Shown here: positions 1 to 64,000 of the stretch, one piece after another
How the letters are laid out: every line of letters begins with the position of its first letter
Position numbering within the stretch: position 1 is the first letter of the stretch
Assembly: GCF_000024465.1 (NCBI RefSeq)
Contig: NC_014010.1
Span: 2,641,001-2,705,000, forward strand
Source: Candidatus Puniceispirillum marinum IMCC1322
Lineage (GTDB): Bacteria; Pseudomonadota; Alphaproteobacteria; Puniceispirillales; Puniceispirillaceae
Direction of reading: 5' to 3'
Length of the DNA stretch: 64,000 nucleotides
Program-made: the position numbers and the translations under genes
The notes under the pieces: model-generated
The model's input: only the letters and a program-made list of their open reading frames with translations
Told to the model about the DNA's origin: nothing
The model's database searches: none

Positions 1-250
1 GGTCAAGTCCGCCGAATAGCGGGAAATCGGGGAATGCCCAATAGATCCACCATCCAAAGAAAAAGAAAGTGACCGTGACCAAAGGAATGATCATGATATT
101 CTTCATTAGCGTGTGAAGATGGTTCTTGCGACGGCTTGCGCCAACCTCATACATGCAGAACCCGACATGAATAAGAAACATAAAGACTACGGTAACCCAA
201 TAATAGAACTCAGTAAAAATCGTGGTCAGTGCATTTAAATTGCCGACCAT
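1..250 (-). CDS. amt: Amt-family ammonium transporter, N-terminal part (runs off left edge)
   Basis: The first 83 codons read as two hydrophobic segments joined by a short loop (EVGASRRKNHLHTLMKN). This is the usual N-terminal layout of Amt/MEP/Rh ammonium channels, where TM1 ends in a Glu-containing motif followed by a basic loop and TM2. A strong ribosome site (GGAGG at 256-260) sits 5 bases before the ATG at 248-250. The sequence differs clearly from the AmtB encoded at 25622 and has no signal peptide before TM1, so it is a second, divergent ammonium transporter. The C-terminal part lies outside the window, so the conserved twin His pore residues cannot be checked. Confidence 0.8.
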   Translation of the reverse strand, partial: MVGNLNALTTIFTEFYYWVTVVFMFLIHVGFCMYEVGASRRKNHLHTLMKNIMIIPLVTVTFFFFGWWIYWAFPDFPLFGGLD

Positions 251-607
251 TATTACCTCCTATAGTTGTGTTAATATTATTTCTTAACTTTATTTTAACT
301 CCAAGAATAAAATTTTCATTACAATATAATATTTTATATTCATTGTTACGACGATAAAGTCAACCAATGTTTGAATATTAGCAATTTTCAATATGTGGTA
401 AATATATGACAGATATCATTCTTCATCACAGATCTGTGGGATAAAACCCAGCTGGATCTGGCGCGAAAAAATATGTCAGGTTCGCTTCATGTGACGGTGT
501 CAGCCTAGCCACTAGGCCAGCTGGCACAAGGTGGATTCTATCCACATGAAAGGGCATCATGGATCAAGGGTGTCATGAGTCAGGAGGACAAAACCTGCGA
601 CAGGCTG
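251..607. other. Non-coding stretch upstream of amt
   Basis: An AT-rich 357-bp region upstream of the leftward amt gene. No convincing gene is seen. A hairpin is possible at 429-460: outer arms CAGATC (429-434) and GATCTG (455-460), inner arms TGGG (437-440) and CCCA (447-450). It could be part of a leader, an operator or a terminator; nothing downstream decides between these. The promoter of amt should lie in the AT-rich part at about 265-420, but I could not fix a clear -35/-10 or a sigma-54 GG-N10-GC element. Confidence 0.4.
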
Positions 608-850
608 TTAGGCGATTTGTTGATCGTTGATGTTGCCTGTCGGGGTAAAGCGGATTTTGATCCCATGCTCAGACAATGTAAGGTAGGTCAATGTGGTCTT
701 GTTCTGCAGTTCAAAATGGGTGATACCCATAAGGACTTTTGTCCCCATGACTTCCAGAAACTGACCAGTGCCGTTGTCACGTAAAATATCGCCTTGTTGA
801 AGCAAGGGTATCTCCATTTGCAATGAGGGATATTCGATAGACTCAACCAT
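608..850 (-). CDS. Hypothetical small protein (80 aa)
   Basis: An 80-residue reading frame with balanced composition and no membrane segment. Its middle (GDILRDNGTGQFLEVMGTK) looks like a short beta-rich protein. The ribosome site is weak (AAGAGAT upstream of ATG). I prefer this strand to the overlapping plus-strand frame at 575-784, which is Cys-rich with odd composition. It stands alone between divergent neighbours. No family is recognised. Confidence 0.45.
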   Translation of the reverse strand: MVESIEYPSLQMEIPLLQQGDILRDNGTGQFLEVMGTKVLMGITHFELQNKTTLTYLTLSEHGIKIRFTPTGNINDQQIA

Positions 851-938
851 CGTATAGCAAATCTCTTACCCCTTGGCTATAATATAAGAACTGGTTTGGG
901 TATATTTTTATAGCGGGGTTTATCAGGTGATACAGAAT

Positions 939-1499
939 ATGAAATTAACTTTCAGCGCATTGATTTTTATCGCTTTTATTTTTTGTGCTTCGGGGCAGGT
1001 GTTAGCCGCAACCATGACGATTGGCGAATATGCTAAGGCACCTTTCGGGCAGGTGTTGTTTATGCGGCATGCTCTGGCACCGGGTACTGGTGATCCCGGA
1101 AATTTTGAAATGTCGGTTTGTGCAACCCAGCGCAATCTTGATGACGTGGGGCGGCAACAAGCGCGTGATCTGGGGGCGACGATGGCAAGCGCGGGCATAT
1201 CATTTGGTGCAGTCTATTCAAGCCAATGGTGTCGCTGTCTGGAAACGGCACATTTGCTTGACCAGGGGGTGGTGACACCTTTGCCTGGATTGAATTCATT
1301 TTATCAGGCGATTGTCCCGCGTGCCGCAACGCTTCAAAGCTTGCGCCAGTTTCTGGCCGGACTGGATAACGCGGCTGTCCCTGTTCTGATGGTAACCCAT
1401 TTTGTGACGATCAGCGCCATGACGGGCATGAGCGTGTCGAGTGGCGGGGCTGTTGCCTATGATATAGAAACAGGCCAAGCTGTCGAAATTATATTTTAA
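939..1499 (+). CDS. Exported histidine phosphatase superfamily protein
   Basis: A 186-residue protein with an N-terminal signal peptide (KLTFSALIFIAFIFCASG, cleavage near VLA-AT) and the histidine-phosphatase core. The RH motif that carries the phospho-accepting His is in LFMRHALAPGTGDP, and a second conserved His is in VLMVTHFVTI. Members hydrolyse phosphomonoesters; this one should act in the periplasm, and its substrate is unknown. I chose ATG 939 because AGGTGA at 925-930 lies 8 bases upstream; a GTG at 927 in frame is less likely. The family is clear, the specificity is not. Confidence 0.8.
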   Translation: MKLTFSALIFIAFIFCASGQVLAATMTIGEYAKAPFGQVLFMRHALAPGTGDPGNFEMSVCATQRNLDDVGRQQARDLGATMASAGISFGAVYSSQWCRCLETAHLLDQGVVTPLPGLNSFYQAIVPRAATLQSLRQFLAGLDNAAVPVLMVTHFVTISAMTGMSVSSGGAVAYDIETGQAVEIIF

Positions 1500-1533
1500 T
1501 GATTATCATGTAACGCCATTCAAGCAGGTTCCC

Positions 1534-2016
1534 ATGAGCATTTTTCTGACAATTTTTCTGGCAGGCGTTTTTGCCTGTATTATTCTGGATTTGTGGCAGA
1601 TAGGTCTGCAACGTCTTGTCGGCATTCCAGCCACCAATTGGGGAGTGGTTGGACGCTGGCTGATCGTCGGGCTCGGTACGGGTCGTTTTGTGAATGACCA
1701 GCTTGATGATACAGCCACCATAAAAAATGAAGCTGCGGCAGGCTGGACGCTGCATTACGCGGTGTCGATTGGGTATGGCGTTATTTATGCGGTGCTGATG
1801 TATCAGACGCCTTGGTTTGGTACCACATGGCTGGATGGTATCTATTTCGGAGCCGCCAGTGTTGTTGTGCCGTGGTTTATATTTCTGCCCTGTATGGGGA
1901 AAGGGATTTTGGCGCGTAAAACACCAAATCCGGTCAAGGTATGCGGGCTGGCTCTGGCCGCCCATATCATCTTTGGCGTTGCAATGGCGTTTGGCTTTGG
2001 ACTGTTCGGTACGTGA
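1534..2016 (+). CDS. DUF2938-family membrane protein
   Basis: A 160-residue integral membrane protein with about four hydrophobic segments. The N-terminal pattern (FLAGVFACIILDLWQIGLQR) and the GRW motif before the second helix match the DUF2938 family, whose function is unknown. It lies 34 bases after the phosphatase gene and 52 bases before the LysE-type exporter, in the same direction, so a small operon is possible. No catalytic residues are identifiable. Confidence 0.7.
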   Translation: MSIFLTIFLAGVFACIILDLWQIGLQRLVGIPATNWGVVGRWLIVGLGTGRFVNDQLDDTATIKNEAAAGWTLHYAVSIGYGVIYAVLMYQTPWFGTTWLDGIYFGAASVVVPWFIFLPCMGKGILARKTPNPVKVCGLALAAHIIFGVAMAFGFGLFGT

Positions 2017-2068
2017 TAGGCATAGTCCATTTAGCATTTCAGATGTCGTGAAAGGATAAATTTCAGGT

Positions 2069-2692
2069 ATGTTGTTTCACGATTGGATATCTCTGGGTTT
2101 TATATGTCTGATGGGAGCGATGTCTCCAGGGCCAAGCTTGCTGGTCATTCTGGCGTGTATGCGCGAAGGTGGCAAAGCATCCGGTTTCATGGCGTCGATT
2201 GGGCATGGTATAGGCGTATCACTATACGCGCTGGCCTCGGCAACCGGTCTGGGGCTTTTGTTGCTTGCGAGTCCGGTAGCGCTGGGTGTTTTGCAGTTTC
2301 TAGGTGCTTGTTTTCTGTTTTATGTTGGCTGGAAGCTGTTTTCCAGCGCGCTTCGTCCCGCTTCCCTCGATGCTGACACTAAAGCCTTGCCGCTTGGCCA
2401 TATGTTTCGTGATGGATTTCTGATTGCCATTTTCAATCCCAAAATTGCGATCTTTTTCCTATCGGTATTCAGCCAGTTTCTGAGCCCCGGGCAATCCAGC
2501 CTTGTGCATGTGCAGATGGCATTGGTGGCTGGAACAATCGATACGCTTGTCTATATCGGGGTTGTGTTGCTGGCCAGCAGTCCTGTGGTGAACAGGCTGT
2601 TGATCGGGCCAAACCGCTATCGCGATCTGTCGATTGGCAGTTTTTTGATGGTTGTGTCGATGGGGCTTGTGTTTAAGCAACTATATAGCTGA
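2069..2692 (+). CDS. LysE/RhtB-family amino acid exporter
   Basis: A 207-residue inner-membrane protein with about six hydrophobic helices. The family signature near the N-terminus (GAMSPGPSLLVILACMREGG) and the NPK motif in the middle (AIFNPKIAIFFLSVF) are characteristic of the LysE/RhtB superfamily, which exports amino acids or related metabolites using the proton gradient. The length is normal for the family. The substrate cannot be told from sequence. The next gene begins after the Pho-type promoter at 2718, so this is probably the last gene of its own unit. Confidence 0.85.
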   Translation: MLFHDWISLGFICLMGAMSPGPSLLVILACMREGGKASGFMASIGHGIGVSLYALASATGLGLLLLASPVALGVLQFLGACFLFYVGWKLFSSALRPASLDADTKALPLGHMFRDGFLIAIFNPKIAIFFLSVFSQFLSPGQSSLVHVQMALVAGTIDTLVYIGVVLLASSPVVNRLLIGPNRYRDLSIGSFLMVVSMGLVFKQLYS

Positions 2693-2717
2693 AGGCATGG
2701 CAACATCAAGCCGGTGT

Positions 2718-2765
2718 CTGTTATATAAATGTAAAATTCTTGTAATATTATTGTCACGCTATAAT
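2718..2765 (+). promoter_or_regulatory. Tandem PhoB box (four half-sites) with -10 element
   Basis: Four 7-base half-sites stand at an exact 11-bp period: CTGTTAT (2718), ATGTAAA (2729), TTGTAAT (2740) and TTGTCAC (2751), separated by 4-base AT-rich spacers. This is the architecture of PhoB operators (consensus CTGTCAT repeated every 11 bp). A perfect -10 hexamer TATAAT is at 2760-2765, so the third repeat lies about where a -35 element would be, as in PhoB-activated promoters. It precedes the plcP-like gene and predicts induction by phosphate starvation. The match was made by eye, not with a scored matrix. Confidence 0.8.
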
Positions 2766-2809
2766 CGCAATATCTGCCGCAATCAATTAAGCATATTTGT
2801 GGTGTGGAT

Positions 2810-3694
2810 ATGTATCCTGAGATTAGTAAATACCGTACGATCTGGATTTCGGATCTACATCTTGGCACCAAAGGGTCGAAAGCTGCCGAAATTTTACATT
2901 TTCTGAAATATACCCAATCGGAAACGCTGTATCTTGTTGGTGATATTATTGATGGCTGGCGTCTGAAACGAAGCTGGTACTGGCCACAGTTACATAATGA
3001 TGTTGTGCAAAAGTTGTTGCGCAAAGCCCGGCACGGCACCCAAGTCTATTATATTCCGGGCAATCATGATGAGGCGGCGCGAAGCTATTACGGCCTTTCA
3101 TTTGGTGATGTGCAAATACATGGTGACTTTATTCACGAAACAGCCGATGGAAAGCGGTTATGGGTTGTGCATGGCGACCTGTTTGACAATGTGATTCAGC
3201 ATGCAAGATGGCTAGCCTATCTTGGGGATTATGCCTATACATTCCTGCTTGTTATGAATCGCTGGCTTAATATTGGCCGGCGGTTTTTCAACTGGCCTTA
3301 TTGGTCATTTTCACAATATCTCAAACTAAAGGTCAAATCAGCGGTTTCATTTATATCGGCTTTTGAAACAGCGATTGTTACCGAGACTAAGCGCAAAAAT
3401 TGCGATGGCGTTGTATGTGGCCATATCCACAAACCCGAAATGCGTGATATTGACGGCATTACCTATTGCAATGACGGTGATTGGGTCGAGTCATTATCGG
3501 CTTTGGTTGAACATCATGACGGGCGTATCGAAATCCTAGAATGGAACGATTTTGTGGCTCTTTACCCATTTATAAAAGATACGCACACGCACACGGCTGC
3601 CGATATTAGCTTTGATGCGCGTGATACAAAGGATGCAACCAAGGGAGAGGCGGCGCCGCAGTCCCTGACTGATGCATTAACCGCTTTAAGGTAA
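2810..3694 (+). CDS. plcP: PlcP-like metallophosphoesterase (phospholipase C type)
   Basis: A 294-residue calcineurin-type metallophosphoesterase carrying every metal motif in order: ISDLHLG (residues 13-19), VGDIIDGW (43-50), PGNHDE (83-88), VVHGD (119-123) and CGHIHKPE (203-210). The family includes LpxH-type UDP-diacylglucosamine hydrolases and PlcP, which releases diacylglycerol from phospholipids under phosphate stress in rhizobia and marine bacteria. I favour PlcP because the gene sits behind a PhoB box and is coupled (TAATG overlap) to a glycosyltransferase that could use diacylglycerol. LpxH activity cannot be excluded from motifs alone. ATG 2810 was chosen over an in-frame GTG at 2804; neither has a strong ribosome site. 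Confidence 0.75.
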   Translation: MYPEISKYRTIWISDLHLGTKGSKAAEILHFLKYTQSETLYLVGDIIDGWRLKRSWYWPQLHNDVVQKLLRKARHGTQVYYIPGNHDEAARSYYGLSFGDVQIHGDFIHETADGKRLWVVHGDLFDNVIQHARWLAYLGDYAYTFLLVMNRWLNIGRRFFNWPYWSFSQYLKLKVKSAVSFISAFETAIVTETKRKNCDGVVCGHIHKPEMRDIDGITYCNDGDWVESLSALVEHHDGRIEILEWNDFVALYPFIKDTHTHTAADISFDARDTKDATKGEAAPQSLTDALTALR

Positions 3695-5124
3695 TGGCCA
3701 CAAAACAATTTAAAATACTGATAGTCAGCGATGCCTGGTATCCTCAGGTTAACGGGGTTGTGCGCACCTTGACCTATACACGCAATATTCTGACCAGTCG
3801 CGGGCATGAGGTCACGATGATTACACCGGATCTGTTCCGATCATTTCCGTGCCCAACCTATCCGGAAATTCGTCTGGCGCTGTTTCCCAGTGCGCGGGTT
3901 GCCGAGATTATCCGTGAGACGGCGCCCGATATTTTGCATATTGCCACCGAAGGACCGCTGGGGATGGCCGCGCGTAATTATGCGGTGCGGCATAATCTGA
4001 ATTTTTCGACAGCCTATCATACGCGGTTTCCCGAATATGTTCATTCGCGCACGATGATACCGTTATCATTGACCTATATGTTTATCCGCTGGTTTCATAA
4101 GCATTCGAAAGCGGTCATGGTGCCGACCCCGACAGTTTTGCGGGATTTACAGACATGGAAGATAGGGAATCCAGTTTACTGGCCTCGCGGTGTCGAGCTG
4201 GATTTATTCACACCAGATGACAAGCGCAAGCCACATAAAAAACCAATCTATCTGTCGGTTGGCCGTGTTGCGGTTGAAAAAAATCTTGAAGCGTTTCTAT
4301 CGCTTGATCTTGATGGCGAAAAATGGGTTGTCGGTGATGGCCCTGCGATGAAAAAGCTGAAAGCCAAATATCCCGATGTCAATTTTATCGGCACCAAGAG
4401 TAAAGAGGATTTGCCGTATTATTATAATCTTGCAGATGTGTTCGTTTTTCCCAGTAAAACAGACACTTTTGGTCTCGTTTTGCTGGAAGCGATGGCCTGT
4501 GGAGTGCCTGTTGCTGCCTTTCCGGTTACAGGTCCGATCGATGTTGTAGGAATGCCGGAAGCGTCACAAGCACCTCAAGGCGGTGTTCTGGATCATGACC
4601 TGAAGGTGGCTTGCGAAGCGGCTCTGAGCTTGCCACGCGATAAGGTGCGTGCCTATGCGGAAACCTTTTCGTGGGATGCGGCGACGTCTTTGTTCGAAAG
4701 TCACCTTGTCGCAAGCCGCGCCGACACGACATATAATATTATTGATAACCCACATAAAGGTAACAAGGGCATTAGCCGCGCAATGCGGGCGGCCAAAAAT
4801 TCCATTGCCGGTCTGGTATTTGCCATTAATGAAGAAAGCGCATTTCGCCAAGAGCTTATTCTGGCGTTGATCCTTGTGCCGGTGGCTGTGTATCTGCCTG
4901 TCACCTATATGGAAAAGACAGTGATGATCGCGTCCGTGATGCTGGTTCTGATTGTTGAATTGCTCAATTCAAGTGTTGAAGCGGCCATTGACCGGATTTC
5001 ATTCGACCATCATGGGCTATCCAAGCGCGCCAAGGATTATGGTAGTGCGGCGGTGTTTCTGGCTTTGGCCTTGTGCGGGGGGATATATGCTGCGGTGCTG
5101 GTATCGTTTCTCTGGCCAGTCTAG
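3694..5124 (+). CDS. Fusion: GT4 glycosyltransferase (Agt-like) plus DgkA-type diacylglycerol kinase
   Basis: A 476-residue protein with two enzymes. Residues 1-345 are a GT4 glycosyltransferase: N-terminal Rossmann start (ILIVSDAWYPQVNGVVRT), SVGRVAVEKN near 188-197 and the nucleotide-sugar loop DTFGLVLLEAMACG near 257-270. Residues 360-476 are a complete prokaryotic diacylglycerol kinase: NEESAFRQE (379-387), VELLNSSVEAAIDR (421-434) and RAKDYGSAAV (445-454), with three membrane helices. These keep the residues equivalent to E. coli Glu28, Glu69, Asn72, Glu76, Lys94 and Asp95. The gene overlaps plcP (TAATG). Inferred role: diacylglycerol freed by PlcP is either glycosylated to a phosphorus-free glycolipid or phosphorylated to phosphatidate by the same polypeptide, on the cytoplasmic face of the inner membrane. 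DgkA is usually a stand-alone protein of about 120 residues. Confidence 0.85.
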   Translation: MATKQFKILIVSDAWYPQVNGVVRTLTYTRNILTSRGHEVTMITPDLFRSFPCPTYPEIRLALFPSARVAEIIRETAPDILHIATEGPLGMAARNYAVRHNLNFSTAYHTRFPEYVHSRTMIPLSLTYMFIRWFHKHSKAVMVPTPTVLRDLQTWKIGNPVYWPRGVELDLFTPDDKRKPHKKPIYLSVGRVAVEKNLEAFLSLDLDGEKWVVGDGPAMKKLKAKYPDVNFIGTKSKEDLPYYYNLADVFVFPSKTDTFGLVLLEAMACGVPVAAFPVTGPIDVVGMPEASQAPQGGVLDHDLKVACEAALSLPRDKVRAYAETFSWDAATSLFESHLVASRADTTYNIIDNPHKGNKGISRAMRAAKNSIAGLVFAINEESAFRQELILALILVPVAVYLPVTYMEKTVMIASVMLVLIVELLNSSVEAAIDRISFDHHGLSKRAKDYGSAAVFLALALCGGIYAAVLVSFLWPV

Positions 5125-5234
5125 GCCATCCGGCATATTCAAAGTTATTTAATAATTATCTAATTTAGAGTGTTTACAAACTAATGTAATCACACCTAAG
5201 CTTGTTAACTGTTGTTTCAGTGATGGAGTACGTT

Positions 5235-6062
5235 ATGACTTTAGCGCCAGCGCCTCGACCAGATAATGAAGACCGCCGGGTTCAGGTCGTACAAAACACC
5301 GGTATCATTGATACCAATCAAGGCGATATGTTTCGCGTCTATTGTGAAATAGCCAAGGATTTACTGGATTATGATGCGGCTATTTTCAGCCTGTTTGATA
5401 GCGAAGATCAATGCCATATCGCCAAAATAGGTATGCCAAATAGCGACCCAGACACCAAAGGCAACCGCAATACCAGCCTCTGCGCTTATGTTTTGTTGCA
5501 AACCGAGCCTTTGCTGATCCCTAATATTTGTGAGCATGACGTTTATAATAAATCGCCAGCTGTGCAATCAGGCGAATTTACCGGTGCCTATGCAGGCTTT
5601 CCGGTCATAAACAAAGATAATTATGCGCTTGGCACATTATGTATGTTGAACTGGGTGCCAAAAGTAACATCACCTGACAAGGTTGAGCTGGTCAAGAAAC
5701 TGACCAAGCGGATCGCACATCAGCTGGATACGCATACCGAGCAAAAGGAAGTCACATCGCAAAAGATCATGAAGGCGATGGATACATTCTTTGACCGTTT
5801 CGAGTCTTCAAATAACCGCGATTTCAGAAACTTCATGTCATTGTTCAGTGGCTTGCCTGTTCATGCCAGCAAGCTGCAGATGTTTGTCGAAGCCGGTTTG
5901 TGTGAAGTCGATGATAATGATCGCGGAAAACTGACAACCCAAGGGCAGAAATTTCAAGTCGAGATGGGCTTGCAAACCAAAGTCCTGAATAAGGTGCGTG
6001 TCGAAGGTGACGCCGCTGAATCAATGGTCAACGATATGCTTAGTCAATTGGAAACGCTGTAA
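5235..6062 (+). CDS. GAF-domain protein
   Basis: A 275-residue soluble protein. Residues about 35-185 resemble a GAF sensor domain (YDAAIFSLFDSEDQCHIAKIG, then the typical SLCAYVLLQTEPLLIPN and YAGFPVINKDNYALGTLCML blocks). The C-terminal 90 residues have no output domain I recognise. ATG 5235 was chosen because GGAG (5226-5229) lies 6 bases upstream; two earlier in-frame starts lack this. It is followed after one base by the next gene, so the two are translationally linked. It follows the lipid operon by 110 bp, but I see no Pho box for it. Confidence 0.75.
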   Translation: MTLAPAPRPDNEDRRVQVVQNTGIIDTNQGDMFRVYCEIAKDLLDYDAAIFSLFDSEDQCHIAKIGMPNSDPDTKGNRNTSLCAYVLLQTEPLLIPNICEHDVYNKSPAVQSGEFTGAYAGFPVINKDNYALGTLCMLNWVPKVTSPDKVELVKKLTKRIAHQLDTHTEQKEVTSQKIMKAMDTFFDRFESSNNRDFRNFMSLFSGLPVHASKLQMFVEAGLCEVDDNDRGKLTTQGQKFQVEMGLQTKVLNKVRVEGDAAESMVNDMLSQLETL

Positions 6063-6063
6063 A

Positions 6064-6417
6064 ATGTACGCAAAAATCTACCAGTATAAATTCGCCAATG
6101 TAAATGAAGCCAAGGTTGCCGCGGCATTCTGTTCGGATTATCTAGGCGGCAAAATTGCCGAATATAAATTTCAGGCGATCAATGTGGCGATTGGCAAAGG
6201 TGGCGATCTGTCGATACTGATCAAGTTCGAAGATATCAACAAGCTGAAAAAATATGAGGAAAAGGCGCAGAGCTTTATCAATGAGCTTAAAGGCAGCTTT
6301 GTGTTCAAGGAAAATCATTTTGCAGGTGTGTTCGTGCTGAATTACGAAGCCGAAGCCAGCGCCAGGGAGCTGAAAATGTCAGGCCCAGTCAAGGTACTTG
6401 ACGAAAGCAACGCCTAG
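6064..6417 (+). CDS. Conserved hypothetical protein (117 aa) coupled to the GAF gene
   Basis: A 117-residue protein beginning one base after the GAF stop codon (TAAAATG), a spacing that implies coupled translation. It is a mixed alpha/beta soluble sequence with a repeated Lys/Glu-rich amphipathic region (EDINKLKKYEEKAQSFINEL) and a Phe-rich strand after it. I do not recognise the family. Its tight link suggests that it works with the GAF sensor, for example as its partner or output. Confidence 0.65.
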   Translation: MYAKIYQYKFANVNEAKVAAAFCSDYLGGKIAEYKFQAINVAIGKGGDLSILIKFEDINKLKKYEEKAQSFINELKGSFVFKENHFAGVFVLNYEAEASARELKMSGPVKVLDESNA

Positions 6418-6474
6418 GGCGTCGTACCCAGCACCGTATGCACAGCAATATATACCCAGCTCTATATAAAGGGA

Positions 6475-6497
6475 AAAGCGCGATGTTAGCCGCGCTT
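6475..6497 (-). terminator. Probable intrinsic terminator at the 3' end of folE
   Basis: On the minus strand AAGCGCG pairs with CGCGCTT across an 8-base loop that contains the folE stop codon, followed by TTTTCCC. The stem is 7 bp and GC-rich, the U-run short. Arms lie at 6476-6482 and 6491-6497. Confidence 0.45.
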
Positions 6498-7127
6498 GGC
6501 CTGATCCAGAAAACGCCCGCGTAAATCAGCATCATTTTCAAATACGCCGGTAAAGCGCGTTGTCAGCATTGATACGTCAGGTTTGCGTACCCCGCGGGTG
6601 GTCATACATTGATGCTGGGCATCCATCAGAATGGCCACGCCTTTCGGCTTTAAAGCTGTCTGAATACAGTTTGCAACCTGGGCGGTCAGGGTTTCTTGTG
6701 TTTGCAGACGGCGGGCAAAGCTGTCCAGGACACGTGCCAGCTTGGAAATGCCCACAACACGCTTGTCAGGCATATAGGCAATATGGGCAACGCCCAGAAT
6801 GGGCACCATGTGATGTTCGCAATGGCTTTCCATGCGGATGTTGCGCAACATGACCATATCATCATAACCTTCGACTTCGTCAAAGGTGCGCTCAAGCATT
6901 TCCATAGGGTCTTCGGTATAGCCGACGCAGAATTCTTTCCACGCGCGTGCCACCCGGCCGGGGGTGCCAACAAGACCTTCACGAGTCGGGTCGTCACCAG
7001 CCCAGCGCAAAAGCACCTCAACGGCAGCTTCGGCTTCTTCACGACTAGGCGTGGCGGTTATGTCTGAATTACCAGTATCTGTGTCATGAGAAACTGCGTC
7101 ATCGTTGGCATCGTATGGTGTCATCAT
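6486..7127 (-). CDS. folE: GTP cyclohydrolase I
   Basis: A 213-residue type IA GTP cyclohydrolase, which converts GTP to 7,8-dihydroneopterin triphosphate for folate (and queuosine) synthesis. Zinc ligands are visible in ESHCEHHMVPILG and AQHQCMTTRG; the core begins at TREGLVGTPGRVARAW. The first 30 residues are a variable Asp/Ser/Thr-rich tail. A divergent dihydrofolate-reductase-like gene lies 170 bp upstream on the same strand, so both ends of the folate path may be encoded side by side. Family assignment is firm. Confidence 0.95.
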   Translation of the reverse strand: MMTPYDANDDAVSHDTDTGNSDITATPSREEAEAAVEVLLRWAGDDPTREGLVGTPGRVARAWKEFCVGYTEDPMEMLERTFDEVEGYDDMVMLRNIRMESHCEHHMVPILGVAHIAYMPDKRVVGISKLARVLDSFARRLQTQETLTAQVANCIQTALKPKGVAILMDAQHQCMTTRGVRKPDVSMLTTRFTGVFENDADLRGRFLDQAKRG

Positions 7128-7297
7128 CTAATTTGTTCTCATCAAACGGTCAAAATAATTTTAGGTGGAACAAAAGTGAAGTTCCGATGGATGTTGTAGG
7201 CAATTTCTTCGTTATTACGTATGAACTTAATGGCAAATATCAAGCCAAAAACTACATTATTCCTTATGGATGAAATGAATGAGCTTGTCAAAGCTAC

Positions 7298-7783
7298 CTA
7301 TTCCCATATTTCAAAGCAAAGATCAGGCGTTGTTTGCCCTTGCCATGATTTCATGCATTTACGGTTTTGCAACAAAATATCCAAATTAATCGCACGGTCA
7401 TGTGTATAGCTACCATTGATCCGCGTGATTAGTAATTGTTCAACCGCATAGGCGCTGGCTTCATACCACGGTACGCCGCCAACGACAAAAACATCCTTGG
7501 TCGGATGCTTGGCCTGCACATCGGCAAGGATTTCATGCGGTTTCATATGTTGCCAGTTATAAATACCAAGGCTGCCAGGTGCGACGATGTTACGCGCACT
7601 GACAATATAGAATGCGCGCTCGTCATCTATGGTTTTGATCGAACCAGAACAGCCAATACGAACAGCGTTCAGCGTGTTGTCCATATACCATTGCTGATCC
7701 TCAATGAAGGTGCCTTCCCAGGGTAGCTTGCCCTTAAAGCCAATCTCACCATTCTGTCCAACAGCTACAATTGACTTAATCAC
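7298..7783 (-). CDS. Divergent dihydrofolate reductase-like protein
   Basis: A 161-residue protein with DHFR length and end-to-end pattern: MIKSIVAVGQNGEIG at the N-terminus, LPW then an Asp aligned with E. coli Asp27 (EDQQWYMDNT), VFVVGGVPWYEA matching the NADPH glycine turn, and a C-terminal CFEIWE like the CFEILER end of DHFR. The usual GRxTWESIG block is replaced by GCSGSIKTI. It could reduce dihydrofolate or another pterin. The start is GTG with no clear ribosome site. It lies just upstream of folE on the same strand. The fold is fairly sure, the substrate is not. Confidence 0.65.
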   Translation of the reverse strand: MIKSIVAVGQNGEIGFKGKLPWEGTFIEDQQWYMDNTLNAVRIGCSGSIKTIDDERAFYIVSARNIVAPGSLGIYNWQHMKPHEILADVQAKHPTKDVFVVGGVPWYEASAYAVEQLLITRINGSYTHDRAINLDILLQNRKCMKSWQGQTTPDLCFEIWE

Positions 7784-7853
7784 GTATATGGCACCATTTT
7801 TGAGTTACACAACATCTTGTTCCTCTAATTAAGTAGGTGTTCCAGGACAGAAT

Positions 7854-8672
7854 TCAACAATCTAGTGCATGATCTTTTGCATTTTCATGCTGTTTATTCT
7901 TACGTTTGATTGTACTCATCCATAGCGCATCCAGTTGTATCAAGGCGTCTTTGTCAAACTGACTGAGATCATCCCAATAGCGGCCACTTGGCACGTAATA
8001 GTCAAGCTGGGCTTCGCGGTTCAGGGCGATGCCAATCTGGGCTTCATCAACCGCGTGTGTCGGGGGATGCGCGTCACCTGAGGCCAGGGCGGTGATCGAT
8101 ATGCGGGGGAATATAAGCCGCGATATGCCGTCGGATAGATTGAATAGCTGACAGCCCTGTTGTGTGGCCAGACTGTAAAGGCGCGCCGAACTGGCTTCGA
8201 GTGATGTCAGGGTGATGTCATCACGCAAGGGGTCGGGCGAACCCGTACCATAAAAATGCGTTTTACCTGTATCGGGATAATGCATATCACAGCCCATGAA
8301 GGTTATTTGGGTCGGCTTGTAATGGCCAAGTGCCCAATAGCCAGCAGTGTAAGCCATTGTCGCCCCTGCATAGACAAAGCCGCCATAGTCATTCTGTATC
8401 GGCACAAAGGCATGTTCATCGATGATCTGTTGATGCGGTTCTATCTGCGGCGGCATGTTTTCGGGGGCAAAATCATAGGGATAGATAATATCATCCCAGT
8501 CATCACGAACGCGCCAGGCGTTGTTAATGACAACAATCTTGTCAAACAATTCACGAGGCCAGTTGGCTGCCTGAAGGCTGTTTGGGGCTGATCCCAGAAT
8601 GAGAATACGCTGAAAGTTGGGAGGTGCATCTGTTTGCGAAGCGTCTTTAAATGTATCAGCGACAGGATGCAT
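7854..8672 (-). CDS. Hypothetical protein with a nucleotide-binding-like N-terminus (GT42/DUF115-like?)
   Basis: A 272-residue soluble protein. It opens with a Rossmann-like strand and turn (RILILGSAPNSLQAANWP) and continues with KIVVINNAW, similar in style to the G-x-GPS-L start of GT42 sialyltransferases and MptE/DUF115 proteins. Further blocks include ITFMGCDMHYPDTGKTHFYG and a conserved-looking GSPDPLRDD. A sugar- or pterin-transfer role would be a guess. It lies 70 bp upstream of the DHFR-like gene on the same strand. Confidence 0.6.
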   Translation of the reverse strand: MHPVADTFKDASQTDAPPNFQRILILGSAPNSLQAANWPRELFDKIVVINNAWRVRDDWDDIIYPYDFAPENMPPQIEPHQQIIDEHAFVPIQNDYGGFVYAGATMAYTAGYWALGHYKPTQITFMGCDMHYPDTGKTHFYGTGSPDPLRDDITLTSLEASSARLYSLATQQGCQLFNLSDGISRLIFPRISITALASGDAHPPTHAVDEAQIGIALNREAQLDYYVPSGRYWDDLSQFDKDALIQLDALWMSTIKRKNKQHENAKDHALDC

Positions 8673-8843
8673 GTAAATATCCAGATATGGATGAGGGAAC
8701 CAATATATTCATCATTGCTGGTGTGAGGACTGATTGCAACAAACTTAGCCGTGACAAGCGTGCCTATCGGCGTTATTTTCAATCTACCAATTCAAAGATT
8801 TTCATAATCCAGACGTTTTAGCCTATCAACAGGGAGCATCTCG

Positions 8844-9908
8844 ATGTCGCGATCAACGACGCATACACCATGGACAGCCAATGAAAAACGATATGACGAT
8901 ATGCTATATCGACGTTGTGGTAACAGTGGCCTTGATCTGCCTGCCATCTCGCTGGGCTTGTGGCATAATTTCGGCGAAACCACCGACCATGCGACCAAAC
9001 GTGAAATGTGCCGTACCGCGTTTAACCTCGGCATCACGCATTTTGATCTAGCCAATAATTATGGCCCCCCGCCAGGCAGTGCCGAAACCGCCTTTGGCGA
9101 GATATTACGGACAGACTTCAAGCCCTATCGTGATGAGCTGATTATTTCCAGCAAAGCAGGTTATGACATGTGGCCGGGGCCCTATGGTCAATGGGGCAGT
9201 CGTAAATATCTGCTGGCCAGCCTTGACCAGTCATTACAGCGCCTAGGGCTGGATTATGTCGATATTTTCTATTCGCATCGCTTTGATCCTTCGACGCCGC
9301 TTGAAGAAACCATGGGTGCATTGGCGCATGCCGTGCATTCAGGCAAAGCGCTTTATGCCGGTATTTCGTCTTATAATACCCAGCGCACAAAGCAAGCGGC
9401 GGCCATGCTAGCCGATATGGGCGTGCCTTTATTGATACATCAGCCAAGCTATTCGATGCTGAATCGCTGGATCGAAAAAGACGGGTTGCTGGCCACGCTT
9501 GACGAGGTGGGTGCTGGATCGATTATCTTTTCACCATTAGCACAAGGTCTGCTGACCAATAAATATCTTGGCGGTGTTCCGGCTGAAAGCCGTGCTTCGG
9601 TCGGGGGATCATTCTTGCCTGAATTTCTGAATCCTGAAAATCTGGCAAAGATCGAAGGGCTGAATGCGATTGCATCAGGTCGAGGGCAGACATTGGCGCA
9701 AATGGCGCTTGCATGGACTTTGCGCGATCAAGGGACTGCCAGTCCGGTGACAACAGCCTTGATCGGTGCCAGCCGCCCTGAACAGATCGTTGATTGTGTG
9801 GGCGCGCTTGCTAATCTTGCTTTTAGCTCTGAAGAACTGGCCGAAATCGACAGATTTGCATCAGATGCCGGTATTAATCTGTGGGCGCAATCAGCCGAGC
9901 TTGGCTGA
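8844..9908 (+). CDS. Aldo/keto reductase (L-glyceraldehyde 3-phosphate reductase-like)
   Basis: A 354-residue NADPH-dependent aldo/keto reductase of the YghZ/voltage-channel beta-subunit subgroup. Catalytic Asp and Tyr are in ITHFDLANNYGPPPGSAE, Lys in IISSKAGYDMWPGPYG, and His in YVDIFYSHRFD. The motif with PGPYG-WGSRKYL is typical of L-glyceraldehyde 3-phosphate reductases, which detoxify that aldehyde and also methylglyoxal. The NADPH-binding end is TALIGASRPEQ. It is convergent with the GST gene 22 bp away. Confidence 0.85.
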   Translation: MSRSTTHTPWTANEKRYDDMLYRRCGNSGLDLPAISLGLWHNFGETTDHATKREMCRTAFNLGITHFDLANNYGPPPGSAETAFGEILRTDFKPYRDELIISSKAGYDMWPGPYGQWGSRKYLLASLDQSLQRLGLDYVDIFYSHRFDPSTPLEETMGALAHAVHSGKALYAGISSYNTQRTKQAAAMLADMGVPLLIHQPSYSMLNRWIEKDGLLATLDEVGAGSIIFSPLAQGLLTNKYLGGVPAESRASVGGSFLPEFLNPENLAKIEGLNAIASGRGQTLAQMALAWTLRDQGTASPVTTALIGASRPEQIVDCVGALANLAFSSEELAEIDRFASDAGINLWAQSAELG

Positions 9909-9930
9909 TTGTTGATTGTGTGGGGCGCTA

Positions 9931-10542
9931 TCAAGCCTTGGGCATAGTGTCCTGATAGCCCGGAACAGCGGCGGCAAAACCAGCCATCCAGTCAGCAAGA
10001 TGCGGGGCATGATCACGCCATGCCACAATGTTGCGGAAATCCAGATAATCAAGCAAGGCGGCAAGGGCAATATCGGCAACCGTCGGTAACGCCCCATTGT
10101 CATAGCTGGTTGTGGCGGCGCCAACCATGCCAAGGCCACGGATAATCTTGTCACGATAGCGTTGCATGATGCTGTCCATCACCATATTTTCGGGGCGCAG
10201 GCGTGTTTCATAGACAATCAGGATGCTGGCATCGATCATGCCTTCGATCAAGGCGGCCTGGCTTAGGACATCGATGCGCGTTTCAGGATCATTCGGGATG
10301 ATTTTACCGCCACCAGCCCGGAGATCAAAATATTCCATAATGACCCGACTATCGGCAATCAATTTACCATCAGCAATCAAGGCCGGCACTTTGGCAAGCG
10401 GGTTCAGCGCAAGTTTGGCGATGCCATCAGGGCTTGCCCAATCGACTGTTTCCAGTGTCAGATCATCGGCAAAGCCAAGCACATGGGCGCTTAACATAAC
10501 TTTGCGGACATAGGGCGATGCTGTGGTGTAGAATAGTTGCAT
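9931..10542 (-). CDS. Glutathione S-transferase family protein
   Basis: A 203-residue cytosolic GST. The N-terminal thioredoxin fold begins MQLFYTTASPYVRKV, with the active-site Ser or Thr in TASPYVRK, followed by the cis-Pro block KVPALIADG and the glutathione-contact motif ADSRVIMEYF. The C-terminal half is all helical with the usual TVADIALAALLDYLDF capping motif. The length is normal. Which electrophile it handles is unknown; the gene lies beside aldo/keto and ene reductases that act on reactive carbonyls. Confidence 0.85.
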   Translation of the reverse strand: MQLFYTTASPYVRKVMLSAHVLGFADDLTLETVDWASPDGIAKLALNPLAKVPALIADGKLIADSRVIMEYFDLRAGGGKIIPNDPETRIDVLSQAALIEGMIDASILIVYETRLRPENMVMDSIMQRYRDKIIRGLGMVGAATTSYDNGALPTVADIALAALLDYLDFRNIVAWRDHAPHLADWMAGFAAAVPGYQDTMPKA

Positions 10543-10628
10543 GGGTCAATTCCTCGAATGGTGATGTTCATCAATAGCACGCAGTACCATAATGACAAAT
10601 ACCGGTTCATCAAACAATATCGGCAAGG

Positions 10629-11924
10629 CTATTTAAACTTTTCCCCAGTCTGCGCGGATTTGGGCAAGGACGCCCCCACATTGGCAATGGCGATCATTCT
10701 GTAACCGTCGGCCTTGGCGCGATCATGGCGATCAGGATAGTCAGTGTACCCTGCGCTTGATCCGCTGTAAAAGGTAGCCCGATCATAGATAGTTAGATCA
10801 TGACCATGGCGAATGCGATCAGGTAAATCCGGATTTGAAATAAACCACCGCCCAAAGGCAATCAGATCATAGGCATTCTGCTCGATAGCGGTGGCAGCTG
10901 TCAGCGGGGTGAACCCCCCAGCCCCCATCAGCATACCATTATATAATGTCCGGTAATGGCGTAATGCCAAAGGATGATGATAGCCCTGGTCACTTTCAGG
11001 ATCCGAGGCCATGCTGCCAACGCGTGGTTCGGTCAATAGCAGATAGGCAAGATCAAAATCATTCAGGCCGCGTACAGCATGGCTATAGATAGCGTCGGCA
11101 TCATCACTTTCGGCACCAAAATAGGTGGCGCTTGGCGTGCCTGTTTCAGGGTCATTTAGATAGGGGGACAGCCGCACGCCAACACGGCCTGCGCCCATCA
11201 CATCAATCAATGTGGCGGTAACTTCGAATAAAAGCCGGCATCGATTTGCCAGCGATCCGCCATAGATATCATCGCGCTGGTTGGTGCTTTGGTTCAGGAA
11301 CTGGTCAATCAGATAGCCATGTGCGGCATGTAATTCAATCGCATCAAACCCTGCATCTTTGGCCATGCGGGCGGCATGCGCATAATCATCGCAAATACGG
11401 CGCATCTCGGTGGTGGCCAATGCCCGCGGCGTTGAATTGGGTTGATCCCAGCCATAATGATTGTCTTCGTCACCCTGTGGCATAGCTATCGCAGATGCCG
11501 AAACCGAAGGCAGGGGTAAGTCACTATTGGCCACTACCGGATGATCACCAATTTCGGGTTGGGCAATGCGTCCGGCATGTAAAAGCTGGCAGACAATAAG
11601 CCCCTTTTTGGCGTGAACAGCACTGACGACTTCACGCCAGCCATCGCGCTGTGTGTCGGTCCAGATGCCAGGCACCTGGCCGCCATCGTCGCGCACGTTC
11701 TGATAGATTGTCCAGATAGGTGTGCCTTCGGGCGATATATGAACCGCCTCGGTGATGATCAGGCCGCCTTCGGATGCGCGTTGACTGTAATAGTCTGCAT
11801 TATCCGTGGTTGGTGCCAATGTGATGCGGTCAGCGCGGATGCGTGTCATCGGTGCCATGACAATCCGGTGTTGCAATGCCAAGGCACCAGCGGTGACGGG
11901 GGTGAAGAGGAGATTATCTGTCAT
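10629..11924 (-). CDS. Old Yellow Enzyme family ene reductase
   Basis: A 431-residue FMN-dependent NADPH:alkene reductase. Substrate-binding His pair is in IELHAAHGYLIDQFL, followed by the family motif NQRDDIYGGSLANR; the FMN start is HRIVMAPMTRIRAD, and the end has LIAFGRWFISNPDLP and FYSGSSAGYTDYP. It is longer than the usual 360 residues because of a C-terminal extension of about 35 residues (from RHDRAKADGYRM) without a known motif. It reduces activated C=C bonds such as enones or nitro-alkenes. No clear ribosome site precedes the ATG. Confidence 0.85.
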   Translation of the reverse strand: MTDNLLFTPVTAGALALQHRIVMAPMTRIRADRITLAPTTDNADYYSQRASEGGLIITEAVHISPEGTPIWTIYQNVRDDGGQVPGIWTDTQRDGWREVVSAVHAKKGLIVCQLLHAGRIAQPEIGDHPVVANSDLPLPSVSASAIAMPQGDEDNHYGWDQPNSTPRALATTEMRRICDDYAHAARMAKDAGFDAIELHAAHGYLIDQFLNQSTNQRDDIYGGSLANRCRLLFEVTATLIDVMGAGRVGVRLSPYLNDPETGTPSATYFGAESDDADAIYSHAVRGLNDFDLAYLLLTEPRVGSMASDPESDQGYHHPLALRHYRTLYNGMLMGAGGFTPLTAATAIEQNAYDLIAFGRWFISNPDLPDRIRHGHDLTIYDRATFYSGSSAGYTDYPDRHDRAKADGYRMIAIANVGASLPKSAQTGEKFK

Positions 11925-12056
11925 ATATATTCATTGTTAAGCTTTATATTTATGTCAATGCGTTAGTGTAATTGCATTAACAATATTTTTGCAAAACCAT
12001 TGATTAAGGACGTAAAATGGCAGCATGGTTATGTGACTATATAAAAGGGTGGGATC

Positions 12057-12647
12057 ATGATCGATACATACGATACCGATAAACAAAACATAACAGCGTC
12101 CGCGCAACCGGCTTTTGATCTTGATGAATTTATTGTCTGCATGCGCAAAGCTGCAAAAGCCCCATCACCAGCAAAAGCGGTTCGCGCTGAAATGGATCGT
12201 TATTTTGAACATCCCGAAGCGGTTCGTCTGGCGATGCCAAAATTCGATACGGATGAAGAGGTGTTATATGAGGATGAGTCTATTTCGATTTTCTATTGCC
12301 GGTTTCGTCCCGGTTACACAATACCGCCGCATGATCATCAGACATCAGCAGTGATCGGTATTTATGACGGACAGGAACGGAATAATTTTTTCAGCACGGC
12401 TGGGGACAATTTTATCACCAAGAGCAAGTCGGTTGACATGCAGGCGGGTGACGTTGTGTCGATAGGTCCCCATGCCATTCATACGGTTGAATGTACAGGA
12501 TCAACGCCAAGCTATGCCATTCATGTCTATCTAGGCCCTCTGTCGCGTATCGAACGTAATCTTTATGATGTCGAAGCCGAGAAAGTGATCCCCTTTACCG
12601 ATGCCGATTTTCACAGGTTAGCTGAGGATAATGACATTGTGGCCTAG
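12057..12647 (+). CDS. Cupin protein of the cysteine-dioxygenase type
   Basis: A 196-residue single-domain cupin. Metal-binding His residues are in TIPPHDHQTSAVIGIYDGQE (first motif) and GPHAIHTVE (second motif), the layout of cysteine dioxygenase-like, iron-dependent thiol dioxygenases and related predicted metal enzymes. The start codon follows GGGTGGGATC. The first 60 residues form a helical lead. The substrate is unknown. Its 3' end overlaps the convergent AEC transporter gene by 4 bases. Confidence 0.7.
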   Translation: MIDTYDTDKQNITASAQPAFDLDEFIVCMRKAAKAPSPAKAVRAEMDRYFEHPEAVRLAMPKFDTDEEVLYEDESISIFYCRFRPGYTIPPHDHQTSAVIGIYDGQERNNFFSTAGDNFITKSKSVDMQAGDVVSIGPHAIHTVECTGSTPSYAIHVYLGPLSRIERNLYDVEAEKVIPFTDADFHRLAEDNDIVA

Positions 12648-13579
12648 CCAAGCATAGTGAACAGGATATAGAGCACTATCGGCACCGTCAGGCTGGCCAG
12701 CAAAGTACTGGCGAAAATGGCCGAGGCAGAACGGCCTGCATAGGTCTGGTAGTGATCGGCCAGCATGAACACATTGGCGGCAACTGGCAGACAGGCCGAT
12801 AGAATGGCGACCTTGATCCATAATATATCCTGACCGGGTATAAGCAGAAACAGACCTGCCACCAGCATAGGATGGATGATAAGCTTGAACAGGCTTATGA
12901 TACTGACTTCGGCGGCGGCGGCACGGATCGGCTGACCATATAGTGTGGCACCAAGAGCAAATAAAGCGACAGGAGGCGCCGCATCGGCCAGCATGTTCAA
13001 CGTCCGGCTGGCAATGACCGGCATCTGGATATCAGATGCTGCATAGCAAAGGCCAGCCACGACCGCCAGAAGCAATGGGTTACGTGCCATTTCAGCCAGA
13101 ATACGCGGCACAGCCTGCGCCAGCCCCTGTTTTGTATTGGCGGCAAAATAGGCAAGGATCATCAGCAGAACGATGGTATCGGCAAATAACAACAATGCTA
13201 GCGGCAAAGCCGCGGCATCACCAAAGGCCAGAATACATAAAGGGACGCCGATATAGCCATAATTCGGATAGGCGATATTGAGCCCAAAAATGCCACTTGT
13301 CAGACGTTCAAAGCCAAACAGTGACCGCGACAGATAGGCTGTACCAAGAAACAGTAAAATGGTTGCGCTTTCATAACGCCAGACAAAGCCCCAGTTGAAA
13401 ATATCTGCCGGATCGCTGACCGCAACCTTGATGAACAGCATCGGTGGCAAGGCAACGTAAAAGGCGAATTTTGCCAATGTGCGCGCGCCCGCATTGTCAA
13501 ACAGGCCTGTTGCCCGCACACCAAAGCCAGCAAAAATCAGCGCAAAAAACGGCACTGAAATAGCAAGAACGTCACCCAT
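12644..13579 (-). CDS. AEC-family (auxin efflux carrier-type) transporter
   Basis: A 311-residue inner-membrane protein with about ten hydrophobic helices in two repeats. The opening (AISVPFFALIFAGFGVRATGLF) and LNIAYPNYGYIGVPL, with a mid-membrane Asn-Tyr-Gly block, are typical of the AEC family, which moves organic acids or similar anions. The substrate is not predictable. It is preceded on the minus strand by no close partner, so it is likely transcribed alone. Confidence 0.85.
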   Translation of the reverse strand: MGDVLAISVPFFALIFAGFGVRATGLFDNAGARTLAKFAFYVALPPMLFIKVAVSDPADIFNWGFVWRYESATILLFLGTAYLSRSLFGFERLTSGIFGLNIAYPNYGYIGVPLCILAFGDAAALPLALLLFADTIVLLMILAYFAANTKQGLAQAVPRILAEMARNPLLLAVVAGLCYAASDIQMPVIASRTLNMLADAAPPVALFALGATLYGQPIRAAAAEVSIISLFKLIIHPMLVAGLFLLIPGQDILWIKVAILSACLPVAANVFMLADHYQTYAGRSASAIFASTLLASLTVPIVLYILFTMLG

Positions 13580-13629
13580 GGTTGCTCATCAGAACAGCAT
13601 GCCAGATAAAGACAGGGCGCAAGACATAT

Positions 13630-14076
13630 CTATTTTTTAAAGACTTTGTGACATCCACCACATGAATCGGCTGTTGCCCGAAAGGCAGAGGTCAGGGCGG
13701 TCATATCTTCTGCCGCGGCCGCATCAATGATGCCTTGCGTTGCTGTTGCATGGGCTTTTGCCGCCGCTTTGAAGCCGTCAAAATCTTCCCATATACGCGC
13801 TTTGGCGGCTGATGGTGCGGCGCCACTGCCGGCAGGAAAATATTCCGGTATCTTGTCGGCCCAGGCCTTGATCTGTTCGGCATGTTCAATGATGGCGGCG
13901 TAATCCTGACTGCGCATTAATCCGCCAATGGCCTTTAGATGCCCCTGTGTTGCTTTGAAATTATCCATACGCTCTTTTACAATACCGGTAGCGCCATCAT
14001 GCGCGAACAGCATATTAGGCACAGCTACCGAAGCGGTGGTGAGTATTGCGGCAATGATGATAAGAGGTTTTTTCAT
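13630..14076 (-). CDS. Cytochrome c' (periplasmic)
   Basis: A 148-residue secreted c-type cytochrome. A signal peptide (KKPLIIIAAILTTASVAV, cleaved near LFA-HDG) precedes a four-helix-bundle sequence with the haem motif CGGCHKVFKK at the extreme C-terminus, which is the hallmark of class II cytochrome c'. These bind NO or CO and are linked to NO tolerance or electron transfer. ATG at 14076 was chosen because AAGGAG lies 6 bases upstream. A membrane cytochrome b partner is not adjacent. Confidence 0.85.
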   Translation of the reverse strand: MKKPLIIIAAILTTASVAVPNMLFAHDGATGIVKERMDNFKATQGHLKAIGGLMRSQDYAAIIEHAEQIKAWADKIPEYFPAGSGAAPSAAKARIWEDFDGFKAAAKAHATATQGIIDAAAAEDMTALTSAFRATADSCGGCHKVFKK

Positions 14077-14264
14077 GCGGGTCTCCTTGTTGCGCATTGG
14101 GCGTTTATGGGGGCCGTACTGGGTGTCCGGCTGGTGTTAATGGCCAAGCTGACAGATTTGATTTGTATTCGTGTACCCAATATATGAGTATTGAATTGCG
14201 TAATCGTCAACCAATAAACATTAATTGTTATCATCACTATCTACAAATACTCAGGAGGCATGAC

Positions 14265-14564
14265 ATGGCCGCGGCACATCTTCGCATTTACACCATTAAT
14301 AAAGGGCAGATGGATGACTGGCTTGATCTGTTCCATAACAAGCTGGTGCCGGTTCTGCATGAAGCGGGCTTTAAAGTTCCATCATCCTGGGTCAATGAGC
14401 TTGGCACGCAATTTATCTGGATCCGTAGCTGTGACAAGTTGGAAGATATCCCGAAGCTGGAAGAAAAATTCTATGGGTCGGACTGGTGGCAAGCCAATGT
14501 CGATTTCGTGCGTAGCCATGTCGCGCATCGTGAAATTGTGGTGATGACCTCAACAGGCAATTAA
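14265..14564 (+). CDS. NIPSNAP-family protein
   Basis: A 99-residue protein of the NIPSNAP/dimeric alpha-beta barrel type (HLRIYTINKGQMDDWLDLF followed by a second half ending in a Trp/Tyr-rich helix and VVMTSTGN). The ATG at 14265 has a perfect AGGAGG (14253-14258) 6 bases upstream. Function is unknown in bacteria. It is convergent with the flavoprotein gene 10 bp away. Confidence 0.75.
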   Translation: MAAAHLRIYTINKGQMDDWLDLFHNKLVPVLHEAGFKVPSSWVNELGTQFIWIRSCDKLEDIPKLEEKFYGSDWWQANVDFVRSHVAHREIVVMTSTGN

Positions 14565-14574
14565 GCCACCCGGT

Positions 14575-15582
14575 TCAGACCTTATATCCTAATGCGGTTA
14601 AGGCCGCCAATCCACTATCATAGGCGTGTTCAACACGGGCGCCGCCAAGCCAGTCACCTGCCATGGCGATGGAGCGATTTGCATTAGTGATCCCATGCGG
14701 GGCGATGCTGGTATCAATGGTGGCAGGCTGGATGACCTTGGCATAAAGCCAGCGATGCGCGGCTGACATGATCGGGTCTGGTAAATACACGCCCTCAATG
14801 CTGGCAAGCGCATCATAAAGCGCGGCGATAACATCATCCTTGCTGGCCTCGATCCAAGCCTGGCTCCAGTCGGCACTAGCCTGAATCGTAATGGCGGGAT
14901 GGGTTTGATCGGCCTTTTGGTAATTGGCCTGTGGACGCATCTGTTCCAACCCAGCCCAGCCAATGATGCCGTCACGCTGGCGGATGGGCAATGCGGGCAT
15001 GATAGGCATGGTGTCAAAGCCCAGCATGACTGTCCAACAGGGGGCATAAAGCGCCGTATCGGCAAGGGCGGCCATGAATGGTTCGATAGGGCGTAAAAGC
15101 CGCGCTGTTTGGGGTGCCGGTGCGGTGATGATGAGCTTGCGGGTCAATAGATTGGTACCGTTTTTGTCGGTCAGACATAAGCCATTGTTATTGGTGCCAG
15201 TTAGCGGGTGCGGCATGATGCTGGCGATTTCCATATCCTGACGAATATCCAGCCCCTGACCCATAAAGACAGGCAGATCACGCATGGTCGGTGATCCGGC
15301 AAAGGCGTCTTTATCATCGGCAATCTGCCAGCGCGCCAGCGCGCCAGCATTTTCGGCTAGCTGTAGAACCGCGCTGAAGCTATCACCTTTGGCGGTGATG
15401 AATTGTGCCCCGTGGTTAAAGGTGAAGCCATCGGCACGGCGCGTCGATACGCGTCCGCCAATCCGGCGCCCCTTGTCAATCACCACCACATGCTGGCCAG
15501 TCTTATGCGCAGCTCTGGCGGCGGCAAGGCCGGAAATGCCCGCGCCAATGATTACGAGGTCGAAAATTACATCATCCGTCAC
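14575..15582 (-). CDS. Renalase-like FAD-dependent amine oxidoreductase
   Basis: A 335-residue flavoprotein. The N-terminal dinucleotide fold has VIIGAGISGLAAARAA, then an Asp ending strand 2 (VVVIDKGRRIGGRVSTR); the FAD-binding end has SIAMAGDWLGGARVEHAYDSG. HGAQFITA and the overall length match the renalase-like branch of the amine oxidase superfamily. Bacterial renalases oxidise wrongly reduced NAD(P)H isomers; whether this one does is inference. Confidence 0.75.
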   Translation of the reverse strand: MTDDVIFDLVIIGAGISGLAAARAAHKTGQHVVVIDKGRRIGGRVSTRRADGFTFNHGAQFITAKGDSFSAVLQLAENAGALARWQIADDKDAFAGSPTMRDLPVFMGQGLDIRQDMEIASIMPHPLTGTNNNGLCLTDKNGTNLLTRKLIITAPAPQTARLLRPIEPFMAALADTALYAPCWTVMLGFDTMPIMPALPIRQRDGIIGWAGLEQMRPQANYQKADQTHPAITIQASADWSQAWIEASKDDVIAALYDALASIEGVYLPDPIMSAAHRWLYAKVIQPATIDTSIAPHGITNANRSIAMAGDWLGGARVEHAYDSGLAALTALGYKV

Positions 15583-15738
15583 GCCAGATACTCCAAAACA
15601 TCAACAAACGCATATATAATACATATTCTTTCGCTAGCCGCATGGTCATATCATGCCCTATAATAGCTAGCTATGATAAAGCGGATGCTGGCTATGAATA
15701 AAGCCAGTAGCTGTCTCATTACCTATGCGGAGCGTTTC

Positions 15739-17277
15739 ATGCTTACCCAGACAAAATCCTATGCAACCTTGCGCGATCATGCCAGACGGCTTGGCGATAT
15801 CAAGCTGGCCGATCTGATACATGATGCGGCGCGGGCGCGGCAACTTGTTTTTGCCAGCGATGATCTGGAAGTTGATATCGCGCGCCAGCATATTGATATG
15901 GCGGCATTTGAGGCGCTTCTGGGGCTGGCTGAGGATGCCAATATTGCCGAAAAGCGCGATGCCATGTTTGCCGGTGAAGCGATCAATAAAAGTGAAAACC
16001 GGCCTGTTGTGCATGCCACATTACGCAGTCCGGCAACACGCACAAGCGCACGCTATCAAAAGATGGTGGATTTTGCCGAAGCCACCCGCACTGCAGATGT
16101 CTATGACGACATTATCAATATTGGTATCGGCGGGTCGGATCTGGGACCAGCGATGGTGGCGATGGCACTGGCACCTTTTGCGTCGGGTGCCCGCGTGCAT
16201 TATGTTTCGAATGTTGACCCCAGCCATTTGCATGATGTGCTGGCCAGATGTGCCGCGCTGCGCAGTCTGGTGATTGTAACGTCCAAAACCTTTACCACGG
16301 CAGAAACCATGCGCAATGCGCGATTGGCGCAAGCATGGCTTGATATGGGTGGTGGTGACAGCAATAGCCAGATGGCGGCGGTGACCGCGGCGGCGGATAA
16401 GGCGGCTGACTGGGGTATTGATTCAGCACAGATATTTGATTTTGAAGCTGGTGTTGGGGGACGTTATTCGCTGTGGTCGGCGGTCGGTTTGCCGGTGATG
16501 CTGGCGATTGGCGCGGATCACTTTGCGTCCTTTCTGGATGGCGGCGCATCGATGGATACGCATTTCAAGACCATGCCGCTGGCCAAGAATATACCTGTTC
16601 TGCTGGGGCTTTTGCGTGTCTGGAACCGTAATTTTCTGGGTTATCCAACGCATGGCATCATGCCTTATGACCAGCGTCTGGCGCGGGTGCCAGCCTGGGC
16701 ACAACAGCTGGAAATGGAATCGAATGGTAAATCAGTATCGCGTGATGGCGCGGCACTTGATTATGCGACAGCGCCGGTGATCTGGGGCGAAGCTGGCACC
16801 GGATGTCAGCATTCCTTCTTTCAGGCGTTGCATCAAGGGCGTGATATTGTGCCGCTTGATATTCTGTTTCCGCGTCATCCGGTGGGGTTGCATATGGCCA
16901 ATAGCTGGCCAGATGATAACTGGCAGGATAGCCATCAGGTATTAATGGTGAATGCGTTGGCACAAGCCGAAGCTTTGGCACTTGGCCGCGAAAATGCCGA
17001 ACTGCCACATAAGAATTTTGCCGGTGGGCGGCCATCAACAGTGATGAGCTGGGATCAGACAACGCCATTTGCGCTGGGGCGATTGCTGGCTTTATATGAG
17101 CATGTGACGATTGTCAGTGGCTTTTTATGGGATGTGAACAGCTTTGACCAATGGGGGGTCGAACTGGGCAAGGAGATGGCAACCTCGTTTGAAGCGCATC
17201 TGAAGGCAGGCACCATACCTGCGGGGATGAGCCCGACGGCGGCTGATCTTCTGGCTCGCCTTTCTGTAAAAAAGTGA
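15739..17277 (+). CDS. pgi: Glucose-6-phosphate isomerase
   Basis: A 512-residue cytosolic isomerase linking glucose 6-phosphate and fructose 6-phosphate. Motifs: IGIGGSDLGPAMV and TSKTFTTAETM (phosphate site), the catalytic Glu in EMESNGKSV, His in CQHSFFQALHQG, and Lys near the C-terminus in QWGVELGKEM. I chose ATG 15739 because GGAG (15729-15732) lies 6 bases upstream and the protein then starts at the usual place; an in-frame ATG at 15673 would add 22 atypical residues. The DUF429 gene follows 8 bp after the stop. Confidence 0.95.
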   Translation: MLTQTKSYATLRDHARRLGDIKLADLIHDAARARQLVFASDDLEVDIARQHIDMAAFEALLGLAEDANIAEKRDAMFAGEAINKSENRPVVHATLRSPATRTSARYQKMVDFAEATRTADVYDDIINIGIGGSDLGPAMVAMALAPFASGARVHYVSNVDPSHLHDVLARCAALRSLVIVTSKTFTTAETMRNARLAQAWLDMGGGDSNSQMAAVTAAADKAADWGIDSAQIFDFEAGVGGRYSLWSAVGLPVMLAIGADHFASFLDGGASMDTHFKTMPLAKNIPVLLGLLRVWNRNFLGYPTHGIMPYDQRLARVPAWAQQLEMESNGKSVSRDGAALDYATAPVIWGEAGTGCQHSFFQALHQGRDIVPLDILFPRHPVGLHMANSWPDDNWQDSHQVLMVNALAQAEALALGRENAELPHKNFAGGRPSTVMSWDQTTPFALGRLLALYEHVTIVSGFLWDVNSFDQWGVELGKEMATSFEAHLKAGTIPAGMSPTAADLLARLSVKK

Positions 17278-17285
17278 ATCCAGCT

Positions 17286-18215
17286 ATGGAGGAGGGCAAG
17301 GCACCCGCTAACGACTGGCAGCATTTTGTCGGGATTGACTGGTCAGGTGCCAAAGGTGCAACGCATCAAGGTATCCAACTTGCAATAGCCGCGCCCGGAC
17401 GGGGCGCGCCTGTTGGGATATATCCAACTGATAGCACAGACTGGAGCCGCGAAGCGGTTCGCGATTATCTTATCGATCTGGTATCGTCGGGCATCGGGTC
17501 AATTCTGGTGGGAATCGATTTTGCCTTTGCGCATCCGTTTCACGATCAGGATAGCTATTTCCCCGGTCAGGATATGTCACCTGCAAACGCCGCCGATTTA
17601 TGGCAGCTTGTCGAGACAGTGAATAAAGATAATCTGCATCTTTATGGTGGCGCGATGTTCACCACTGAACCGTGGGGCGATTATTATCTGGCACCGCCAG
17701 TCTATGGCAAGGGGGCGCCATTCTATCAATCACGTCGTCGTCTTGCCGAAACAGCCTGCCGTGAAGCCGGGCGTAGCCCATCGCCGACATTCAAGGCGGT
17801 TGGTGCCGATAATGTGGCCACCGGTTCGATGGCAGGGATGCGCCTGTTGCATCAGCTTAAAAAACAACTTGGCGCGCAGGTGGCGATGTGGCCATTCGAT
17901 GATCTGGACGCGGTGACGGCATCGCGATTGACGCTGGTGGAAATTTTCCCAAGCTATCATTTTCATCGCGCTGGCTTTGATCCGGCGAATAAGGCGGCAC
18001 GAGATTCCGGTTTTATGTCGGACGCGCTGGGTGCCTATGATAGTGATGGCGTTTCGCCAGATTATGCCCCGCGCGGGCGTGATGCCGACGAAGCCGATGC
18101 CATGATCGCGGCGGCGGCATTACGGTTTTTCGCGCCGCATGCCGCTTATTGGCAGAGGGTGGAACACGCCAAGCGCGAAGGCTGGATTTTTGGGGTGCCG
18201 GCAAAGTCTGGCTAG
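17286..18215 (+). CDS. DUF429-family protein (RNase H-like fold)
   Basis: A 309-residue protein. The first strand with acidic residue (FVGIDWSGAKGA), the second (ILVGIDFAFAHPF) and the late DADEADAMIAAAALRFF block form the acidic triad pattern of the RNase H-like DUF429 family, of unknown function. It starts 8 bp after pgi (a GTG overlapping the pgi stop at 17274 is an alternative), so the two are probably co-transcribed. Its end overlaps the convergent PhzF gene by 4 bp. Confidence 0.75.
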   Translation: MEEGKAPANDWQHFVGIDWSGAKGATHQGIQLAIAAPGRGAPVGIYPTDSTDWSREAVRDYLIDLVSSGIGSILVGIDFAFAHPFHDQDSYFPGQDMSPANAADLWQLVETVNKDNLHLYGGAMFTTEPWGDYYLAPPVYGKGAPFYQSRRRLAETACREAGRSPSPTFKAVGADNVATGSMAGMRLLHQLKKQLGAQVAMWPFDDLDAVTASRLTLVEIFPSYHFHRAGFDPANKAARDSGFMSDALGAYDSDGVSPDYAPRGRDADEADAMIAAAALRFFAPHAAYWQRVEHAKREGWIFGVPAKSG

Positions 18216-19132
18216 TGGGGGTGGCTGGCCTCATCTGGCACTAAAAATCTGCCCTCGGCCATCCTTACCGCCGCACCAGCTATGCTGACCTCGATTAGGG
18301 TTTCATTCTCAACGATTGTGGTGAGCATGATCTGGCTGGGGCGTCCCATCTTCATGCCCTGATGAATCAAAATTCTTTTCTGTCCATTCGGCAATAGCCC
18401 CTTTGCGTGAAGCAAACCCGATAATGCAACGGCGGCCGAACCTGTCGCGGGGTCTTCTGCAATGCCCTCGGATGGTGAGAAAGAGCGCACGTGGATAATG
18501 TTATCGTCATACGCGGCAAGACAAAATACGATCAGTGCCGCATCAATCATCTGGCCGCTGCCGATAGGCGTAAAACACGATGAATTAATGTCAATGGCAT
18601 GAAGCGTATCAGTTGTTTTGACTTCGGCAAAAGCAAAGCGTGGTCCCGATGACCATAGATTATTAATGGGTGGGTTGACAAAATCCTGATCTGTCAGACC
18701 AGTTGCCTTTGCTATTTCGGCACGTGCAGGGGCGGTGCCAACAGCATAAGGCAAAACAGGTGCGATGGCTTTGGCGATTCTGGTATCGTTATCAAAACTA
18801 CATATAATCGTGCCAGCTTCGCAGGTGAGATGAAAATCACGGCCATCATCAGGAACAAGGCCGCTATCAGCTAGCGCGGCAATGCTGCCGATTGTTGGAT
18901 GACCTGCAAAGGGGAGTTCGCCATTGGGCATAAATATCCGCAGATGCGCTGTTGCATGATCGGATGTTGGTGCAAACAGAAACACGGTTTCCGACAGATT
19001 CATTTCGCGGGCGATTGCCTGCATATGGTGCGACGCTATATCTTCGCCATGCGTAAAAATAGCCAATGGATTGCCACCAAACGGCGTGTCGGTGAAAACG
19101 TCATAGATCAGATAAGCTGTTGTGTTTGGCAT
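18212..19132 (-). CDS. PhzF-family isomerase/epimerase
   Basis: A 306-residue protein of the PhzF / diaminopimelate epimerase-like fold. Motifs: FGGNPLAIF at the N-terminus, the catalytic Glu in MNLSETVFLF, AGHPTIGS, and EDPATGSAAVALSGLL in the second half. Family members isomerise diverse small acids; no phenazine operon is near, so the substrate here is unknown. The length and motif order are normal. Confidence 0.85.
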   Translation of the reverse strand: MPNTTAYLIYDVFTDTPFGGNPLAIFTHGEDIASHHMQAIAREMNLSETVFLFAPTSDHATAHLRIFMPNGELPFAGHPTIGSIAALADSGLVPDDGRDFHLTCEAGTIICSFDNDTRIAKAIAPVLPYAVGTAPARAEIAKATGLTDQDFVNPPINNLWSSGPRFAFAEVKTTDTLHAIDINSSCFTPIGSGQMIDAALIVFCLAAYDDNIIHVRSFSPSEGIAEDPATGSAAVALSGLLHAKGLLPNGQKRILIHQGMKMGRPSQIMLTTIVENETLIEVSIAGAAVRMAEGRFLVPDEASHPH

Positions 19133-19204
19133 AGGCGATTTTGCACCTAATTAACAAAAATTGAAAATATATTCGGTCGTGTATCCTATCTGCCTCTAAT
19201 GCCG

Positions 19205-20179
19205 CTATCTCAAAACTGTGTCAGATGAAAACCATTCACCACTGTCTTCAAACCGCATTGATATCTGCATGAATGTCTTTCTGTTGTCATGAATGCGGTC
19301 AAGTTCCGAGTCCAGAACCATTATGTATTTTATGCCTTTATATGTAGTGGCTTCAATTTTGTCCGGCTTGCCGTAGTTAAAATGCTTGTACCCTGTCAGA
19401 TCAAATACATTTTCATTAGCCCAATAAATTGCATATCTGAGGTTGGCTTTGGGTAAGCGTGCAAGTTTGGCATGAACAGCTTCAAACCATGGATTCGTCG
19501 ATGTAAACAGGATGGCATCATGTTTTTTATGATACTTTAGTACCGAGCCGCCACTTCCCCGAATTGTGCGCCAGTCATTCATGTTGATGGGCAAAAACGG
19601 CTTATCTATTTTGTCTCTTTTTTTATCACGTGTCTTTGTCGTCTTGTCTTTGGTTTGTGATAGAGTCTTGCCATTGACGATTTCATCGCATGTGCCCCAG
19701 ACATATCCGATATGCGTATAACCTGTTCCAAATTCCATACGGCTGGCGATTTTGTTGGTGGTGAAGAAATAGCTGTAGATACGTTTGGCATCATAGGATT
19801 TGCCGTGCTTGTCTTTGGGGCGTTCCAGATATGTCCATTCGATGCGTTCATCATTGCGCTTGGTGATTTTGCCTTTGAGCTTTGCATAATAGCTCTGAAA
19901 GAAAATCTGGTCGCCGACAATGCGGTGTTTTTGCCATGGGGGAATCCAGCCTTTGGCAAATTTGGCAGAATAATTGGTGTTATTATTATATTTGTCAAAA
20001 GTGCAATCGAGTAGAAAATCCCTGTCGCCAACCTGTCCGGCGGTGGCGCTGGTGCTGGCAAGGGGCAGGACAATCAGGGGCAGGGCGATCAAAAGCGCCG
20101 TAATCGCGCGCCAGACTGTCAGATGCGTAATATGCGTGGGCATGACGCTTTGCAGGGCGGTTGTAAAATGAGTGCGCAT
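19205..20179 (-). CDS. Exported hypothetical protein (324 aa)
   Basis: A secreted or periplasmic protein of unknown family. ATG at 20179 follows GGAGGACAGGT. The N-terminal region holds a hydrophobic signal segment (LLIALPLIVLPLASTSATAG). The mature part is rich in Lys, Tyr and Trp, has a Cys pair (LLDCTFDKY and WGTCDEI) that could form a disulfide, and a basic stretch at 19610-19660 (KTKTRDKKRDKIDK type). No catalytic motif was recognised. It is transcribed alone. Confidence 0.65.
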   Translation of the reverse strand: MRTHFTTALQSVMPTHITHLTVWRAITALLIALPLIVLPLASTSATAGQVGDRDFLLDCTFDKYNNNTNYSAKFAKGWIPPWQKHRIVGDQIFFQSYYAKLKGKITKRNDERIEWTYLERPKDKHGKSYDAKRIYSYFFTTNKIASRMEFGTGYTHIGYVWGTCDEIVNGKTLSQTKDKTTKTRDKKRDKIDKPFLPINMNDWRTIRGSGGSVLKYHKKHDAILFTSTNPWFEAVHAKLARLPKANLRYAIYWANENVFDLTGYKHFNYGKPDKIEATTYKGIKYIMVLDSELDRIHDNRKTFMQISMRFEDSGEWFSSDTVLR

Positions 20180-20330
20180 GATACCTGTCCTCCACCTATC
20201 TTTAAGGATGAGAATAACAAGAAACATTTAAAGAAACGTTAATGTGGGCAAAGGCTGTTATTTGTTTGCCGATAGATGCGTCCTAGGGTTAACTTTGTTT
20301 TCCCCTTATTCTTTATGACGGAGACCCATC

Positions 20331-21473
20331 ATGCCAGCCTTATTGCCCGATATTGATCCCGATGGATTGCTTGAATATTCAGTCGTGTTCACTGACCGTT
20401 CGTTAAATTCAATGTCTAGTAAATTTCAGGCTGTGATGCGGGATATTTCCGGTGCACTCAAGCGGGCCTATAACGCGCATTCGGTGATCGCCATTCCGGG
20501 TGGTGGCACCTATGGTATGGAAGCGATCGCGCGGCAATTTGCCGATGACCAGCATGTGATGATTATCCGCAATGGCTGGTTCAGTTTCCGCTGGAGTGAG
20601 ATTCTGGAGAAAGGCAAAATTGCCAAAAGCAGCACGGTGCTGGTGGCGGCGCGGCAACAGGATGGCGATGGTGATAACCGCCAGACGCCCTTTGCGCCAC
20701 ATGCTATTGATGATGTCTGTGCACAGATCGCGCGTGAAAAACCGGCGGTGGTGTTTGCCCCGCATGTGGAAACATCTGCCGGCATGATCTTGCCGGATGA
20801 TTATATCCGCGCCGTGTCCGATGCGGTACATGCGGTTGGTGGGTTATTCGTGCTTGATTGTGTGGCGTCAGGTGCCTTGTGGGTTGATATGCAAGCCTGT
20901 GGGGTCGATGTTTTGTTGAGCGCCCCGCAAAAGGGCTGGAGCGCATCACCTTGTAGCGGACTGGTCATGCTGTCGCAAACGGCACGCGAAAAAATCGAAG
21001 ATACCAATGCTGCCAGCTATGTCTGCGATCTGAAGAAATGGCTAGGCATAATGGAAACCTATGAAAATGGTGGCCATGCCTATCATGCGACTATGCCAAC
21101 CGACGCGCTGGCCACATTCCGCGATGCCTTGCTGGAAACCGAAGCCTATGGTTTTGAAAAAACCCGACAAGAGCAGATTGATCTTGGTGCGGCGATCCGC
21201 AGCCTGCTGGAAAGCCGGGGCTTTCGTTCGGTGGCTGCATCCGGATTTCAGGCGCCATCGGTTGTTGTCAGTTTCACCGATGATGACAATCTGAAAAATG
21301 GTAGCAAATTTGCCGCTTGTGGGGTGCAAATTGCCGCCGGTGTGCCATTGGAATGTGGCGAGGGGCCGGATTATAAAAGCTTCCGTATTGGGCTGTTCGG
21401 CCTCGATAAGCTACATAATTGCGAGCGCACAGTTGCCAATTTTGCCGCGGCACTCGATAAAATCGTCAGCTAG
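20331..21473 (+). CDS. Class V aminotransferase
   Basis: A 380-residue PLP enzyme of fold type I, class V. The Schiff-base Lys is K201 in VLLSAPQKGWSASP; PLP-binding Asp is in FVLDCVASGALW and the APHVETSAG block precedes it; IPGGGTYGMEA is the cofactor phosphate loop. It resembles serine-pyruvate/alanine-glyoxylate and phosphonoacetaldehyde-forming aminotransferases. Whether it uses serine, alanine, glyoxylate or 2-aminoethylphosphonate cannot be said. It is preceded by GGAG in TGACGGAGACCCATC and ATG. Its end overlaps the next, convergent, gene by 8 bp. Confidence 0.8.
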   Translation: MPALLPDIDPDGLLEYSVVFTDRSLNSMSSKFQAVMRDISGALKRAYNAHSVIAIPGGGTYGMEAIARQFADDQHVMIIRNGWFSFRWSEILEKGKIAKSSTVLVAARQQDGDGDNRQTPFAPHAIDDVCAQIAREKPAVVFAPHVETSAGMILPDDYIRAVSDAVHAVGGLFVLDCVASGALWVDMQACGVDVLLSAPQKGWSASPCSGLVMLSQTAREKIEDTNAASYVCDLKKWLGIMETYENGGHAYHATMPTDALATFRDALLETEAYGFEKTRQEQIDLGAAIRSLLESRGFRSVAASGFQAPSVVVSFTDDDNLKNGSKFAACGVQIAAGVPLECGEGPDYKSFRIGLFGLDKLHNCERTVANFAAALDKIVS

Positions 21474-21675
21474 CCAGTTGTGCCATATAGGTCTTGCTGT
21501 ACCAGTCAAACATCAAAATACAGGCGATGATGACGGTGGCAAAACCAGCATAATGCAGAATCCGTTTGGCGCGCTCTGACAAGTTGCTTTTGCTGACGAA
21601 AACCGAGGCAAGATAAAGTGCGCCCACAAGAAGCAGGAAGCCAATGCCGCCAACAAGAACGATATCAATTTTCAT
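21466..21675 (-). CDS. Small two-helix membrane protein (69 aa)
   Basis: Two hydrophobic segments (VLVGGIGFLLLVGALYLAS and a second in FATVIIACILMFDW) flank a short basic loop (SKSNLSERAKR). AGAGGG lies upstream of the ATG. The family is not recognised. It overlaps the end of the convergent aminotransferase gene. Confidence 0.6.
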   Translation of the reverse strand: MKIDIVLVGGIGFLLLVGALYLASVFVSKSNLSERAKRILHYAGFATVIIACILMFDWYSKTYMAQLAS

Positions 21676-21760
21676 GTAACCCTCTGACTAAATTTGTCTG
21701 ATTATGTCTAGCAAGGCTGAAGATGGGGCGCACGTGAAATCGGCCTGCTTGATTGATGTT

Positions 21761-22012
21761 TCACCCTTTATAGCCAGCGCATAAAGCCAGTTTGACATCA
21801 CGCGACAGGGCTTTGATGGCATATTCACGCTGGCTGGCATGGCTTCGGTCTTGACAGGTTTCATGATAGACTAGCACAAAGGGGCCGCGTCCCTTGGTAT
21901 ATTTTGCCCCAAGTCCGGCACTATGTGCGGTAATGCGGGCATCCAGATCATTGGTGATGCCGGTATAGAGGCTATTATCGGCACATTTAAGAATATAGAC
22001 GACCCATTGCAT
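21761..22012 (-). CDS. GIY-YIG domain protein (UPF0213/YhbQ-like)
   Basis: An 83-residue single-domain GIY-YIG protein: WVVYILKCADNSLYTGITND carries the paired strands, with the usual Arg in LDARITAHSAG and the catalytic-type Glu in SQREYAIKAL. Stand-alone members of this group have structure-specific DNA nuclease activity of unclear role. A GTG at 22024 is an alternative start 4 codons upstream. Confidence 0.85.
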   Translation of the reverse strand: MQWVVYILKCADNSLYTGITNDLDARITAHSAGLGAKYTKGRGPFVLVYHETCQDRSHASQREYAIKALSRDVKLALCAGYKG

Positions 22013-22099
22013 CGAAGGCTTCACCCGGTTGCGTGTTTAGGTATGATAGCTTTACGCGAAAAAGACCGATTAGGGTATGAATTTTCAAGGTATAAACTA

Positions 22100-23284
22100 A
22101 TGCGTTTTTCTTATGATGTGGTGATTATCGGGGCTGGAGCCGCCGGATTGATGTGTGCGATTGCGGCAGGCAAGCGCGGCCGTCAGGTCGTTGTGCTGGA
22201 CCACGCGCGCAAGATTGCCGAGAAAATCCGTATTTCGGGTGGTGGGCGGTGTAATTTCACCAATCGATATACCAGTCCAGATGCGTTTCTGTCGCATAAC
22301 CCGCATTTCATGAAATCGGCGTTGCAGCAATATTCGCAACATGATTTTGTGGCGCTTGTCGAAAAGCATGGCATTGCCTATCACGAAAAGAAACTAGGTC
22401 AGCTATTCTGTGATGAATCGGCGCAGGATATTATCACTATGCTACTCGATGAATGTGCTGATGCAGGTGTTACGGTCACCAGCGAAACGCATATTGAGGC
22501 GGTTGCCAAGACACCGCAAGGCAGATACGAGATCGTGTCGGATCGGGGCACCTATGACGCAGAATCACTGGTGATTGCCAGCGGCGGCCTGTCGATTCCG
22601 AAAATTGGTGCCACCGGCTTTGGTTATGATATTGCGCGCCAGTTCGGGCTTGGGATCCGCCAGACAAGCGCGGGGCTGGTGCCTTTGACATTCGCCGCCG
22701 AGCTGTTAGCACGATGCAAGGACATATCAGGCTTATCGGTTGAGGCCGAAGTGCAATGTGGCAAGACACAATTTGCCGAAGGGCTGTTATTCACACATCG
22801 CGGCCTGAGTGGGCCATCGATTTTACAGATTTCATCCTATTGGGACGTCGGCCAGACGCTTTCGGTCAATCTGGCACCAGCTCATGATATGCGCAATGTG
22901 ATGACTGACAAAAAGCGTAGCCATCCAAAACAGGATGCCCAGACGATCCTGTCCGAATTCATGCCCAAACGGCTGGCGAGCCTGTTTTGCGCGCTTCATG
23001 ACAGTGCGGGAAGGCTGGCCGATATACCGGATAAAAAGCTGACAATATTGGGTATGGCTGTGAATGATTGGCAGGTTCTGCCAAATGGCACCGAAGGTTA
23101 TCGGACTGCCGAGGTGACGCTGGGCGGTGTTGATACCGATGATCTGTCATCAAAAACCATGCAAGCGCGCCAGATTGACGGGCTGTATTTCATCGGCGAG
23201 GTTGTTGATGTGACAGGCCATCTTGGCGGCTATAATTTCCAATGGGCATGGTCATCAGGCTATGTGGCAGGACAATATGCCTAG
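22100..23284 (+). CDS. HI0933-family NAD(P)/FAD-dependent oxidoreductase
   Basis: A 394-residue flavoprotein of the YhiN/HI0933 group. N-terminal FAD motif VVIIGAGAAGLMCAIAAG, then the family hallmark IRISGGGRCNFTN, the mid LVIASGGLSIPKIGATGFGY block and C-terminal GGYNFQWAWSSG. The reaction is not firmly known for this group. ATG 22100 was chosen because the FAD fold starts right after it and AAGG lies 9 bases upstream; further upstream in-frame codons overlap the GIY-YIG gene and look non-coding. Confidence 0.85.
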   Translation: MRFSYDVVIIGAGAAGLMCAIAAGKRGRQVVVLDHARKIAEKIRISGGGRCNFTNRYTSPDAFLSHNPHFMKSALQQYSQHDFVALVEKHGIAYHEKKLGQLFCDESAQDIITMLLDECADAGVTVTSETHIEAVAKTPQGRYEIVSDRGTYDAESLVIASGGLSIPKIGATGFGYDIARQFGLGIRQTSAGLVPLTFAAELLARCKDISGLSVEAEVQCGKTQFAEGLLFTHRGLSGPSILQISSYWDVGQTLSVNLAPAHDMRNVMTDKKRSHPKQDAQTILSEFMPKRLASLFCALHDSAGRLADIPDKKLTILGMAVNDWQVLPNGTEGYRTAEVTLGGVDTDDLSSKTMQARQIDGLYFIGEVVDVTGHLGGYNFQWAWSSGYVAGQYA

Positions 23285-23290
23285 CGACAA

Positions 23291-23944
23291 TCAGGTGACC
23301 TGTTCGAAGTCACCATTTTTTTCATTATAAAAATACAGATCGCCTTCACCAATATCATTCCAAAGGCCATGCAGTGACAGCGTATCATTCTCGACAGCAT
23401 GTTTGACAAAGGGAAAGCTCATAAGATTTTCCAGTGACACCAAAACACCTTCGCGTTCCAGTGCGGCAATTTGTTGCTCTTCGGTTTCCAGATGCTTAAC
23501 GCGCTCAAAGCCAGGACGCAGGATATCCATCCAGCGCCCAACAAAGCTGGTGCTTTCTTCGAGTTGGGGTGCCTTGCCCGAACACATCTGGTGACAGCCA
23601 TTGACGCCGCCGCATCCCGAATGACCCAGAACAATGATATGCGCAACCCCCAGGCTTGTGACCGCATATTCAACCGCCGCCGAGGTGCCATGATAATCGC
23701 CTGTTGGTGAATAGGGTGGCACCAGATTGGCAACATTGCGGTGAATGAAGAATTCGCCCGTATCAGAACCGAACATGGCAGTCACATGAACGCGGCTATC
23801 ACAACATGAAATAACCATCGCGCGCGGATGCTGGCCTTCTTCAGCAAGATGTTTGTACCAAACCTTGTTTTCGACAAATTTGGTTGCTTTCCATCCCTGA
23901 AAACGCTGGATCAAATAGGCAGGTAGGGGGGCTGCATTCGTCAT
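23291..23944 (-). CDS. Beta-class carbonic anhydrase
   Basis: A 217-residue cytosolic beta carbonic anhydrase that interconverts CO2 and bicarbonate. Zinc ligands are seen in VISCCDSRV and in VLGHSGCGGV, and the Asp-Arg dyad is in CDSR. The central RNVANLVPP and AAVEYAVTSLGV blocks are standard. It converges with the flavoprotein gene, 6 bp apart. Bicarbonate supply for carboxylases is the usual role. Confidence 0.92.
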   Translation of the reverse strand: MTNAAPLPAYLIQRFQGWKATKFVENKVWYKHLAEEGQHPRAMVISCCDSRVHVTAMFGSDTGEFFIHRNVANLVPPYSPTGDYHGTSAAVEYAVTSLGVAHIIVLGHSGCGGVNGCHQMCSGKAPQLEESTSFVGRWMDILRPGFERVKHLETEEQQIAALEREGVLVSLENLMSFPFVKHAVENDTLSLHGLWNDIGEGDLYFYNEKNGDFEQVT

Positions 23945-24075
23945 TTATCTATCCTGATCGTGTCTGAATTTAGTTCAAAACAATGCCACAATTTAGCGAC
24001 TATACGCCTAAAAATCTAGATGGCTATATGGCTATCTATAAGTTAAATATCGATAGGTGATACTTGTAATGGTGC

Positions 24076-25011
24076 TTATTGATTAAAATCATCCGGATAG
24101 CGCTGGCCAAGCTCGTGAATGATGTTGTCGAGGAATTTCGCCGCTGCGACAGGCAGAACACGGCCTTTTAACTGGCCAATATGTAATATGCCAGCTGGCA
24201 CATCGTCAATATCAAAGGGGCGCGCCACAATATCAGATTCCAGCTTTGTTTCATTCGAAGTGATGCCGGGCTCTAGGCTGATCGGAATCTGGAATGAAAT
24301 GGCATGTTCATGCACAAGATAATTCTGCATAAATTCAAAACTATCGGATTCGATGATTGTATTCATCTTGATGTTGCGTTTCATCTGCCCGACATCAAGC
24401 AGTTGCCGCACGCCGCTTTTGGCCGTTGGCAAGATGGCAGGCACATCAATGCAATCGCGCAGACGAATAACGTCCTTTTTGGCAAGCGGATGTGATGCTG
24501 ACATCAAACAATGCACGGTCTGACGGGCGGTGGCGATGACCTGAAAATCAGTGGTGCGCACGGGGGCAAAAACAAAAGCAAGGTCAGCATCAAGCGATAG
24601 CAGTGACGCCTCGGCAGCATCGCCATATTGGCGCAATAATTCAAAGGTAACAGCATTATGCTGGCCTCGATAATGCGCCACCAATTCAGGCAGGAAAAAT
24701 CGCAGCACATCGGCACCGCCAGCAATCTTGACATGACCACGGCGGACGCCAGTTAAATCCGATATCTGGGATTGAACACGGGCTAGGTCGGCGATCTGGT
24801 TACGGACATGCTGGACAAATAATTCACCTGCCGTGTTCAGACGCACCCCGCTGGGCAGTCTTTCGAAAAGAGGTTGCCCAAGCTCATCTTCTACCTGCAG
24901 GATCCGGCGATTCAAGGCCGTTGAGGTGATGGCTAGTTTTTCAGCCGCTTTACGGATCGATTTTTCACGCGCGACAGCGTCTATAAAGCGCAAATTGGTC
25001 ATATGCCGCAT
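24076..25011 (-). CDS. LysR-family transcriptional regulator
   Basis: A 311-residue LysR-type regulator: winged helix-turn-helix at residues 5-62 (FIDAVAREKSIRKAAEKLAITSTALNRRI), then a periplasmic-binding-like effector domain. ATG 25011 was chosen because AGGAGA lies 9 bases upstream; a longer frame to 25107 would add a cysteine-containing leader that is not typical. It is divergent from glnK-amtB and shares a 255-bp intergenic region that contains a strong palindrome (25074-25100), a possible target. Effector unknown. Confidence 0.85.
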   Translation of the reverse strand: MRHMTNLRFIDAVAREKSIRKAAEKLAITSTALNRRILQVEDELGQPLFERLPSGVRLNTAGELFVQHVRNQIADLARVQSQISDLTGVRRGHVKIAGGADVLRFFLPELVAHYRGQHNAVTFELLRQYGDAAEASLLSLDADLAFVFAPVRTTDFQVIATARQTVHCLMSASHPLAKKDVIRLRDCIDVPAILPTAKSGVRQLLDVGQMKRNIKMNTIIESDSFEFMQNYLVHEHAISFQIPISLEPGITSNETKLESDIVARPFDIDDVPAGILHIGQLKGRVLPVAAAKFLDNIIHELGQRYPDDFNQ

Positions 25012-25073
25012 CGGGTTGGTCTCCTGCCTGCCTGTATCGTCAACTGATCGTGTATTAGACCCCGCTAAATAAC

Positions 25074-25100
25074 ATGGTGATGCAAAAAACGCATCACCAT
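25074..25100. promoter_or_regulatory. Perfect 10-bp inverted repeat between lysR and glnK
   Basis: Arms ATGGTGATGC (25074-25083) and GCATCACCAT (25091-25100) are perfect, with a 7-base A-rich centre. It lies 63 bp upstream of the LysR start and 167 bp upstream of glnK. It could be the operator of the LysR protein or a nitrogen-control site. It does not match the usual NtrC site (TGCAC...GTGCA). Confidence 0.5.
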
Positions 25101-25266
25101 AATGCAAAATGAGCAGAATTTTTTTTCAGCATAGTTGGTTAGTAACTCACTTGCGTCTGTATGAAGGCGCTTATCGTGGGTGCATTCAAAACCGAATGTT
25201 CCAAGATGATTTACAGGAGGGGGCGTCGCGCCCAAGCAAAGCGACCGGCCCAAGGAAGGATTGAGT

Positions 25267-25605
25267 ATGAAATATATTGTGGCAATTATTCAACCAAGTC
25301 GGCTCACGGCGGTGCATGAAGCATTGGTAGCTGTTGGTGTAGAAGGGCTGACGTCCAGTGAAGTTCAGGGATATGGACGGCAGAAAGGCAAAAGCGAAAT
25401 TTATCGCGGTGCTGAATATACAGTTCATTTCCTGCCCAAGGTAAAGATCGAGCTCGCTGTCTCTGCTGAAATGGCAGACAAGGCGGTTGAAGCGATCAAG
25501 AGTGTCAGCGCTACAGGCAAGATCGGCGACGGCAAAATTTTCATTTTGAATCTTGAAGATGCAATGCGCATTCGCACCGGTGAAACCGGTGTTGATGCTC
25601 TGTAA
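25267..25605 (+). CDS. glnK: PII nitrogen regulatory protein GlnK
   Basis: A 112-residue PII signal protein. The T-loop (GYGRQKGKSEIYRGAEYTVHF) places Tyr at position 51, the residue uridylylated by GlnD, and the C-terminal signature (TGKIGDGKIFILNLEDAMRIRTGE) is complete. It senses 2-oxoglutarate, ATP/ADP and glutamine state, and blocks AmtB. ATG 25267 has GAAGGA 6 bases upstream. It lies 16 bp before amtB, the classic glnK-amtB pair. A GC-rich hairpin (GGGCG/CGCCC, 25218-25230 region) is in the leader. Confidence 0.95.
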   Translation: MKYIVAIIQPSRLTAVHEALVAVGVEGLTSSEVQGYGRQKGKSEIYRGAEYTVHFLPKVKIELAVSAEMADKAVEAIKSVSATGKIGDGKIFILNLEDAMRIRTGETGVDAL

Positions 25606-25621
25606 GAAAAGGGAGTTTCTA

Positions 25622-26947
25622 ATGCGTAATTACAATAAAATTCTAGGCGTAGCGGTTGCCACTGTTGCAGCTGTTGCCTTGCCGACGATGGCGTTTGCTC
25701 AGGAGTTACCTGAACATGGTGTCTATATCTTGAATTCGGTTCTGTTCTTGATGGCCGGTTTTCTGGTCATGTTCATGGCTTGTGGTTTTTGTATGTTGGA
25801 GGCAGGCCTTGTGCGTGCCAAAAACACAACAATGCAGTTGACTAAAAATATGGCGTTATTCTCGATTGCCGCCGTTGGATATTATTTGATGGGTTACAAT
25901 TTGATGTATCCATTAGGTGACTGGTCAGTTGAAGGCTATTTCTCGGGTTTGTTCCCGGCTGTAGCGGTTATGGAAGCTGTTGGTATTACGGCTGAAGGCG
26001 CTGATGACATTAGCTATGCAACAACAGGTTCGGACTACTTCTTCCAGCTTATGTTCTGTGCGGCAACAGCCTCGATCGTTTCAGGTACAGTTGCTGAACG
26101 TGTCAAGCTGTGGCCTTTCCTTGTCTTTACGCTGATCCTGACTGCCTTTATCTATCCGCTACAGGCAAGCTGGAAATGGGGCGGTGGTTTCCTTGACGAA
26201 ATGGGTTTCCTCGATTTTGCTGGCTCAACCGTCGTGCATTCAGTTGGTGGCTGGGCGGCGCTTGCCGGTGCCTTGGTAATCGGTGCGCGTACGGGTAAAT
26301 ATAAAGATGGCCGGGTGATCCCGATGCCAGGTGCAAATCTGCCGCTTGCGACATTGGGTACCTTTATCCTGTGGCTTGGCTGGTTTGGCTTTAATGGTGG
26401 ATCGCAGCTGGCGATGGGTACTATTGGTGATGTTGCCGATGTATCGCGTATCTTTGCCAATACAAATGCGGCGGCTGCCGGTGGTTCGATTGCGGCTTTG
26501 ATCCTGACCCAGGTTTTTTATAAGAAAGTTGATCTGACAATGGTTCTGAACGGTGCTTTGGCGGGTCTGGTTTCGATCACGGCTGAACCTTTGACACCAA
26601 CTCTTGGTGTGGCGACGATGATCGGTGCTTTCGGTGGTGTGATCGTGGTCTTTGCGGTGCCATTCCTAGACAAGCTGAAGATTGACGATGTTGTCGGTGC
26701 GATCCCCGTGCATTTGATCGCTGGTATCTGGGGTACGCTTGCTGTGCCGCTGACAAATAGTGATGCCAACTTCGGAACGCAGATCACCAGTATCATCATT
26801 GTTGGTGTGTTCACATTCGTCGTGTCATATGTCGTGTGGATGGCACTAAAGATGGTGATGGGTGTTCGGGTTAGCGAAGAAGATGAAATCGCTGGTCTGG
26901 ATAATGCCGAATTGGGTATGGAATCTTATCCTGAATTCACTCGATAG
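25622..26947 (+). CDS. amtB: Ammonium transporter AmtB
   Basis: A 441-residue ammonium channel with a cleavable signal peptide (VAVATVAAVALPTMAFA-QE) and eleven expected membrane helices. The twin pore His residues are in VVHSVGGWAALAG and IPVHLIAGIWG, and the periplasmic recruitment region has FMACGFCMLEAGLVRAKN. A GGGAG ribosome site lies 6 bases before ATG 25622. GlnK upstream should gate it. The cytosolic tail ends in an acidic stretch. Terminator follows at 26978. Confidence 0.95.
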   Translation: MRNYNKILGVAVATVAAVALPTMAFAQELPEHGVYILNSVLFLMAGFLVMFMACGFCMLEAGLVRAKNTTMQLTKNMALFSIAAVGYYLMGYNLMYPLGDWSVEGYFSGLFPAVAVMEAVGITAEGADDISYATTGSDYFFQLMFCAATASIVSGTVAERVKLWPFLVFTLILTAFIYPLQASWKWGGGFLDEMGFLDFAGSTVVHSVGGWAALAGALVIGARTGKYKDGRVIPMPGANLPLATLGTFILWLGWFGFNGGSQLAMGTIGDVADVSRIFANTNAAAAGGSIAALILTQVFYKKVDLTMVLNGALAGLVSITAEPLTPTLGVATMIGAFGGVIVVFAVPFLDKLKIDDVVGAIPVHLIAGIWGTLAVPLTNSDANFGTQITSIIIVGVFTFVVSYVVWMALKMVMGVRVSEEDEIAGLDNAELGMESYPEFTR

Positions 26948-26977
26948 CCGATCTTGAATCGCTAAAAATGAATAATG

Positions 26978-27013
26978 CCGGCTTCATCAATGATGAGGCC
27001 GGTTTATTGTTTT
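26978..27013 (+). terminator. Intrinsic terminator of glnK-amtB
   Basis: Stem of 11 bp (CCGGCTTCATC at 26978-26988 with GATGAGGCCGG at 26992-27002, one T-G pair), 3-base loop, followed by TTTATTGTTTT. Confidence 0.8.
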
Positions 27014-27155
27014 GAACAGGATAATTGCTTGGATATATCCTTTACTTTTCACCTCTGATGACATTAGGTTTATGCACTGTTTGTCATTTTTCTGCGAAAA
27101 TCAAACGCACCTTTAATGGGGTTGAGTCACCTTGAATATAACGACCGAAACGGAC

Positions 27156-28751
27156 ATGGGTTCAGTGTTGCTTGAAGCTGAAAAGGTGACCAAGAGATTT
27201 GGTGATTTTACAGCGAACGACCATGTTGATTTTACCATTCGTGCTGGTGAGATTCATGCCTTGCTGGGCGAAAATGGTGCTGGCAAATCTACCTTTGTGA
27301 AAATGATTTACGGGCTGATGCAGCCTGATGCCGGCCGTATCACATGGCGTGGCCAGCCGGTCACGATTAATGGCCCGCAACATGCCCGTGATATGGGTAT
27401 TGGCATGGTGTTCCAGCATTTTTCGCTATTTGCCGCGCTGACCGTTGTCGAAAATATCCAGTTGGCCTTGCCTGCGGGTGAGCATAGTGATGATCTGGCC
27501 AACCGTGTGCGCCAGATTTCCCAAGAATATGGCATTAGCGTTGATCCCTATGCCCGAATCCATAATTTATCCGTTGGTGAGCAGCAACGTGTTGAAATTA
27601 TGCGCTGTCTTTTACAAGATCCGTCCCTGCTGATTATGGATGAGCCAACATCGGTGCTGACGCCGCAAGAAACTGACCAGCTATTTACCGTGTTGCGGCG
27701 GTTTCGTGATAATGGCATGGCGGTTCTGTTCATTTCGCACAAGCTTGACGAGATCAAAGCATTGACATCGCGCGCAACGGTATTGCGGCGTGGGCAAAAT
27801 GTTGGTTCGGTTGACACTAAGTCAAAATCCAGCCGCCAGCTTGCTGAAATGATGGTGGGTGCTAAAGTTCAGAATGTGACCCGCCAAAAAGCCAACCCAA
27901 AGGGGAAGGTCATTTTCACTGTCGAGGGGCTAAACCGTCCCAAACATAGCCCGTTTGCCACCACGCTTCGTGATGTTTCGATTGCTGCCAGAAGTGGAGA
28001 AATTCTGGGTATTGCGGGCATTGCCGGAAATGGACAGGATGAATTGATGGCGAGCTTGATGGGGGAATGGTGCCCGCGTGAACGCAATATCATCAAAATT
28101 GACGGCAAGGATGTCTCGCAGCTTGGCCCCGCCCAGCGTCGGCTTGCCGGTCTGGGCTTTGTACCCGAAGAACGTAATGGACATGCGGCGGTTACGGGTA
28201 TGACATTATCGGAAAACACCTTGCTGACCGCGCATTCGCTGGATGGTGCCATTGACCGCAACATGATCGATTTCAGCTTTTTGCAACGTCGTGCCGCCCA
28301 GATCATCGGTTCTTTTGACGTGCGCACCCCAGAAGATGATCCAATGGCGTCATCGCTATCGGGTGGTAATTTGCAGAAATTTGTTGTTGGCCGTGAAATT
28401 ATCAAGGCACCACAGGTTCTGATTGTGTCGCAACCGACCTGGGGCGTTGATGTTGGGGCGGCGATATTCATTCGCAAAGCGATGCTTGATCTGGCTGCCG
28501 CCGGTTCGGCGGTGATTATGCTATCGCAGGACCTGGAAGAAATTTTTGCCATTTCACACAAAATCAGCGTGCTTCATGACGGTATGCTATCGGCCGCCGT
28601 GGATGCAGGTGATATGACAGCCGAAGGCGTTGGTTTGCTGATGGGTGGTATGCAGGACACGGTCACAGACACGTCAAAGTCGAAATCGGTGTCAAAACGA
28701 GCCTCCCCGAAATTAGGACACCCGAAATCAAGCAAAAGGAGCGCGTCATGA
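27156..28751 (+). CDS. BMP-type ABC importer, double ATPase subunit
   Basis: A 531-residue protein with two ABC ATPase domains in tandem, as in sugar and nucleoside importers. Domain 1: Walker A GENGAGKST, signature NLSVGEQQRVE, Walker B LLIMDEPTSVLTP. Domain 2: degenerate Walker A GIAGNGQDE, signature SLSGGNLQKFVVGRE, and Walker B replaced by VLIVSQPTWGVD, which is normal for the family. The C-terminus is a Lys/Ser-rich tail of about 25 residues. Start is uncertain: ATG 27156 begins at the family norm, while a TTG at 27132 is in frame. It overlaps the next gene (ATGA). Confidence 0.88.
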   Translation: MGSVLLEAEKVTKRFGDFTANDHVDFTIRAGEIHALLGENGAGKSTFVKMIYGLMQPDAGRITWRGQPVTINGPQHARDMGIGMVFQHFSLFAALTVVENIQLALPAGEHSDDLANRVRQISQEYGISVDPYARIHNLSVGEQQRVEIMRCLLQDPSLLIMDEPTSVLTPQETDQLFTVLRRFRDNGMAVLFISHKLDEIKALTSRATVLRRGQNVGSVDTKSKSSRQLAEMMVGAKVQNVTRQKANPKGKVIFTVEGLNRPKHSPFATTLRDVSIAARSGEILGIAGIAGNGQDELMASLMGEWCPRERNIIKIDGKDVSQLGPAQRRLAGLGFVPEERNGHAAVTGMTLSENTLLTAHSLDGAIDRNMIDFSFLQRRAAQIIGSFDVRTPEDDPMASSLSGGNLQKFVVGREIIKAPQVLIVSQPTWGVDVGAAIFIRKAMLDLAAAGSAVIMLSQDLEEIFAISHKISVLHDGMLSAAVDAGDMTAEGVGLLMGGMQDTVTDTSKSKSVSKRASPKLGHPKSSKRSAS

Positions 28752-29863
28752 TTACGCTGACGCCTCGTAAGTCAATCTCTCTGGCTATGACATTGGGGAT
28801 ACCGGTGCTTGCGATTGCCATGACGCTGGTCATTGGTGCGGTTATTTTTGCGCTTCTGGGTTACAACCCGGGTGCAGCTTTATATCAATTTTTTGTCGCC
28901 CCCGTCTCGCGGCCTGATCAGATAGCCGATTTGTTTGTCAAAGCCTGCCCGCTGATTGTGATCGCATGTGGTCTGGTATTCTGTTACCGCGCCAATGTCT
29001 GGAATATCGGTGCCGAGGGGCAATTGATATTAGGGGCGGTGTTTTCCGGCTGGGTGGCGCTGACATATCCTGATTTACCAACCTATCTGATGATGCCTGC
29101 GATGGTTATAGCCGCCATGATTGGTGGGCTGTTATGGGCGATGATTCCGGCCTTGCTGAAGGTGCGCTTTAACACCAATGAAATTCTGGTGTCTTTGATG
29201 CTGACCTATGTCGGGGCGTTATTCATTGATTGGCTGGTGCGGGGGCCGTGGCGTGACCCGATGTCATTCGGATTTCCACTGACCAAAATGTATGAAGATG
29301 CGGCGCTGATTAGCCTTGTGAAGATTCCGGGTGTCGGCACACTTGGCCAGCTTCATTGGGGCGTGTTCGGGGCGTTGTTATTATCGGTGGCAGCATGGGT
29401 TGTGCTGTCGCGCACATTGGCCGGGTTTCAGGTCAAGGTTATGGGCGATGCCCCGCGTGCAGGCGTGTTTGCCGGTTTTAGTCCGGCGATGACAACCATT
29501 GCCGTGCTGGGGGTTTCGGGGGCAACAGCCGGACTGGCTGGTATGATTGAAGTGTCGGCAAATATAGGTCAGCTACAGCCGAATATTTCATTCGGTTACG
29601 GCTTTACCGCGATCATTGTGGCGTTTCTGGCGCGGCTTAATCCCTTAGCAGTTATTATTGCCGGACTAGTTGTGGCGCTTGCCGAACTTGGCGGCGATTC
29701 GGCACAGATAGCACTTGGCATGCCGAAAGTCGTGACTGGCGTGTTCAAGGGTATTCTGCTGTTCATGCTACTAGCTGGCGAGACGTTCAACCGGTTCCAT
29801 GTGGCGGTAAGATGGCCAGCCCTATTAGGTGGGCAGGCTGATACGGCGAATAAGGAGGCATAA
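28748..29863 (+). CDS. BMP-type ABC importer, permease subunit 1
   Basis: A 371-residue permease of the sugar/nucleoside (BPD_transp_2) type with about nine or ten hydrophobic helices. The conserved block CYRANVWNIGAEGQLILGA matches the EGQ motif of BmpB-like permeases, and FNTNEILVSLMLTYVGAL is the companion block. It overlaps the ATPase gene by ATGA and the second permease gene by one base, so all are translationally coupled. Confidence 0.88.
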   Translation: MITLTPRKSISLAMTLGIPVLAIAMTLVIGAVIFALLGYNPGAALYQFFVAPVSRPDQIADLFVKACPLIVIACGLVFCYRANVWNIGAEGQLILGAVFSGWVALTYPDLPTYLMMPAMVIAAMIGGLLWAMIPALLKVRFNTNEILVSLMLTYVGALFIDWLVRGPWRDPMSFGFPLTKMYEDAALISLVKIPGVGTLGQLHWGVFGALLLSVAAWVVLSRTLAGFQVKVMGDAPRAGVFAGFSPAMTTIAVLGVSGATAGLAGMIEVSANIGQLQPNISFGYGFTAIIVAFLARLNPLAVIIAGLVVALAELGGDSAQIALGMPKVVTGVFKGILLFMLLAGETFNRFHVAVRWPALLGGQADTANKEA

Positions 29864-30774
29864 TGGAACAGTTGATTCTGACTATATTGCTGACGTCGGT
29901 ACCGCTTGTTTTTGCGGCTTCAGGCGAGTTGATTGCCGAACGAAGCGGGGTGCTAAATCTGGGTGTTGAAGGCATGATGCTGATGGGCGCGGTGTCGGCC
30001 TTTGCCGCAGTGATGGTTACGGGCAATGCCTATATGGGTATCATCGCTGGTGGTCTGGCTGGCGCGCTGACAGCTTTCATTTTTGCAATTTTTGTGCTTG
30101 GTCTGGCGACGAATCAGGTGGCAACAGGGCTGGCCTTAACGATTTTTGGCACTGGCCTGTCAGGTCTTGTCGGGGCGCCATTGGTCGGCAAGGCGATCGA
30201 TGGTCTGCCGCAATTGCCGATTCCCGTTCTGGCCGATATTCCGGTGCTTGGCGTGTTATTGTTCCAGCATGATATCATGGCCTATTCTGCGGTGGTTATG
30301 GTTGCGCTGATTGCATGGTTTTTAAAGCATACGCGGGCAGGGCTGGTTTTGCGTGCTGTTGGTGATAATCATGACAGTGCACATGCGCTTGGTTATCCGG
30401 TATTATTTGTACGATTGATTGCCGTGCTGTTTGGCGGCATGATGGCAGGGTTAGGCGGCGCCTATCTACCGCTGGTGCTGACACCGCATTGGGCCGAAGG
30501 CATGACCGCGGGGCGTGGCTGGATTGCTCTGGCTCTGGTCGTGTTTGCATCCTGGTTGCCGTGGCGCGTCTTTTTAGGGGCGCTGATCTTTGGCGGTATC
30601 ACCATTATGCAGTTAGCAGGACAGGCGCGTGGATGGACAACGCCGTCACAGATTTTGGCCATGTTGCCATATATCTCGACGATCGTTGTTCTGGTTTTGA
30701 TTTCGCGGAATCGTGAATTTGCGCTGGCCAATTCGCCAGCATGTTTGGGGCGGATTTTCCACGTTGGAAAATAG
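29863..30774 (+). CDS. BMP-type ABC importer, permease subunit 2
   Basis: A 303-residue permease paired with the preceding one. It has the typical SGVLNLGVEGMMLMGA motif near the N-terminus and the LGLATNQVATGLALTIFGTGLSG block. About eight membrane helices. The start overlaps the stop of permease 1 (TAATG). The two permeases form the heterodimeric pore for purines, nucleosides or related solutes in this transporter class. Confidence 0.88.
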   Translation: MEQLILTILLTSVPLVFAASGELIAERSGVLNLGVEGMMLMGAVSAFAAVMVTGNAYMGIIAGGLAGALTAFIFAIFVLGLATNQVATGLALTIFGTGLSGLVGAPLVGKAIDGLPQLPIPVLADIPVLGVLLFQHDIMAYSAVVMVALIAWFLKHTRAGLVLRAVGDNHDSAHALGYPVLFVRLIAVLFGGMMAGLGGAYLPLVLTPHWAEGMTAGRGWIALALVVFASWLPWRVFLGALIFGGITIMQLAGQARGWTTPSQILAMLPYISTIVVLVLISRNREFALANSPACLGRIFHVGK

Positions 30775-30807
30775 GTATGGTTTACCCCCACTAAAGAGGA
30801 GAAAAAA

Positions 30808-31899
30808 ATGAGAAAATTTTTAATGATATTGATGGCGGGTCTTGCCACCGCCGTAATGGGGAGCGCAGGTGCGTTTGCCGAGCCGGTAAAGGTTGGTTTT
30901 GTCTATCTGACCAATCCGGGTGACCATGGCTGGACCTATGCGCATGAAGTCGCGCGTCAGGAAGTCGAAGCGCATTTTGGTGACAAGGTCGAGACATCCT
31001 ATGTCGAGAATGTGCCAGAAGGCCCCGATGCAACGCGCGTTGTTCGCGAATTAGCACGCCAGGGTAATAAGATCATTTTCACAACATCCTTTGGCTATAT
31101 GGACCCCACGCTAAAGGTCGCCAAGGAATTTCCAGATGTGAAATTTGAGCATATTACCGGCTATAAGCGCAGTACGAATATGGCAACAGGGAATATCCGT
31201 TTCTATGAAGGCCGCTATGTTCAGGGTGTCGTGGCTGGCATGATGACGAAATCAAACCGTATTGGTTATATTGCATCATTCCCGATTCCCGAAGTTATTC
31301 AGGGTATCAACGCCTTTGCGGCGGGTCTGCGCGAAGTGAATCCGAATGCTGAAATGTCAATCATCTGGGTCAGCAGCTGGTACGATCCGGTTAAGGAAGC
31401 CGATGCCGCCAAGGTTCATATTGCCGAGGGTGCCGATATTCTGGCACAGCATACAGATAGCCCAGCCATGTTGCAGACAGCCGAAAAAGCCGGTGTATTC
31501 GGCTTTGGCCAGTCAAGCGATATGAAAGCCTTTGCGCCAAAAGCCCAGCTATTCAGCTCGGTTAATAACTGGACACCTTACTATATTAGTAAAATCGAAC
31601 AGCTCATGGATGGTTCATGGTCAACTGGCGAAGGCCCTGATCACTGGGCAGGTAACACCTGGAAAGGTATGGCTGATGATTATCTGGTGCTGACACCGTT
31701 TGAAAATATGCCTGCCGATGTTGCTGCCAAAGCCCAAGGAGCAGCGGATAAGATCAAAGGTGGCATGAACATCTTTACTGGCCCATTGAAGGATAATGAA
31801 GGTAATACGGTCATTGGCGCGGGGGAAGCGCTTGATGATGGTGGCCTATGGGGCATGAACTATTATCTCGAAGGTGTGCTTGGTAAAATTCCAGGCTGA
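30808..31899 (+). CDS. BMP-family solute-binding protein
   Basis: A 363-residue periplasmic binding protein with a signal peptide (MILMAGLATAVMGSAGAFA-EP) and no lipobox Cys, so it is soluble. The core begins KVGFVYLTNPGDHGWTYAHE and has the family blocks IIFTTSFGYMDP and RFYEGRYVQGVVAGMMTKS. BMP proteins bind nucleosides, purines or similar compounds. An AGAGGAG-type ribosome site precedes the ATG. It follows its permeases by 33 bp and ends at a strong terminator (31925). Confidence 0.9.
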   Translation: MRKFLMILMAGLATAVMGSAGAFAEPVKVGFVYLTNPGDHGWTYAHEVARQEVEAHFGDKVETSYVENVPEGPDATRVVRELARQGNKIIFTTSFGYMDPTLKVAKEFPDVKFEHITGYKRSTNMATGNIRFYEGRYVQGVVAGMMTKSNRIGYIASFPIPEVIQGINAFAAGLREVNPNAEMSIIWVSSWYDPVKEADAAKVHIAEGADILAQHTDSPAMLQTAEKAGVFGFGQSSDMKAFAPKAQLFSSVNNWTPYYISKIEQLMDGSWSTGEGPDHWAGNTWKGMADDYLVLTPFENMPADVAAKAQGAADKIKGGMNIFTGPLKDNEGNTVIGAGEALDDGGLWGMNYYLEGVLGKIPG

Positions 31900-31924
31900 T
31901 CATCTGATTCGCAAGTTAATAAGA

Positions 31925-31953
31925 AAGGCGTCATCGCTAGATGGCGCCTTTTT
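31925..31953 (+). terminator. Intrinsic terminator after the BMP transporter operon
   Basis: AAGGCGTCATC (31925-31935) pairs with GATGGCGCCTT (31940-31950), one T-G, 4-base loop, then TTT. Confidence 0.8.
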
Positions 31954-32116
31954 CAGTGAATATTGGAGTTTTTACAACTCTAAGACGCCATATTTAATGC
32001 GATTTCCACTCCTGCGTTAGCGATCTGCGAGGGAATGGTTAACGGCCTTATATATCGATTTTCTAATTCAGGAAGCGCGGCTTTCTGATGTAACGAATAT
32101 CTTTATAGGAGTCGAT

Positions 32117-32902
32117 ATGACTAAAATTTTTATGGCTATTTTGGGCGTCGCTGTTTCTTTATCGGCTGGCGCACAAGCCCTGACGTTCAAATCAGGTGAG
32201 GTTCTGGGCCCTGATGGGAATATGTATGTCGGGGCAAGTCCCGAAAATCTGGAAAATATCATTGCCAATGCCAAAGATGACGACAAGCCAGCAGGCGTTG
32301 TTGGTAATAACGTCTTTGTTATCGTCGATGACACGGTCACCTTTGTGCCTACCAAGGATCTTGCGCCTTTGGGTAATGACGAGCGTCTTGAGCATATCGG
32401 GGATAAAGTTGTCGAGAATCTTTCCGGCGTCGAAGGTTTGACGATGGAAAGCGTGCAAGCGGTTAAAGAGCTTGGTGAGGAATCTGATGTTGACCTTGCG
32501 AAAGTCATTTCTGATGGTGGACTAGCCTCACTTGATCAAGCCACTCTGGACGATCTCAAGCAAGTCGCCAGTGAAACAGGCATCGATCTGGCGAATATTC
32601 AGGCGATCAGTGATAGCCTTGGCGGGCTGGATACACAGCAGCTTGCCGATATGAACGCCTATCTGGAAGAATCGCTGGAAGGTGAATTGCTTGACGATAT
32701 CAATGCCGAGATTGCCGCGATTAGTGACATTGAAGGCGGCATGGACGCATTGATGAGGTTTAGCAGTTACGCAGATTGTGTAAATGGTGGCGGCGGAAGC
32801 GTCTGTGATCAAGTTCAAGCCAGACTCAATGAACTTGAGGGCGATGATCAAGACCCAGCTCCCCCAGCAGATGGAGTATCCGAAATAGGCGAAGAAGGCT
32901 AA
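32117..32902 (+). CDS. Exported acidic hypothetical protein (261 aa)
   Basis: A signal peptide (IFMAILGVAVSLSAGAQA-LT) is followed by a very acidic, helix-prone protein. From about residue 120 it has Leu/Asp/Glu-spaced helices (LASLDQATLDDLKQVASETG, LDTQQLADMNAYLEESLEG). A Cys pair near the C-terminus (ADCVNGGGGSVCDQV) could form a disulfide, and the tail is Asp/Pro/Glu-rich. TAGGAG precedes the ATG. I recognise no family. Flanked by terminators at 31925 and 32949, it is a single-gene unit. Confidence 0.7.
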   Translation: MTKIFMAILGVAVSLSAGAQALTFKSGEVLGPDGNMYVGASPENLENIIANAKDDDKPAGVVGNNVFVIVDDTVTFVPTKDLAPLGNDERLEHIGDKVVENLSGVEGLTMESVQAVKELGEESDVDLAKVISDGGLASLDQATLDDLKQVASETGIDLANIQAISDSLGGLDTQQLADMNAYLEESLEGELLDDINAEIAAISDIEGGMDALMRFSSYADCVNGGGGSVCDQVQARLNELEGDDQDPAPPADGVSEIGEEG

Positions 32903-32948
32903 GAAACCCAAGATTGTAATCATTATACAGGCCGATAGGCAGAGTCAT

Positions 32949-32978
32949 AAAGCGCGGTGTCAGTGATGCCGCGCTTTT
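32949..32978 (+). terminator. Intrinsic terminator after the acidic exported protein gene
   Basis: AAAGCGCGG (32949-32957) pairs perfectly with CCGCGCTTT (32969-32977) over an 11-base loop, ending in a T-run. Confidence 0.75.
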
Positions 32979-33090
32979 ACTATATCCAACTTATTCACGC
33001 GCTGGATTACGTTTAAGACGCTATCTTTTGTTTAGAGTCCAAGCTCGTAAAAAACTTTGAATATGGCCATGCAATATCGCATAGTAACCT

Positions 33091-34068
33091 ATGAGCGATA
33101 TTACAAAACCAACGATTTTCGTGACACGACGCTGGCCGGCAGATGCCGAGGCGGCCTTGTCTAAATATTTCACCCCAACATTCAACAGTGAAGATGTGCC
33201 GCTGACGACACAGCAAATCGCTGATGGTTTTGCCAGCCATGACGCGCTGGCGCCAACCGTATCCGATACCATCACTGCCGAGATCATAGAGGCAGGCGCG
33301 GCAGGCAAAGGCAAATTTGTCGCCAATTATGGTGTTGGTGTTAATCATATTGATATCGAAGCGTGTAAGGCGGCATCGATTCCGGTCAGCAACACGCCAG
33401 GCGTGTTGACGGATGCTACTGCCGATATCACGATGACATTGATGTTAATGTTGGCGCGTCGTGCTGGTGAAGGCGAACGCGAATTGCGTGGTGGTAACTG
33501 GGCTGGCTGGCGTCCAACGCATCTGATGGGGCGGCAATTAAGTGGTAAAACGCTGGGTATTATTGGAATGGGACGTATCGGCAAGGCCGTAGCGCGTCGT
33601 TGTGCGCTGGGCTTTGGCATGAAAGTGGTATTTTATAACCGTTCAAAGGTCGATGATTGTGCTGATATCAATGCTGTGCAAATGGCGTCGGTTGTTGATG
33701 TGTGTGCGGCGGCTGATATTGTCAGCCTGCATTGCGCCGCCAGTCCTGATACGTTCGAAATCATGAATGCGGCCGCGTTTGATGCGATGCCATCTGATGC
33801 GGTTATTATCAATACGGCGCGTGGTGATGTGATCGATGAAAGTGCCCTTGTAAAGGCGTTGAATGCGGGATCTATCGGCGGTGCTGGCCTTGATGTGTTT
33901 CAGGGCGAGCCAAATATCAACCCTGATATTTTGACAGCGCCACATACAGTGTTACTGCCGCATCTGGGCTCGGCAACTTTGGAAACACGAACCGCTATGG
34001 GGCTGAAGGTCGTTGATAATCTACGCGCCTTCTTTGCATCAGAGCCGTTGGTTGATCCTGTCTGCTAA
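33091..34068 (+). CDS. D-2-hydroxyacid dehydrogenase (glyoxylate/hydroxypyruvate reductase type)
   Basis: A 325-residue NAD(P)-dependent dehydrogenase. The dinucleotide motif is LGIIGMGRIGKAVARR; catalytic Arg is in IINTARGDVID, Glu in VFQGEPNIN and His in LLPHLGSATLETR, the order seen in GyaR/GhrB-type glyoxylate and hydroxypyruvate reductases. The next gene, one base after the stop, is a glycerate kinase, so hydroxypyruvate reduction to glycerate is the likely role. Start codon ATG 33091 has no strong ribosome site. Confidence 0.88.
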   Translation: MSDITKPTIFVTRRWPADAEAALSKYFTPTFNSEDVPLTTQQIADGFASHDALAPTVSDTITAEIIEAGAAGKGKFVANYGVGVNHIDIEACKAASIPVSNTPGVLTDATADITMTLMLMLARRAGEGERELRGGNWAGWRPTHLMGRQLSGKTLGIIGMGRIGKAVARRCALGFGMKVVFYNRSKVDDCADINAVQMASVVDVCAAADIVSLHCAASPDTFEIMNAAAFDAMPSDAVIINTARGDVIDESALVKALNAGSIGGAGLDVFQGEPNINPDILTAPHTVLLPHLGSATLETRTAMGLKVVDNLRAFFASEPLVDPVC

Positions 34069-34069
34069 G

Positions 34070-35386
34070 ATGTCTGCTAGTGGGACTGTTCATGGGCATG
34101 GGGCAGGGCATTTTCGTGATCTGCTGATTGCGGCGTTTCATGCCGGTATTGATGCGGGGCGCCCCGAACCTGTCACGCGTGATGCGGTTGCCAGGGTTTT
34201 GCAACAAGCGGGTGCGGGGGCACCAGCGCCTACGGCGATTATTGCGATTGGCAAAGCGGCCTGTGCTATGGCTGATGCCGCGCGTCAGGCTGGCTGTCTG
34301 GCGCCGGGTATTATTGTAACCAATGATGAAAATTATCAGGAGATAGAGGGGTTTGACGTGCATGTCAGTGCGCATCCGGTACCTGATATACGTGGGCTTC
34401 GTGCCAGCGATGCGGTCGAACAGCTGGCTGATTCACTGACCGCCGATGATCATTTGCTGTTGCTGATAAGCGGCGGGGGTTCGGCTTTGCTACCCGCACC
34501 AGCCCCAGGTATTTCGCTGGCTGATAAAATGGCGCTGAATGAAGCCTTGCTGGCAAGCGGCCTTGATATCCATGACATGAATGTAATCCGGCGGTTATTT
34601 TCACGCTTGAAAGGTGGTCGGCTGGCAGCAGTGGCGATGCCTGCCCGTATAAGCCAGTTTTTATTGTCGGATGTACCTGGTGACCGACTTGAGTCAATTG
34701 CCAGCGGTGTTGCCGCGCCCGAACCAACGTCGCTTGATGCGGCGATCGGACTGGTGCACGCGCATGGGCTAGATCGGTTGGCGTTTGTCCCCGCACATCT
34801 GGATGCGCTTCGCAGCGGCAAGGTTCAAGCACCGCTAGGGGCGGACAATCCGGTTTTTGACAATGTACAGACCGAAATTCTGGCCAGTAATACAATATGC
34901 CGTTTAGCTAGCCGTCGCTTGCTTGAAAAGGCAGGTGACATAGAGATTATCGATGCCCCCGACCTTGATGGCGATGCCAGCATTATGGGTGAACGGCTTG
35001 CCGCCTGTGTGAAGTCTGTCAGTAAACCCGGTCACTATGGAATCATTGTGGGCGGCGAAACAACGGTCACATTGACTGCTTCATCAGGTGTTGGGGGGCG
35101 AGCACAAGAAGTTGCCCTTACCACGGCTATCGCCCTTGCCGCAGAAAGGGCAGCCGCGCCATCAGAATGGGCGGTGCTTGTTGGCGGTACCGATGGCCGA
35201 GATGGCCCATGTGATGCGGCAGGTGCGCTTTTGACAAGCGATGACGCGCTGGACATTGCTAAAGCCAAAGCTGCCTTGGCAGCGCATGATTGCTATCCAT
35301 TTCTGCAAGCATCGGGTCAGCTTGTAATGACTGGCGGCACCGGCACCAATCTAGGTGATCTGGCGATCATTCGCTTTACACGATAA
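34070..35386 (+). CDS. Glycerate 2-kinase (GckA/TtuD, MOFRL family)
   Basis: A 438-residue kinase of the DUF4147-MOFRL type that phosphorylates glycerate to 2-phosphoglycerate. Seen: AIGKAACAMADAAR near the N-terminus, LLISGGGSALLPAPAPG, RRLFSRLKGGRLA and the MOFRL-domain motifs GGETTVTL and VGGTDGRDGPCDAAGA. It starts one base after the dehydrogenase stop and completes a hydroxypyruvate or glyoxylate to glycolysis route with it. A start a little upstream, overlapping the dehydrogenase, cannot be excluded. Confidence 0.9.
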   Translation: MSASGTVHGHGAGHFRDLLIAAFHAGIDAGRPEPVTRDAVARVLQQAGAGAPAPTAIIAIGKAACAMADAARQAGCLAPGIIVTNDENYQEIEGFDVHVSAHPVPDIRGLRASDAVEQLADSLTADDHLLLLISGGGSALLPAPAPGISLADKMALNEALLASGLDIHDMNVIRRLFSRLKGGRLAAVAMPARISQFLLSDVPGDRLESIASGVAAPEPTSLDAAIGLVHAHGLDRLAFVPAHLDALRSGKVQAPLGADNPVFDNVQTEILASNTICRLASRRLLEKAGDIEIIDAPDLDGDASIMGERLAACVKSVSKPGHYGIIVGGETTVTLTASSGVGGRAQEVALTTAIALAAERAAAPSEWAVLVGGTDGRDGPCDAAGALLTSDDALDIAKAKAALAAHDCYPFLQASGQLVMTGGTGTNLGDLAIIRFTR

Positions 35387-35405
35387 CTATTGCGCCCGAT
35401 AAAGG

Positions 35406-35441
35406 GAGGCCGGATAGGAAAGCAAAAACCTATCCGGCCTC
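35406..35441. terminator. Perfect 13-bp hairpin between convergent genes
   Basis: GAGGCCGGATAGG (35406-35418) and CCTATCCGGCCTC (35429-35441) are perfect complements across a 10-base A-rich loop. It sits between the glycerate kinase stop and the convergent aceA stop. Neither strand has a long U-run after it, so it may act as a bidirectional barrier or 3'-end stabiliser rather than a textbook terminator. Confidence 0.6.
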
Positions 35442-35511
35442 AGGCTTCAGGACGGTAATGGTATGACCCGCACTCCCCCAAGCGCAGGCCAGATACCGTG
35501 CCTGAGGGAAG

Positions 35512-36816
35512 CTATTCGGCAGCCTTTTCCTGGTCGCCTGAAAATTGGGCCTCTTCGGTCGAGTCATTAAGCGCAGTGGTTGCAGACTGGCCACCTTTAA
35601 CAGCCACTGAAATCGCGTCAAACCAGCCAGCACCAACTTCGCGCTGATGGCGGGTGGCGGTATAGCCATTCACCTCGGCGTCGAATTCGGCATTCTGTAA
35701 TTCACTATAGGCGGCCATGCCCCGGTCACGATAATCGCGTGCAAGTTCATACATGGCAAAATTCATGGAATGGAAACCAGCCAATGTGATGAACTGATAT
35801 TTATAACCCATCGCGCCAATTTCACGCTGGAAGCGGGCAATGTCTTCAGGCGAAAGGTTTGCCGACCAGTTAAAGCTTGGCGAACAATTATAGGCCAGCA
35901 TCTTGTTCGGGAATTTGGCATGGATGGCATCAGCAAAGCGGCGTGCCTGCTCGATGTTAGGTGTTGATGTTTCCATCCAAATCAGATCGGCATATTCGGC
36001 AAAGGCAAGGCCGCGCACCACACAACGCTCAAAAGCATCTTTCGGATCAAGACAGAAAAAGCCTTCTTCGGTGCGTTCGCCTGTCAGGAACTGATGATCG
36101 CGTTCATCAATATCCGAGGTGATCAGCTTGGCGCTTTCGGCGTCAGTCCGGGCGACAATCAAGGTTGGCACCCCTGCCGTATCAGCGGCCAGACGTGCCG
36201 CATTCAGATTGGCGATGTGCTGTTGTACGGGGATTAGAACCTTGCCGCCCATGTGACCGCATTTCTTTTCAGATGCGAGTTGATCCTCAAAATGCACGCC
36301 GGCCGCACCAGCTTCGATATAGCTTCGGGTCAGTTCAAACGCATTGAGCGCGCCACCGAAGCCGGCTTCGGCATCGGCAATGATCGGGGCAAACCAGTCA
36401 ATATTGTCATCGTTATTTTCCAGCGTCTGAATTTGGTCAGCCCGCTGTAATGTGCGGTTGATCTTGCGCGCTAGCTCAGGGCCTGAATTGGCGGGATAGA
36501 GCGACTGGTCAGGATACATGGCACCAGCCGTATTCGAGTCAGCCGCGACCTGCCATCCGGACAGATAAATCGCTTTCAACCCAGCACGCACCATCTGCAT
36601 CGCTTGGTTGCCGGATAGCGCGCCCAGTGAATGCACATAATCTTCACTATGTAGCAAATTCCATAGCTTGTTCGCGCCATTGCGTGCCAGCGTATGTTCA
36701 GGTTGCACCGAACCCGACAGTTTTTTCACATCCGCCAGACTGTAATCACGCTTGATGCCGTCAAAGCGGCCAGCGTCAGTTTTGGTATGCGTTTCAAATT
36801 CGGTGCGCGCGCTCAT
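35512..36816 (-). CDS. aceA: Isocitrate lyase
   Basis: A 434-residue isocitrate lyase, first enzyme of the glyoxylate shunt (isocitrate to glyoxylate and succinate). The catalytic Cys loop is in [23 protein letters not shown] and WMETSTPN are the metal and substrate blocks, and [12 protein letters not shown] follows. ATG 36816 was chosen because AAAGGA lies 8 bases upstream; an in-frame start at 36843 is atypical. It is divergent from a RamB-type regulator, as in other acetate-using bacteria, so control by acyl-CoA state is likely. Confidence 0.95.
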
Positions 36817-36917
36817 AATATATTCCTTTGACCTTTGTGCCACTTAACAAGCGGTCACTATATGTGGTTACGTGATCTTTATTGCTTAGCCTGTAGCCAT
36901 ATGATTTGCGAGGAAAA

Positions 36918-36963
36918 AAGTGCAAAATTGAAAAGTGTAAAATATTTACAATTTCAATTTACA
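36918..36963. promoter_or_regulatory. Repeat-rich control region between aceA and its regulator
   Basis: AAGTGCAAAA (36918) and AAGTGTAAAA (36933) repeat at a 15-bp distance. The second half overlaps a near-perfect palindrome TGTAAA-ATA-TTTACA (36936-36950), and another TTTACA follows at 36958. The GTGCAAA core resembles the TTTGCAAA end of known RamB sites. This is a plausible operator for autoregulation and for aceA control. Confidence 0.5.
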
Positions 36964-37021
36964 AATTAACTTGTTACAATATTATCTTGGTCGATAGCGT
37001 ATGGTAATGTGAGGGCAAAAT

Positions 37022-38482
37022 ATGCAGGAAAAAATTCTGGTTGGGCATAAGTTACGCCGCTTCCGGCAGTCCATTGGTTTGTCGCAAACTGCAATGTCCG
37101 AGGCGCTTGATATCAGCCCGTCATATCTTAACTTGCTGGAACATAACCAGCGGCCTTTGACGGTTACCTTGCTGCTCAAGCTTGGCAATAGTTTTGATAT
37201 TGATCTGAAATCCTTTGCCGAGGATGACAGCCAGTCACTGATTGCCGATATGAGCGAAATATTTACCGATCCATTATTCACCGGTGAAGCGGTATCACGC
37301 CGTGAATTACAGGATCTGATTTCGGCAGCTCCGGGGGCGGCACGTTCGGTCATAAAGTTGTTTCATGCCTATCGCAAAGTACGGGACGAATTGCAATCTT
37401 CGGATCATGTTGCTGGGCGTGAAGCCAGATTAAGCAGTCCGATCGAATTGGTGCGCGATGTTCTGCAAAGCGAAAACAATTATTTTGCTAGCGTCGAGCA
37501 AGCCGCGACCGAAATGCTGGACACAGCAGGTTTGGGTGAATGGGCAAAAGGCAAACCATCACCCAATGCCATGTCATCGCATACAGACAGAATTTATGCC
37601 CAGCTTGTCGATTATGTTGAAAAAACCATGAAGCTTCGTGTCCGGATCATGCCCGCCGAAATTATGGGATCACAGTTGCGCCGCTATGATTTGCATCGCC
37701 GTGAAATCATGCTCAGCGAAGCCTTGCGTCGTCCTCAGCGCCAGTTCCATCTGCTGGTACAAATTGCGCTGCTGACCCAGCAGGATCTTTTTCAACAGAT
37801 GTGTGATCAATATGAATTGCCGGAACCACAAAGCCAGTCTTTATTCCGGGTCACACTGGCTGGTTATTTTGCCGCCGCGGTGATGATGCCCTATAACCCG
37901 TTTCTGGAGTCAGCCAAATCACTACGTTATGACATCGACCTGCTAGGGCGACGCTTTGGATGTAGCTTTGAACAGGTATGCCATCGCCTGACCAGTCTGA
38001 ACGCACCGGCGGCACGCGGGGTTCCCTTTTTCTTCATCCGCGTCGATGATGCAGGTAATATATCCAAGCGTCTTGCCGCTGGCGGTATGCAATTCGCCAA
38101 ATTTGGCGGCACCTGTCCAAAATGGGCGGTGCATAAGGCCTTTCGTACACCCGAGCGGATGCTGTTTCAGCCTGTGGAATTGCCACAAGGGCAGAAATTT
38201 TTCACGATCGCGCGAACGGTGCCTAGCCTGTGGACACCACCACATGAATCAGCACCCGAATTTGCCATTGCGCTGGGATGCGAAATGCACCATGCGCGTG
38301 ATCTTGTCTATGCTGATCATCTTGAAAGTGGAAAAAATCTGCGTCCTGAACCGATTGGCGTTGGTTGTGCAGTTTGTGAACGCATGGAATGCGGCCAACG
38401 TGCGCACCCTCCGATTGGCCATGATTTACAATTTGATGGGCATATGCGGCGTGTCGGCCTGTATGATATCGGCGTGAAATAA
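37022..38482 (+). CDS. RamB/ScfR-type short-chain acyl-CoA responsive regulator
   Basis: A 486-residue XRE-family regulator. Residues 8-62 form the helix-turn-helix (LRRFRQSIGLSQTAMSEAL then SPSYLNLLEHNQRPL). The middle carries an IrrE-like region (QRQFHLLVQIALLTQQ) and the C-terminal third the Cys-rich domain of this family (GGTCPKWAVHKAF, GVGCAVCERMECGQRAHPP). Relatives in actinobacteria and alphaproteobacteria control aceA, aceB or propionate genes. Divergent placement beside aceA supports that target. A poor ribosome site (GTGAGGGCAAAAT) precedes ATG. Confidence 0.88.
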   Translation: MQEKILVGHKLRRFRQSIGLSQTAMSEALDISPSYLNLLEHNQRPLTVTLLLKLGNSFDIDLKSFAEDDSQSLIADMSEIFTDPLFTGEAVSRRELQDLISAAPGAARSVIKLFHAYRKVRDELQSSDHVAGREARLSSPIELVRDVLQSENNYFASVEQAATEMLDTAGLGEWAKGKPSPNAMSSHTDRIYAQLVDYVEKTMKLRVRIMPAEIMGSQLRRYDLHRREIMLSEALRRPQRQFHLLVQIALLTQQDLFQQMCDQYELPEPQSQSLFRVTLAGYFAAAVMMPYNPFLESAKSLRYDIDLLGRRFGCSFEQVCHRLTSLNAPAARGVPFFFIRVDDAGNISKRLAAGGMQFAKFGGTCPKWAVHKAFRTPERMLFQPVELPQGQKFFTIARTVPSLWTPPHESAPEFAIALGCEMHHARDLVYADHLESGKNLRPEPIGVGCAVCERMECGQRAHPPIGHDLQFDGHMRRVGLYDIGVK

Positions 38483-38492
38483 AATTACCTAG

Positions 38493-38511
38493 ATCAGATT
38501 TTTCTGATTTT
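38493..38511 (+). terminator. Short AT-rich hairpin after the regulator gene
   Basis: ATCAGA (38493-38498) pairs with TCTGAT (38503-38508) over a TTTT loop, then TTT. The stem is only 6 bp, so termination strength is uncertain. Confidence 0.4.
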
Positions 38512-38691
38512 GTAATAATGTTACTGATGACGTTTTGCCTTGTTATGACGCAGGTGAAATGGTCTCGGTGGTTTTCAAATATCGTCAGGTCTGGTATCAC
38601 AGTACTAAGATTTCATTTAAAGATGCAGGCCAAGGCATAGCCTGTATGATCATCTTGATTTGAAACAATAAAGCGAACATAGGCAGGTAAT

Positions 38692-40092
38692 ATGGTCAAT
38701 AATCAGGACATGAGTGAACGCAAGGACGATGCTGTTGGTCGCATCGCGTCACTTTATGGCCTGACACCAAAGGTTGAGACGGCGATCAATCAGGCGGTTA
38801 TGGATGATGAGAAGCGCCGTGCACGGACATTGATGGCACCTTTGCACCCGGCAGATCAGGCCGATCTGATCGAAAGATTGCCTTTGGAGGTGGCTGGCAA
38901 GCTGGTACGCATGCTGGGTGATGATCTGGATGCCGAAACGCTGGCGCATCTTGATGAGCAAACCCGCGACGAAATTGTCGATGTGATGGGGATGGCGGCA
39001 CTGGCGCGCCAACTGCCCGATCTGCCCACAGATGATGCGCTGAATATTGTCGAAGAGCTTGAGCAGGACGAACGTGACGATGTGCTGGCGGCTTTACCTG
39101 CTGAAGACCGCATTCTGGTCGAAGAGGGGCTGTCATTCCCCGAAGATTCGGCAGGCCGCCTCATGCAACGTGAAGTGGTAACGGTGCCATCATTCTGGAC
39201 GGTGGGGCAGACCATCGATTTTCTGCGTAATGAAGAACATGATGTGGGGGATTTCTATCTTATCTTTGTCATTGATCCAACCCGTCATGTATTGGGTGAG
39301 GTGCGGTTAAGCACATTATTATGTACCCAGCGTCCGCGCCGCATGTCGGAAATCATGGATGCTGATTTTCGGCTTATTCCGGTCACTATGGATCAGGAAG
39401 AAGTGGCGTCGTTATTCCGCCATTATGGCATGGTCAGCGCTGGCGTGGTTGATGAAGATAACCGTCTTGTCGGCATGGTCACGATTGATGATGTGATTGA
39501 TGTGATTGACGAAGAAGCCGAAGAAGATTTGATGGCGCTGGCGGGTGTTGGCGAGGCCAGTCTGCGCTCTAGTTTGCGTGAAACCATGCAGGGGCGGACA
39601 GGCTGGCTGGCGATTAATCTGATCACTGCGGTCATTGCGTCGATGGTCATTGGCTTGTTTGATGCGACCATTGAACAGCTTGTTGCGCTTGCCGTATTAA
39701 TGCCGATCGTGGCATCGATGGGGGGCAATGCAGGCACCCAAACTGTTACCGTTGCTGTGCGTGCGATTGCGCTTCGCCAGCTTGATAATCTGGCGGCATG
39801 GTCTTTTGTGCGGCGCGAACTACTGGTTTCGTTTCTTAATGGTATTATTTTTGCCAGTCTGGCGTCGGGCTTGTCCTATGTATGGTTTGGTAATGTGGAT
39901 ATTGCCATGGTCATGGCGGTAGCGATGTTTGCCAATTTGATTGTCGCTGGCTTAAGTGGCACGATTGTGCCGCTGGGCTTGTTGCGTTTGGGTGTTGATC
40001 CGGCAGTGGCCTCAAGTGTTTTTATAACCACAATCACGGATGTTGTTGGGTTTTTTGTTTTCCTTGGGCTTGCCGCGCTCTATCTTATTTAA
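38692..40092 (+). CDS. mgtE: Magnesium transporter MgtE
   Basis: A 466-residue Mg2+ channel. Residues 35-135 are the superhelical N domain (MGMAALARQLPDLPTDDALN), about 140-260 hold two CBS domains (AGRLMQREVVTVP, GMVTIDDVIDVIDEEAEED), and five membrane helices follow from residue 300 with the conserved pore block MPIVASMGGNAGTQT. The cytosolic domains sense intracellular Mg2+. Length and layout are normal. A DUF1489 gene follows 44 bp downstream. Confidence 0.93.
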   Translation: MVNNQDMSERKDDAVGRIASLYGLTPKVETAINQAVMDDEKRRARTLMAPLHPADQADLIERLPLEVAGKLVRMLGDDLDAETLAHLDEQTRDEIVDVMGMAALARQLPDLPTDDALNIVEELEQDERDDVLAALPAEDRILVEEGLSFPEDSAGRLMQREVVTVPSFWTVGQTIDFLRNEEHDVGDFYLIFVIDPTRHVLGEVRLSTLLCTQRPRRMSEIMDADFRLIPVTMDQEEVASLFRHYGMVSAGVVDEDNRLVGMVTIDDVIDVIDEEAEEDLMALAGVGEASLRSSLRETMQGRTGWLAINLITAVIASMVIGLFDATIEQLVALAVLMPIVASMGGNAGTQTVTVAVRAIALRQLDNLAAWSFVRRELLVSFLNGIIFASLASGLSYVWFGNVDIAMVMAVAMFANLIVAGLSGTIVPLGLLRLGVDPAVASSVFITTITDVVGFFVFLGLAALYLI

Positions 40093-40136
40093 GGCGCTAT
40101 GCCGCTGGCTCGTTTGTGTGAGAAAGTACGTCCGTA

Positions 40137-40556
40137 ATGCCTGTGCATTTGAAAAAATTATCGGTTGGTTCTGAATCATTCGAGGCGTTGCAGGAATGGC
40201 AGAATAGCCGGATAGCGGCGCAGATGCCGCTTATGCATGTAACCCGAAACCGGCCCCGCCGCGCTGACGAAATTCTGGACGGTGGCTCTATCTACTGGAT
40301 CATCAAGGGTGTGATGTGCGCGCGCCAATCAATCATCGAACTGCGTGAGGTAACGCGCGCTGATGGCCGTCCGGCATGTGGCATTGTCCTTGCCCCCGGT
40401 CTGGTCAAGGTTGCGCCAACGCGGATGCGTATTTTTCAGGGCTGGCGCTATCTCGAGGCCAAGGACGCGCCACATGATGTGCTGGTGAGCGAGGAGGATG
40501 GCGAAGAAATGCCAACATCCATGGTCGCCGAACTACGCGAGCTTGGCTTGCTATAG
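40137..40556 (+). CDS. DUF1489-family protein
   Basis: A 139-residue protein with the alphaproteobacterial DUF1489 pattern: HLKKLSVGSESFEAL, then TRNRPRRADEILDGGSIYWIIKG, and the FQGWRYLEAKDAPHD end. Function is unknown. The family is largely restricted to alphaproteobacteria, which supports the taxonomic reading. It follows mgtE on the same strand. Confidence 0.88.
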   Translation: MPVHLKKLSVGSESFEALQEWQNSRIAAQMPLMHVTRNRPRRADEILDGGSIYWIIKGVMCARQSIIELREVTRADGRPACGIVLAPGLVKVAPTRMRIFQGWRYLEAKDAPHDVLVSEEDGEEMPTSMVAELRELGLL

Positions 40557-40609
40557 GGCGCGAACTTGATTTGCAATAGGGATAGGCTAGAGCGCAGTGG
40601 CGCCCATCG

Positions 40610-40816
40610 TCAGTCTTCTTTTGAAAAGGTCACCGCAAACATCGGTTGACCATCAAATAGAAGCTCACGTTCGGCACCACGCATCAATTCAAAGCGCTGG
40701 GTTGAAATAGGCCCCGCCATACGAAACCCTTGAGATGCCAGTTTGCGCCGATGAAATTCAAGCGCTGCAGCTTCAAAAGTTTCGGCGATGATGGTGATAC
40801 GTTCATCGTCTGACAT
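40610..40816 (-). CDS. Hypothetical small protein (68 aa)
   Basis: A soluble alpha/beta-looking sequence (ITIIAETFEAAALEFHRRKL, FDGQPMFAVTFSKED). AGGG lies upstream of the ATG. It is convergent with the DUF1489 gene. No family is recognised. Confidence 0.6.
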   Translation of the reverse strand: MSDDERITIIAETFEAAALEFHRRKLASQGFRMAGPISTQRFELMRGAERELLFDGQPMFAVTFSKED

Positions 40817-40939
40817 GATATTACCCTATTCGTTTAAAAGTTGTTCGCAGTTGTGAATGTGCACAATGACCCGAATTTAACATGCTGGTCAAGGCCGCAA
40901 AAGATAGATCATGCAGATCGGCCAGATGTTTCAGGCTTA

Positions 40940-41473
40940 TCAGTTTGCCTTGCGCCAATCTTCGGGCATATCGAATGTGCCTGCCCACATGCCGCGGCCA
41001 GCATCGCGTGCTTGTGCCTGAACCGCGATATAATCCTTGGCATAACGTTCATAGGCGACAGCCATGCCTTCTTCGACAAGCGTTCGGCCAAGGTCTTTCT
41101 GATTGGCAAAACATTGCATGACCAGCCGCCCATAACGATCGGTGTCGCGGAGTCTGCATTGCAGATGCGCGGCGGTTTTTACCAATGCGCGCAAGCGGTC
41201 ACGCGCGGTTTCGCCGCAGGGCCATTTTATGCCGGAATCGTGATAGCAGATTTGTTTGATTTCGGGGGCATCAATGCCAAATATACGAATGCGTAACGCA
41301 CCACTGCGCAAAGAGTCACCATCGCTGACACGCGTCACAATTACCGTGCCACTAATGTCAAAGGGGTCATCGGCAGCCATGCTGCTATCTGTGACTGATA
41401 ATCCGGCACCGCAGAACAAAAGTACATATACACAAAGGCCGGATAATCTGCTTAGCATGGTAAATCTGTTCAT
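40940..41473 (-). CDS. Exported thermonuclease (SNase-like)
   Basis: A 177-residue secreted nuclease. A signal segment (LSGLCVYVLLFCGAGLSV) precedes the SNase fold. Catalytic-type residues are in RVSDGDSLRS (Asp), LRIRIFGIDAPE (Arg, Asp, Glu) and CRLRDTDRYGRLV (Arg). Two or three Cys pairs could stabilise it in the periplasm. It would degrade DNA or RNA outside the cytosol, perhaps for nutrient recovery. Confidence 0.85.
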   Translation of the reverse strand: MNRFTMLSRLSGLCVYVLLFCGAGLSVTDSSMAADDPFDISGTVIVTRVSDGDSLRSGALRIRIFGIDAPEIKQICYHDSGIKWPCGETARDRLRALVKTAAHLQCRLRDTDRYGRLVMQCFANQKDLGRTLVEEGMAVAYERYAKDYIAVQAQARDAGRGMWAGTFDMPEDWRKAN

Positions 41474-41655
41474 TACGCTAAGCTAATGTCATTTACCATT
41501 ATGCGCCAATGATTTTGAGGCATATGATACTTTATGCTATTTATGCAGGGTTAGCCCAGTACTCGTATTAAGTCTGATAAAGAGTAACATCATAGTCAGA
41601 TGTGAACACCGCCTTGCTCGCAGCTTAATTGATGTAGAGCCTTGTTATATAGATT

Positions 41656-42948
41656 CTAATTAATATAAGGATTATCTTTCATGGGGTCGTCATCGGTAAA
41701 TCCGTCTTCGTCAGTTGTTATCCATTCGGCTTCCGGATTCAGGCTGGTGGCAACGCCGCTTGATGAGTCAGGTATGGCCACATAAGGCCCCTGTGCGGCG
41801 GCGGGAACCGATGACCGGCTCCGCATACGTACCAGAACGAACAGTGCCAGCAGGAATTGTGACGCGGCAATCGCTGGCATAAAGCTGATGGTGCCTAGAT
41901 ATTCAATAAACATGGCGGCAATAGGCGCCCCAATAACCGCACCAGCGCCATTAATCATAATCAGGCCAGACGCCATCGCCACCATTTGTCGCGGGGTCAG
42001 ATAGTCATTGGCATGCGCAATACAAAGCGAATAAAGCGGGAAATTCGTGCCACCAAAAATCAACATACATATCAATAACAGAGCCAGATCATTAGCATCA
42101 AGCAAGGTGGCAATCAACACACTCAGACCTGATACTATAGCCACGCCAAGAATGACAATACGACGGTCAAAACGATCCGAAAGCCGGCCAACCGGATATT
42201 GCAAAACCAAAGTCCCCAATGTGACCGCTGCCATGAAATAGCCAACTTCGGTGTTGGTCATGCCGATGCTACGGCCATAGATAGGCCCCATACCAAAGAT
42301 CATGGCAGTGGCGGCACCGGTTAATGCCATGCCAACCACCGCCAATGGTGAAATCTGATATAGGCGGCGAAAGCCCAGCCGTTCGGGCGTATCAAATTCG
42401 GGCGCCTTGCCAACCGTAATCAAGATAGGCACAACCGCCATCGAGACCATGACCGACGCCAGCAAAAACAAACCGTAGCCGCCATCCTTGCCAAATGAAA
42501 TCATCACCTGGCCAAGGCTCATGCCGCCCATATTGATGATCATATAGATCGATAATAGCTGGCCGCGAGTTTCATTCGTCGCTTTGTCATTGAGCCAGCT
42601 TTCGCAGACAATATACATACCGGCAAAGCTGAAACCGGTAAGGACGCGCATAACCGCCCATAAAACCGGATCAACAAAAGCGGCATGAATCAGAATCGCC
42701 GATGACGCAATGGCTGACATGGCACCAAACACGCGCACATGACCCACATTACCCAGTATCCGCGGCACCAGAATTGAGCCGATAAAGATACCGACATAAT
42801 AGCCCGCCATGACAAAGCCGGTGGCAATATTGCTGAACGCCGCCTCGCTTGCCCGCGTTCCCAACAGCACGACCTGAAGCCCGTTACCTGCCATAATCAG
42901 AAGCAGGCCGAAAAACAAAGTCCATGACGCGGCGATAGATCGGAACAT
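41656..42948 (-). CDS. MFS transporter (YcaD-like)
   Basis: A 430-residue major facilitator with twelve expected helices. The loop motif between TM2 and TM3 is SILVPRILGNVGHVRVF, and the second-half equivalent is YPVGRLSDRFDRRIVI, a good A-like motif. The run GFSFAGMYIVCESWLNDKAT is characteristic of the YcaD/multidrug-like subgroup. The C-terminal 40 residues are acidic and cytosolic. Substrate unknown. Confidence 0.82.
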   Translation of the reverse strand: MFRSIAASWTLFFGLLLIMAGNGLQVVLLGTRASEAAFSNIATGFVMAGYYVGIFIGSILVPRILGNVGHVRVFGAMSAIASSAILIHAAFVDPVLWAVMRVLTGFSFAGMYIVCESWLNDKATNETRGQLLSIYMIINMGGMSLGQVMISFGKDGGYGLFLLASVMVSMAVVPILITVGKAPEFDTPERLGFRRLYQISPLAVVGMALTGAATAMIFGMGPIYGRSIGMTNTEVGYFMAAVTLGTLVLQYPVGRLSDRFDRRIVILGVAIVSGLSVLIATLLDANDLALLLICMLIFGGTNFPLYSLCIAHANDYLTPRQMVAMASGLIMINGAGAVIGAPIAAMFIEYLGTISFMPAIAASQFLLALFVLVRMRSRSSVPAAAQGPYVAIPDSSSGVATSLNPEAEWITTDEDGFTDDDPMKDNPYIN

Positions 42949-43201
42949 GGCAGATCTTTCACTTGGGTTGCGACGGTACCACTTTAGATTTCACCTAAAT
43001 TGACGCACGTCAAATACAAATTATTACGAAGAAAACCAATCCCGCAAGCGAGGCAGATTTAGCCTTTCTCTTACGTCCGTAAAATGCCTTAAGTCTGTTC
43101 TGATTTCGTTGTTCATATGTCGATTTAGAGACAAAAATACAAAAACAAAAAATAGTTTCAACAAATTGCACATTATAGCCATGTTTGGGTGCACGCAGGC
43201 G

Positions 43202-46156
43202 TTAAAGACGTGTCATGATCGCGCGCACCGATGCCCGCATCTCGTCAAGTTTGATCATCAGCTGATTGATATCAGGGGTATCTAACCAGCTTGACAGAAA
43301 TTGCCCCAAAGCAGGGGGAAGGTCGTCATTCACCGTCTGGGCGGATTGTATCGACAGCCGTAGCGCATGTTGCGCATTGCCCATCACCATATGCGCATCA
43401 GCCAGCGTATGGGCATCATTATTATCGATCTGGCCTGTGGTCACCAGACTGGCCAGAATATCAGCAGGTGCTTGCCCACTATCGGTAAAATGGTTGCCAT
43501 AGATCAGCCGCAGACCTTGGATCAGCAAATCGAGATCACCAAGACCGCCAGCCTGCAAACGCAACTGCCATTTTGAGGCGTCTTTCCGGCTAGCTTCCAT
43601 GCGCTTTTGCATATCGGCAATGCTGGACATGACAGCATCATGATCATGTGCCTGATTGATTGCATCGCAGATAATCTTCATGGCGGGAGCCGATAGCGCC
43701 TTGTCGCCAGCCACAAACCGCGCCTTGGTCAATGCCAGCTTTTCCCAAAGCCATATATCGGTGTCGATATAATGTGACAAACGGACAAGCGGGGTTGCGA
43801 TGGCACCTGCCGAGCCTTCTGGGCGCAGCCGTAAATCAATTTCATATAGTGCCCCTTCGGCACTTTGTGTTGTCATCCAGCTTACAAAGGTCTGGGTCAG
43901 GCGAATATAATAGCTGGCGGCGTCAAGGCTACGACTGCCATCGGATTTGGCCGCAATTGGCGCGTCATAGACGAATAAAATATCTAGATCCGATGTCGCT
44001 GTAAGCTGGCTGATACCCAAACGGCCAAGGGCAATGATTCCGCATAGGCCCGGAATTTTGCCATGCCGACGTTCCATATCAGCGCGCGCAAGTTCCAGCA
44101 CAATCTGGATGGTTGCTTCGGCAATCGCGCTAAGCGACCGTTCGAGTGCTGATCGGTCACTGCTCAGGCTGATGGCTTGCAATTCGGCACGAAAGCGCAA
44201 TTCACGCGTATGACGTTTTATGTTATCAAGCGCGTCTTCGACATCCTGTCCGGTAATGATCGTACGCATATGATCGGCAATGCTATGAGCATCGGGCAGG
44301 GGATCAAAAAATTCTTTATATAACAGCAACTCAAACAGCATTGGATTGCGTTTCAAAATCTGTGTCAGGCGCGGCGATAGCACAATAATATCGCATAACA
44401 GCCGCGCCAGATGCCGGTTGTAATCCAGAAGCGAGAAAATCTGTACGCTGGATGGTAGGCCTTCGATAAAATAGGCAAGCGCGGCAAAGGCGCTGTCAGG
44501 CTGTGTGCCTTTAGCCAGCTGGCGCAATAATTCGGGCATCAGACGGCCAAGCAGCATCCGCGACCGTTCACCACGTGTTGCCGGAATGCGCCCAGCAATC
44601 CAGCCGGATAAGGCGGCGGCGACATCGTTGGGACGTTGAAAACCGATCGAACCAAGCCAGTTAATCAGCTGGTCCTGATCTTCCAGAAAGATATCAATCG
44701 TTTTGGTGTCATCACTATCGGCATCCTCCTTGGTATTTTCAGTGGGGTTGGATGTGTCATTCAGACCTGCGTTGAGAATGTCATCAAGTAGATCATGTGC
44801 GGTCATATCGCTGACCTCGGCTAGAATGGCCGTCAGCCCGTCGCATAGGCTGTTTGTATCTTCATGCCCCAGAAAGCGGGCAAAATTGCTCAGGCTTTCA
44901 TCATCACGCGGCAAGCTATGCGTTTGCTGATCGGCGATCATCTGCAACCTGTGTTCGGTACGGCGAAGCAAGCCATATAAGACCACCAAGCTGTCTGCCT
45001 GCGCCGCTGTGATCCAGTCTTTTTTGGCCAGCATCTGCAAAGCATCGGCAGTTCGATGTTGCCGGATTTCGGGATCGCGGCCACCAAAGACGAGTTGCAG
45101 GACATGGGTAAAGAACTCTATCGTGCGAATGCCGCCATGACCTGTTTTCAGATTAAAGCCTGTCCATGTGGCACTGTCTGCGGGCCGGCGCAACATCGTG
45201 CGCATATCATCCATGACTGTATAATCCAGCGAACGGCGCCATATGAACGGCTGGATTTCGCCCAGAAAATTCTGTCCTGCCACCATATCACCAGCGATAG
45301 GGCGGGCACGGATAAAGGCGGCGCGTTCCCAGGTGCGCGCGATTGATTCATAATAACCAAGCGCCGCGGCGATCTGGATGCTGACGGCGGTTGCCCCCGG
45401 ATCAGGGCGCAAGCGTAAATCAACACGCCAGCCAATACCATCGACAGTGGCGGCCGATAGTAATTTTACCAGTGCCCGGGTTTGGGCAACATAAAATGAC
45501 TGTGCCTTGCTGGGATCTTCTAATGGATTTTGATCCGGATCATGCAGGATAATCAGATCAATATCGGATGAATAATTGAGTTCTTCAGCCCCCAGCTTGC
45601 CAACTGCAAAAATGATCCATCCACATCCTGCAAGATTGTCTTGCGGCGGCTTTGCCAGCCCGCGCTCAGCTGCCTGACGCATTAGAAAATGCGCTGTTTC
45701 CCTGACAGCACATATGGCGGCATTGCTAAGCCATGCAAATTGCGCATCCATTGGTGTCTGCCCAACAATGTCACCCAGCGCGGCGGCGAATGAGACGCGG
45801 CCACGAAACTGGCGGATAGCCTGCATGGCTTTGGCATCATCTTTGATATTCCGCATGTCGCGCTGGAATCGATCATGTGCGATGTCGATAATTTCTGCTG
45901 AGTCCCCTCGCAGGATAGCGCCAATATCATCCGCAAAGCGGCGCGCCAGTAACAGAAGATGCGGCGCATGGGTGAATATACTGGCCAGCGCAGATGCCGA
46001 AACAGCCGCATGGCTGTCTGCATCACCAGCATCAGCAACATGGGCAAGATAGGGCGCAAATTCGGCAGCCACTGACGATATAAGTTCTGCCTTGTCGGGA
46101 TTGGCAATCGGGATGCCCCGACATATACGGTCAAAATGTCTATGTGCGTCTGTCAT
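43202..46156 (-). CDS. glnE: Bifunctional glutamine synthetase adenylyltransferase/deadenylase
   Basis: A 984-residue GlnE that adds or removes AMP on glutamine synthetase in answer to PII and glutamine. It has two nucleotidyltransferase domains: the deadenylase with LGAEELNYSSDIDLIILHD (near residue 205) and the adenylylase with LGISQLTATSDLDILFVYD (near 720); each carries the G-S-x-D-x-D triad pattern. The middle linker has an acidic, low-complexity insert near residue 470 (Asn/Thr/Asp-rich). It pairs functionally with glnK at 25267. Length is normal. Confidence 0.95.
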   Translation of the reverse strand: MTDAHRHFDRICRGIPIANPDKAELISSVAAEFAPYLAHVADAGDADSHAAVSASALASIFTHAPHLLLLARRFADDIGAILRGDSAEIIDIAHDRFQRDMRNIKDDAKAMQAIRQFRGRVSFAAALGDIVGQTPMDAQFAWLSNAAICAVRETAHFLMRQAAERGLAKPPQDNLAGCGWIIFAVGKLGAEELNYSSDIDLIILHDPDQNPLEDPSKAQSFYVAQTRALVKLLSAATVDGIGWRVDLRLRPDPGATAVSIQIAAALGYYESIARTWERAAFIRARPIAGDMVAGQNFLGEIQPFIWRRSLDYTVMDDMRTMLRRPADSATWTGFNLKTGHGGIRTIEFFTHVLQLVFGGRDPEIRQHRTADALQMLAKKDWITAAQADSLVVLYGLLRRTEHRLQMIADQQTHSLPRDDESLSNFARFLGHEDTNSLCDGLTAILAEVSDMTAHDLLDDILNAGLNDTSNPTENTKEDADSDDTKTIDIFLEDQDQLINWLGSIGFQRPNDVAAALSGWIAGRIPATRGERSRMLLGRLMPELLRQLAKGTQPDSAFAALAYFIEGLPSSVQIFSLLDYNRHLARLLCDIIVLSPRLTQILKRNPMLFELLLYKEFFDPLPDAHSIADHMRTIITGQDVEDALDNIKRHTRELRFRAELQAISLSSDRSALERSLSAIAEATIQIVLELARADMERRHGKIPGLCGIIALGRLGISQLTATSDLDILFVYDAPIAAKSDGSRSLDAASYYIRLTQTFVSWMTTQSAEGALYEIDLRLRPEGSAGAIATPLVRLSHYIDTDIWLWEKLALTKARFVAGDKALSAPAMKIICDAINQAHDHDAVMSSIADMQKRMEASRKDASKWQLRLQAGGLGDLDLLIQGLRLIYGNHFTDSGQAPADILASLVTTGQIDNNDAHTLADAHMVMGNAQHALRLSIQSAQTVNDDLPPALGQFLSSWLDTPDINQLMIKLDEMRASVRAIMTRL

Positions 46157-46219
46157 AAAAGCATGATAAGCGCAAAAGCATTCAGACCCAACGGATTACC
46201 GCATCAAAAAGTGAAGAAT

Positions 46220-47614
46220 TTACTGGCTTAAAATAGCACCGCCTCGGGTGATCCGCCGAGTTGCCACATAGAGGCGATAGGTCAAAGCCACCGATGCCAC
46301 CATAAGCCCGATCAGCAAACATCCCCATATAGCAACCGGATCAAAATCAAACGCATAGGCGCCAACAGCACCAATGCCGACACCAATAAACCAGAAACAG
46401 GCAATCGCGATATAGGCAGGTACTCTGGTATCGTTAAGCCCGCGAAGCGCCGATATGGTGATCGCCTGTGTGCCATCCCCGCATTGGAATAATGCGGTGA
46501 TAATCATCATCGGAATGGCAAAAGTGGCAACCGCCGCCGTCATGGGGTCATCATCGGCCAGAAATAGATCAATCAGGAATTCGGACTGCGCAAACAGATA
46601 GATCATGATCAGGCTTGTCAGCCCCAGCCCGACCCACACAGCAGACCAGCTTGCACGGCTGATATTATGGCGGTCATTGGCACCGGCAAAATGTCCGACA
46701 CGGATTGTGCTGGCCTGGCCAATGGCAAGTGGCACCATAAAGGCAACCGCCGCAATCTGGTTGGCAATAGCCGAAGCTGCCAGCGGCACCGGCCCGTACA
46801 GCCCGATGATAAAGACCACGGCGATAAACATGCCGGTTTCGGCAACGATTGTGCAGCCAATCGGAATGCCAATAACAAAGATGCGGCGGGTGATGTCCCA
46901 ATCCATAATCCACAGGCGTTGAAATGGCTTTGACGATTTATAGGGTTCGGTCATGCCGATATAGATCAGCAGGCCGATACAGATCAGCAAATAGACAATC
47001 GTTGTCGAAAGCGCGATGCCGCCAAGCCCCATTGGCGGAATAGGCCCATAACCATGAACGCAGATATGATTGCCCAGAATATTCGCCAGCAAGCCGCCGA
47101 TTGTGGCGATTACCTGTGGCATTGGCTTTTTATGCGAGCTCACAAATTGTCGAAGCACAAAAAACAGAAACATGAAGGGCAGGCCGATTGCTGACCAGAA
47201 TAGAAAATCTTTGGCATGTGCCGAGATCACAGGATCCTGTCCTAGCCAGACCAGAACAACATCGCCAACCATGACAAAGGGCATCGCGATCAAGGCCAGC
47301 ATGACCGCTATGACCATGCCTTGGCGAAAGGCACGTCGTACAAGCCGTGGATCATTCCCGCCCAGCCCCTGTGCCACGATCGGGCCAGTGGCTAGGGTGA
47401 TGCCTAGCCCCATGAAATAGAAAGGTTGGTAAAAGCGCGCTGCCAATGATCCCGAGGCCAGATCATGACTGCTGATTTGTCCCATTGCGATGACATCGGC
47501 GGTGGCAATGCCGATAGAGGCAAGCTGACCAATCACCAAAGGCAATGACAGCGCGATGGTTTGCCAATAATGGGCGCGCCAGCTCAATTGCTTTGGAGAT
47601 GAAGATGATGACAT
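46220..47614 (-). CDS. MATE-family efflux transporter (NorM-like)
   Basis: A 464-residue multidrug/sodium antiporter with twelve expected helices in two halves. Seen: SLPLVIGQLASIGIATADVIAMG at TM1, the loop RRAFRQGMVIAVM, and the second-half repeat IPIGCTIVAETGMFIAVVFIIG. QCGDGTQAITISALRGLNDTR is typical of the NorM branch. It should export cationic compounds using Na+ or H+. It is preceded on the minus strand by the rlmE promoter region only. Confidence 0.88.
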   Translation of the reverse strand: MSSSSSPKQLSWRAHYWQTIALSLPLVIGQLASIGIATADVIAMGQISSHDLASGSLAARFYQPFYFMGLGITLATGPIVAQGLGGNDPRLVRRAFRQGMVIAVMLALIAMPFVMVGDVVLVWLGQDPVISAHAKDFLFWSAIGLPFMFLFFVLRQFVSSHKKPMPQVIATIGGLLANILGNHICVHGYGPIPPMGLGGIALSTTIVYLLICIGLLIYIGMTEPYKSSKPFQRLWIMDWDITRRIFVIGIPIGCTIVAETGMFIAVVFIIGLYGPVPLAASAIANQIAAVAFMVPLAIGQASTIRVGHFAGANDRHNISRASWSAVWVGLGLTSLIMIYLFAQSEFLIDLFLADDDPMTAAVATFAIPMMIITALFQCGDGTQAITISALRGLNDTRVPAYIAIACFWFIGVGIGAVGAYAFDFDPVAIWGCLLIGLMVASVALTYRLYVATRRITRGGAILSQ

Positions 47615-47782
47615 TCAGGAACCTTGGCTATATATATGCCGGATAATTCAGTGCCCGGAATATGGGTCAATCGGGATCGATTGCCACAAACTGAAATATA
47701 GCTGAAAATCATGGCAAATAATATGCTAATGTTATGTTATGCGTTGGGCAGGCTATATTCTGCCTCTAAATTGAGAAGATAG

Positions 47783-48589
47783 ATGAGTATGAAATCTGGA
47801 AGTGATAATTCCGGCAAAAAGGGGCCTTCGGGCCGAAGCTACCGCAATGCAACTGGCCTGACCCGCCAGCCTAAAAAAATGCGTGGCCGTAAAGTGTCAT
47901 CGCAAAGATGGCTGACACGCCAGCTGAACGATCCCTATGTTGCCGAAGCCAAGTCGCGTGGCTACCGGTCGCGTGCCGCGATCAAGCTGGAACAGATTGA
48001 CGACCGCTATCAGCTGCTCAAGCCTGGCATGGCGATCATTGACCTTGGCTGTGCACCCGGGGGCTGGCTTCAGGTGGCCTCAATCCGTACGAAACTGGGT
48101 ATCAGCAAGGCCAAGCTTGTTGGTGTTGATCTGCTGGATACCGAACATATCGTTGATGCCGATATATTTGTGGGTGATATGACCGATGATGCGATGATGA
48201 CGCAGATGCAGGAAGCCGTTGGCGGGGCAGCTGACGGGGTGATGAGCGATATGGCTGCCGATACCACTGGCCATCGGGCAACTGACCATCTGCGCACTAC
48301 GGCTTTGCTGGAAACGGCATTGGATTTTGCACTGGATGTTCTGCGAAAGGACGGTTTTTTTCTGGCCAAATGTTTTCGCGGTGGTGCCGAACGGTCGGTG
48401 CTTGACCTGATGCGGCAGAATTTCAAAACCGTGCGCCATGTCAAACCCACCGCCAGCCGTTCGGAGTCGGTTGAGAGCTATGTGCTGGCGACAGGCTTTC
48501 ATGGCAACGGGCTGGCAGACATATTAGATAAAGAAACAGAAAGCGTGCCAGATAACGTGCCAGATAACGTGCCAGACAACCTATCGTAA
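47783..48589 (+). CDS. rlmE: 23S rRNA 2'-O-methyltransferase (FtsJ/RrmJ type)
   Basis: A 268-residue SAM-dependent methyltransferase acting on U2552 of 23S rRNA. Residues: Lys in SRGYRSRAAIKLEQI, SAM loop AIIDLGCAPGGWLQVA, Asp in GVMSDMAADTTGH, Lys in FFLAKCFRGG and Glu in SESVESYVLATGF, the K-D-K-E set. The N-terminus is a 45-residue basic tail longer than in E. coli, common in alphaproteobacteria. The C-terminus ends in a threefold VPDN repeat encoded by a 12-bp tandem repeat. ATG 47783 follows GAGAAG. Confidence 0.92.
   Translation: MSMKSGSDNSGKKGPSGRSYRNATGLTRQPKKMRGRKVSSQRWLTRQLNDPYVAEAKSRGYRSRAAIKLEQIDDRYQLLKPGMAIIDLGCAPGGWLQVASIRTKLGISKAKLVGVDLLDTEHIVDADIFVGDMTDDAMMTQMQEAVGGAADGVMSDMAADTTGHRATDHLRTTALLETALDFALDVLRKDGFFLAKCFRGGAERSVLDLMRQNFKTVRHVKPTASRSESVESYVLATGFHGNGLADILDKETESVPDNVPDNVPDNLS
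48545..48580 (+). repeat. 12-bp tandem repeat (three units) in the rlmE 3' end
   Basis: GTGCCAGATAAC at 48545 and 48557, then GTGCCAGACAAC at 48569. It is in frame and encodes VPDN three times at the C-terminus of RlmE. Confidence 0.9.
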
Positions 48590-48669
48590 TAAATGATGCA
48601 AAATCTGGACATTCAGGTTTCCCAATAAGACATTTTAAAATCTGCATATCCAGTTTCTGCTGTTTTTAG

Positions 48670-50202
<1,533 letters not shown>

Positions 50203-50277
50203 CGCATCAGACGTGGTTCACCATTTTCGGCTTTGTTTATGTGACGTTCGCCTATTTGAGATTTTAAGAGGATTACC

Positions 50278-51624
50278 ATGACGCCAGCCGCGCGTATTGC
50301 CGCCGTTATTGAAATATTACAGGACATGCCCGATGGTCAGCTTGCCGGACAGGGCTTGCGTGCGGGCATGCAACGTCGGCGCTATGCTGGCTCGGGGGAT
50401 CGCGCCGCCATTTCTACATTATTCTGGCAGGTCCAGCGCGCCAGAGCACGTATTGACTGGCATCTGGATGCTATTGCCGCTGACATATCGCCGCGTAATC
50501 AGGTGATTGCGGCATTGGTCATGATTGATCAACAGCATGAAAATCTTGCACATCTTTTCACTGATACGATCACGCATGCCCCGCCAGCCTTGAATGATAA
50601 TGAACAGGCCATGGCCGCCAATTTGGCAGAGCGGACACTTGATGATGCCAAAATGCCCGTTGATGTGGCACTTGAATGGCCAGAATTTCTGCTGGAAGAT
50701 GCCCGCACAGCTATCAGCCGGGTCATCGATGATAAACAAAGCGTCGAGGCCGAGCTTGCCGCATTGCTTGACGAGGCACCAACCGATTTACGGATCAATC
50801 CGATCAAGCTGGATGATCGCCGTTTACTGCGTGACCGTTTGGCAGGGCGTGGCATCAAATGCTATGCGACCAGCCTGTCACCTTGGGGAGTCAGACTGGC
50901 CAAACGCACCCGTACCGACGAATTGCAGGAATGGAAAAAAGGCCAGTTCGATATTCAGGATGAAGGCTCGCAAATTGCCGCCTTGCTGTGCGATGCCCGG
51001 CCAGGAATGCAGGTGGCTGATGTCTGCGCTGGTGCTGGTGGTAAATCGCTGGTCATGGCCGCGCGTATGCAGAATAAGGGGCGGGTTCTGGCCATTGATA
51101 GCAGTGCCGAACGGCTGGAACGAAGCGGCGAACGTTTGCGGCGTGCAGGCATCCATAATGTTGAACGTAAAGCGGTTGATGATAAATGGGGTACGCGAAA
51201 ATGGCGTGCCAAATTTGATCGCGTGGTGATCGATGCACCTTGTTCTGGATCTGGCACTTGGCGACGGCAGGTTGATGCCAGATGGCGGCTGACCCCCGAC
51301 ATTCTGGCGCGTTATCAGGCAACCCAGCAAGGCTTGCTGGAAAAAGCACGCGCGATGGTGTTGCCGGGTGGGCGTATTATCTATATCACCTGTTCATTGC
51401 TGGCTAGCGAATGCGAAGCGCAGATTGCGGCGTTTATGGCTGATGCGCCCGAGCTTGAAATGGCTGATATTGGCGATATCTGGGATGATACGATTGGGCG
51501 TTTGAACGGGGGCGCCTGTCCGCAGACCGCCACATTGAATGCCAGTGGCATGTTGCGGCTTTTGCCGCGCCGCGATAATACAGACGGATTTTTTATCGCA
51601 ATCATTCAGGCGCGGCTAAGATGA
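50278..51624 (+). CDS. RsmB/NOP2-Sun type RNA m5C methyltransferase
   Basis: A 448-residue RNA methyltransferase. The N-terminal third is a NusB-like helical region (AARIAAVIEILQDM), followed by the SAM site VADVCAGAGGKSLVMAA and the catalytic Cys pair of the family in VIDAPCSGSGTWRR and IIYITCSLLASEC. The C-terminus DGFFIAIIQARLR matches the DGFF end of this family. AAGAGGA precedes ATG. The last 54 bases, including the stop, form the first copy of a 62-bp tandem repeat that spills into the intergenic region. Lies between guaB and guaA. Confidence 0.88.
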   Translation: MTPAARIAAVIEILQDMPDGQLAGQGLRAGMQRRRYAGSGDRAAISTLFWQVQRARARIDWHLDAIAADISPRNQVIAALVMIDQQHENLAHLFTDTITHAPPALNDNEQAMAANLAERTLDDAKMPVDVALEWPEFLLEDARTAISRVIDDKQSVEAELAALLDEAPTDLRINPIKLDDRRLLRDRLAGRGIKCYATSLSPWGVRLAKRTRTDELQEWKKGQFDIQDEGSQIAALLCDARPGMQVADVCAGAGGKSLVMAARMQNKGRVLAIDSSAERLERSGERLRRAGIHNVERKAVDDKWGTRKWRAKFDRVVIDAPCSGSGTWRRQVDARWRLTPDILARYQATQQGLLEKARAMVLPGGRIIYITCSLLASECEAQIAAFMADAPELEMADIGDIWDDTIGRLNGGACPQTATLNASGMLRLLPRRDNTDGFFIAIIQARLR

Positions 51625-51739
51625 TTGGGAGCCGCGATAATACAGACGGTTTCTTTATCGCAATCATTCAGGCGCGGCTAAGATGATTGGGAGCCGCGAT
51701 AATACAGACGGTTTCTTTATCGCAATCATTCAGGCGCGG
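51571..51739 (+). repeat. 62-bp tandem repeat at the 3' end of the methyltransferase gene
   Basis: CGCGATAATACAGACGG begins copies at 51571, 51633 and 51695 (exact 62-bp period). Copies 1 and 2 are full, copy 3 stops matching after 45 bases (51739). Copy 1 codes for the protein end; copies 2 and 3 are downstream of the stop. Copy 1 differs from the others by GGATTTTTT versus GGTTTCTTT. Confidence 0.95.
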
Positions 51740-51796
51740 TTGCGGTGATCAAACGCACCAACTAGGCAGCACTAAGCAAGATATAAAGGGCATAGC

Positions 51797-53344
51797 ATGG
51801 CAGATACAATCCTGATTATCGATTTCGGATCGCAGGTAACACAACTTATCGCACGGCGGCTTCGTGAGGCTGGTGTCTATACTGAAATTCTGCCATGCAC
51901 GACGGATCCTGAAAATATCAAAAACGCCGCACCGAATGGAATTATTCTGTCAGGTGGCCCCAATTCGGTGGCCATGGCCGATACGCCGCGCGCGCCGCAG
52001 ATTGTCTTTGATATGCAGATCCCCGTGCTGGGCATCTGTTATGGTCAGCAGACAATGTGTCAACAGCTGGGCGGGCGTGTCGAACCCGGCACCAGCCGTG
52101 AATTTGGCCGCGCCGAGCTTGACGTGACCGAAGAGTGCGCCCTGTTTGACGGGCTTTGGGCACAAGGCACCGCGCATACGGTCTGGATGAGTCATGGCGA
52201 TCATGTCGCTGCCTTGCCAGACGGGTTTCGCGTGGTGGGTAAATCCGATGGTGCGCCTTTTGCCGCGGTGGCTGATGAAAGCCGACATTATTACGGCGTC
52301 CAGTTTCATCCCGAAGTTGTGCATACCAAGGATGGTGACAAGCTGCTGAGCCGTTTTGCGCTGGATATCTGTGGTTGTTCGGGAAGCTGGTCGATGGCGG
52401 CCTATCGGGCGCGTGCGATCGATGCGATCCGCAAGCAAGTTGGTGACGCCAAGGTGATTTGCGGCCTGTCAGGCGGGGTTGATTCCTCGGTTACGGCGGT
52501 GCTGATCCATGAGGCGATTGGCGATCAGCTGACCTGTGTATTTGTCGATCATGGCTTGTTGCGCAAAGGCGAGGCCGAAGAAGTGGTGCGCCTGTTTGGC
52601 GGGCATTATAATATTCCCTTGATCCACCGTGATGTGTCGGAGATGTTTCTGGAGCGCTTATCAGGCGTGTCCGACCCTGAGCAAAAGCGCAAGATCATCG
52701 GCGGTAGCTTTATCGAAGTGTTTGACGAAGAAGCCCAGAAGATCGACGGTGCCCGTTTTCTGGCACAAGGCACATTATATCCCGATGTGATCGAGAGCAT
52801 ATCGGCCGCAGGTGGCTCGGATGTGACAATCAAGTCGCATCATAATGTTGGCGGTCTGCCCGATGATATGAAGCTGGATCTGGTTGAGCCATTGCGCGAA
52901 TTGTTCAAGGATGAGGTGCGCAATCTGGGGCGCGAGCTGGGCTTGCCCGAAGTGCTGGTATCACGGCATCCATTTCCGGGGCCGGGGCTGGCCATTCGTA
53001 TTCCGGGCGATATCACGCCGGAAAAGCTGGCTATTCTGCGCGAGGCCGATGCGGTCTATCTTGATGAAATCCGCAAGGCTGGCCTGTATGACGACATCTG
53101 GCAGGCCTTTGCCGTTCTGCTGCCGGTCAAAACCGTTGGCGTGATGGGCGATGCGCGGTCGTATGAATATGTCTGTGCGTTGCGGGCGGTGACCTCTAGC
53201 GATGGCATGACCGCCGAAAGCTATGGGTTCAGCCACGAATTTCTGGCGCGTACCGCCACCCGCATCATCAATGCGGTCAAAGGCGTCAACCGCGTTGTCT
53301 ATGACGTGACATCCAAACCACCTGGAACTATTGAGTGGGAATGA
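51797..53344 (+). CDS. guaA: GMP synthase (glutamine-hydrolysing)
   Basis: A 515-residue two-domain enzyme converting XMP to GMP. Glutaminase domain: catalytic Cys in [15 protein letters not shown], His/Glu in [10 protein letters not shown]. Synthetase domain: ATP pyrophosphatase loop [13 protein letters not shown]. The C-terminus is the normal PPGTIEWE. The final bases GAGTGGGAATGA (53333-53344), coding for the last residues and the stop, form one copy of the direct repeat that bounds the mobile element, so insertion restored an intact gene. Confidence 0.97.
53333..53344 (+). repeat. Left attachment core (attL) at the guaA stop
   Basis: GAGTGGGAATGA, identical to 58610-58621. It includes the last two sense codons and the stop of guaA. 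Confidence 0.85.
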
Positions 53345-53359
53345 CGCACGATATAAAAA

Positions 53360-53391
53360 CAGTTTATTTTCAATAACTTATTAATAAACTG
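53360..53391. repeat. 9-bp inverted repeat just inside attL
   Basis: CAGTTTATT (53360-53368) and AATAAACTG (53383-53391), perfect, 14-bp spacer. It may end guaA transcription or bind an excision or bending protein at attL. Confidence 0.5.
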
Positions 53392-53393
53392 GA

Positions 53394-53570
53394 TTTTCCA
53401 AGTTGCTTCCAATTATAATAAAAACAACAAGTTAGAGTGGTGGGTTTCCAAGAAAGTTTCCAACTAACGGAACAATTGAATACAACTGTCTTTTGAGACG
53501 GAAATCCTTGTTCCTATTGGGTTTGAAGTCCTTTCTTTTGTTACTAACTACTTGGAAACTGGTTGGAAAC
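53394..53570. promoter_or_regulatory. Three phased pairs of putative integrase arm sites
   Basis: TTCCAA-type words occur in pairs one helical turn apart: 53394-53412 (11-bp period), GTTTCCAA at 53444 and 53456 (12 bp), and inverted TTGGAAAC at 53552 and 53563 (11 bp). The last pair ends one base before the recombinase ATG. A fourth pair is at 58542-58560 near the right end. The distribution at both ends suggests integrase arm binding and repression of its own gene. Confidence 0.65.
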
Positions 53571-53571
53571 T

Positions 53572-54828
53572 ATGGAACGGAAAAAACACGCAAAACCACG
53601 CAAGGGATTCAAGACAGAGGATTCTTCTGCGTATCTAGACCAACACCCAATCTTGGGTGACAAGGGGATGATTTACATCACACCCTATTCAAATGGTAAG
53701 TGGTATTTCCGAACATGGATTTCAGAGGAAGGTAAGTATCTTCGCAAGAGTCTACGCACTACCGACAAACGCGATGCAATCCGTCTTGCAGAACAAGAAT
53801 ATCTCAATGTTTATGCGACCATCCAAAAAGGTCATAAAGTATTTGGTTTGAAGTGGAGTGAACTTTGTGAAGAGTTCATCAATCACAAACAACAAGATGT
53901 AGAGGTAGGACGCATCAAAGAGTCTCGTCTTAACACCATCAAGACGCAGATTAACCGGTGGATTATTCCCTACCTAACTCCAACAAAGAAGATTTCTGAA
54001 CTGGATGTGGAGTCATTCCGTGACTATTACTACTACAGGAAACAGAAGACCAATAACCAAGTGTTAGATGTGACACTTCGCAACGAACATACGACAATCA
54101 ATGCAATCTCTAGGTTTGGTTATCGTAAGGGTTATATCCCTTTTCCAGATTTCAACTTTGACCCAATCAAGATAATTGAACCCCCAAGAAGAGACACCTT
54201 CACCGTTGAAGAGTATCAAATCTTTTACAAAAAGATGCGTGATTGGGTAGATAACGCACAGGACAAACAAGAAGAATATATGCGTCCTTTGATAAGAGAC
54301 TTCATTCTTCTCAAGTCAAATACCTGTATGCGTTTTGGTGAGATAAACCAACTTAAATGGAAGATGGTGAAGACCAAGAGAATAAACGGTCAAAACCTTG
54401 TTTGGATAGAGTTACCAGCAGATATTTGTAAAAACAAAAAATCACGAGAGTTCTGGAGTCGTGGTGGTCAATACATTGACCGTTTGAAGAAGTATGCATC
54501 ACATCAAGACAAAGACTCATATGTCTTTTCACACCCCAAGTTTGATAGACCACTTGCAAGGGCAACCTATTACAAATACTGGAAGAATCTTCTTGAGTTC
54601 AGTGGTTTTAACAAACTAGAAAAAGAACTCACTTACTATTCCCTTAGACACTTTGGTATCACTGCAAGACTTCTTGCAAAAGTTCCTATCTACGATGTTG
54701 CAAAAATGGCAGGAACGAATGTGCAGTTCATTGAACAGCACTACGAACACCTTGAGATGGATAAGTTGGTTCAGAACGCATTGAAGGGTTTCAAGGTGGA
54801 TGAGAATGGATTTGTTCTTGGTGAATAA
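53572..54828 (+). CDS. int: Tyrosine recombinase/integrase of the guaA element
   Basis: A 418-residue phage-type integrase. An N-terminal arm-binding-like part (GKWYFRTWISEEGKYLRKSL) and a core-binding SAM-like region (residues 95-190) precede the catalytic domain. Conserved Arg is in LLKSNTCMRFGEINQLKW, the box II equivalent is YYSLRHFGITARLL, and the nucleophile Tyr is in FIEQHYEHLEMD. The first box has His replaced by Tyr-Ser-Leu-Arg-His order, which is common in marine elements. ATG 53572 was chosen over an in-frame TTG at 53563 that lies within an arm site. It sits immediately inside attL. Confidence 0.9.
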   Translation: MERKKHAKPRKGFKTEDSSAYLDQHPILGDKGMIYITPYSNGKWYFRTWISEEGKYLRKSLRTTDKRDAIRLAEQEYLNVYATIQKGHKVFGLKWSELCEEFINHKQQDVEVGRIKESRLNTIKTQINRWIIPYLTPTKKISELDVESFRDYYYYRKQKTNNQVLDVTLRNEHTTINAISRFGYRKGYIPFPDFNFDPIKIIEPPRRDTFTVEEYQIFYKKMRDWVDNAQDKQEEYMRPLIRDFILLKSNTCMRFGEINQLKWKMVKTKRINGQNLVWIELPADICKNKKSREFWSRGGQYIDRLKKYASHQDKDSYVFSHPKFDRPLARATYYKYWKNLLEFSGFNKLEKELTYYSLRHFGITARLLAKVPIYDVAKMAGTNVQFIEQHYEHLEMDKLVQNALKGFKVDENGFVLGE

Positions 54829-54910
54829 CCACCTAATATTGGTTGCAAATTAGAACACTCATTGGGGTTTCAGATGACTAAATAGTTTCAGATAACTATG
54901 GAGTCATTAA

Positions 54911-55369
54911 ATGAAAAATCTAAAAAAATCACAGTTACACAATCAAAAGATGTTTCCTGTCTTTTGTGAGAATATCCTTACTAACGGATGCGGCACCTTT
55001 GAAGACCTTGCAAAGGCACTGGATAAAGCAGGGATAAAAAACTATTACGGCAAACCTTACACCGTAAACAATCTCTATCAGTTGAAACATCAGTGGAATA
55101 AAGTTTCTAAGGATGAAGATTTTCGGCAGGAATACATTGAAGAATTTCTTCCAGATAAACCGTCCATCTATTCTAATGATTCAGAACCAGATGATGTTTT
55201 ATCAGAAGTTCGGACGGATGCAGAACAGTTCAAATTCATAGAAGAACATCGCAAGGGTGAGAACTTCTCTGAAAAGAAGAAAAGAGAGACCCAAGACAAG
55301 TTTCTAGAAAAGTTATCCAAACGAGAAGAATTTGAACCTATTGTTAGAGTGTTCCTAAGAAATTCCTAA
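54911..55369 (+). CDS. Element-encoded hypothetical protein (152 aa)
   Basis: A charged soluble protein. Residues 25-65 (FEDLAKALDKAGIKNYYGKP followed by YTVNNLYQLKHQW) look like the helix-turn-helix 'recombinase' type segment that reads out a target at the end of serine recombinases. The C-terminal half is Glu/Lys-rich and probably coiled (HRKGENFSEKKKRETQDKFL). GGAG lies 7 bases before ATG. It could regulate the element or its excision. The family is not recognised. Confidence 0.65.
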   Translation: MKNLKKSQLHNQKMFPVFCENILTNGCGTFEDLAKALDKAGIKNYYGKPYTVNNLYQLKHQWNKVSKDEDFRQEYIEEFLPDKPSIYSNDSEPDDVLSEVRTDAEQFKFIEEHRKGENFSEKKKRETQDKFLEKLSKREEFEPIVRVFLRNS

Positions 55370-55416
55370 AATCGTGTCTAAGTAACTATGTCGGATATGA
55401 AAAAGGGGAAAAAGAA

Positions 55417-55533
55417 ATGACTAATAAAACCTCTTTATTATGGAATTTCTTGAGACCATTGATACTAGATGGAACATTAAAACCTTTATGGTTACCAGAT
55501 GACTTTTACACTTCGGAAGGTGAGTCACCGTGA
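55417..55533 (+). CDS. Possible small protein (38 aa)
   Basis: ATG at 55417 follows AAGGGG and an A-rich spacer. The 38-residue product is Leu/Trp-rich (LLWNFLRPLILDGTLKPLWL) and could lie on a membrane. Its stop TGA is the loop of a GTCACC/GGTGAC hairpin. It is short, so coding status is uncertain. Confidence 0.4.
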   Translation: MTNKTSLLWNFLRPLILDGTLKPLWLPDDFYTSEGESP

Positions 55534-55560
55534 GGTGACGAACTTGAACCGTAGGTTCAA
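55524..55560 (+). repeat. Two tandem perfect hairpins
   Basis: GTCACC-GTGA-GGTGAC (55524-55539) and TTGAACC-GTA-GGTTCAA (55544-55560) lie 4 bases apart. Both have perfect stems and very short loops. They follow the 38-aa frame and precede the terminator at 55626, so they may form a structured small RNA or a protein-binding site. Confidence 0.6.
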
Positions 55561-55625
55561 CCTAATAACTTTTTGCAGATGATGACTGACGATTGATTTC
55601 TCCATTTGTAATGACTTTAGAGACA

Positions 55626-55650
55626 GGGATAGGGAAACCTATCCCTTTTT
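55626..55650 (+). terminator. Intrinsic terminator in the element
   Basis: GGGATAGG (55626-55633), GAAA tetraloop, CCTATCCC (55638-55645), then TTTTT. A textbook rightward terminator that ends the int-side transcript. Confidence 0.88.
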
Positions 55651-55740
55651 CTTTCACACCCCCTCAGAACCCCTAGAAACTCGTCTGAGTGCGTATTTGG
55701 AACGCATAAATACTTCTACCAACACCAGTAGGAGTAAATG

Positions 55741-55926
55741 ATGAAGAAATATGAATACCAACGCAGTATTAGATTTACCGAACCTGTCAGAGAGTCTCTG
55801 GAAGAGATTTGTGACGCATATCGTATCAATGAATCTGATTACATCCGTATCTCAGTTCAGAGATGCCTGATGAATGATTTAGAAAACATAGGACTATCAC
55901 CAAAGTTCCCTATTTTGGGGTTTTGA
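55741..55926 (+). CDS. Small RHH-like DNA-binding protein (61 aa)
   Basis: An N-terminal basic strand then two helices (YQRSIRFTEPVRESLEEIC and RINESDYIRISVQRCL) give the ribbon-helix-helix pattern of small phage or plasmid repressors. AGGAG (55730-55734) lies 6 bases before the chosen ATG 55741; a tandem ATG at 55738 is too close. A CATAAATA element at 55705-55712 could be its promoter. Likely a regulator of the element. Confidence 0.65.
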   Translation: MKKYEYQRSIRFTEPVRESLEEICDAYRINESDYIRISVQRCLMNDLENIGLSPKFPILGF

Positions 55927-55927
55927 T

Positions 55928-56293
55928 ATGTCAAACTTAGTAGAACAAACCAGACAGTATCTAAACGAGACACCAGACGATTTAGAGACAGAATTCCTTA
56001 ATGAAGTGGTTTCGTTAAGAACTGGTGCAATCGTTGTAGGGTTAGGGAAGGTCAAACAGTATGCAAACAAGATTGACCAAGAGGTTGCAAAACTAAAACG
56101 AGATGCATCTGACCTTAGAAAGAGTTCACCAGAAGATGCACCGTCACACATCGCAGATGCATTAGATGCGATGGGTAAGTTGTTTTATCTGCAAAGGAAG
56201 ATGCAGATGTATTCTGCACTGACTGCTGCTGCAACAGGTTTAGGGGTAGATAAGTCAAATAAGATACTAAAGAAACTGGAGAGGAAACGATGA
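55928..56293 (+). CDS. Element-encoded hypothetical protein (121 aa)
   Basis: A helical, charged protein (DDLETEFLNEVVSLRTGAIV, then AGKLFYLQ-type amphipathic helix and a basic C-terminal end LKKLERKR). The start is 1 base after the preceding stop, and the end overlaps the next gene by ATGA, so it is within a tight operon. No family is recognised; it resembles small phage accessory proteins in style. Confidence 0.65.
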   Translation: MSNLVEQTRQYLNETPDDLETEFLNEVVSLRTGAIVVGLGKVKQYANKIDQEVAKLKRDASDLRKSSPEDAPSHIADALDAMGKLFYLQRKMQMYSALTAAATGLGVDKSNKILKKLERKR

Positions 56294-56484
56294 AACACCC
56301 AATGACAGGTGGTCTTGCATCAATCCTCTACAACGATGAACAAAAAAGGTTAGAAAAACAGAGACGCAGAGAAACCTTAGACCGTCAAAATGATGAAGTT
56401 ATGAAACGCACTGCGACACGATACGACCCTATTCCAGATATGAAGGATGCATATGCCAGAGTAAGGGAGAGGGGAAATGCTTAA
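56290..56484 (+). CDS. Element-encoded hypothetical protein (64 aa)
   Basis: A very basic, Arg/Lys-rich helix (DEQKRLEKQRRRETLDRQND) between a short N-terminal GGLASILYN and a C-terminal DMKDAYARVRERGNA. It overlaps the preceding gene by ATGA and the following frame by 8 bases. After its stop the same frame continues with a plausible stretch (DYPDEYKDFIRRTSGRCV), so a recent stop mutation is possible. Confidence 0.55.
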   Translation: MKHPMTGGLASILYNDEQKRLEKQRRRETLDRQNDEVMKRTATRYDPIPDMKDAYARVRERGNA

Positions 56485-56668
56485 GATTATCCAGACGAAT
56501 ACAAGGACTTTATCCGTAGAACTAGTGGAAGATGTGTCTAGGTGCGTAACATTTACGCATGGTGCGTATAAATATATGCGAGATAACTCCTGTCTTGCGA
56601 CAAGTTATGTGATTTCTTGGTCATGGATAGGGGGAAGTGACGGAAGATTTCACCAACGACTCCATTGA
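56477..56668 (+). CDS. Possible small protein (63 aa), end of the element operon
   Basis: ATG at 56477 has GAGAGGGG just upstream and overlaps the end of the preceding gene, but the sequence has odd composition (Cys/Trp/Ser-rich end) and its 3' end lies within a strong hairpin. An alternative is a non-coding 3' region. Confidence 0.35.
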   Translation: MLKIIQTNTRTLSVELVEDVSRCVTFTHGAYKYMRDNSCLATSYVISWSWIGGSDGRFHQRLH

Positions 56669-56683
56669 AATCGTCATTTCCCC
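56631..56683 (+). repeat. Compound long hairpin
   Basis: GGGGAAGTGACG (56631-56642) pairs with CGTCATTTCCCC (56672-56683), one G-T. Inside it GATTTCA (56646-56652) pairs with TGAAATC (56666-56672, sharing one base). Only a 3-base bulge interrupts the helix, leaving a 13-base loop. It closes the rightward gene string. Confidence 0.65.
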
Positions 56684-56815
56684 AATTTGCGTAAAAAACT
56701 TCAAAAGATGTTTTTTAATATGATTGTGTTGGGTTCAAAACCAGTTATCTATCGTCTTGTCAATGCAATCTAATCTATCCTACAGTAATAGGATTGTTGT
56801 TTTTTTTTATACACA

Positions 56816-57637
56816 TCAATTTGAGATTAGAGATTTTTTTACCCAAATCATTAACGGTCTAGTGAATACCTCTGCTGTCGTGACTTCTGAGTTCCAAACC
56901 AATTTAATGCTTGAAACTTTTGAGATATTTTTTCTAGTTAAATATTTGAAATACATCGATGAAGAAATTGTTTCGGTCGTTTCAGTTCCATTAACTAGAA
57001 ATTTATATGTAACGGTGTCTGTGTTTCTAATAGGAATGGAAATATTCTCGATATCTATTGGGTTGGTAAAGTTAATCAAAAAAATCTGATTTTCAGAGAG
57101 AGTCTGACTGTGTGTCAGTTTCGCAAATAGATTGTTTGAGAAAAGAAATGGACTTTTAGTTTCTATCTTTTTGAAATAATTATCGAAACCAGCACGGGCA
57201 ATGTTTTGATATTTAGAATTTTTAAACCTTAACCCGATTTCATAGTGACTTCCAGAAGAGGTGAAAACTGAGAGAATCTGAGGTGGTTTATTAATAGAAA
57301 TTGTCTTGCTTGAACAAAATGAACCACCAGAAAATTTTTCTTTTTGAACATTTGAGTGCATTCCAGTAATCCATAGTGGGGCAAAATGTCCTGACTTAGA
57401 ATTTGCAAATAAATCCACATGCTCATTCGATTCACCATGGGAACTAGTGCCTGCAGTGAGACAATGGTTATAAATTAAGAGTTCAGTATCCTCGGGTAAT
57501 AATGTCTCCAAATCCAATGCAGAACTTTCATTGAATTCAAGTTGATAAGAGTTGTCATCTAAAGCAATTTCATTAGATGCCCACACACTTGAGTTGAATA
57601 AAACTATAAGGATAATAAATGTCTGCAAAAATCTCAT
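56816..57637 (-). CDS. Orphan exported protein on the element (273 aa)
   Basis: A signal peptide (FLQTFIILIVLFNSSVWA-SN) leads a 250-residue beta-rich, Ser/Asn/Thr-rich protein with two Cys (IYNHCLTAGTSSHG and GGSFCSSKT). It is the only long leftward gene of the element and is more AT-rich than its neighbours, so it may have come separately. A poor ribosome site precedes ATG. The plus-strand frame at 56724-57089 is its shadow. No family is recognised; secreted cargo is likely. Confidence 0.65.
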   Translation of the reverse strand: MRFLQTFIILIVLFNSSVWASNEIALDDNSYQLEFNESSALDLETLLPEDTELLIYNHCLTAGTSSHGESNEHVDLFANSKSGHFAPLWITGMHSNVQKEKFSGGSFCSSKTISINKPPQILSVFTSSGSHYEIGLRFKNSKYQNIARAGFDNYFKKIETKSPFLFSNNLFAKLTHSQTLSENQIFLINFTNPIDIENISIPIRNTDTVTYKFLVNGTETTETISSSMYFKYLTRKNISKVSSIKLVWNSEVTTAEVFTRPLMIWVKKSLISN

Positions 57638-57669
57638 AAATTACATTGTTTCTTATTAAAGAGTTTTGG

Positions 57670-57915
57670 TCAACGATAACGGTAGACAGACGCAACACCT
57701 ATACCCAACTTCTTTGCAATCTCACTAGGTTTCATACCTTGATTGGTCAACTCAACAATCTCTGCTGAATGATTCTTTGCAGTAGGAACACGACCCTTGA
57801 ACTTACCTTCTGCCTTTGCCTTTGCAATACCTACCTTCTGTCTTTCAAGAAGGATTTCTCTTTCAAATTGGTAAATAGAACCGAGTAGGTTGTGGATACA
57901 GTCCAACAAACGCAT
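57670..57915 (-). pseudogene. Serine recombinase (resolvase/invertase), N-terminally truncated
   Basis: Only the C-terminal 80 residues of a resolvase remain: the end of the catalytic domain (LLGSIYQFEREILLERQKVG), the linker IAKAKAEGKFKGR and the HTH (GMKPSEIAKKLGIGVASVYRY). The catalytic Ser domain (about 110 residues) is missing, so it cannot recombine DNA. The break at about 57900 coincides with the start of the rightward gene at 57890. Confidence 0.85.
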
Positions 57916-58396
57916 CTACTTTTATTGGTATTCGTTCCTTCAACTTGCAGAACAAGACCCAACCAGAAAAGTTAACTGGAAACTTTACGAAGGATGGGGT
58001 GGTGCAGATGTTGTTCTGAATACCAAGTTTGATACATGGTGGAACACGCACTGGAAGGACTTGTTTGGTATCCCTAAAGAGGGAGATAAACCTAAGTTCC
58101 CTCTATCTACAAAAAAACCAAAGGAACAAGGACTCCGACTTGCACTCTTAATTTATGAGAGACGAGGGTTGGGGGATATGTGGACTATTGCGAAGAATAT
58201 CGCACGATATGAGAGAAGGACACGCAAGAGAGGTCTGACTGTAATTCCATTTGGTGATGCGTTTTATAGTGAGTGGAAACGCAAAGACCCAATCACTAGA
58301 AGTGTCATCAAACGAAATGCACAATCCAGAACTGCGAGATATATGCATCGTGCAGAAGAATTATTGGATGGTGTTTGTGAAGGAGTTTTTCCATGA
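57890..58396 (+). CDS. Element-encoded hypothetical protein, probably 5'-truncated (168 aa)
   Basis: A Trp- and Lys-rich protein with natural composition (YWYSFLQLAEQDPTRKVNW, TKFDTWWNTHWKDLFGIP, then a basic helix ENIARYERRTRKRG type). The only start is a weak TTG at 57890 inside the reversed resolvase remnant, so the true N-terminus seems lost. It ends a few bases before a run of ten C. No family is recognised. Confidence 0.55.
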   Translation: MWIQSNKRIYFYWYSFLQLAEQDPTRKVNWKLYEGWGGADVVLNTKFDTWWNTHWKDLFGIPKEGDKPKFPLSTKKPKEQGLRLALLIYERRGLGDMWTIAKNIARYERRTRKRGLTVIPFGDAFYSEWKRKDPITRSVIKRNAQSRTARYMHRAEELLDGVCEGVFP

Positions 58397-58541
58397 ACCC
58401 CCCCCCCTGAGACTGACAACAATTTTCTAATCTATAAATGTAAAAGAGACACCTCAAGAAATGTAAGATGTCCTGTATGATAGACAGAACTAAAATTGGT
58501 AAGTATGTAAGAGTATGAAACTATTAGATTTTTACCTGTTT

Positions 58542-58560
58542 GTTTCCAAATAGTTTCCAA
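58542..58560. promoter_or_regulatory. Right-end pair of putative integrase arm sites
   Basis: GTTTCCAA at 58542 and at 58553, an 11-bp period, the same word as in the three left-end pairs; 50 bp inside attR. Confidence 0.65.
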
Positions 58561-58609
58561 GTAATTAAGATATCAAATAAAATCAATGACATACAAACAT
58601 AAAACAATA

Positions 58610-58621
58610 GAGTGGGAATGA
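58610..58621 (+). repeat. Right attachment core (attR)
   Basis: GAGTGGGAATGA, identical to 53333-53344. Host-like sequence resumes directly after it. Confidence 0.85.
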
Positions 58622-58625
58622 GTGA

Positions 58626-58955
58626 ATGTATGTCTCGGTGACTGGGCTTAAACCAAAAGGGTTCATGGGCTGGATACGTTTCTGGGTCTTGACAATTCCC
58701 GCATCCAGACACGCCCAGAACGCCGAAGGTGTGTTGCTTTGCGCTTTCACGTCACGCCATCATGTCCAGCACACGCTGACTGTCTGGCAGTCAAAAGACC
58801 ATATGCTGGCTTATAGATCATCACCAAACCATGTAAGAGCCATGCAACATTTCTCAAAGATTGGTAGCGGCAAAGTATATGGTTACGAAACCAATGCCAT
58901 GCCAGATTGGGATGAGGCTTTGGCGGCATGGGATCAACACGGGCAAGAGCATTAA
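58626..58955 (+). CDS. Hypothetical protein, dimeric alpha-beta barrel-like (109 aa)
   Basis: A 109-residue protein; its core (EGVLLCAFTSRHHVQHTLTV followed by WQSKDHMLAYRSSPNHVRAM) has the look of ABM/DUF3291-type dimeric barrels. It starts 4 bases after the attR core. Before the element inserted, its ATG would have stood 4 bases after the guaA stop, with GAGTGGG as ribosome site, so it was probably the last gene of the gua cluster. Function unknown. Confidence 0.65.
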   Translation: MYVSVTGLKPKGFMGWIRFWVLTIPASRHAQNAEGVLLCAFTSRHHVQHTLTVWQSKDHMLAYRSSPNHVRAMQHFSKIGSGKVYGYETNAMPDWDEALAAWDQHGQEH

Positions 58956-59050
58956 GGTTTGTCACAAAGCAATGTGGCCTGTTTCCATATTGTAGGCAGA
59001 TTGTTTAAAAGTGCCTTTCTTCAGATGGTTAACGCCCTTAGGTTAGCCGC

Positions 59051-59362
59051 ATGGATATTATTCGTAGCAAAGATTTCACCGGCACGCAGGCGTGGGACGC
59101 GCTGGATATTGCCAGCATGAATGGCATCACCACGCGCCTGCATTGGACCGATCAGCCCTATAAATGGCATGTGAATGACGGGGCTGAGGTATTCGCCGTT
59201 CTGGATGGCATGGTGCGCATGTTCTACCGTGAAAATGGCGTGGAGACGTCAGTTGATCTGGCGGCGGGTGACATTTTTTATGCCTCGGTTGGCACCGCCC
59301 ATTATGCACATCCGCAAGGCGAGGCACGGATACTGGTGATCGAAGCCGAAGGCAGCGTCTAG
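59051..59362 (+). CDS. Cupin-domain protein (103 aa)
   Basis: A single small cupin. Motif 1: WHVNDGAEVFAVLDG; motif 2: LAAGDIFYASVGTAHYAHP, with potential metal His and Glu residues. Such proteins bind small molecules or metals; the role is unknown. It is 4 bp upstream of the DUF2306 gene and is probably co-transcribed. Confidence 0.75.
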   Translation: MDIIRSKDFTGTQAWDALDIASMNGITTRLHWTDQPYKWHVNDGAEVFAVLDGMVRMFYRENGVETSVDLAAGDIFYASVGTAHYAHPQGEARILVIEAEGSV

Positions 59363-59366
59363 TCGC

Positions 59367-59768
59367 ATGGTATCATTATCGCCCCTGATGATGGCACCGA
59401 TGCCGATTGCCCCGCACGCATTTATGGCCTTTGCAGCTGTGGCGGTTGGGGCGGAGCAGATGTTCACCCGCAAAGGCACAAAGCGCCATCGCTGGCTTGG
59501 CTATGCCTGGTGCGGCATGCTGTTTTTTGTCGCTGTATCTGGCTTCTTTATTCATACGATTAAACTATGGAGTCTGTTCAGCCCGATACATTTTTTATCG
59601 GTGCTGACGATTGTGGCATTGACGCGCGCCATATGGTGTGCGCGTACAGGCCGTATCCACCAGCATCAACGTATCATGGCTAGTTTGTTCTGGCTGGCGC
59701 TGGTAGTGACCGGGCTATTTACCTTTTTGCCCGGACGGATTATGTTTGCTGTTGTCAGCGGGGCATAG
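59367..59768 (+). CDS. DUF2306-family membrane protein
   Basis: A 133-residue membrane protein with four hydrophobic helices. The TKRHRWLGYAWCGMLFFVAVSG and FSPIHFLSVLTIV segments with conserved His residues match DUF2306, which may be haem- or quinone-linked by analogy only. It follows the cupin gene by 4 bp. Confidence 0.72.
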   Translation: MVSLSPLMMAPMPIAPHAFMAFAAVAVGAEQMFTRKGTKRHRWLGYAWCGMLFFVAVSGFFIHTIKLWSLFSPIHFLSVLTIVALTRAIWCARTGRIHQHQRIMASLFWLALVVTGLFTFLPGRIMFAVVSGA

Positions 59769-59857
59769 CGGATAGCAATCCGCAATCTGGCTGATATTAA
59801 ATACAATTCAATAGTATAACTATAATCATTTTTTGATAAAAAGGTGATGGAGGATAT

Positions 59858-60091
59858 ATGATTTCAGAAAAAGCGGAAAAATATCTAAAGCAATTTGCAT
59901 TGCTACTTGGCATTGTGAGCGCCATTGCGGTCATATTCGACTGGTATCCCTATACGATGTTTATTGCCTTTCCCTTCTGCCTGATCTGGATTTATTGCGC
60001 ATGGCTTCATACCGAACCACAATTGAAATGGATCAATATCATTTTTGCGCTTCTCTATGCCTATGGCATTATCCGCTATTATTGGTTCTAG
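59858..60091 (+). CDS. Small membrane protein (77 aa)
   Basis: Three hydrophobic segments (FALLLGIVSAIAVIF, MFIAFPFCLIWIYCAW, WINIIFALLYAYGI) and a basic N-terminus; GGAGG precedes ATG 59858. Family not firmly recognised. Confidence 0.65.
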   Translation: MISEKAEKYLKQFALLLGIVSAIAVIFDWYPYTMFIAFPFCLIWIYCAWLHTEPQLKWINIIFALLYAYGIIRYYWF

Positions 60092-60157
60092 CCACGGCTT
60101 TTGCTTGCCAGCAAATCAAAGGCGTGCAGTATGACAGGGTATAATAAGGATTTATCC

Positions 60158-60777
60158 ATGCCAGCATCCTTCATTACTGGATTTGCGCTTGGCTTTTCGC
60201 TGATACTGGCGATTGGGGCGCAAAATGCCTTTGTTCTGCGTCAGGGTCTGATGGGCAGGCATGTGTTTGCCGTCGCCTTATTCTGTGCGCTATCGGATGC
60301 TGTGTTGATTGTCGCGGGCATAGGCGGCCTGTCATTGCTTATTGCGGATTTCATGACCGCTTATACTGACTGGATGTTTGGCGGCGCGGCGGTCTGGCTG
60401 GCGCTTTATGGGTGATGCGTTTGCGGGATGTGGTACGAGGCGGCGGCGGACTCGAAGCTGGTACGGTTAAAAGCCTTGATGTTGTTTCAACATTGGGGAT
60501 GGCGGCGATGCTGACTTTTGCCAACCCGCATGTCTATCTTGATACGGTGATATTGGTCGGCACGGTATCATTGCAATTTGATGGTGCCGACAAGCTGTTA
60601 TTTGGTGCTGGAGCTGCCAGTGCCAGTTTTGTTTTCTTTTTCGGGCTTGCCTATGGTGCCAGCTATTTTGCCAGCCATATGCAGCGACCAGGCGCTTGGC
60701 GTGTGCTTGATACGGTAATTGCGGTCATTATGTTTATGCTGGCGCTGGCTATGGCGCGCGCGGGCAACTGGATATAA
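60158..60777 (+). pseudogene. argO-like LysE exporter broken by a frameshift
   Basis: Two frames together give a full LysE/ArgO-type exporter of about 205 residues. The first (60158-60415) has SFITGFALGFSLILAIGAQN and ends at AVWLALYG-stop. The second (from about 60412) resumes with MRLRDVVRGGGGLEAGTVKS and continues through LTFANPHVYLDTVIL to the end. Adding one G to the GGG run at 60410-60412 joins them in frame. AAGGA lies upstream of ATG 60158. The cause may be a real loss, a sequence error or a slip site; the reading frame is otherwise clean. Confidence 0.85.
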
Positions 60778-60811
60778 GCTATAGTCACCGCGTCAAAACG
60801 AATATTAGGGG

Positions 60812-61030
60812 CTAGACGGTATCGTCCAGATCTTCTTCCAAAATGCTGATCTGAACATGATAGCATGTCTCGCCATCTTCATTATCTTGAAACACAACGC
60901 CAATAAATTCGTCTTCCAGCATCAGATCGGCTGAGTCTTCTTTGTTTTCGCGGCGGGCAATAGACAATTTATTATTGCCAAAGCGCTGGCGTAAATAGCG
61001 TTGAACTTTTGCTGTATCACTTGCATTCAT
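60812..61030 (-). CDS. DUF3126-family protein (72 aa)
   Basis: A 72-residue acidic protein with the alphaproteobacterial DUF3126 pattern: VQRYLRQRFGNNKLSIARR, then DSADLMLEDEFIGVVFQDNE and the VQISILEEDL end. Function unknown. Convergent with the argO remnant. Confidence 0.85.
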   Translation of the reverse strand: MNASDTAKVQRYLRQRFGNNKLSIARRENKEDSADLMLEDEFIGVVFQDNEDGETCYHVQISILEEDLDDTV

Positions 61031-61167
61031 GGCGTCTGCCTTCTCATCAATCTGCTTGGTGTCGGATCATCTAAAGCTAATCGGATCCAGACGATTAAAT
61101 GCCTAACCTATCATGTCACAACTGGCAAGCCACAACTGGCAAATATGCTGTGCTGTAAAAGGCGCAC

Positions 61168-61446
61168 TTAGCCATGCAAGGCTATCTGTCCTGTTTCATG
61201 AGACCATGAAGGGCAGGTGGTGACATCATGCGACTGACAGGATGTGCAACGCATACGCCCACCCAGTTCGGGCACTGGAAACAGTGGGCCTAGGCGGTTG
61301 ATAAGCGGTGTCGGGTCAATATCGGCGCTATGACTGCATCGGTTGCACCAGCATAGAATATACTGATTTTGTGTATCCAGATCAGCCAGTGTCATGGGAT
61401 TCACAGGCTCGTTTTTGGCAATGAGGTGGCGTTTGAATTTGCCCAT
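61168..61446 (-). CDS. Small zinc-ribbon-like protein (92 aa)
   Basis: Four Cys in two pairs (YILCWCNRCSHSAD and GRMRCTSCQSHDV) suggest a zinc ribbon. ATG 61446 was chosen because AGGAG lies 7 bases upstream; the in-frame codons up to 61488 lack one. Function unknown. Confidence 0.7.
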   Translation of the reverse strand: MGKFKRHLIAKNEPVNPMTLADLDTQNQYILCWCNRCSHSADIDPTPLINRLGPLFPVPELGGRMRCTSCQSHDVTTCPSWSHETGQIALHG

Positions 61447-61606
61447 CTTGAATCTCCTATCCTGCACAGCCAGCGCTGCCATCATCATATATGTTCATGT
61501 TTTGTTCTATTTATGTTTAGCCTATTTCATGACGCTTAACAAGGGGCAAATATGCCATATGGTCATTATGTGAAATCGGAAGTGGAGGCGGGGTCTGCGG
61601 CGCTGG

Positions 61607-61936
61607 CTAGCCTGATATCAGCCGGGGCAATTTATCAAAGTGATTGATCACGTCTTGCACCATTGTCGCCTTACATAAAACACGCTTGTTGTCGCGCAGG
61701 ATAAATTGCGGGCGTTCCTTGTGATGACGTTGCTGTTTTTCAATCACATAGACTGGCGTTTCATGCGTATGGCGGAAGATCGAAAAGGCGGCAGATCCTG
61801 TCAGATGATCCAGCGCATAGTCACGCCATTCACCAGCGGCAACGCGGGCGCTATAGGCCGCAAGGATGAGTCCAAGCTCGCTTCGGGTGAAATAAAGCGG
61901 GCGGCGGGATTTTTTTGGATTGGAAACTTGAGACAC
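61607..61936 (-). CDS. DUF2794-family protein (109 aa)
   Basis: A 109-residue protein with the DUF2794 pattern: RPLYFTRSELGLILAAYSAR, GEWRDYALDHLTGSAAFSIF and PVYVIEKQQR. Function unknown; typical of alphaproteobacteria. Confidence 0.85.
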   Translation of the reverse strand: MSQVSNPKKSRRPLYFTRSELGLILAAYSARVAAGEWRDYALDHLTGSAAFSIFRHTHETPVYVIEKQQRHHKERPQFILRDNKRVLCKATMVQDVINHFDKLPRLISG

Positions 61937-62175
61937 GTACCTCTATACCTATTTTTGTGGTGGCTGTTTTGAAGCATTACGGTTATGTTGAGGCAGGTTT
62001 TTGCCAAGGTCAATAAAGCATTGGCATTTTTTAACATTGATATGACCATTATGACGGGCGATGGTGTCGTAACTATTCCGGCAAAAGGTTATATCTAGGC
62101 TGGTTATCACCTCAAGATCGTGGCACATAGATGGTCGGATGATAACCATATTATTCAAGGACGAAGTTTGGGTTC

Positions 62176-62802
62176 ATGGCTGACATTTTTGACGAAATTG
62201 ATGAAGAGCTAAAGAAAGATCGCGCCGAATTGCTGTGGGCGCGATATGGCAAATATGTGATTGGTGCTTGTCTGGTGGTTGTTTTGGCCGTTGGTGGGCA
62301 TCAGGGGTATGGCATTTATTCTACCAAGCAGATTGAAAAGGCGGCTGATTTATATCACACATCTCTAAAGGCGGATGACGTGATTTCATCGCTGAATAAC
62401 AATGTCGATGAATTGACTGATGGCTACCAGATGCTGGCACGCTTTCAGATCGCCGCTGCCGAGGCCAGAGCTGGTGATCATGCGGCTGCACAAGCCAGCT
62501 ATAGCGCCCTTGCCGAAGACAAGAATATCGATCCGCTTTACCAGCAATTTGCCCAGCTATTATCCGTCATGAACGCGCCAGCTGATAGCAGTGTCCAGAG
62601 TCTGCAGGATCGTCTTGCCCCCCTCATCAGTGCGGCAGGCACTTGGCAGGGGCTGGCGCTTGAGCAAAGTGCAGGTCTTGATCTGCAGACTGGCAAGGTT
62701 GATGCGGCCAAGACCAAGCTGGAACAAATTGTCAAATTAACCGAAATTCCGCAGTCGTTACGTCAACGCGCCCAGCGGATGCTTGATATTCTCAACGCCT
62801 GA
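62176..62802 (+). CDS. YfgM-like TPR membrane protein
   Basis: A 208-residue inner-membrane protein: short cytosolic N-terminus, one membrane helix (KYVIGACLVVVLAVGGHQG), and a periplasmic helical repeat domain (ARFQIAAAEARAGDHAAAQA). This is the YfgM layout, and the next gene is bamB, the same order as in many proteobacteria. YfgM acts in periplasmic folding and stress in E. coli. Confidence 0.82.
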   Translation: MADIFDEIDEELKKDRAELLWARYGKYVIGACLVVVLAVGGHQGYGIYSTKQIEKAADLYHTSLKADDVISSLNNNVDELTDGYQMLARFQIAAAEARAGDHAAAQASYSALAEDKNIDPLYQQFAQLLSVMNAPADSSVQSLQDRLAPLISAAGTWQGLALEQSAGLDLQTGKVDAAKTKLEQIVKLTEIPQSLRQRAQRMLDILNA

Positions 62803-62838
62803 TCATTGATCATATCTGATAGCCTCTAGGAGCCTTGA

Positions 62839-64000
62839 ATGAAGATGCGCCTTACTATGCCCCAAGCTATGTTTCGTAACGGAAACAATCGAGCTGTATC
62901 GGTTATGGCTGGCATGGCGCTATTGGCTTTGTCAGCCTGTTCGCCGCCTGAAGCTATATTGCCAGGTGACCGTATTGCGGTGTTTGCAGGTGTTGACGCG
63001 ATCAGCGTTGATGCCGCGGCTTTTGATGAGGGTTCGAATTTGCCCGCACCGGTTGGGCTGGCATCGGCGACACATTCTGGCGGTTCGGCTGCGCATGCGG
63101 GGGGGCATCTGGATATTGATCTGCCGCTGAAAAAAATATGGTCAGTATCGATTGGCGGTGCTGGCAGTCAGCTTGTTGATCTGGCGCAACCAGTGATTGA
63201 TGGCGGCAGGGTATTTGCGGTTACGCCGCTAGGCCAGGTCACGGCGATTGACGTGCAAACAGGGACGTCGATCTGGTCAGTATCGATCGAAAGTTTTGCT
63301 GATGATCCGTTACCGGGTATTGGCGGCGGTGTTATGGTCAGTGGCGATCAGCTATTTGCACATGCTGGCGGGCATAAGTTGGCGGCTTTGTCGGTCGAAG
63401 ATGGCACCAGCCTATGGTCAATTGATCTGACCTTGCCGATCCGCGGTGGACCAACCGCGATTGACGACCAGGCTTTGGTTATTACCGATATTGACGGTAA
63501 TGTGATGGTGTTCAGCATGGAAGACGGTTCATCGCTGTGGGATCGTGCTGGCTTGCCATCAAGCACAATCATTTATGGGGCGCCATCGCCGGCCTATTAT
63601 GATGGCGAACTTGCGCTGGCGGGTGCGGGTGGCGAATTATCGTTACTTGATGCTACCGATGGTGAAATTATCTGGACCGAGTCATTGGCGGCCTTCAACC
63701 CGCGGACTCCTTTGCAGGGCATTGGTGATATTCGTGCCAATCCGGCGATTGATGGCGGACTTGTGTTTGCGATCAGTCAGTCTGGCCGTATGGCGGCGCT
63801 AAATGCACGTTCGGGTTTCATGCTCTGGGATCTGCCAATTTCGGGTGTTGAAATGCCATGGGTTGCAGGTGATACGGTTTTTGTGGTCTCGCTTGAAGGC
63901 CGCGTTTATGCCCTCCGCCGCGAAGATGGCATGGTGCGCTGGATCGCCGAACTGCCGGATGCTTTACCCGCTGGTGCTATGGCATCTGAAAATCTGACCC
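62839..64000 (+). CDS. bamB: Outer membrane assembly factor BamB (5' part, runs off right edge)
   Basis: An open frame of 387 codons with no stop in the window. ATG 62839 has AGGAG (62828-62832) 6 bases upstream. The N-terminus is a lipoprotein signal (VMAGMALLALSACSPPEAI, lipobox Cys after LSA), then PQQ-like beta-propeller repeats: WSVSIGGAGSQLV, FAVTPLGQVTAIDVQTGTSIW, AALSVEDGTSLWSID, LLDATDGEIIW, ALNARSGFMLWD, YALRREDGMVRWIAE. BamB is an outer-membrane lipoprotein of the BAM complex. It lies 36 bp after the YfgM-like gene. Confidence 0.9.
   Translation, partial: MKMRLTMPQAMFRNGNNRAVSVMAGMALLALSACSPPEAILPGDRIAVFAGVDAISVDAAAFDEGSNLPAPVGLASATHSGGSAAHAGGHLDIDLPLKKIWSVSIGGAGSQLVDLAQPVIDGGRVFAVTPLGQVTAIDVQTGTSIWSVSIESFADDPLPGIGGGVMVSGDQLFAHAGGHKLAALSVEDGTSLWSIDLTLPIRGGPTAIDDQALVITDIDGNVMVFSMEDGSSLWDRAGLPSSTIIYGAPSPAYYDGELALAGAGGELSLLDATDGEIIWTESLAAFNPRTPLQGIGDIRANPAIDGGLVFAISQSGRMAALNARSGFMLWDLPISGVEMPWVAGDTVFVVSLEGRVYALRREDGMVRWIAELPDALPAGAMASENLT

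Follow-up and report, generated by a model that had tools for sequence, protein, structure and literature searches.

A single gene in the genome of Candidatus Puniceispirillum marinum IMCC1322, which we take to be a member of the SAR116 clade, joins a family GT4 glycosyltransferase (GT) in frame to a complete diacylglycerol kinase (DgkA). The gene was analysed in a window of 64,000 nucleotides (contig NC_014010.1, positions 2,641,001 to 2,705,000). The fusion is a real, conserved, and functionally coherent architecture made of known enzymes; the active-site residues of both parts are kept, the gene stands in an operon with plcP, and within the order Puniceispirillales DgkA is tied to this pathway. 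From these observations we infer the two activities, their induction by phosphate starvation, their coupling, and their physiological role. The protein is probably a membrane enzyme with two functions that acts where the fate of diacylglycerol (DAG) divides during lipid remodelling under phosphate starvation, and there it would split PlcP-derived DAG between two products. The features of the window that bear on this reading are as follows (all on the forward strand).

2740..2757, +: Pho-box-like site TTGTAATATTATTGTCAC, upstream of plcP, 19 of 24 against the consensus
2804..3694, +: gene for a PlcP-like metallophosphoesterase, 296 aa, predicted phospholipase C (Metallophos, Pfam)
3694..5124, +: agt-dgkA fusion gene, 476 aa, a single open frame with GT4 and DAGK_prokar domains
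3694..4728, +: GT4 domain, residues 1–345, of the Agt/GTcp type, predicted UDP-sugar:diacylglycerol glycosyltransferase
4723..4767, +: linker, residues about 344–358, pLDDT under 50
4771..5121, +: DgkA domain, about residues 360–476, predicted integral-membrane diacylglycerol kinase

Domains and active-site residues of the fusion protein

The fusion ORF starts with ATG and contains zero internal stops. Pfam analysis of the protein revealed Glyco_transf_4 at residues 19–170 (E 6.9e-21), Glycos_transf_1 at residues 176–287 (E 5.6e-21), and DAGK_prokar at residues 369–468 (profile positions 2–101 of 102, E 4.6e-29). The DAGK_prokar match (PF01219) scored 100.7 bits against a gathering score of 22.3 and spans the full-length domain, and E. 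coli-type DgkA chains from the PDB aligned at residues 357–461 with an E-value of about 1e-22. The ORF of 476 aa, the Pfam domains, and the lack of a stop agree with the preliminary description, in which a GT4 enzyme of about 345 residues and a complete DgkA had been placed in one frame. The NCBIfam lipid GT4 models scored 61.1 and 51.5 bits, far under the respective cut-offs of 480 and 400; thus, no curated NCBIfam model names the fusion protein.

Codons 335–362 of the window gene were searched for in-frame ATG, GTG, and TTG, and none was found, which makes a separate DgkA start by these codons impossible in this gene. Among 34 distinct fusion genes, the equivalent stretch held no start codon in 19 and at least one in 15, so that separate translation of DgkA may be possible in the latter. 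The 34 represent genome G374 and 40 of the 46 Puniceispirillales genomes with the fusion, six having been left out. The distance from Trp327 to Arg362 was 36–38 residues across all 34 proteins. Part of the linker (NIxDNPHKGN) is similar to the N-terminal YHIxQNPHKGN of the unfused Polynucleobacter DgkA.

The DgkA domain was compared with the E. coli enzyme at positions that we take to be important in its active site. The residues were identical at 18 of the 20 compared positions, the exceptions being the equivalents of Val38 (Ala) and Met66 (Leu). The equivalents of E. coli Glu28, Glu69, Asn72, Glu76, Lys94, and Asp95 could be located as Glu381, Glu422, Asn425, Glu429, Lys447, and Asp448, so the six residues announced in the preliminary description are all in place. 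These six were invariant in all 33 untruncated distinct fusion proteins, and over 16 DgkA positions in the 34 proteins Arg81 alone varied, in one protein. The truncated protein, that of G117, lacks the DgkA positions behind its stop.

For the GT domain, mutational data are available for GTcp, which makes glucosyl-, galactosyl-, and glucuronosyl-DAG according to the available part of PMC8231724. The same part of that paper reports loss of activity upon mutation of Gly16, Gly82, Gly85, His104, Arg163, Arg190, Lys195, Asp256, Thr257, Phe258, Gly259, Glu264, and Trp320. Equivalents of all 13 of these GTcp residues, placed by motif and spacing, were kept in 34 of 34 distinct fusion proteins. By the same placement, His109, Asp257, Arg165, and Trp327 were present in every one of the 34; His109/Asp257 are the predicted catalytic His-Asp dyad, and Arg165/Trp327 the predicted DAG-contact residues. 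The window protein also has both UDP-sugar motifs given for the GTcp group in the available text of PMC8231724 (GRVAXEKN and FPSXTDTFG), as GRVAVEKN and FPSKTDTFG. The dN/dS ratio (Nei-Gojobori) in nine chosen close pairs was 0.056–0.126 for the GT part and, in the eight of the nine with usable dS, 0.02–0.29 for the DgkA part. Judged by their residues, both halves look catalytically competent.

An AlphaFold2 model of the fusion, built as a monomer on an 18-row alignment, showed a mean pLDDT of 82.8 and a pTM of 0.67, with a low-confidence stretch at residues 344–358. Its DgkA part formed four helices (360–380, 382–400, 405–437, and 441–473). The fold alignment was confined to the GT part, its rows reaching model residues 1–347 at most. 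There the model superposed on MshA (rmsd 3.5 over 326 residues) and PimA (rmsd 3.6 over 317 residues), both at Z 29.4, and the top match was sucrose-phosphate synthase (Z 30.1); the fold therefore indicates the GT-B class and not the substrate.

Distribution of the fusion and its unfused relatives

PF01219 was searched for in 136 genomes of the order Puniceispirillales, of which 47 gave one match each. In 46 of the 47, the match lay in a frame of 464–503 aa which also contained the GT, and in the remaining one, G051, it lay in a frame of 194 aa; DgkA is thus rare outside the fusion in this order. The joined arrangement was found in 46 of the 136 genomes, uninterrupted in 45, with three families represented. 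When the whole protein was used for the search at E 1e-40, 59 of the 136 genomes matched: 46 from end to end, 12 only in the GT, and one (G051) only in DgkA. The 12 genomes with a GT and no DgkA comprised ten of genus g7 together with G122 and G005. In the genome of IMCC1322 itself (2,753,527 bases, one contig), the fusion was the sole PF01219 match, PhoU was present, and a search for DAGK_cat gave no match.

The preliminary description had named a frameshift or assembly error falsely joining two genes as what would overturn it. Such an artefact is suggested at most by G276, in which the two parts lie in overlapping separate frames, and by G117, with its in-frame stop. Against it stand the 46 genomes with the joined arrangement, three of which are single-contig (G000, G082, and G124). 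These genomes rule out the artefact for the order as a whole, and for the joined frame itself we regard it as vanishingly improbable.

In G276 (L163, 3584–4982), agt and dgkA overlap as separate frames, and in G374, of the same family, they are fused (L164, 3571–5043). G276 and G374 therefore offer a close pair for the study of fusion or fission. The stop of G117 (L166, 3839–4978) falls within the DgkA part, and DgkA-like sequence goes on behind it; it may represent decay, an error, or a split. The lone DgkA of G051 (L162, 5005–8426) is 164 aa long and adjoins genes for a phosphate-selective porin and a histidine kinase. Its stretch holds neither plcP nor agt, its DgkA groups with family f12, and the bin is listed with 5% contamination.

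Beyond the order, DgkA was present in 55 of 385 genomes of the class. Among the matches listed for these 385, the fused form occurred in at least five, four of the order and G374 (family f12). Among the matches listed for 398 genomes of the phylum, an uninterrupted full-length match was found only in the IMCC1322 genome itself, and G779 and G858 gave full-length matches across one stop. Further DgkA fusions may exist beyond the matches listed. One pattern scan of IMG/VR contigs for viral copies found none.

Three other long frames were considered as further DgkA fusions and rejected. Pfam gave DAGK_prokar alone in those of G709 and G808. The 536-aa frame of G709 (L169, 3435–5045) ends in DgkA and may be overlong; its roughly 415 residues before DgkA matched no Pfam family at E 1e-5. 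The G808 frame overlies agt in another frame and so is probably no fusion. The G698 frame shrank to an ORF of only 148 aa when counted from a start codon.

Unfused forms of the same gene set could be found in other lineages. Among the matches listed for family f219, a separate dgkA followed directly behind plcP-agt in all nine GT-matching genomes (L182–L190), and Polynucleobacter L031 showed the same separate plcP-agt-dgkA order; the genes were separate neighbours in 10 of 10 agt-holding loci of Polynucleobacter and relatives. Family f219 was taken as Burkholderiaceae because in the tree some of its members are almost identical to Polynucleobacter L031. In L031, L182, L183, and L184, dgkA shares the frame of agt behind a stop. 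The order dgkA-plcP-agt was seen in L041 (Steroidobacteraceae), L192, and L193. Nine further Polynucleobacter loci (L032–L040) encode a close DgkA with no plcP or agt in the locus DNA examined, so this type of DgkA is not confined to the plcP-agt pathway.

Quick, midpoint-rooted trees were constructed for both domains. The DgkA tree placed the fused domains, the Burkholderiaceae DgkAs, L041, G051, and the f12 DgkAs in one clade (SH-aLRT 96), with the Burkholderiaceae sequences standing among the fused ones on weak branches. DgkAs beside plcP-agt in L147 and L193 fell outside the clade of the fused ones. The GT tree placed the fusions in one clade with G284, G276, G374, G098 (for g7), and G122 at a support of 99, and G374 (fused) and G276 (unfused) were nested inside the SAR116-type GT clade. 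A single fusion followed by splits and losses would fit these trees, and so would repeated fusion.

Gene neighbourhood and a Pho-box-like site

The stop of the plcP-like gene overlaps the ATG of the fusion by 1 base (TAATG). As a candidate identity for this upstream gene, LpxH (UDP-2,3-diacylglucosamine diphosphatase) was rejected, as the scores of 48.3 and 40.5 bits lay far below the respective equivalog cut-offs of 134 and 190.35; by family and position, the product is predicted to be PlcP. Coordinate lists compared by eye showed that each of the 46 fusions of the order is immediately preceded by plcP in the same orientation. This position and the overlap place the fusion in the known plcP-agt phosphate-starvation pathway. 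The operon context, including the Pho-box-like site, is an addition to the preliminary description. In the available part of PMC4796936, PlcP is reported for SAR116, and over 25% of the isolates analysed are reported to carry agt homologues close to plcP.

PlcP was present in 57 of the 136 Puniceispirillales genomes. Genus g7 has the GT and no DgkA; in 8 of its 10 genomes plcP was found, always on a different contig from the GT. In G122 and G005, plcP adjoins the GT and there is no DgkA, so the kinase is present at 46 of the 48 loci of the order with neighbouring plcP and GT; G001 has plcP without a GT. In L168 (G098, genus g7; 2468–5014), the GT gene has no adjoining plcP, and a Ppx/GppA phosphatase gene lies convergent to it. 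Among the scanned neighbours, L163 and L164 have phosphate-selective porin genes upstream of plcP, and behind the fusion comes a gene for a polyphosphate kinase in L178 and for a histidine kinase in L180. The others were acyltransferases, GAPDH, Fae, a primase-like protein, and one without a match, most of them with no evident phosphate link.

The Pho-box-like site of the window was scored against a consensus taken from the available part of PMC8528852. Its imperfect score of 19 of 24 was reached in 4 of 300 base shuffles, and a strict Pho box scan allowing up to 3 mismatches did not list it. Taken individually, 7 of 17 plcP upstream regions had a score reached by at most 5 of 300 shuffles, and 10 of 17 were without a clear site. 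The mean score was 18.25 in 16 plcP upstream regions, fused and unfused loci mixed, against 15.9 at 80 other gene starts of the same loci, a difference with a Mann-Whitney p of 1.2e-5 when kinship is ignored and the weights are self-chosen. A score of 19 of 24 was reached in 6 of the 16 plcP regions and at 5 of the 80 other starts.

Proposed function and comparison with known systems

Both halves belong to families known to use diacylglycerol, and the active-site residues are kept in both, which upholds the shared substrate proposed in the preliminary description. As both halves look competent, an enzyme with one substrate and two products is the best reading of the sequence. PlcP, encoded just upstream, would cleave phospholipids to DAG, as its family suggests. 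On the cytosolic face, the GT domain would combine DAG with a UDP-sugar to yield a phosphorus-free glycolipid, going by the residues proven in GTcp. The DgkA domain, going by the E. coli residues, would use ATP to convert DAG to phosphatidate, which could enter phospholipid synthesis again. The fusion would tether the GT to the membrane at the site where DAG appears and give the two activities a fixed 1:1 ratio, and the supply of UDP-sugar and ATP would decide the fate of each DAG. The benefit could be a guard against DAG build-up, a reversal on the return of phosphate, or an exchange of head groups.

The presence of a fused kinase in a gene pair that serves to replace phosphorus-containing lipids suggests that the choice between normal and phosphorus-free membrane lipids is built in. 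The broader reading, in which DgkA is a third component of PlcP-Agt remodelling, not described in the papers searched, and the SAR116-type fusion a two-way switch for each DAG, is offered tentatively, as a possibility that falls slightly short of an even chance. PlcP and DgkA alone would form a futile, ATP-spending cycle, odd under phosphate starvation. The kinase appears optional for remodelling, since 12 of the 136 genomes of the order have the GT and no DgkA; by eye, the kinase was present in 11 of the class genomes with a listed strong GT match (E 5e-93 or better), which number at least 145.

E. coli DgkA is an enzyme of DAG recycling, and the kinase could in the same way serve head-group exchange or recovery instead of dividing DAG at a single moment, turning DAG to phosphatidate when phosphate returns or DAG is about to accumulate, with the fusion merely securing co-expression. 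That several lineages have a separate dgkA beside plcP is in keeping with this. An operon alone would already give co-expression, however, and 46 genomes from three families of the order retain the joined form. We consider this explanation unlikely. Quite improbable is a third possibility, that the DgkA part acts mainly to anchor the GT in the membrane and to trimerise it, with incidental kinase activity. GTcp, a stand-alone GT, was amenable to purification and to a sizing column (available part of PMC8231724), so tethering would be a gain; in addition, related genomes manage with the GT alone. Yet the kinase residues, needless for a pure anchor, are invariant in 33 of 33 untruncated fusion proteins, and the dN/dS of the DgkA part is low.

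The bifunctional branch-point enzyme remains the preferred reading. In the available parts of the papers examined, remodelling under phosphate limitation is drawn as a one-way route, PlcP and then the glycosyltransferase. Conservation of the fused kinase across a marine clade implies active sharing of PlcP-made DAG between two fates; if true, lipid remodelling would be adjustable or reversible. As a single protein, the fusion provides a simple genetic handle through point mutations in either half.

The preliminary description had not recognised the fusion as a described system, and no description of a GT-DgkA fusion, or of the kinase in the plcP-agt-dgkA cluster, was found in searches of an open-access PMC library. 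A term search of the available main text of PMC4796936, PMC8231724, PMC9239053, and PMC8528852 found no word starting with 'kinase'. In the available part of PMC13086504, dgkA/DGK (K00901) appears among the lipid genes in a table of phosphorus-related genes, which counts against full novelty of the idea.

The closest known relatives of the GT half are Agt of Agrobacterium tumefaciens and GTcp of Ca. Pelagibacter HTCC7211, the GT4 DAG glycosyltransferases of the plcP-agt pathway, with which the fusion has in common the motifs, the His-Asp dyad, the DAG-contact Arg and Trp, and the place behind plcP. GTcp is a GT only, of 334 aa (available part of PMC8231724), whereas the fusion adds a complete DgkA in the same chain. 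With E. coli DgkA (PDB 3ze3, 3ze4, and 2kdc; PF01219), the fusion shares the full domain, the six active-site residues, and four helices, those of the fusion being predicted. The E. coli protein is small and stand-alone (121 aa in the 2kdc chain), whereas the DgkA of the fusion carries an N-terminal GT of 345 aa. The plcP-agt-dgkA cluster (L031, L182–L190) has the same three functions in the same order, and its DgkAs share one clade with the fused ones; in the cluster these are three separate genes, whereas in the window agt and dgkA are fused.
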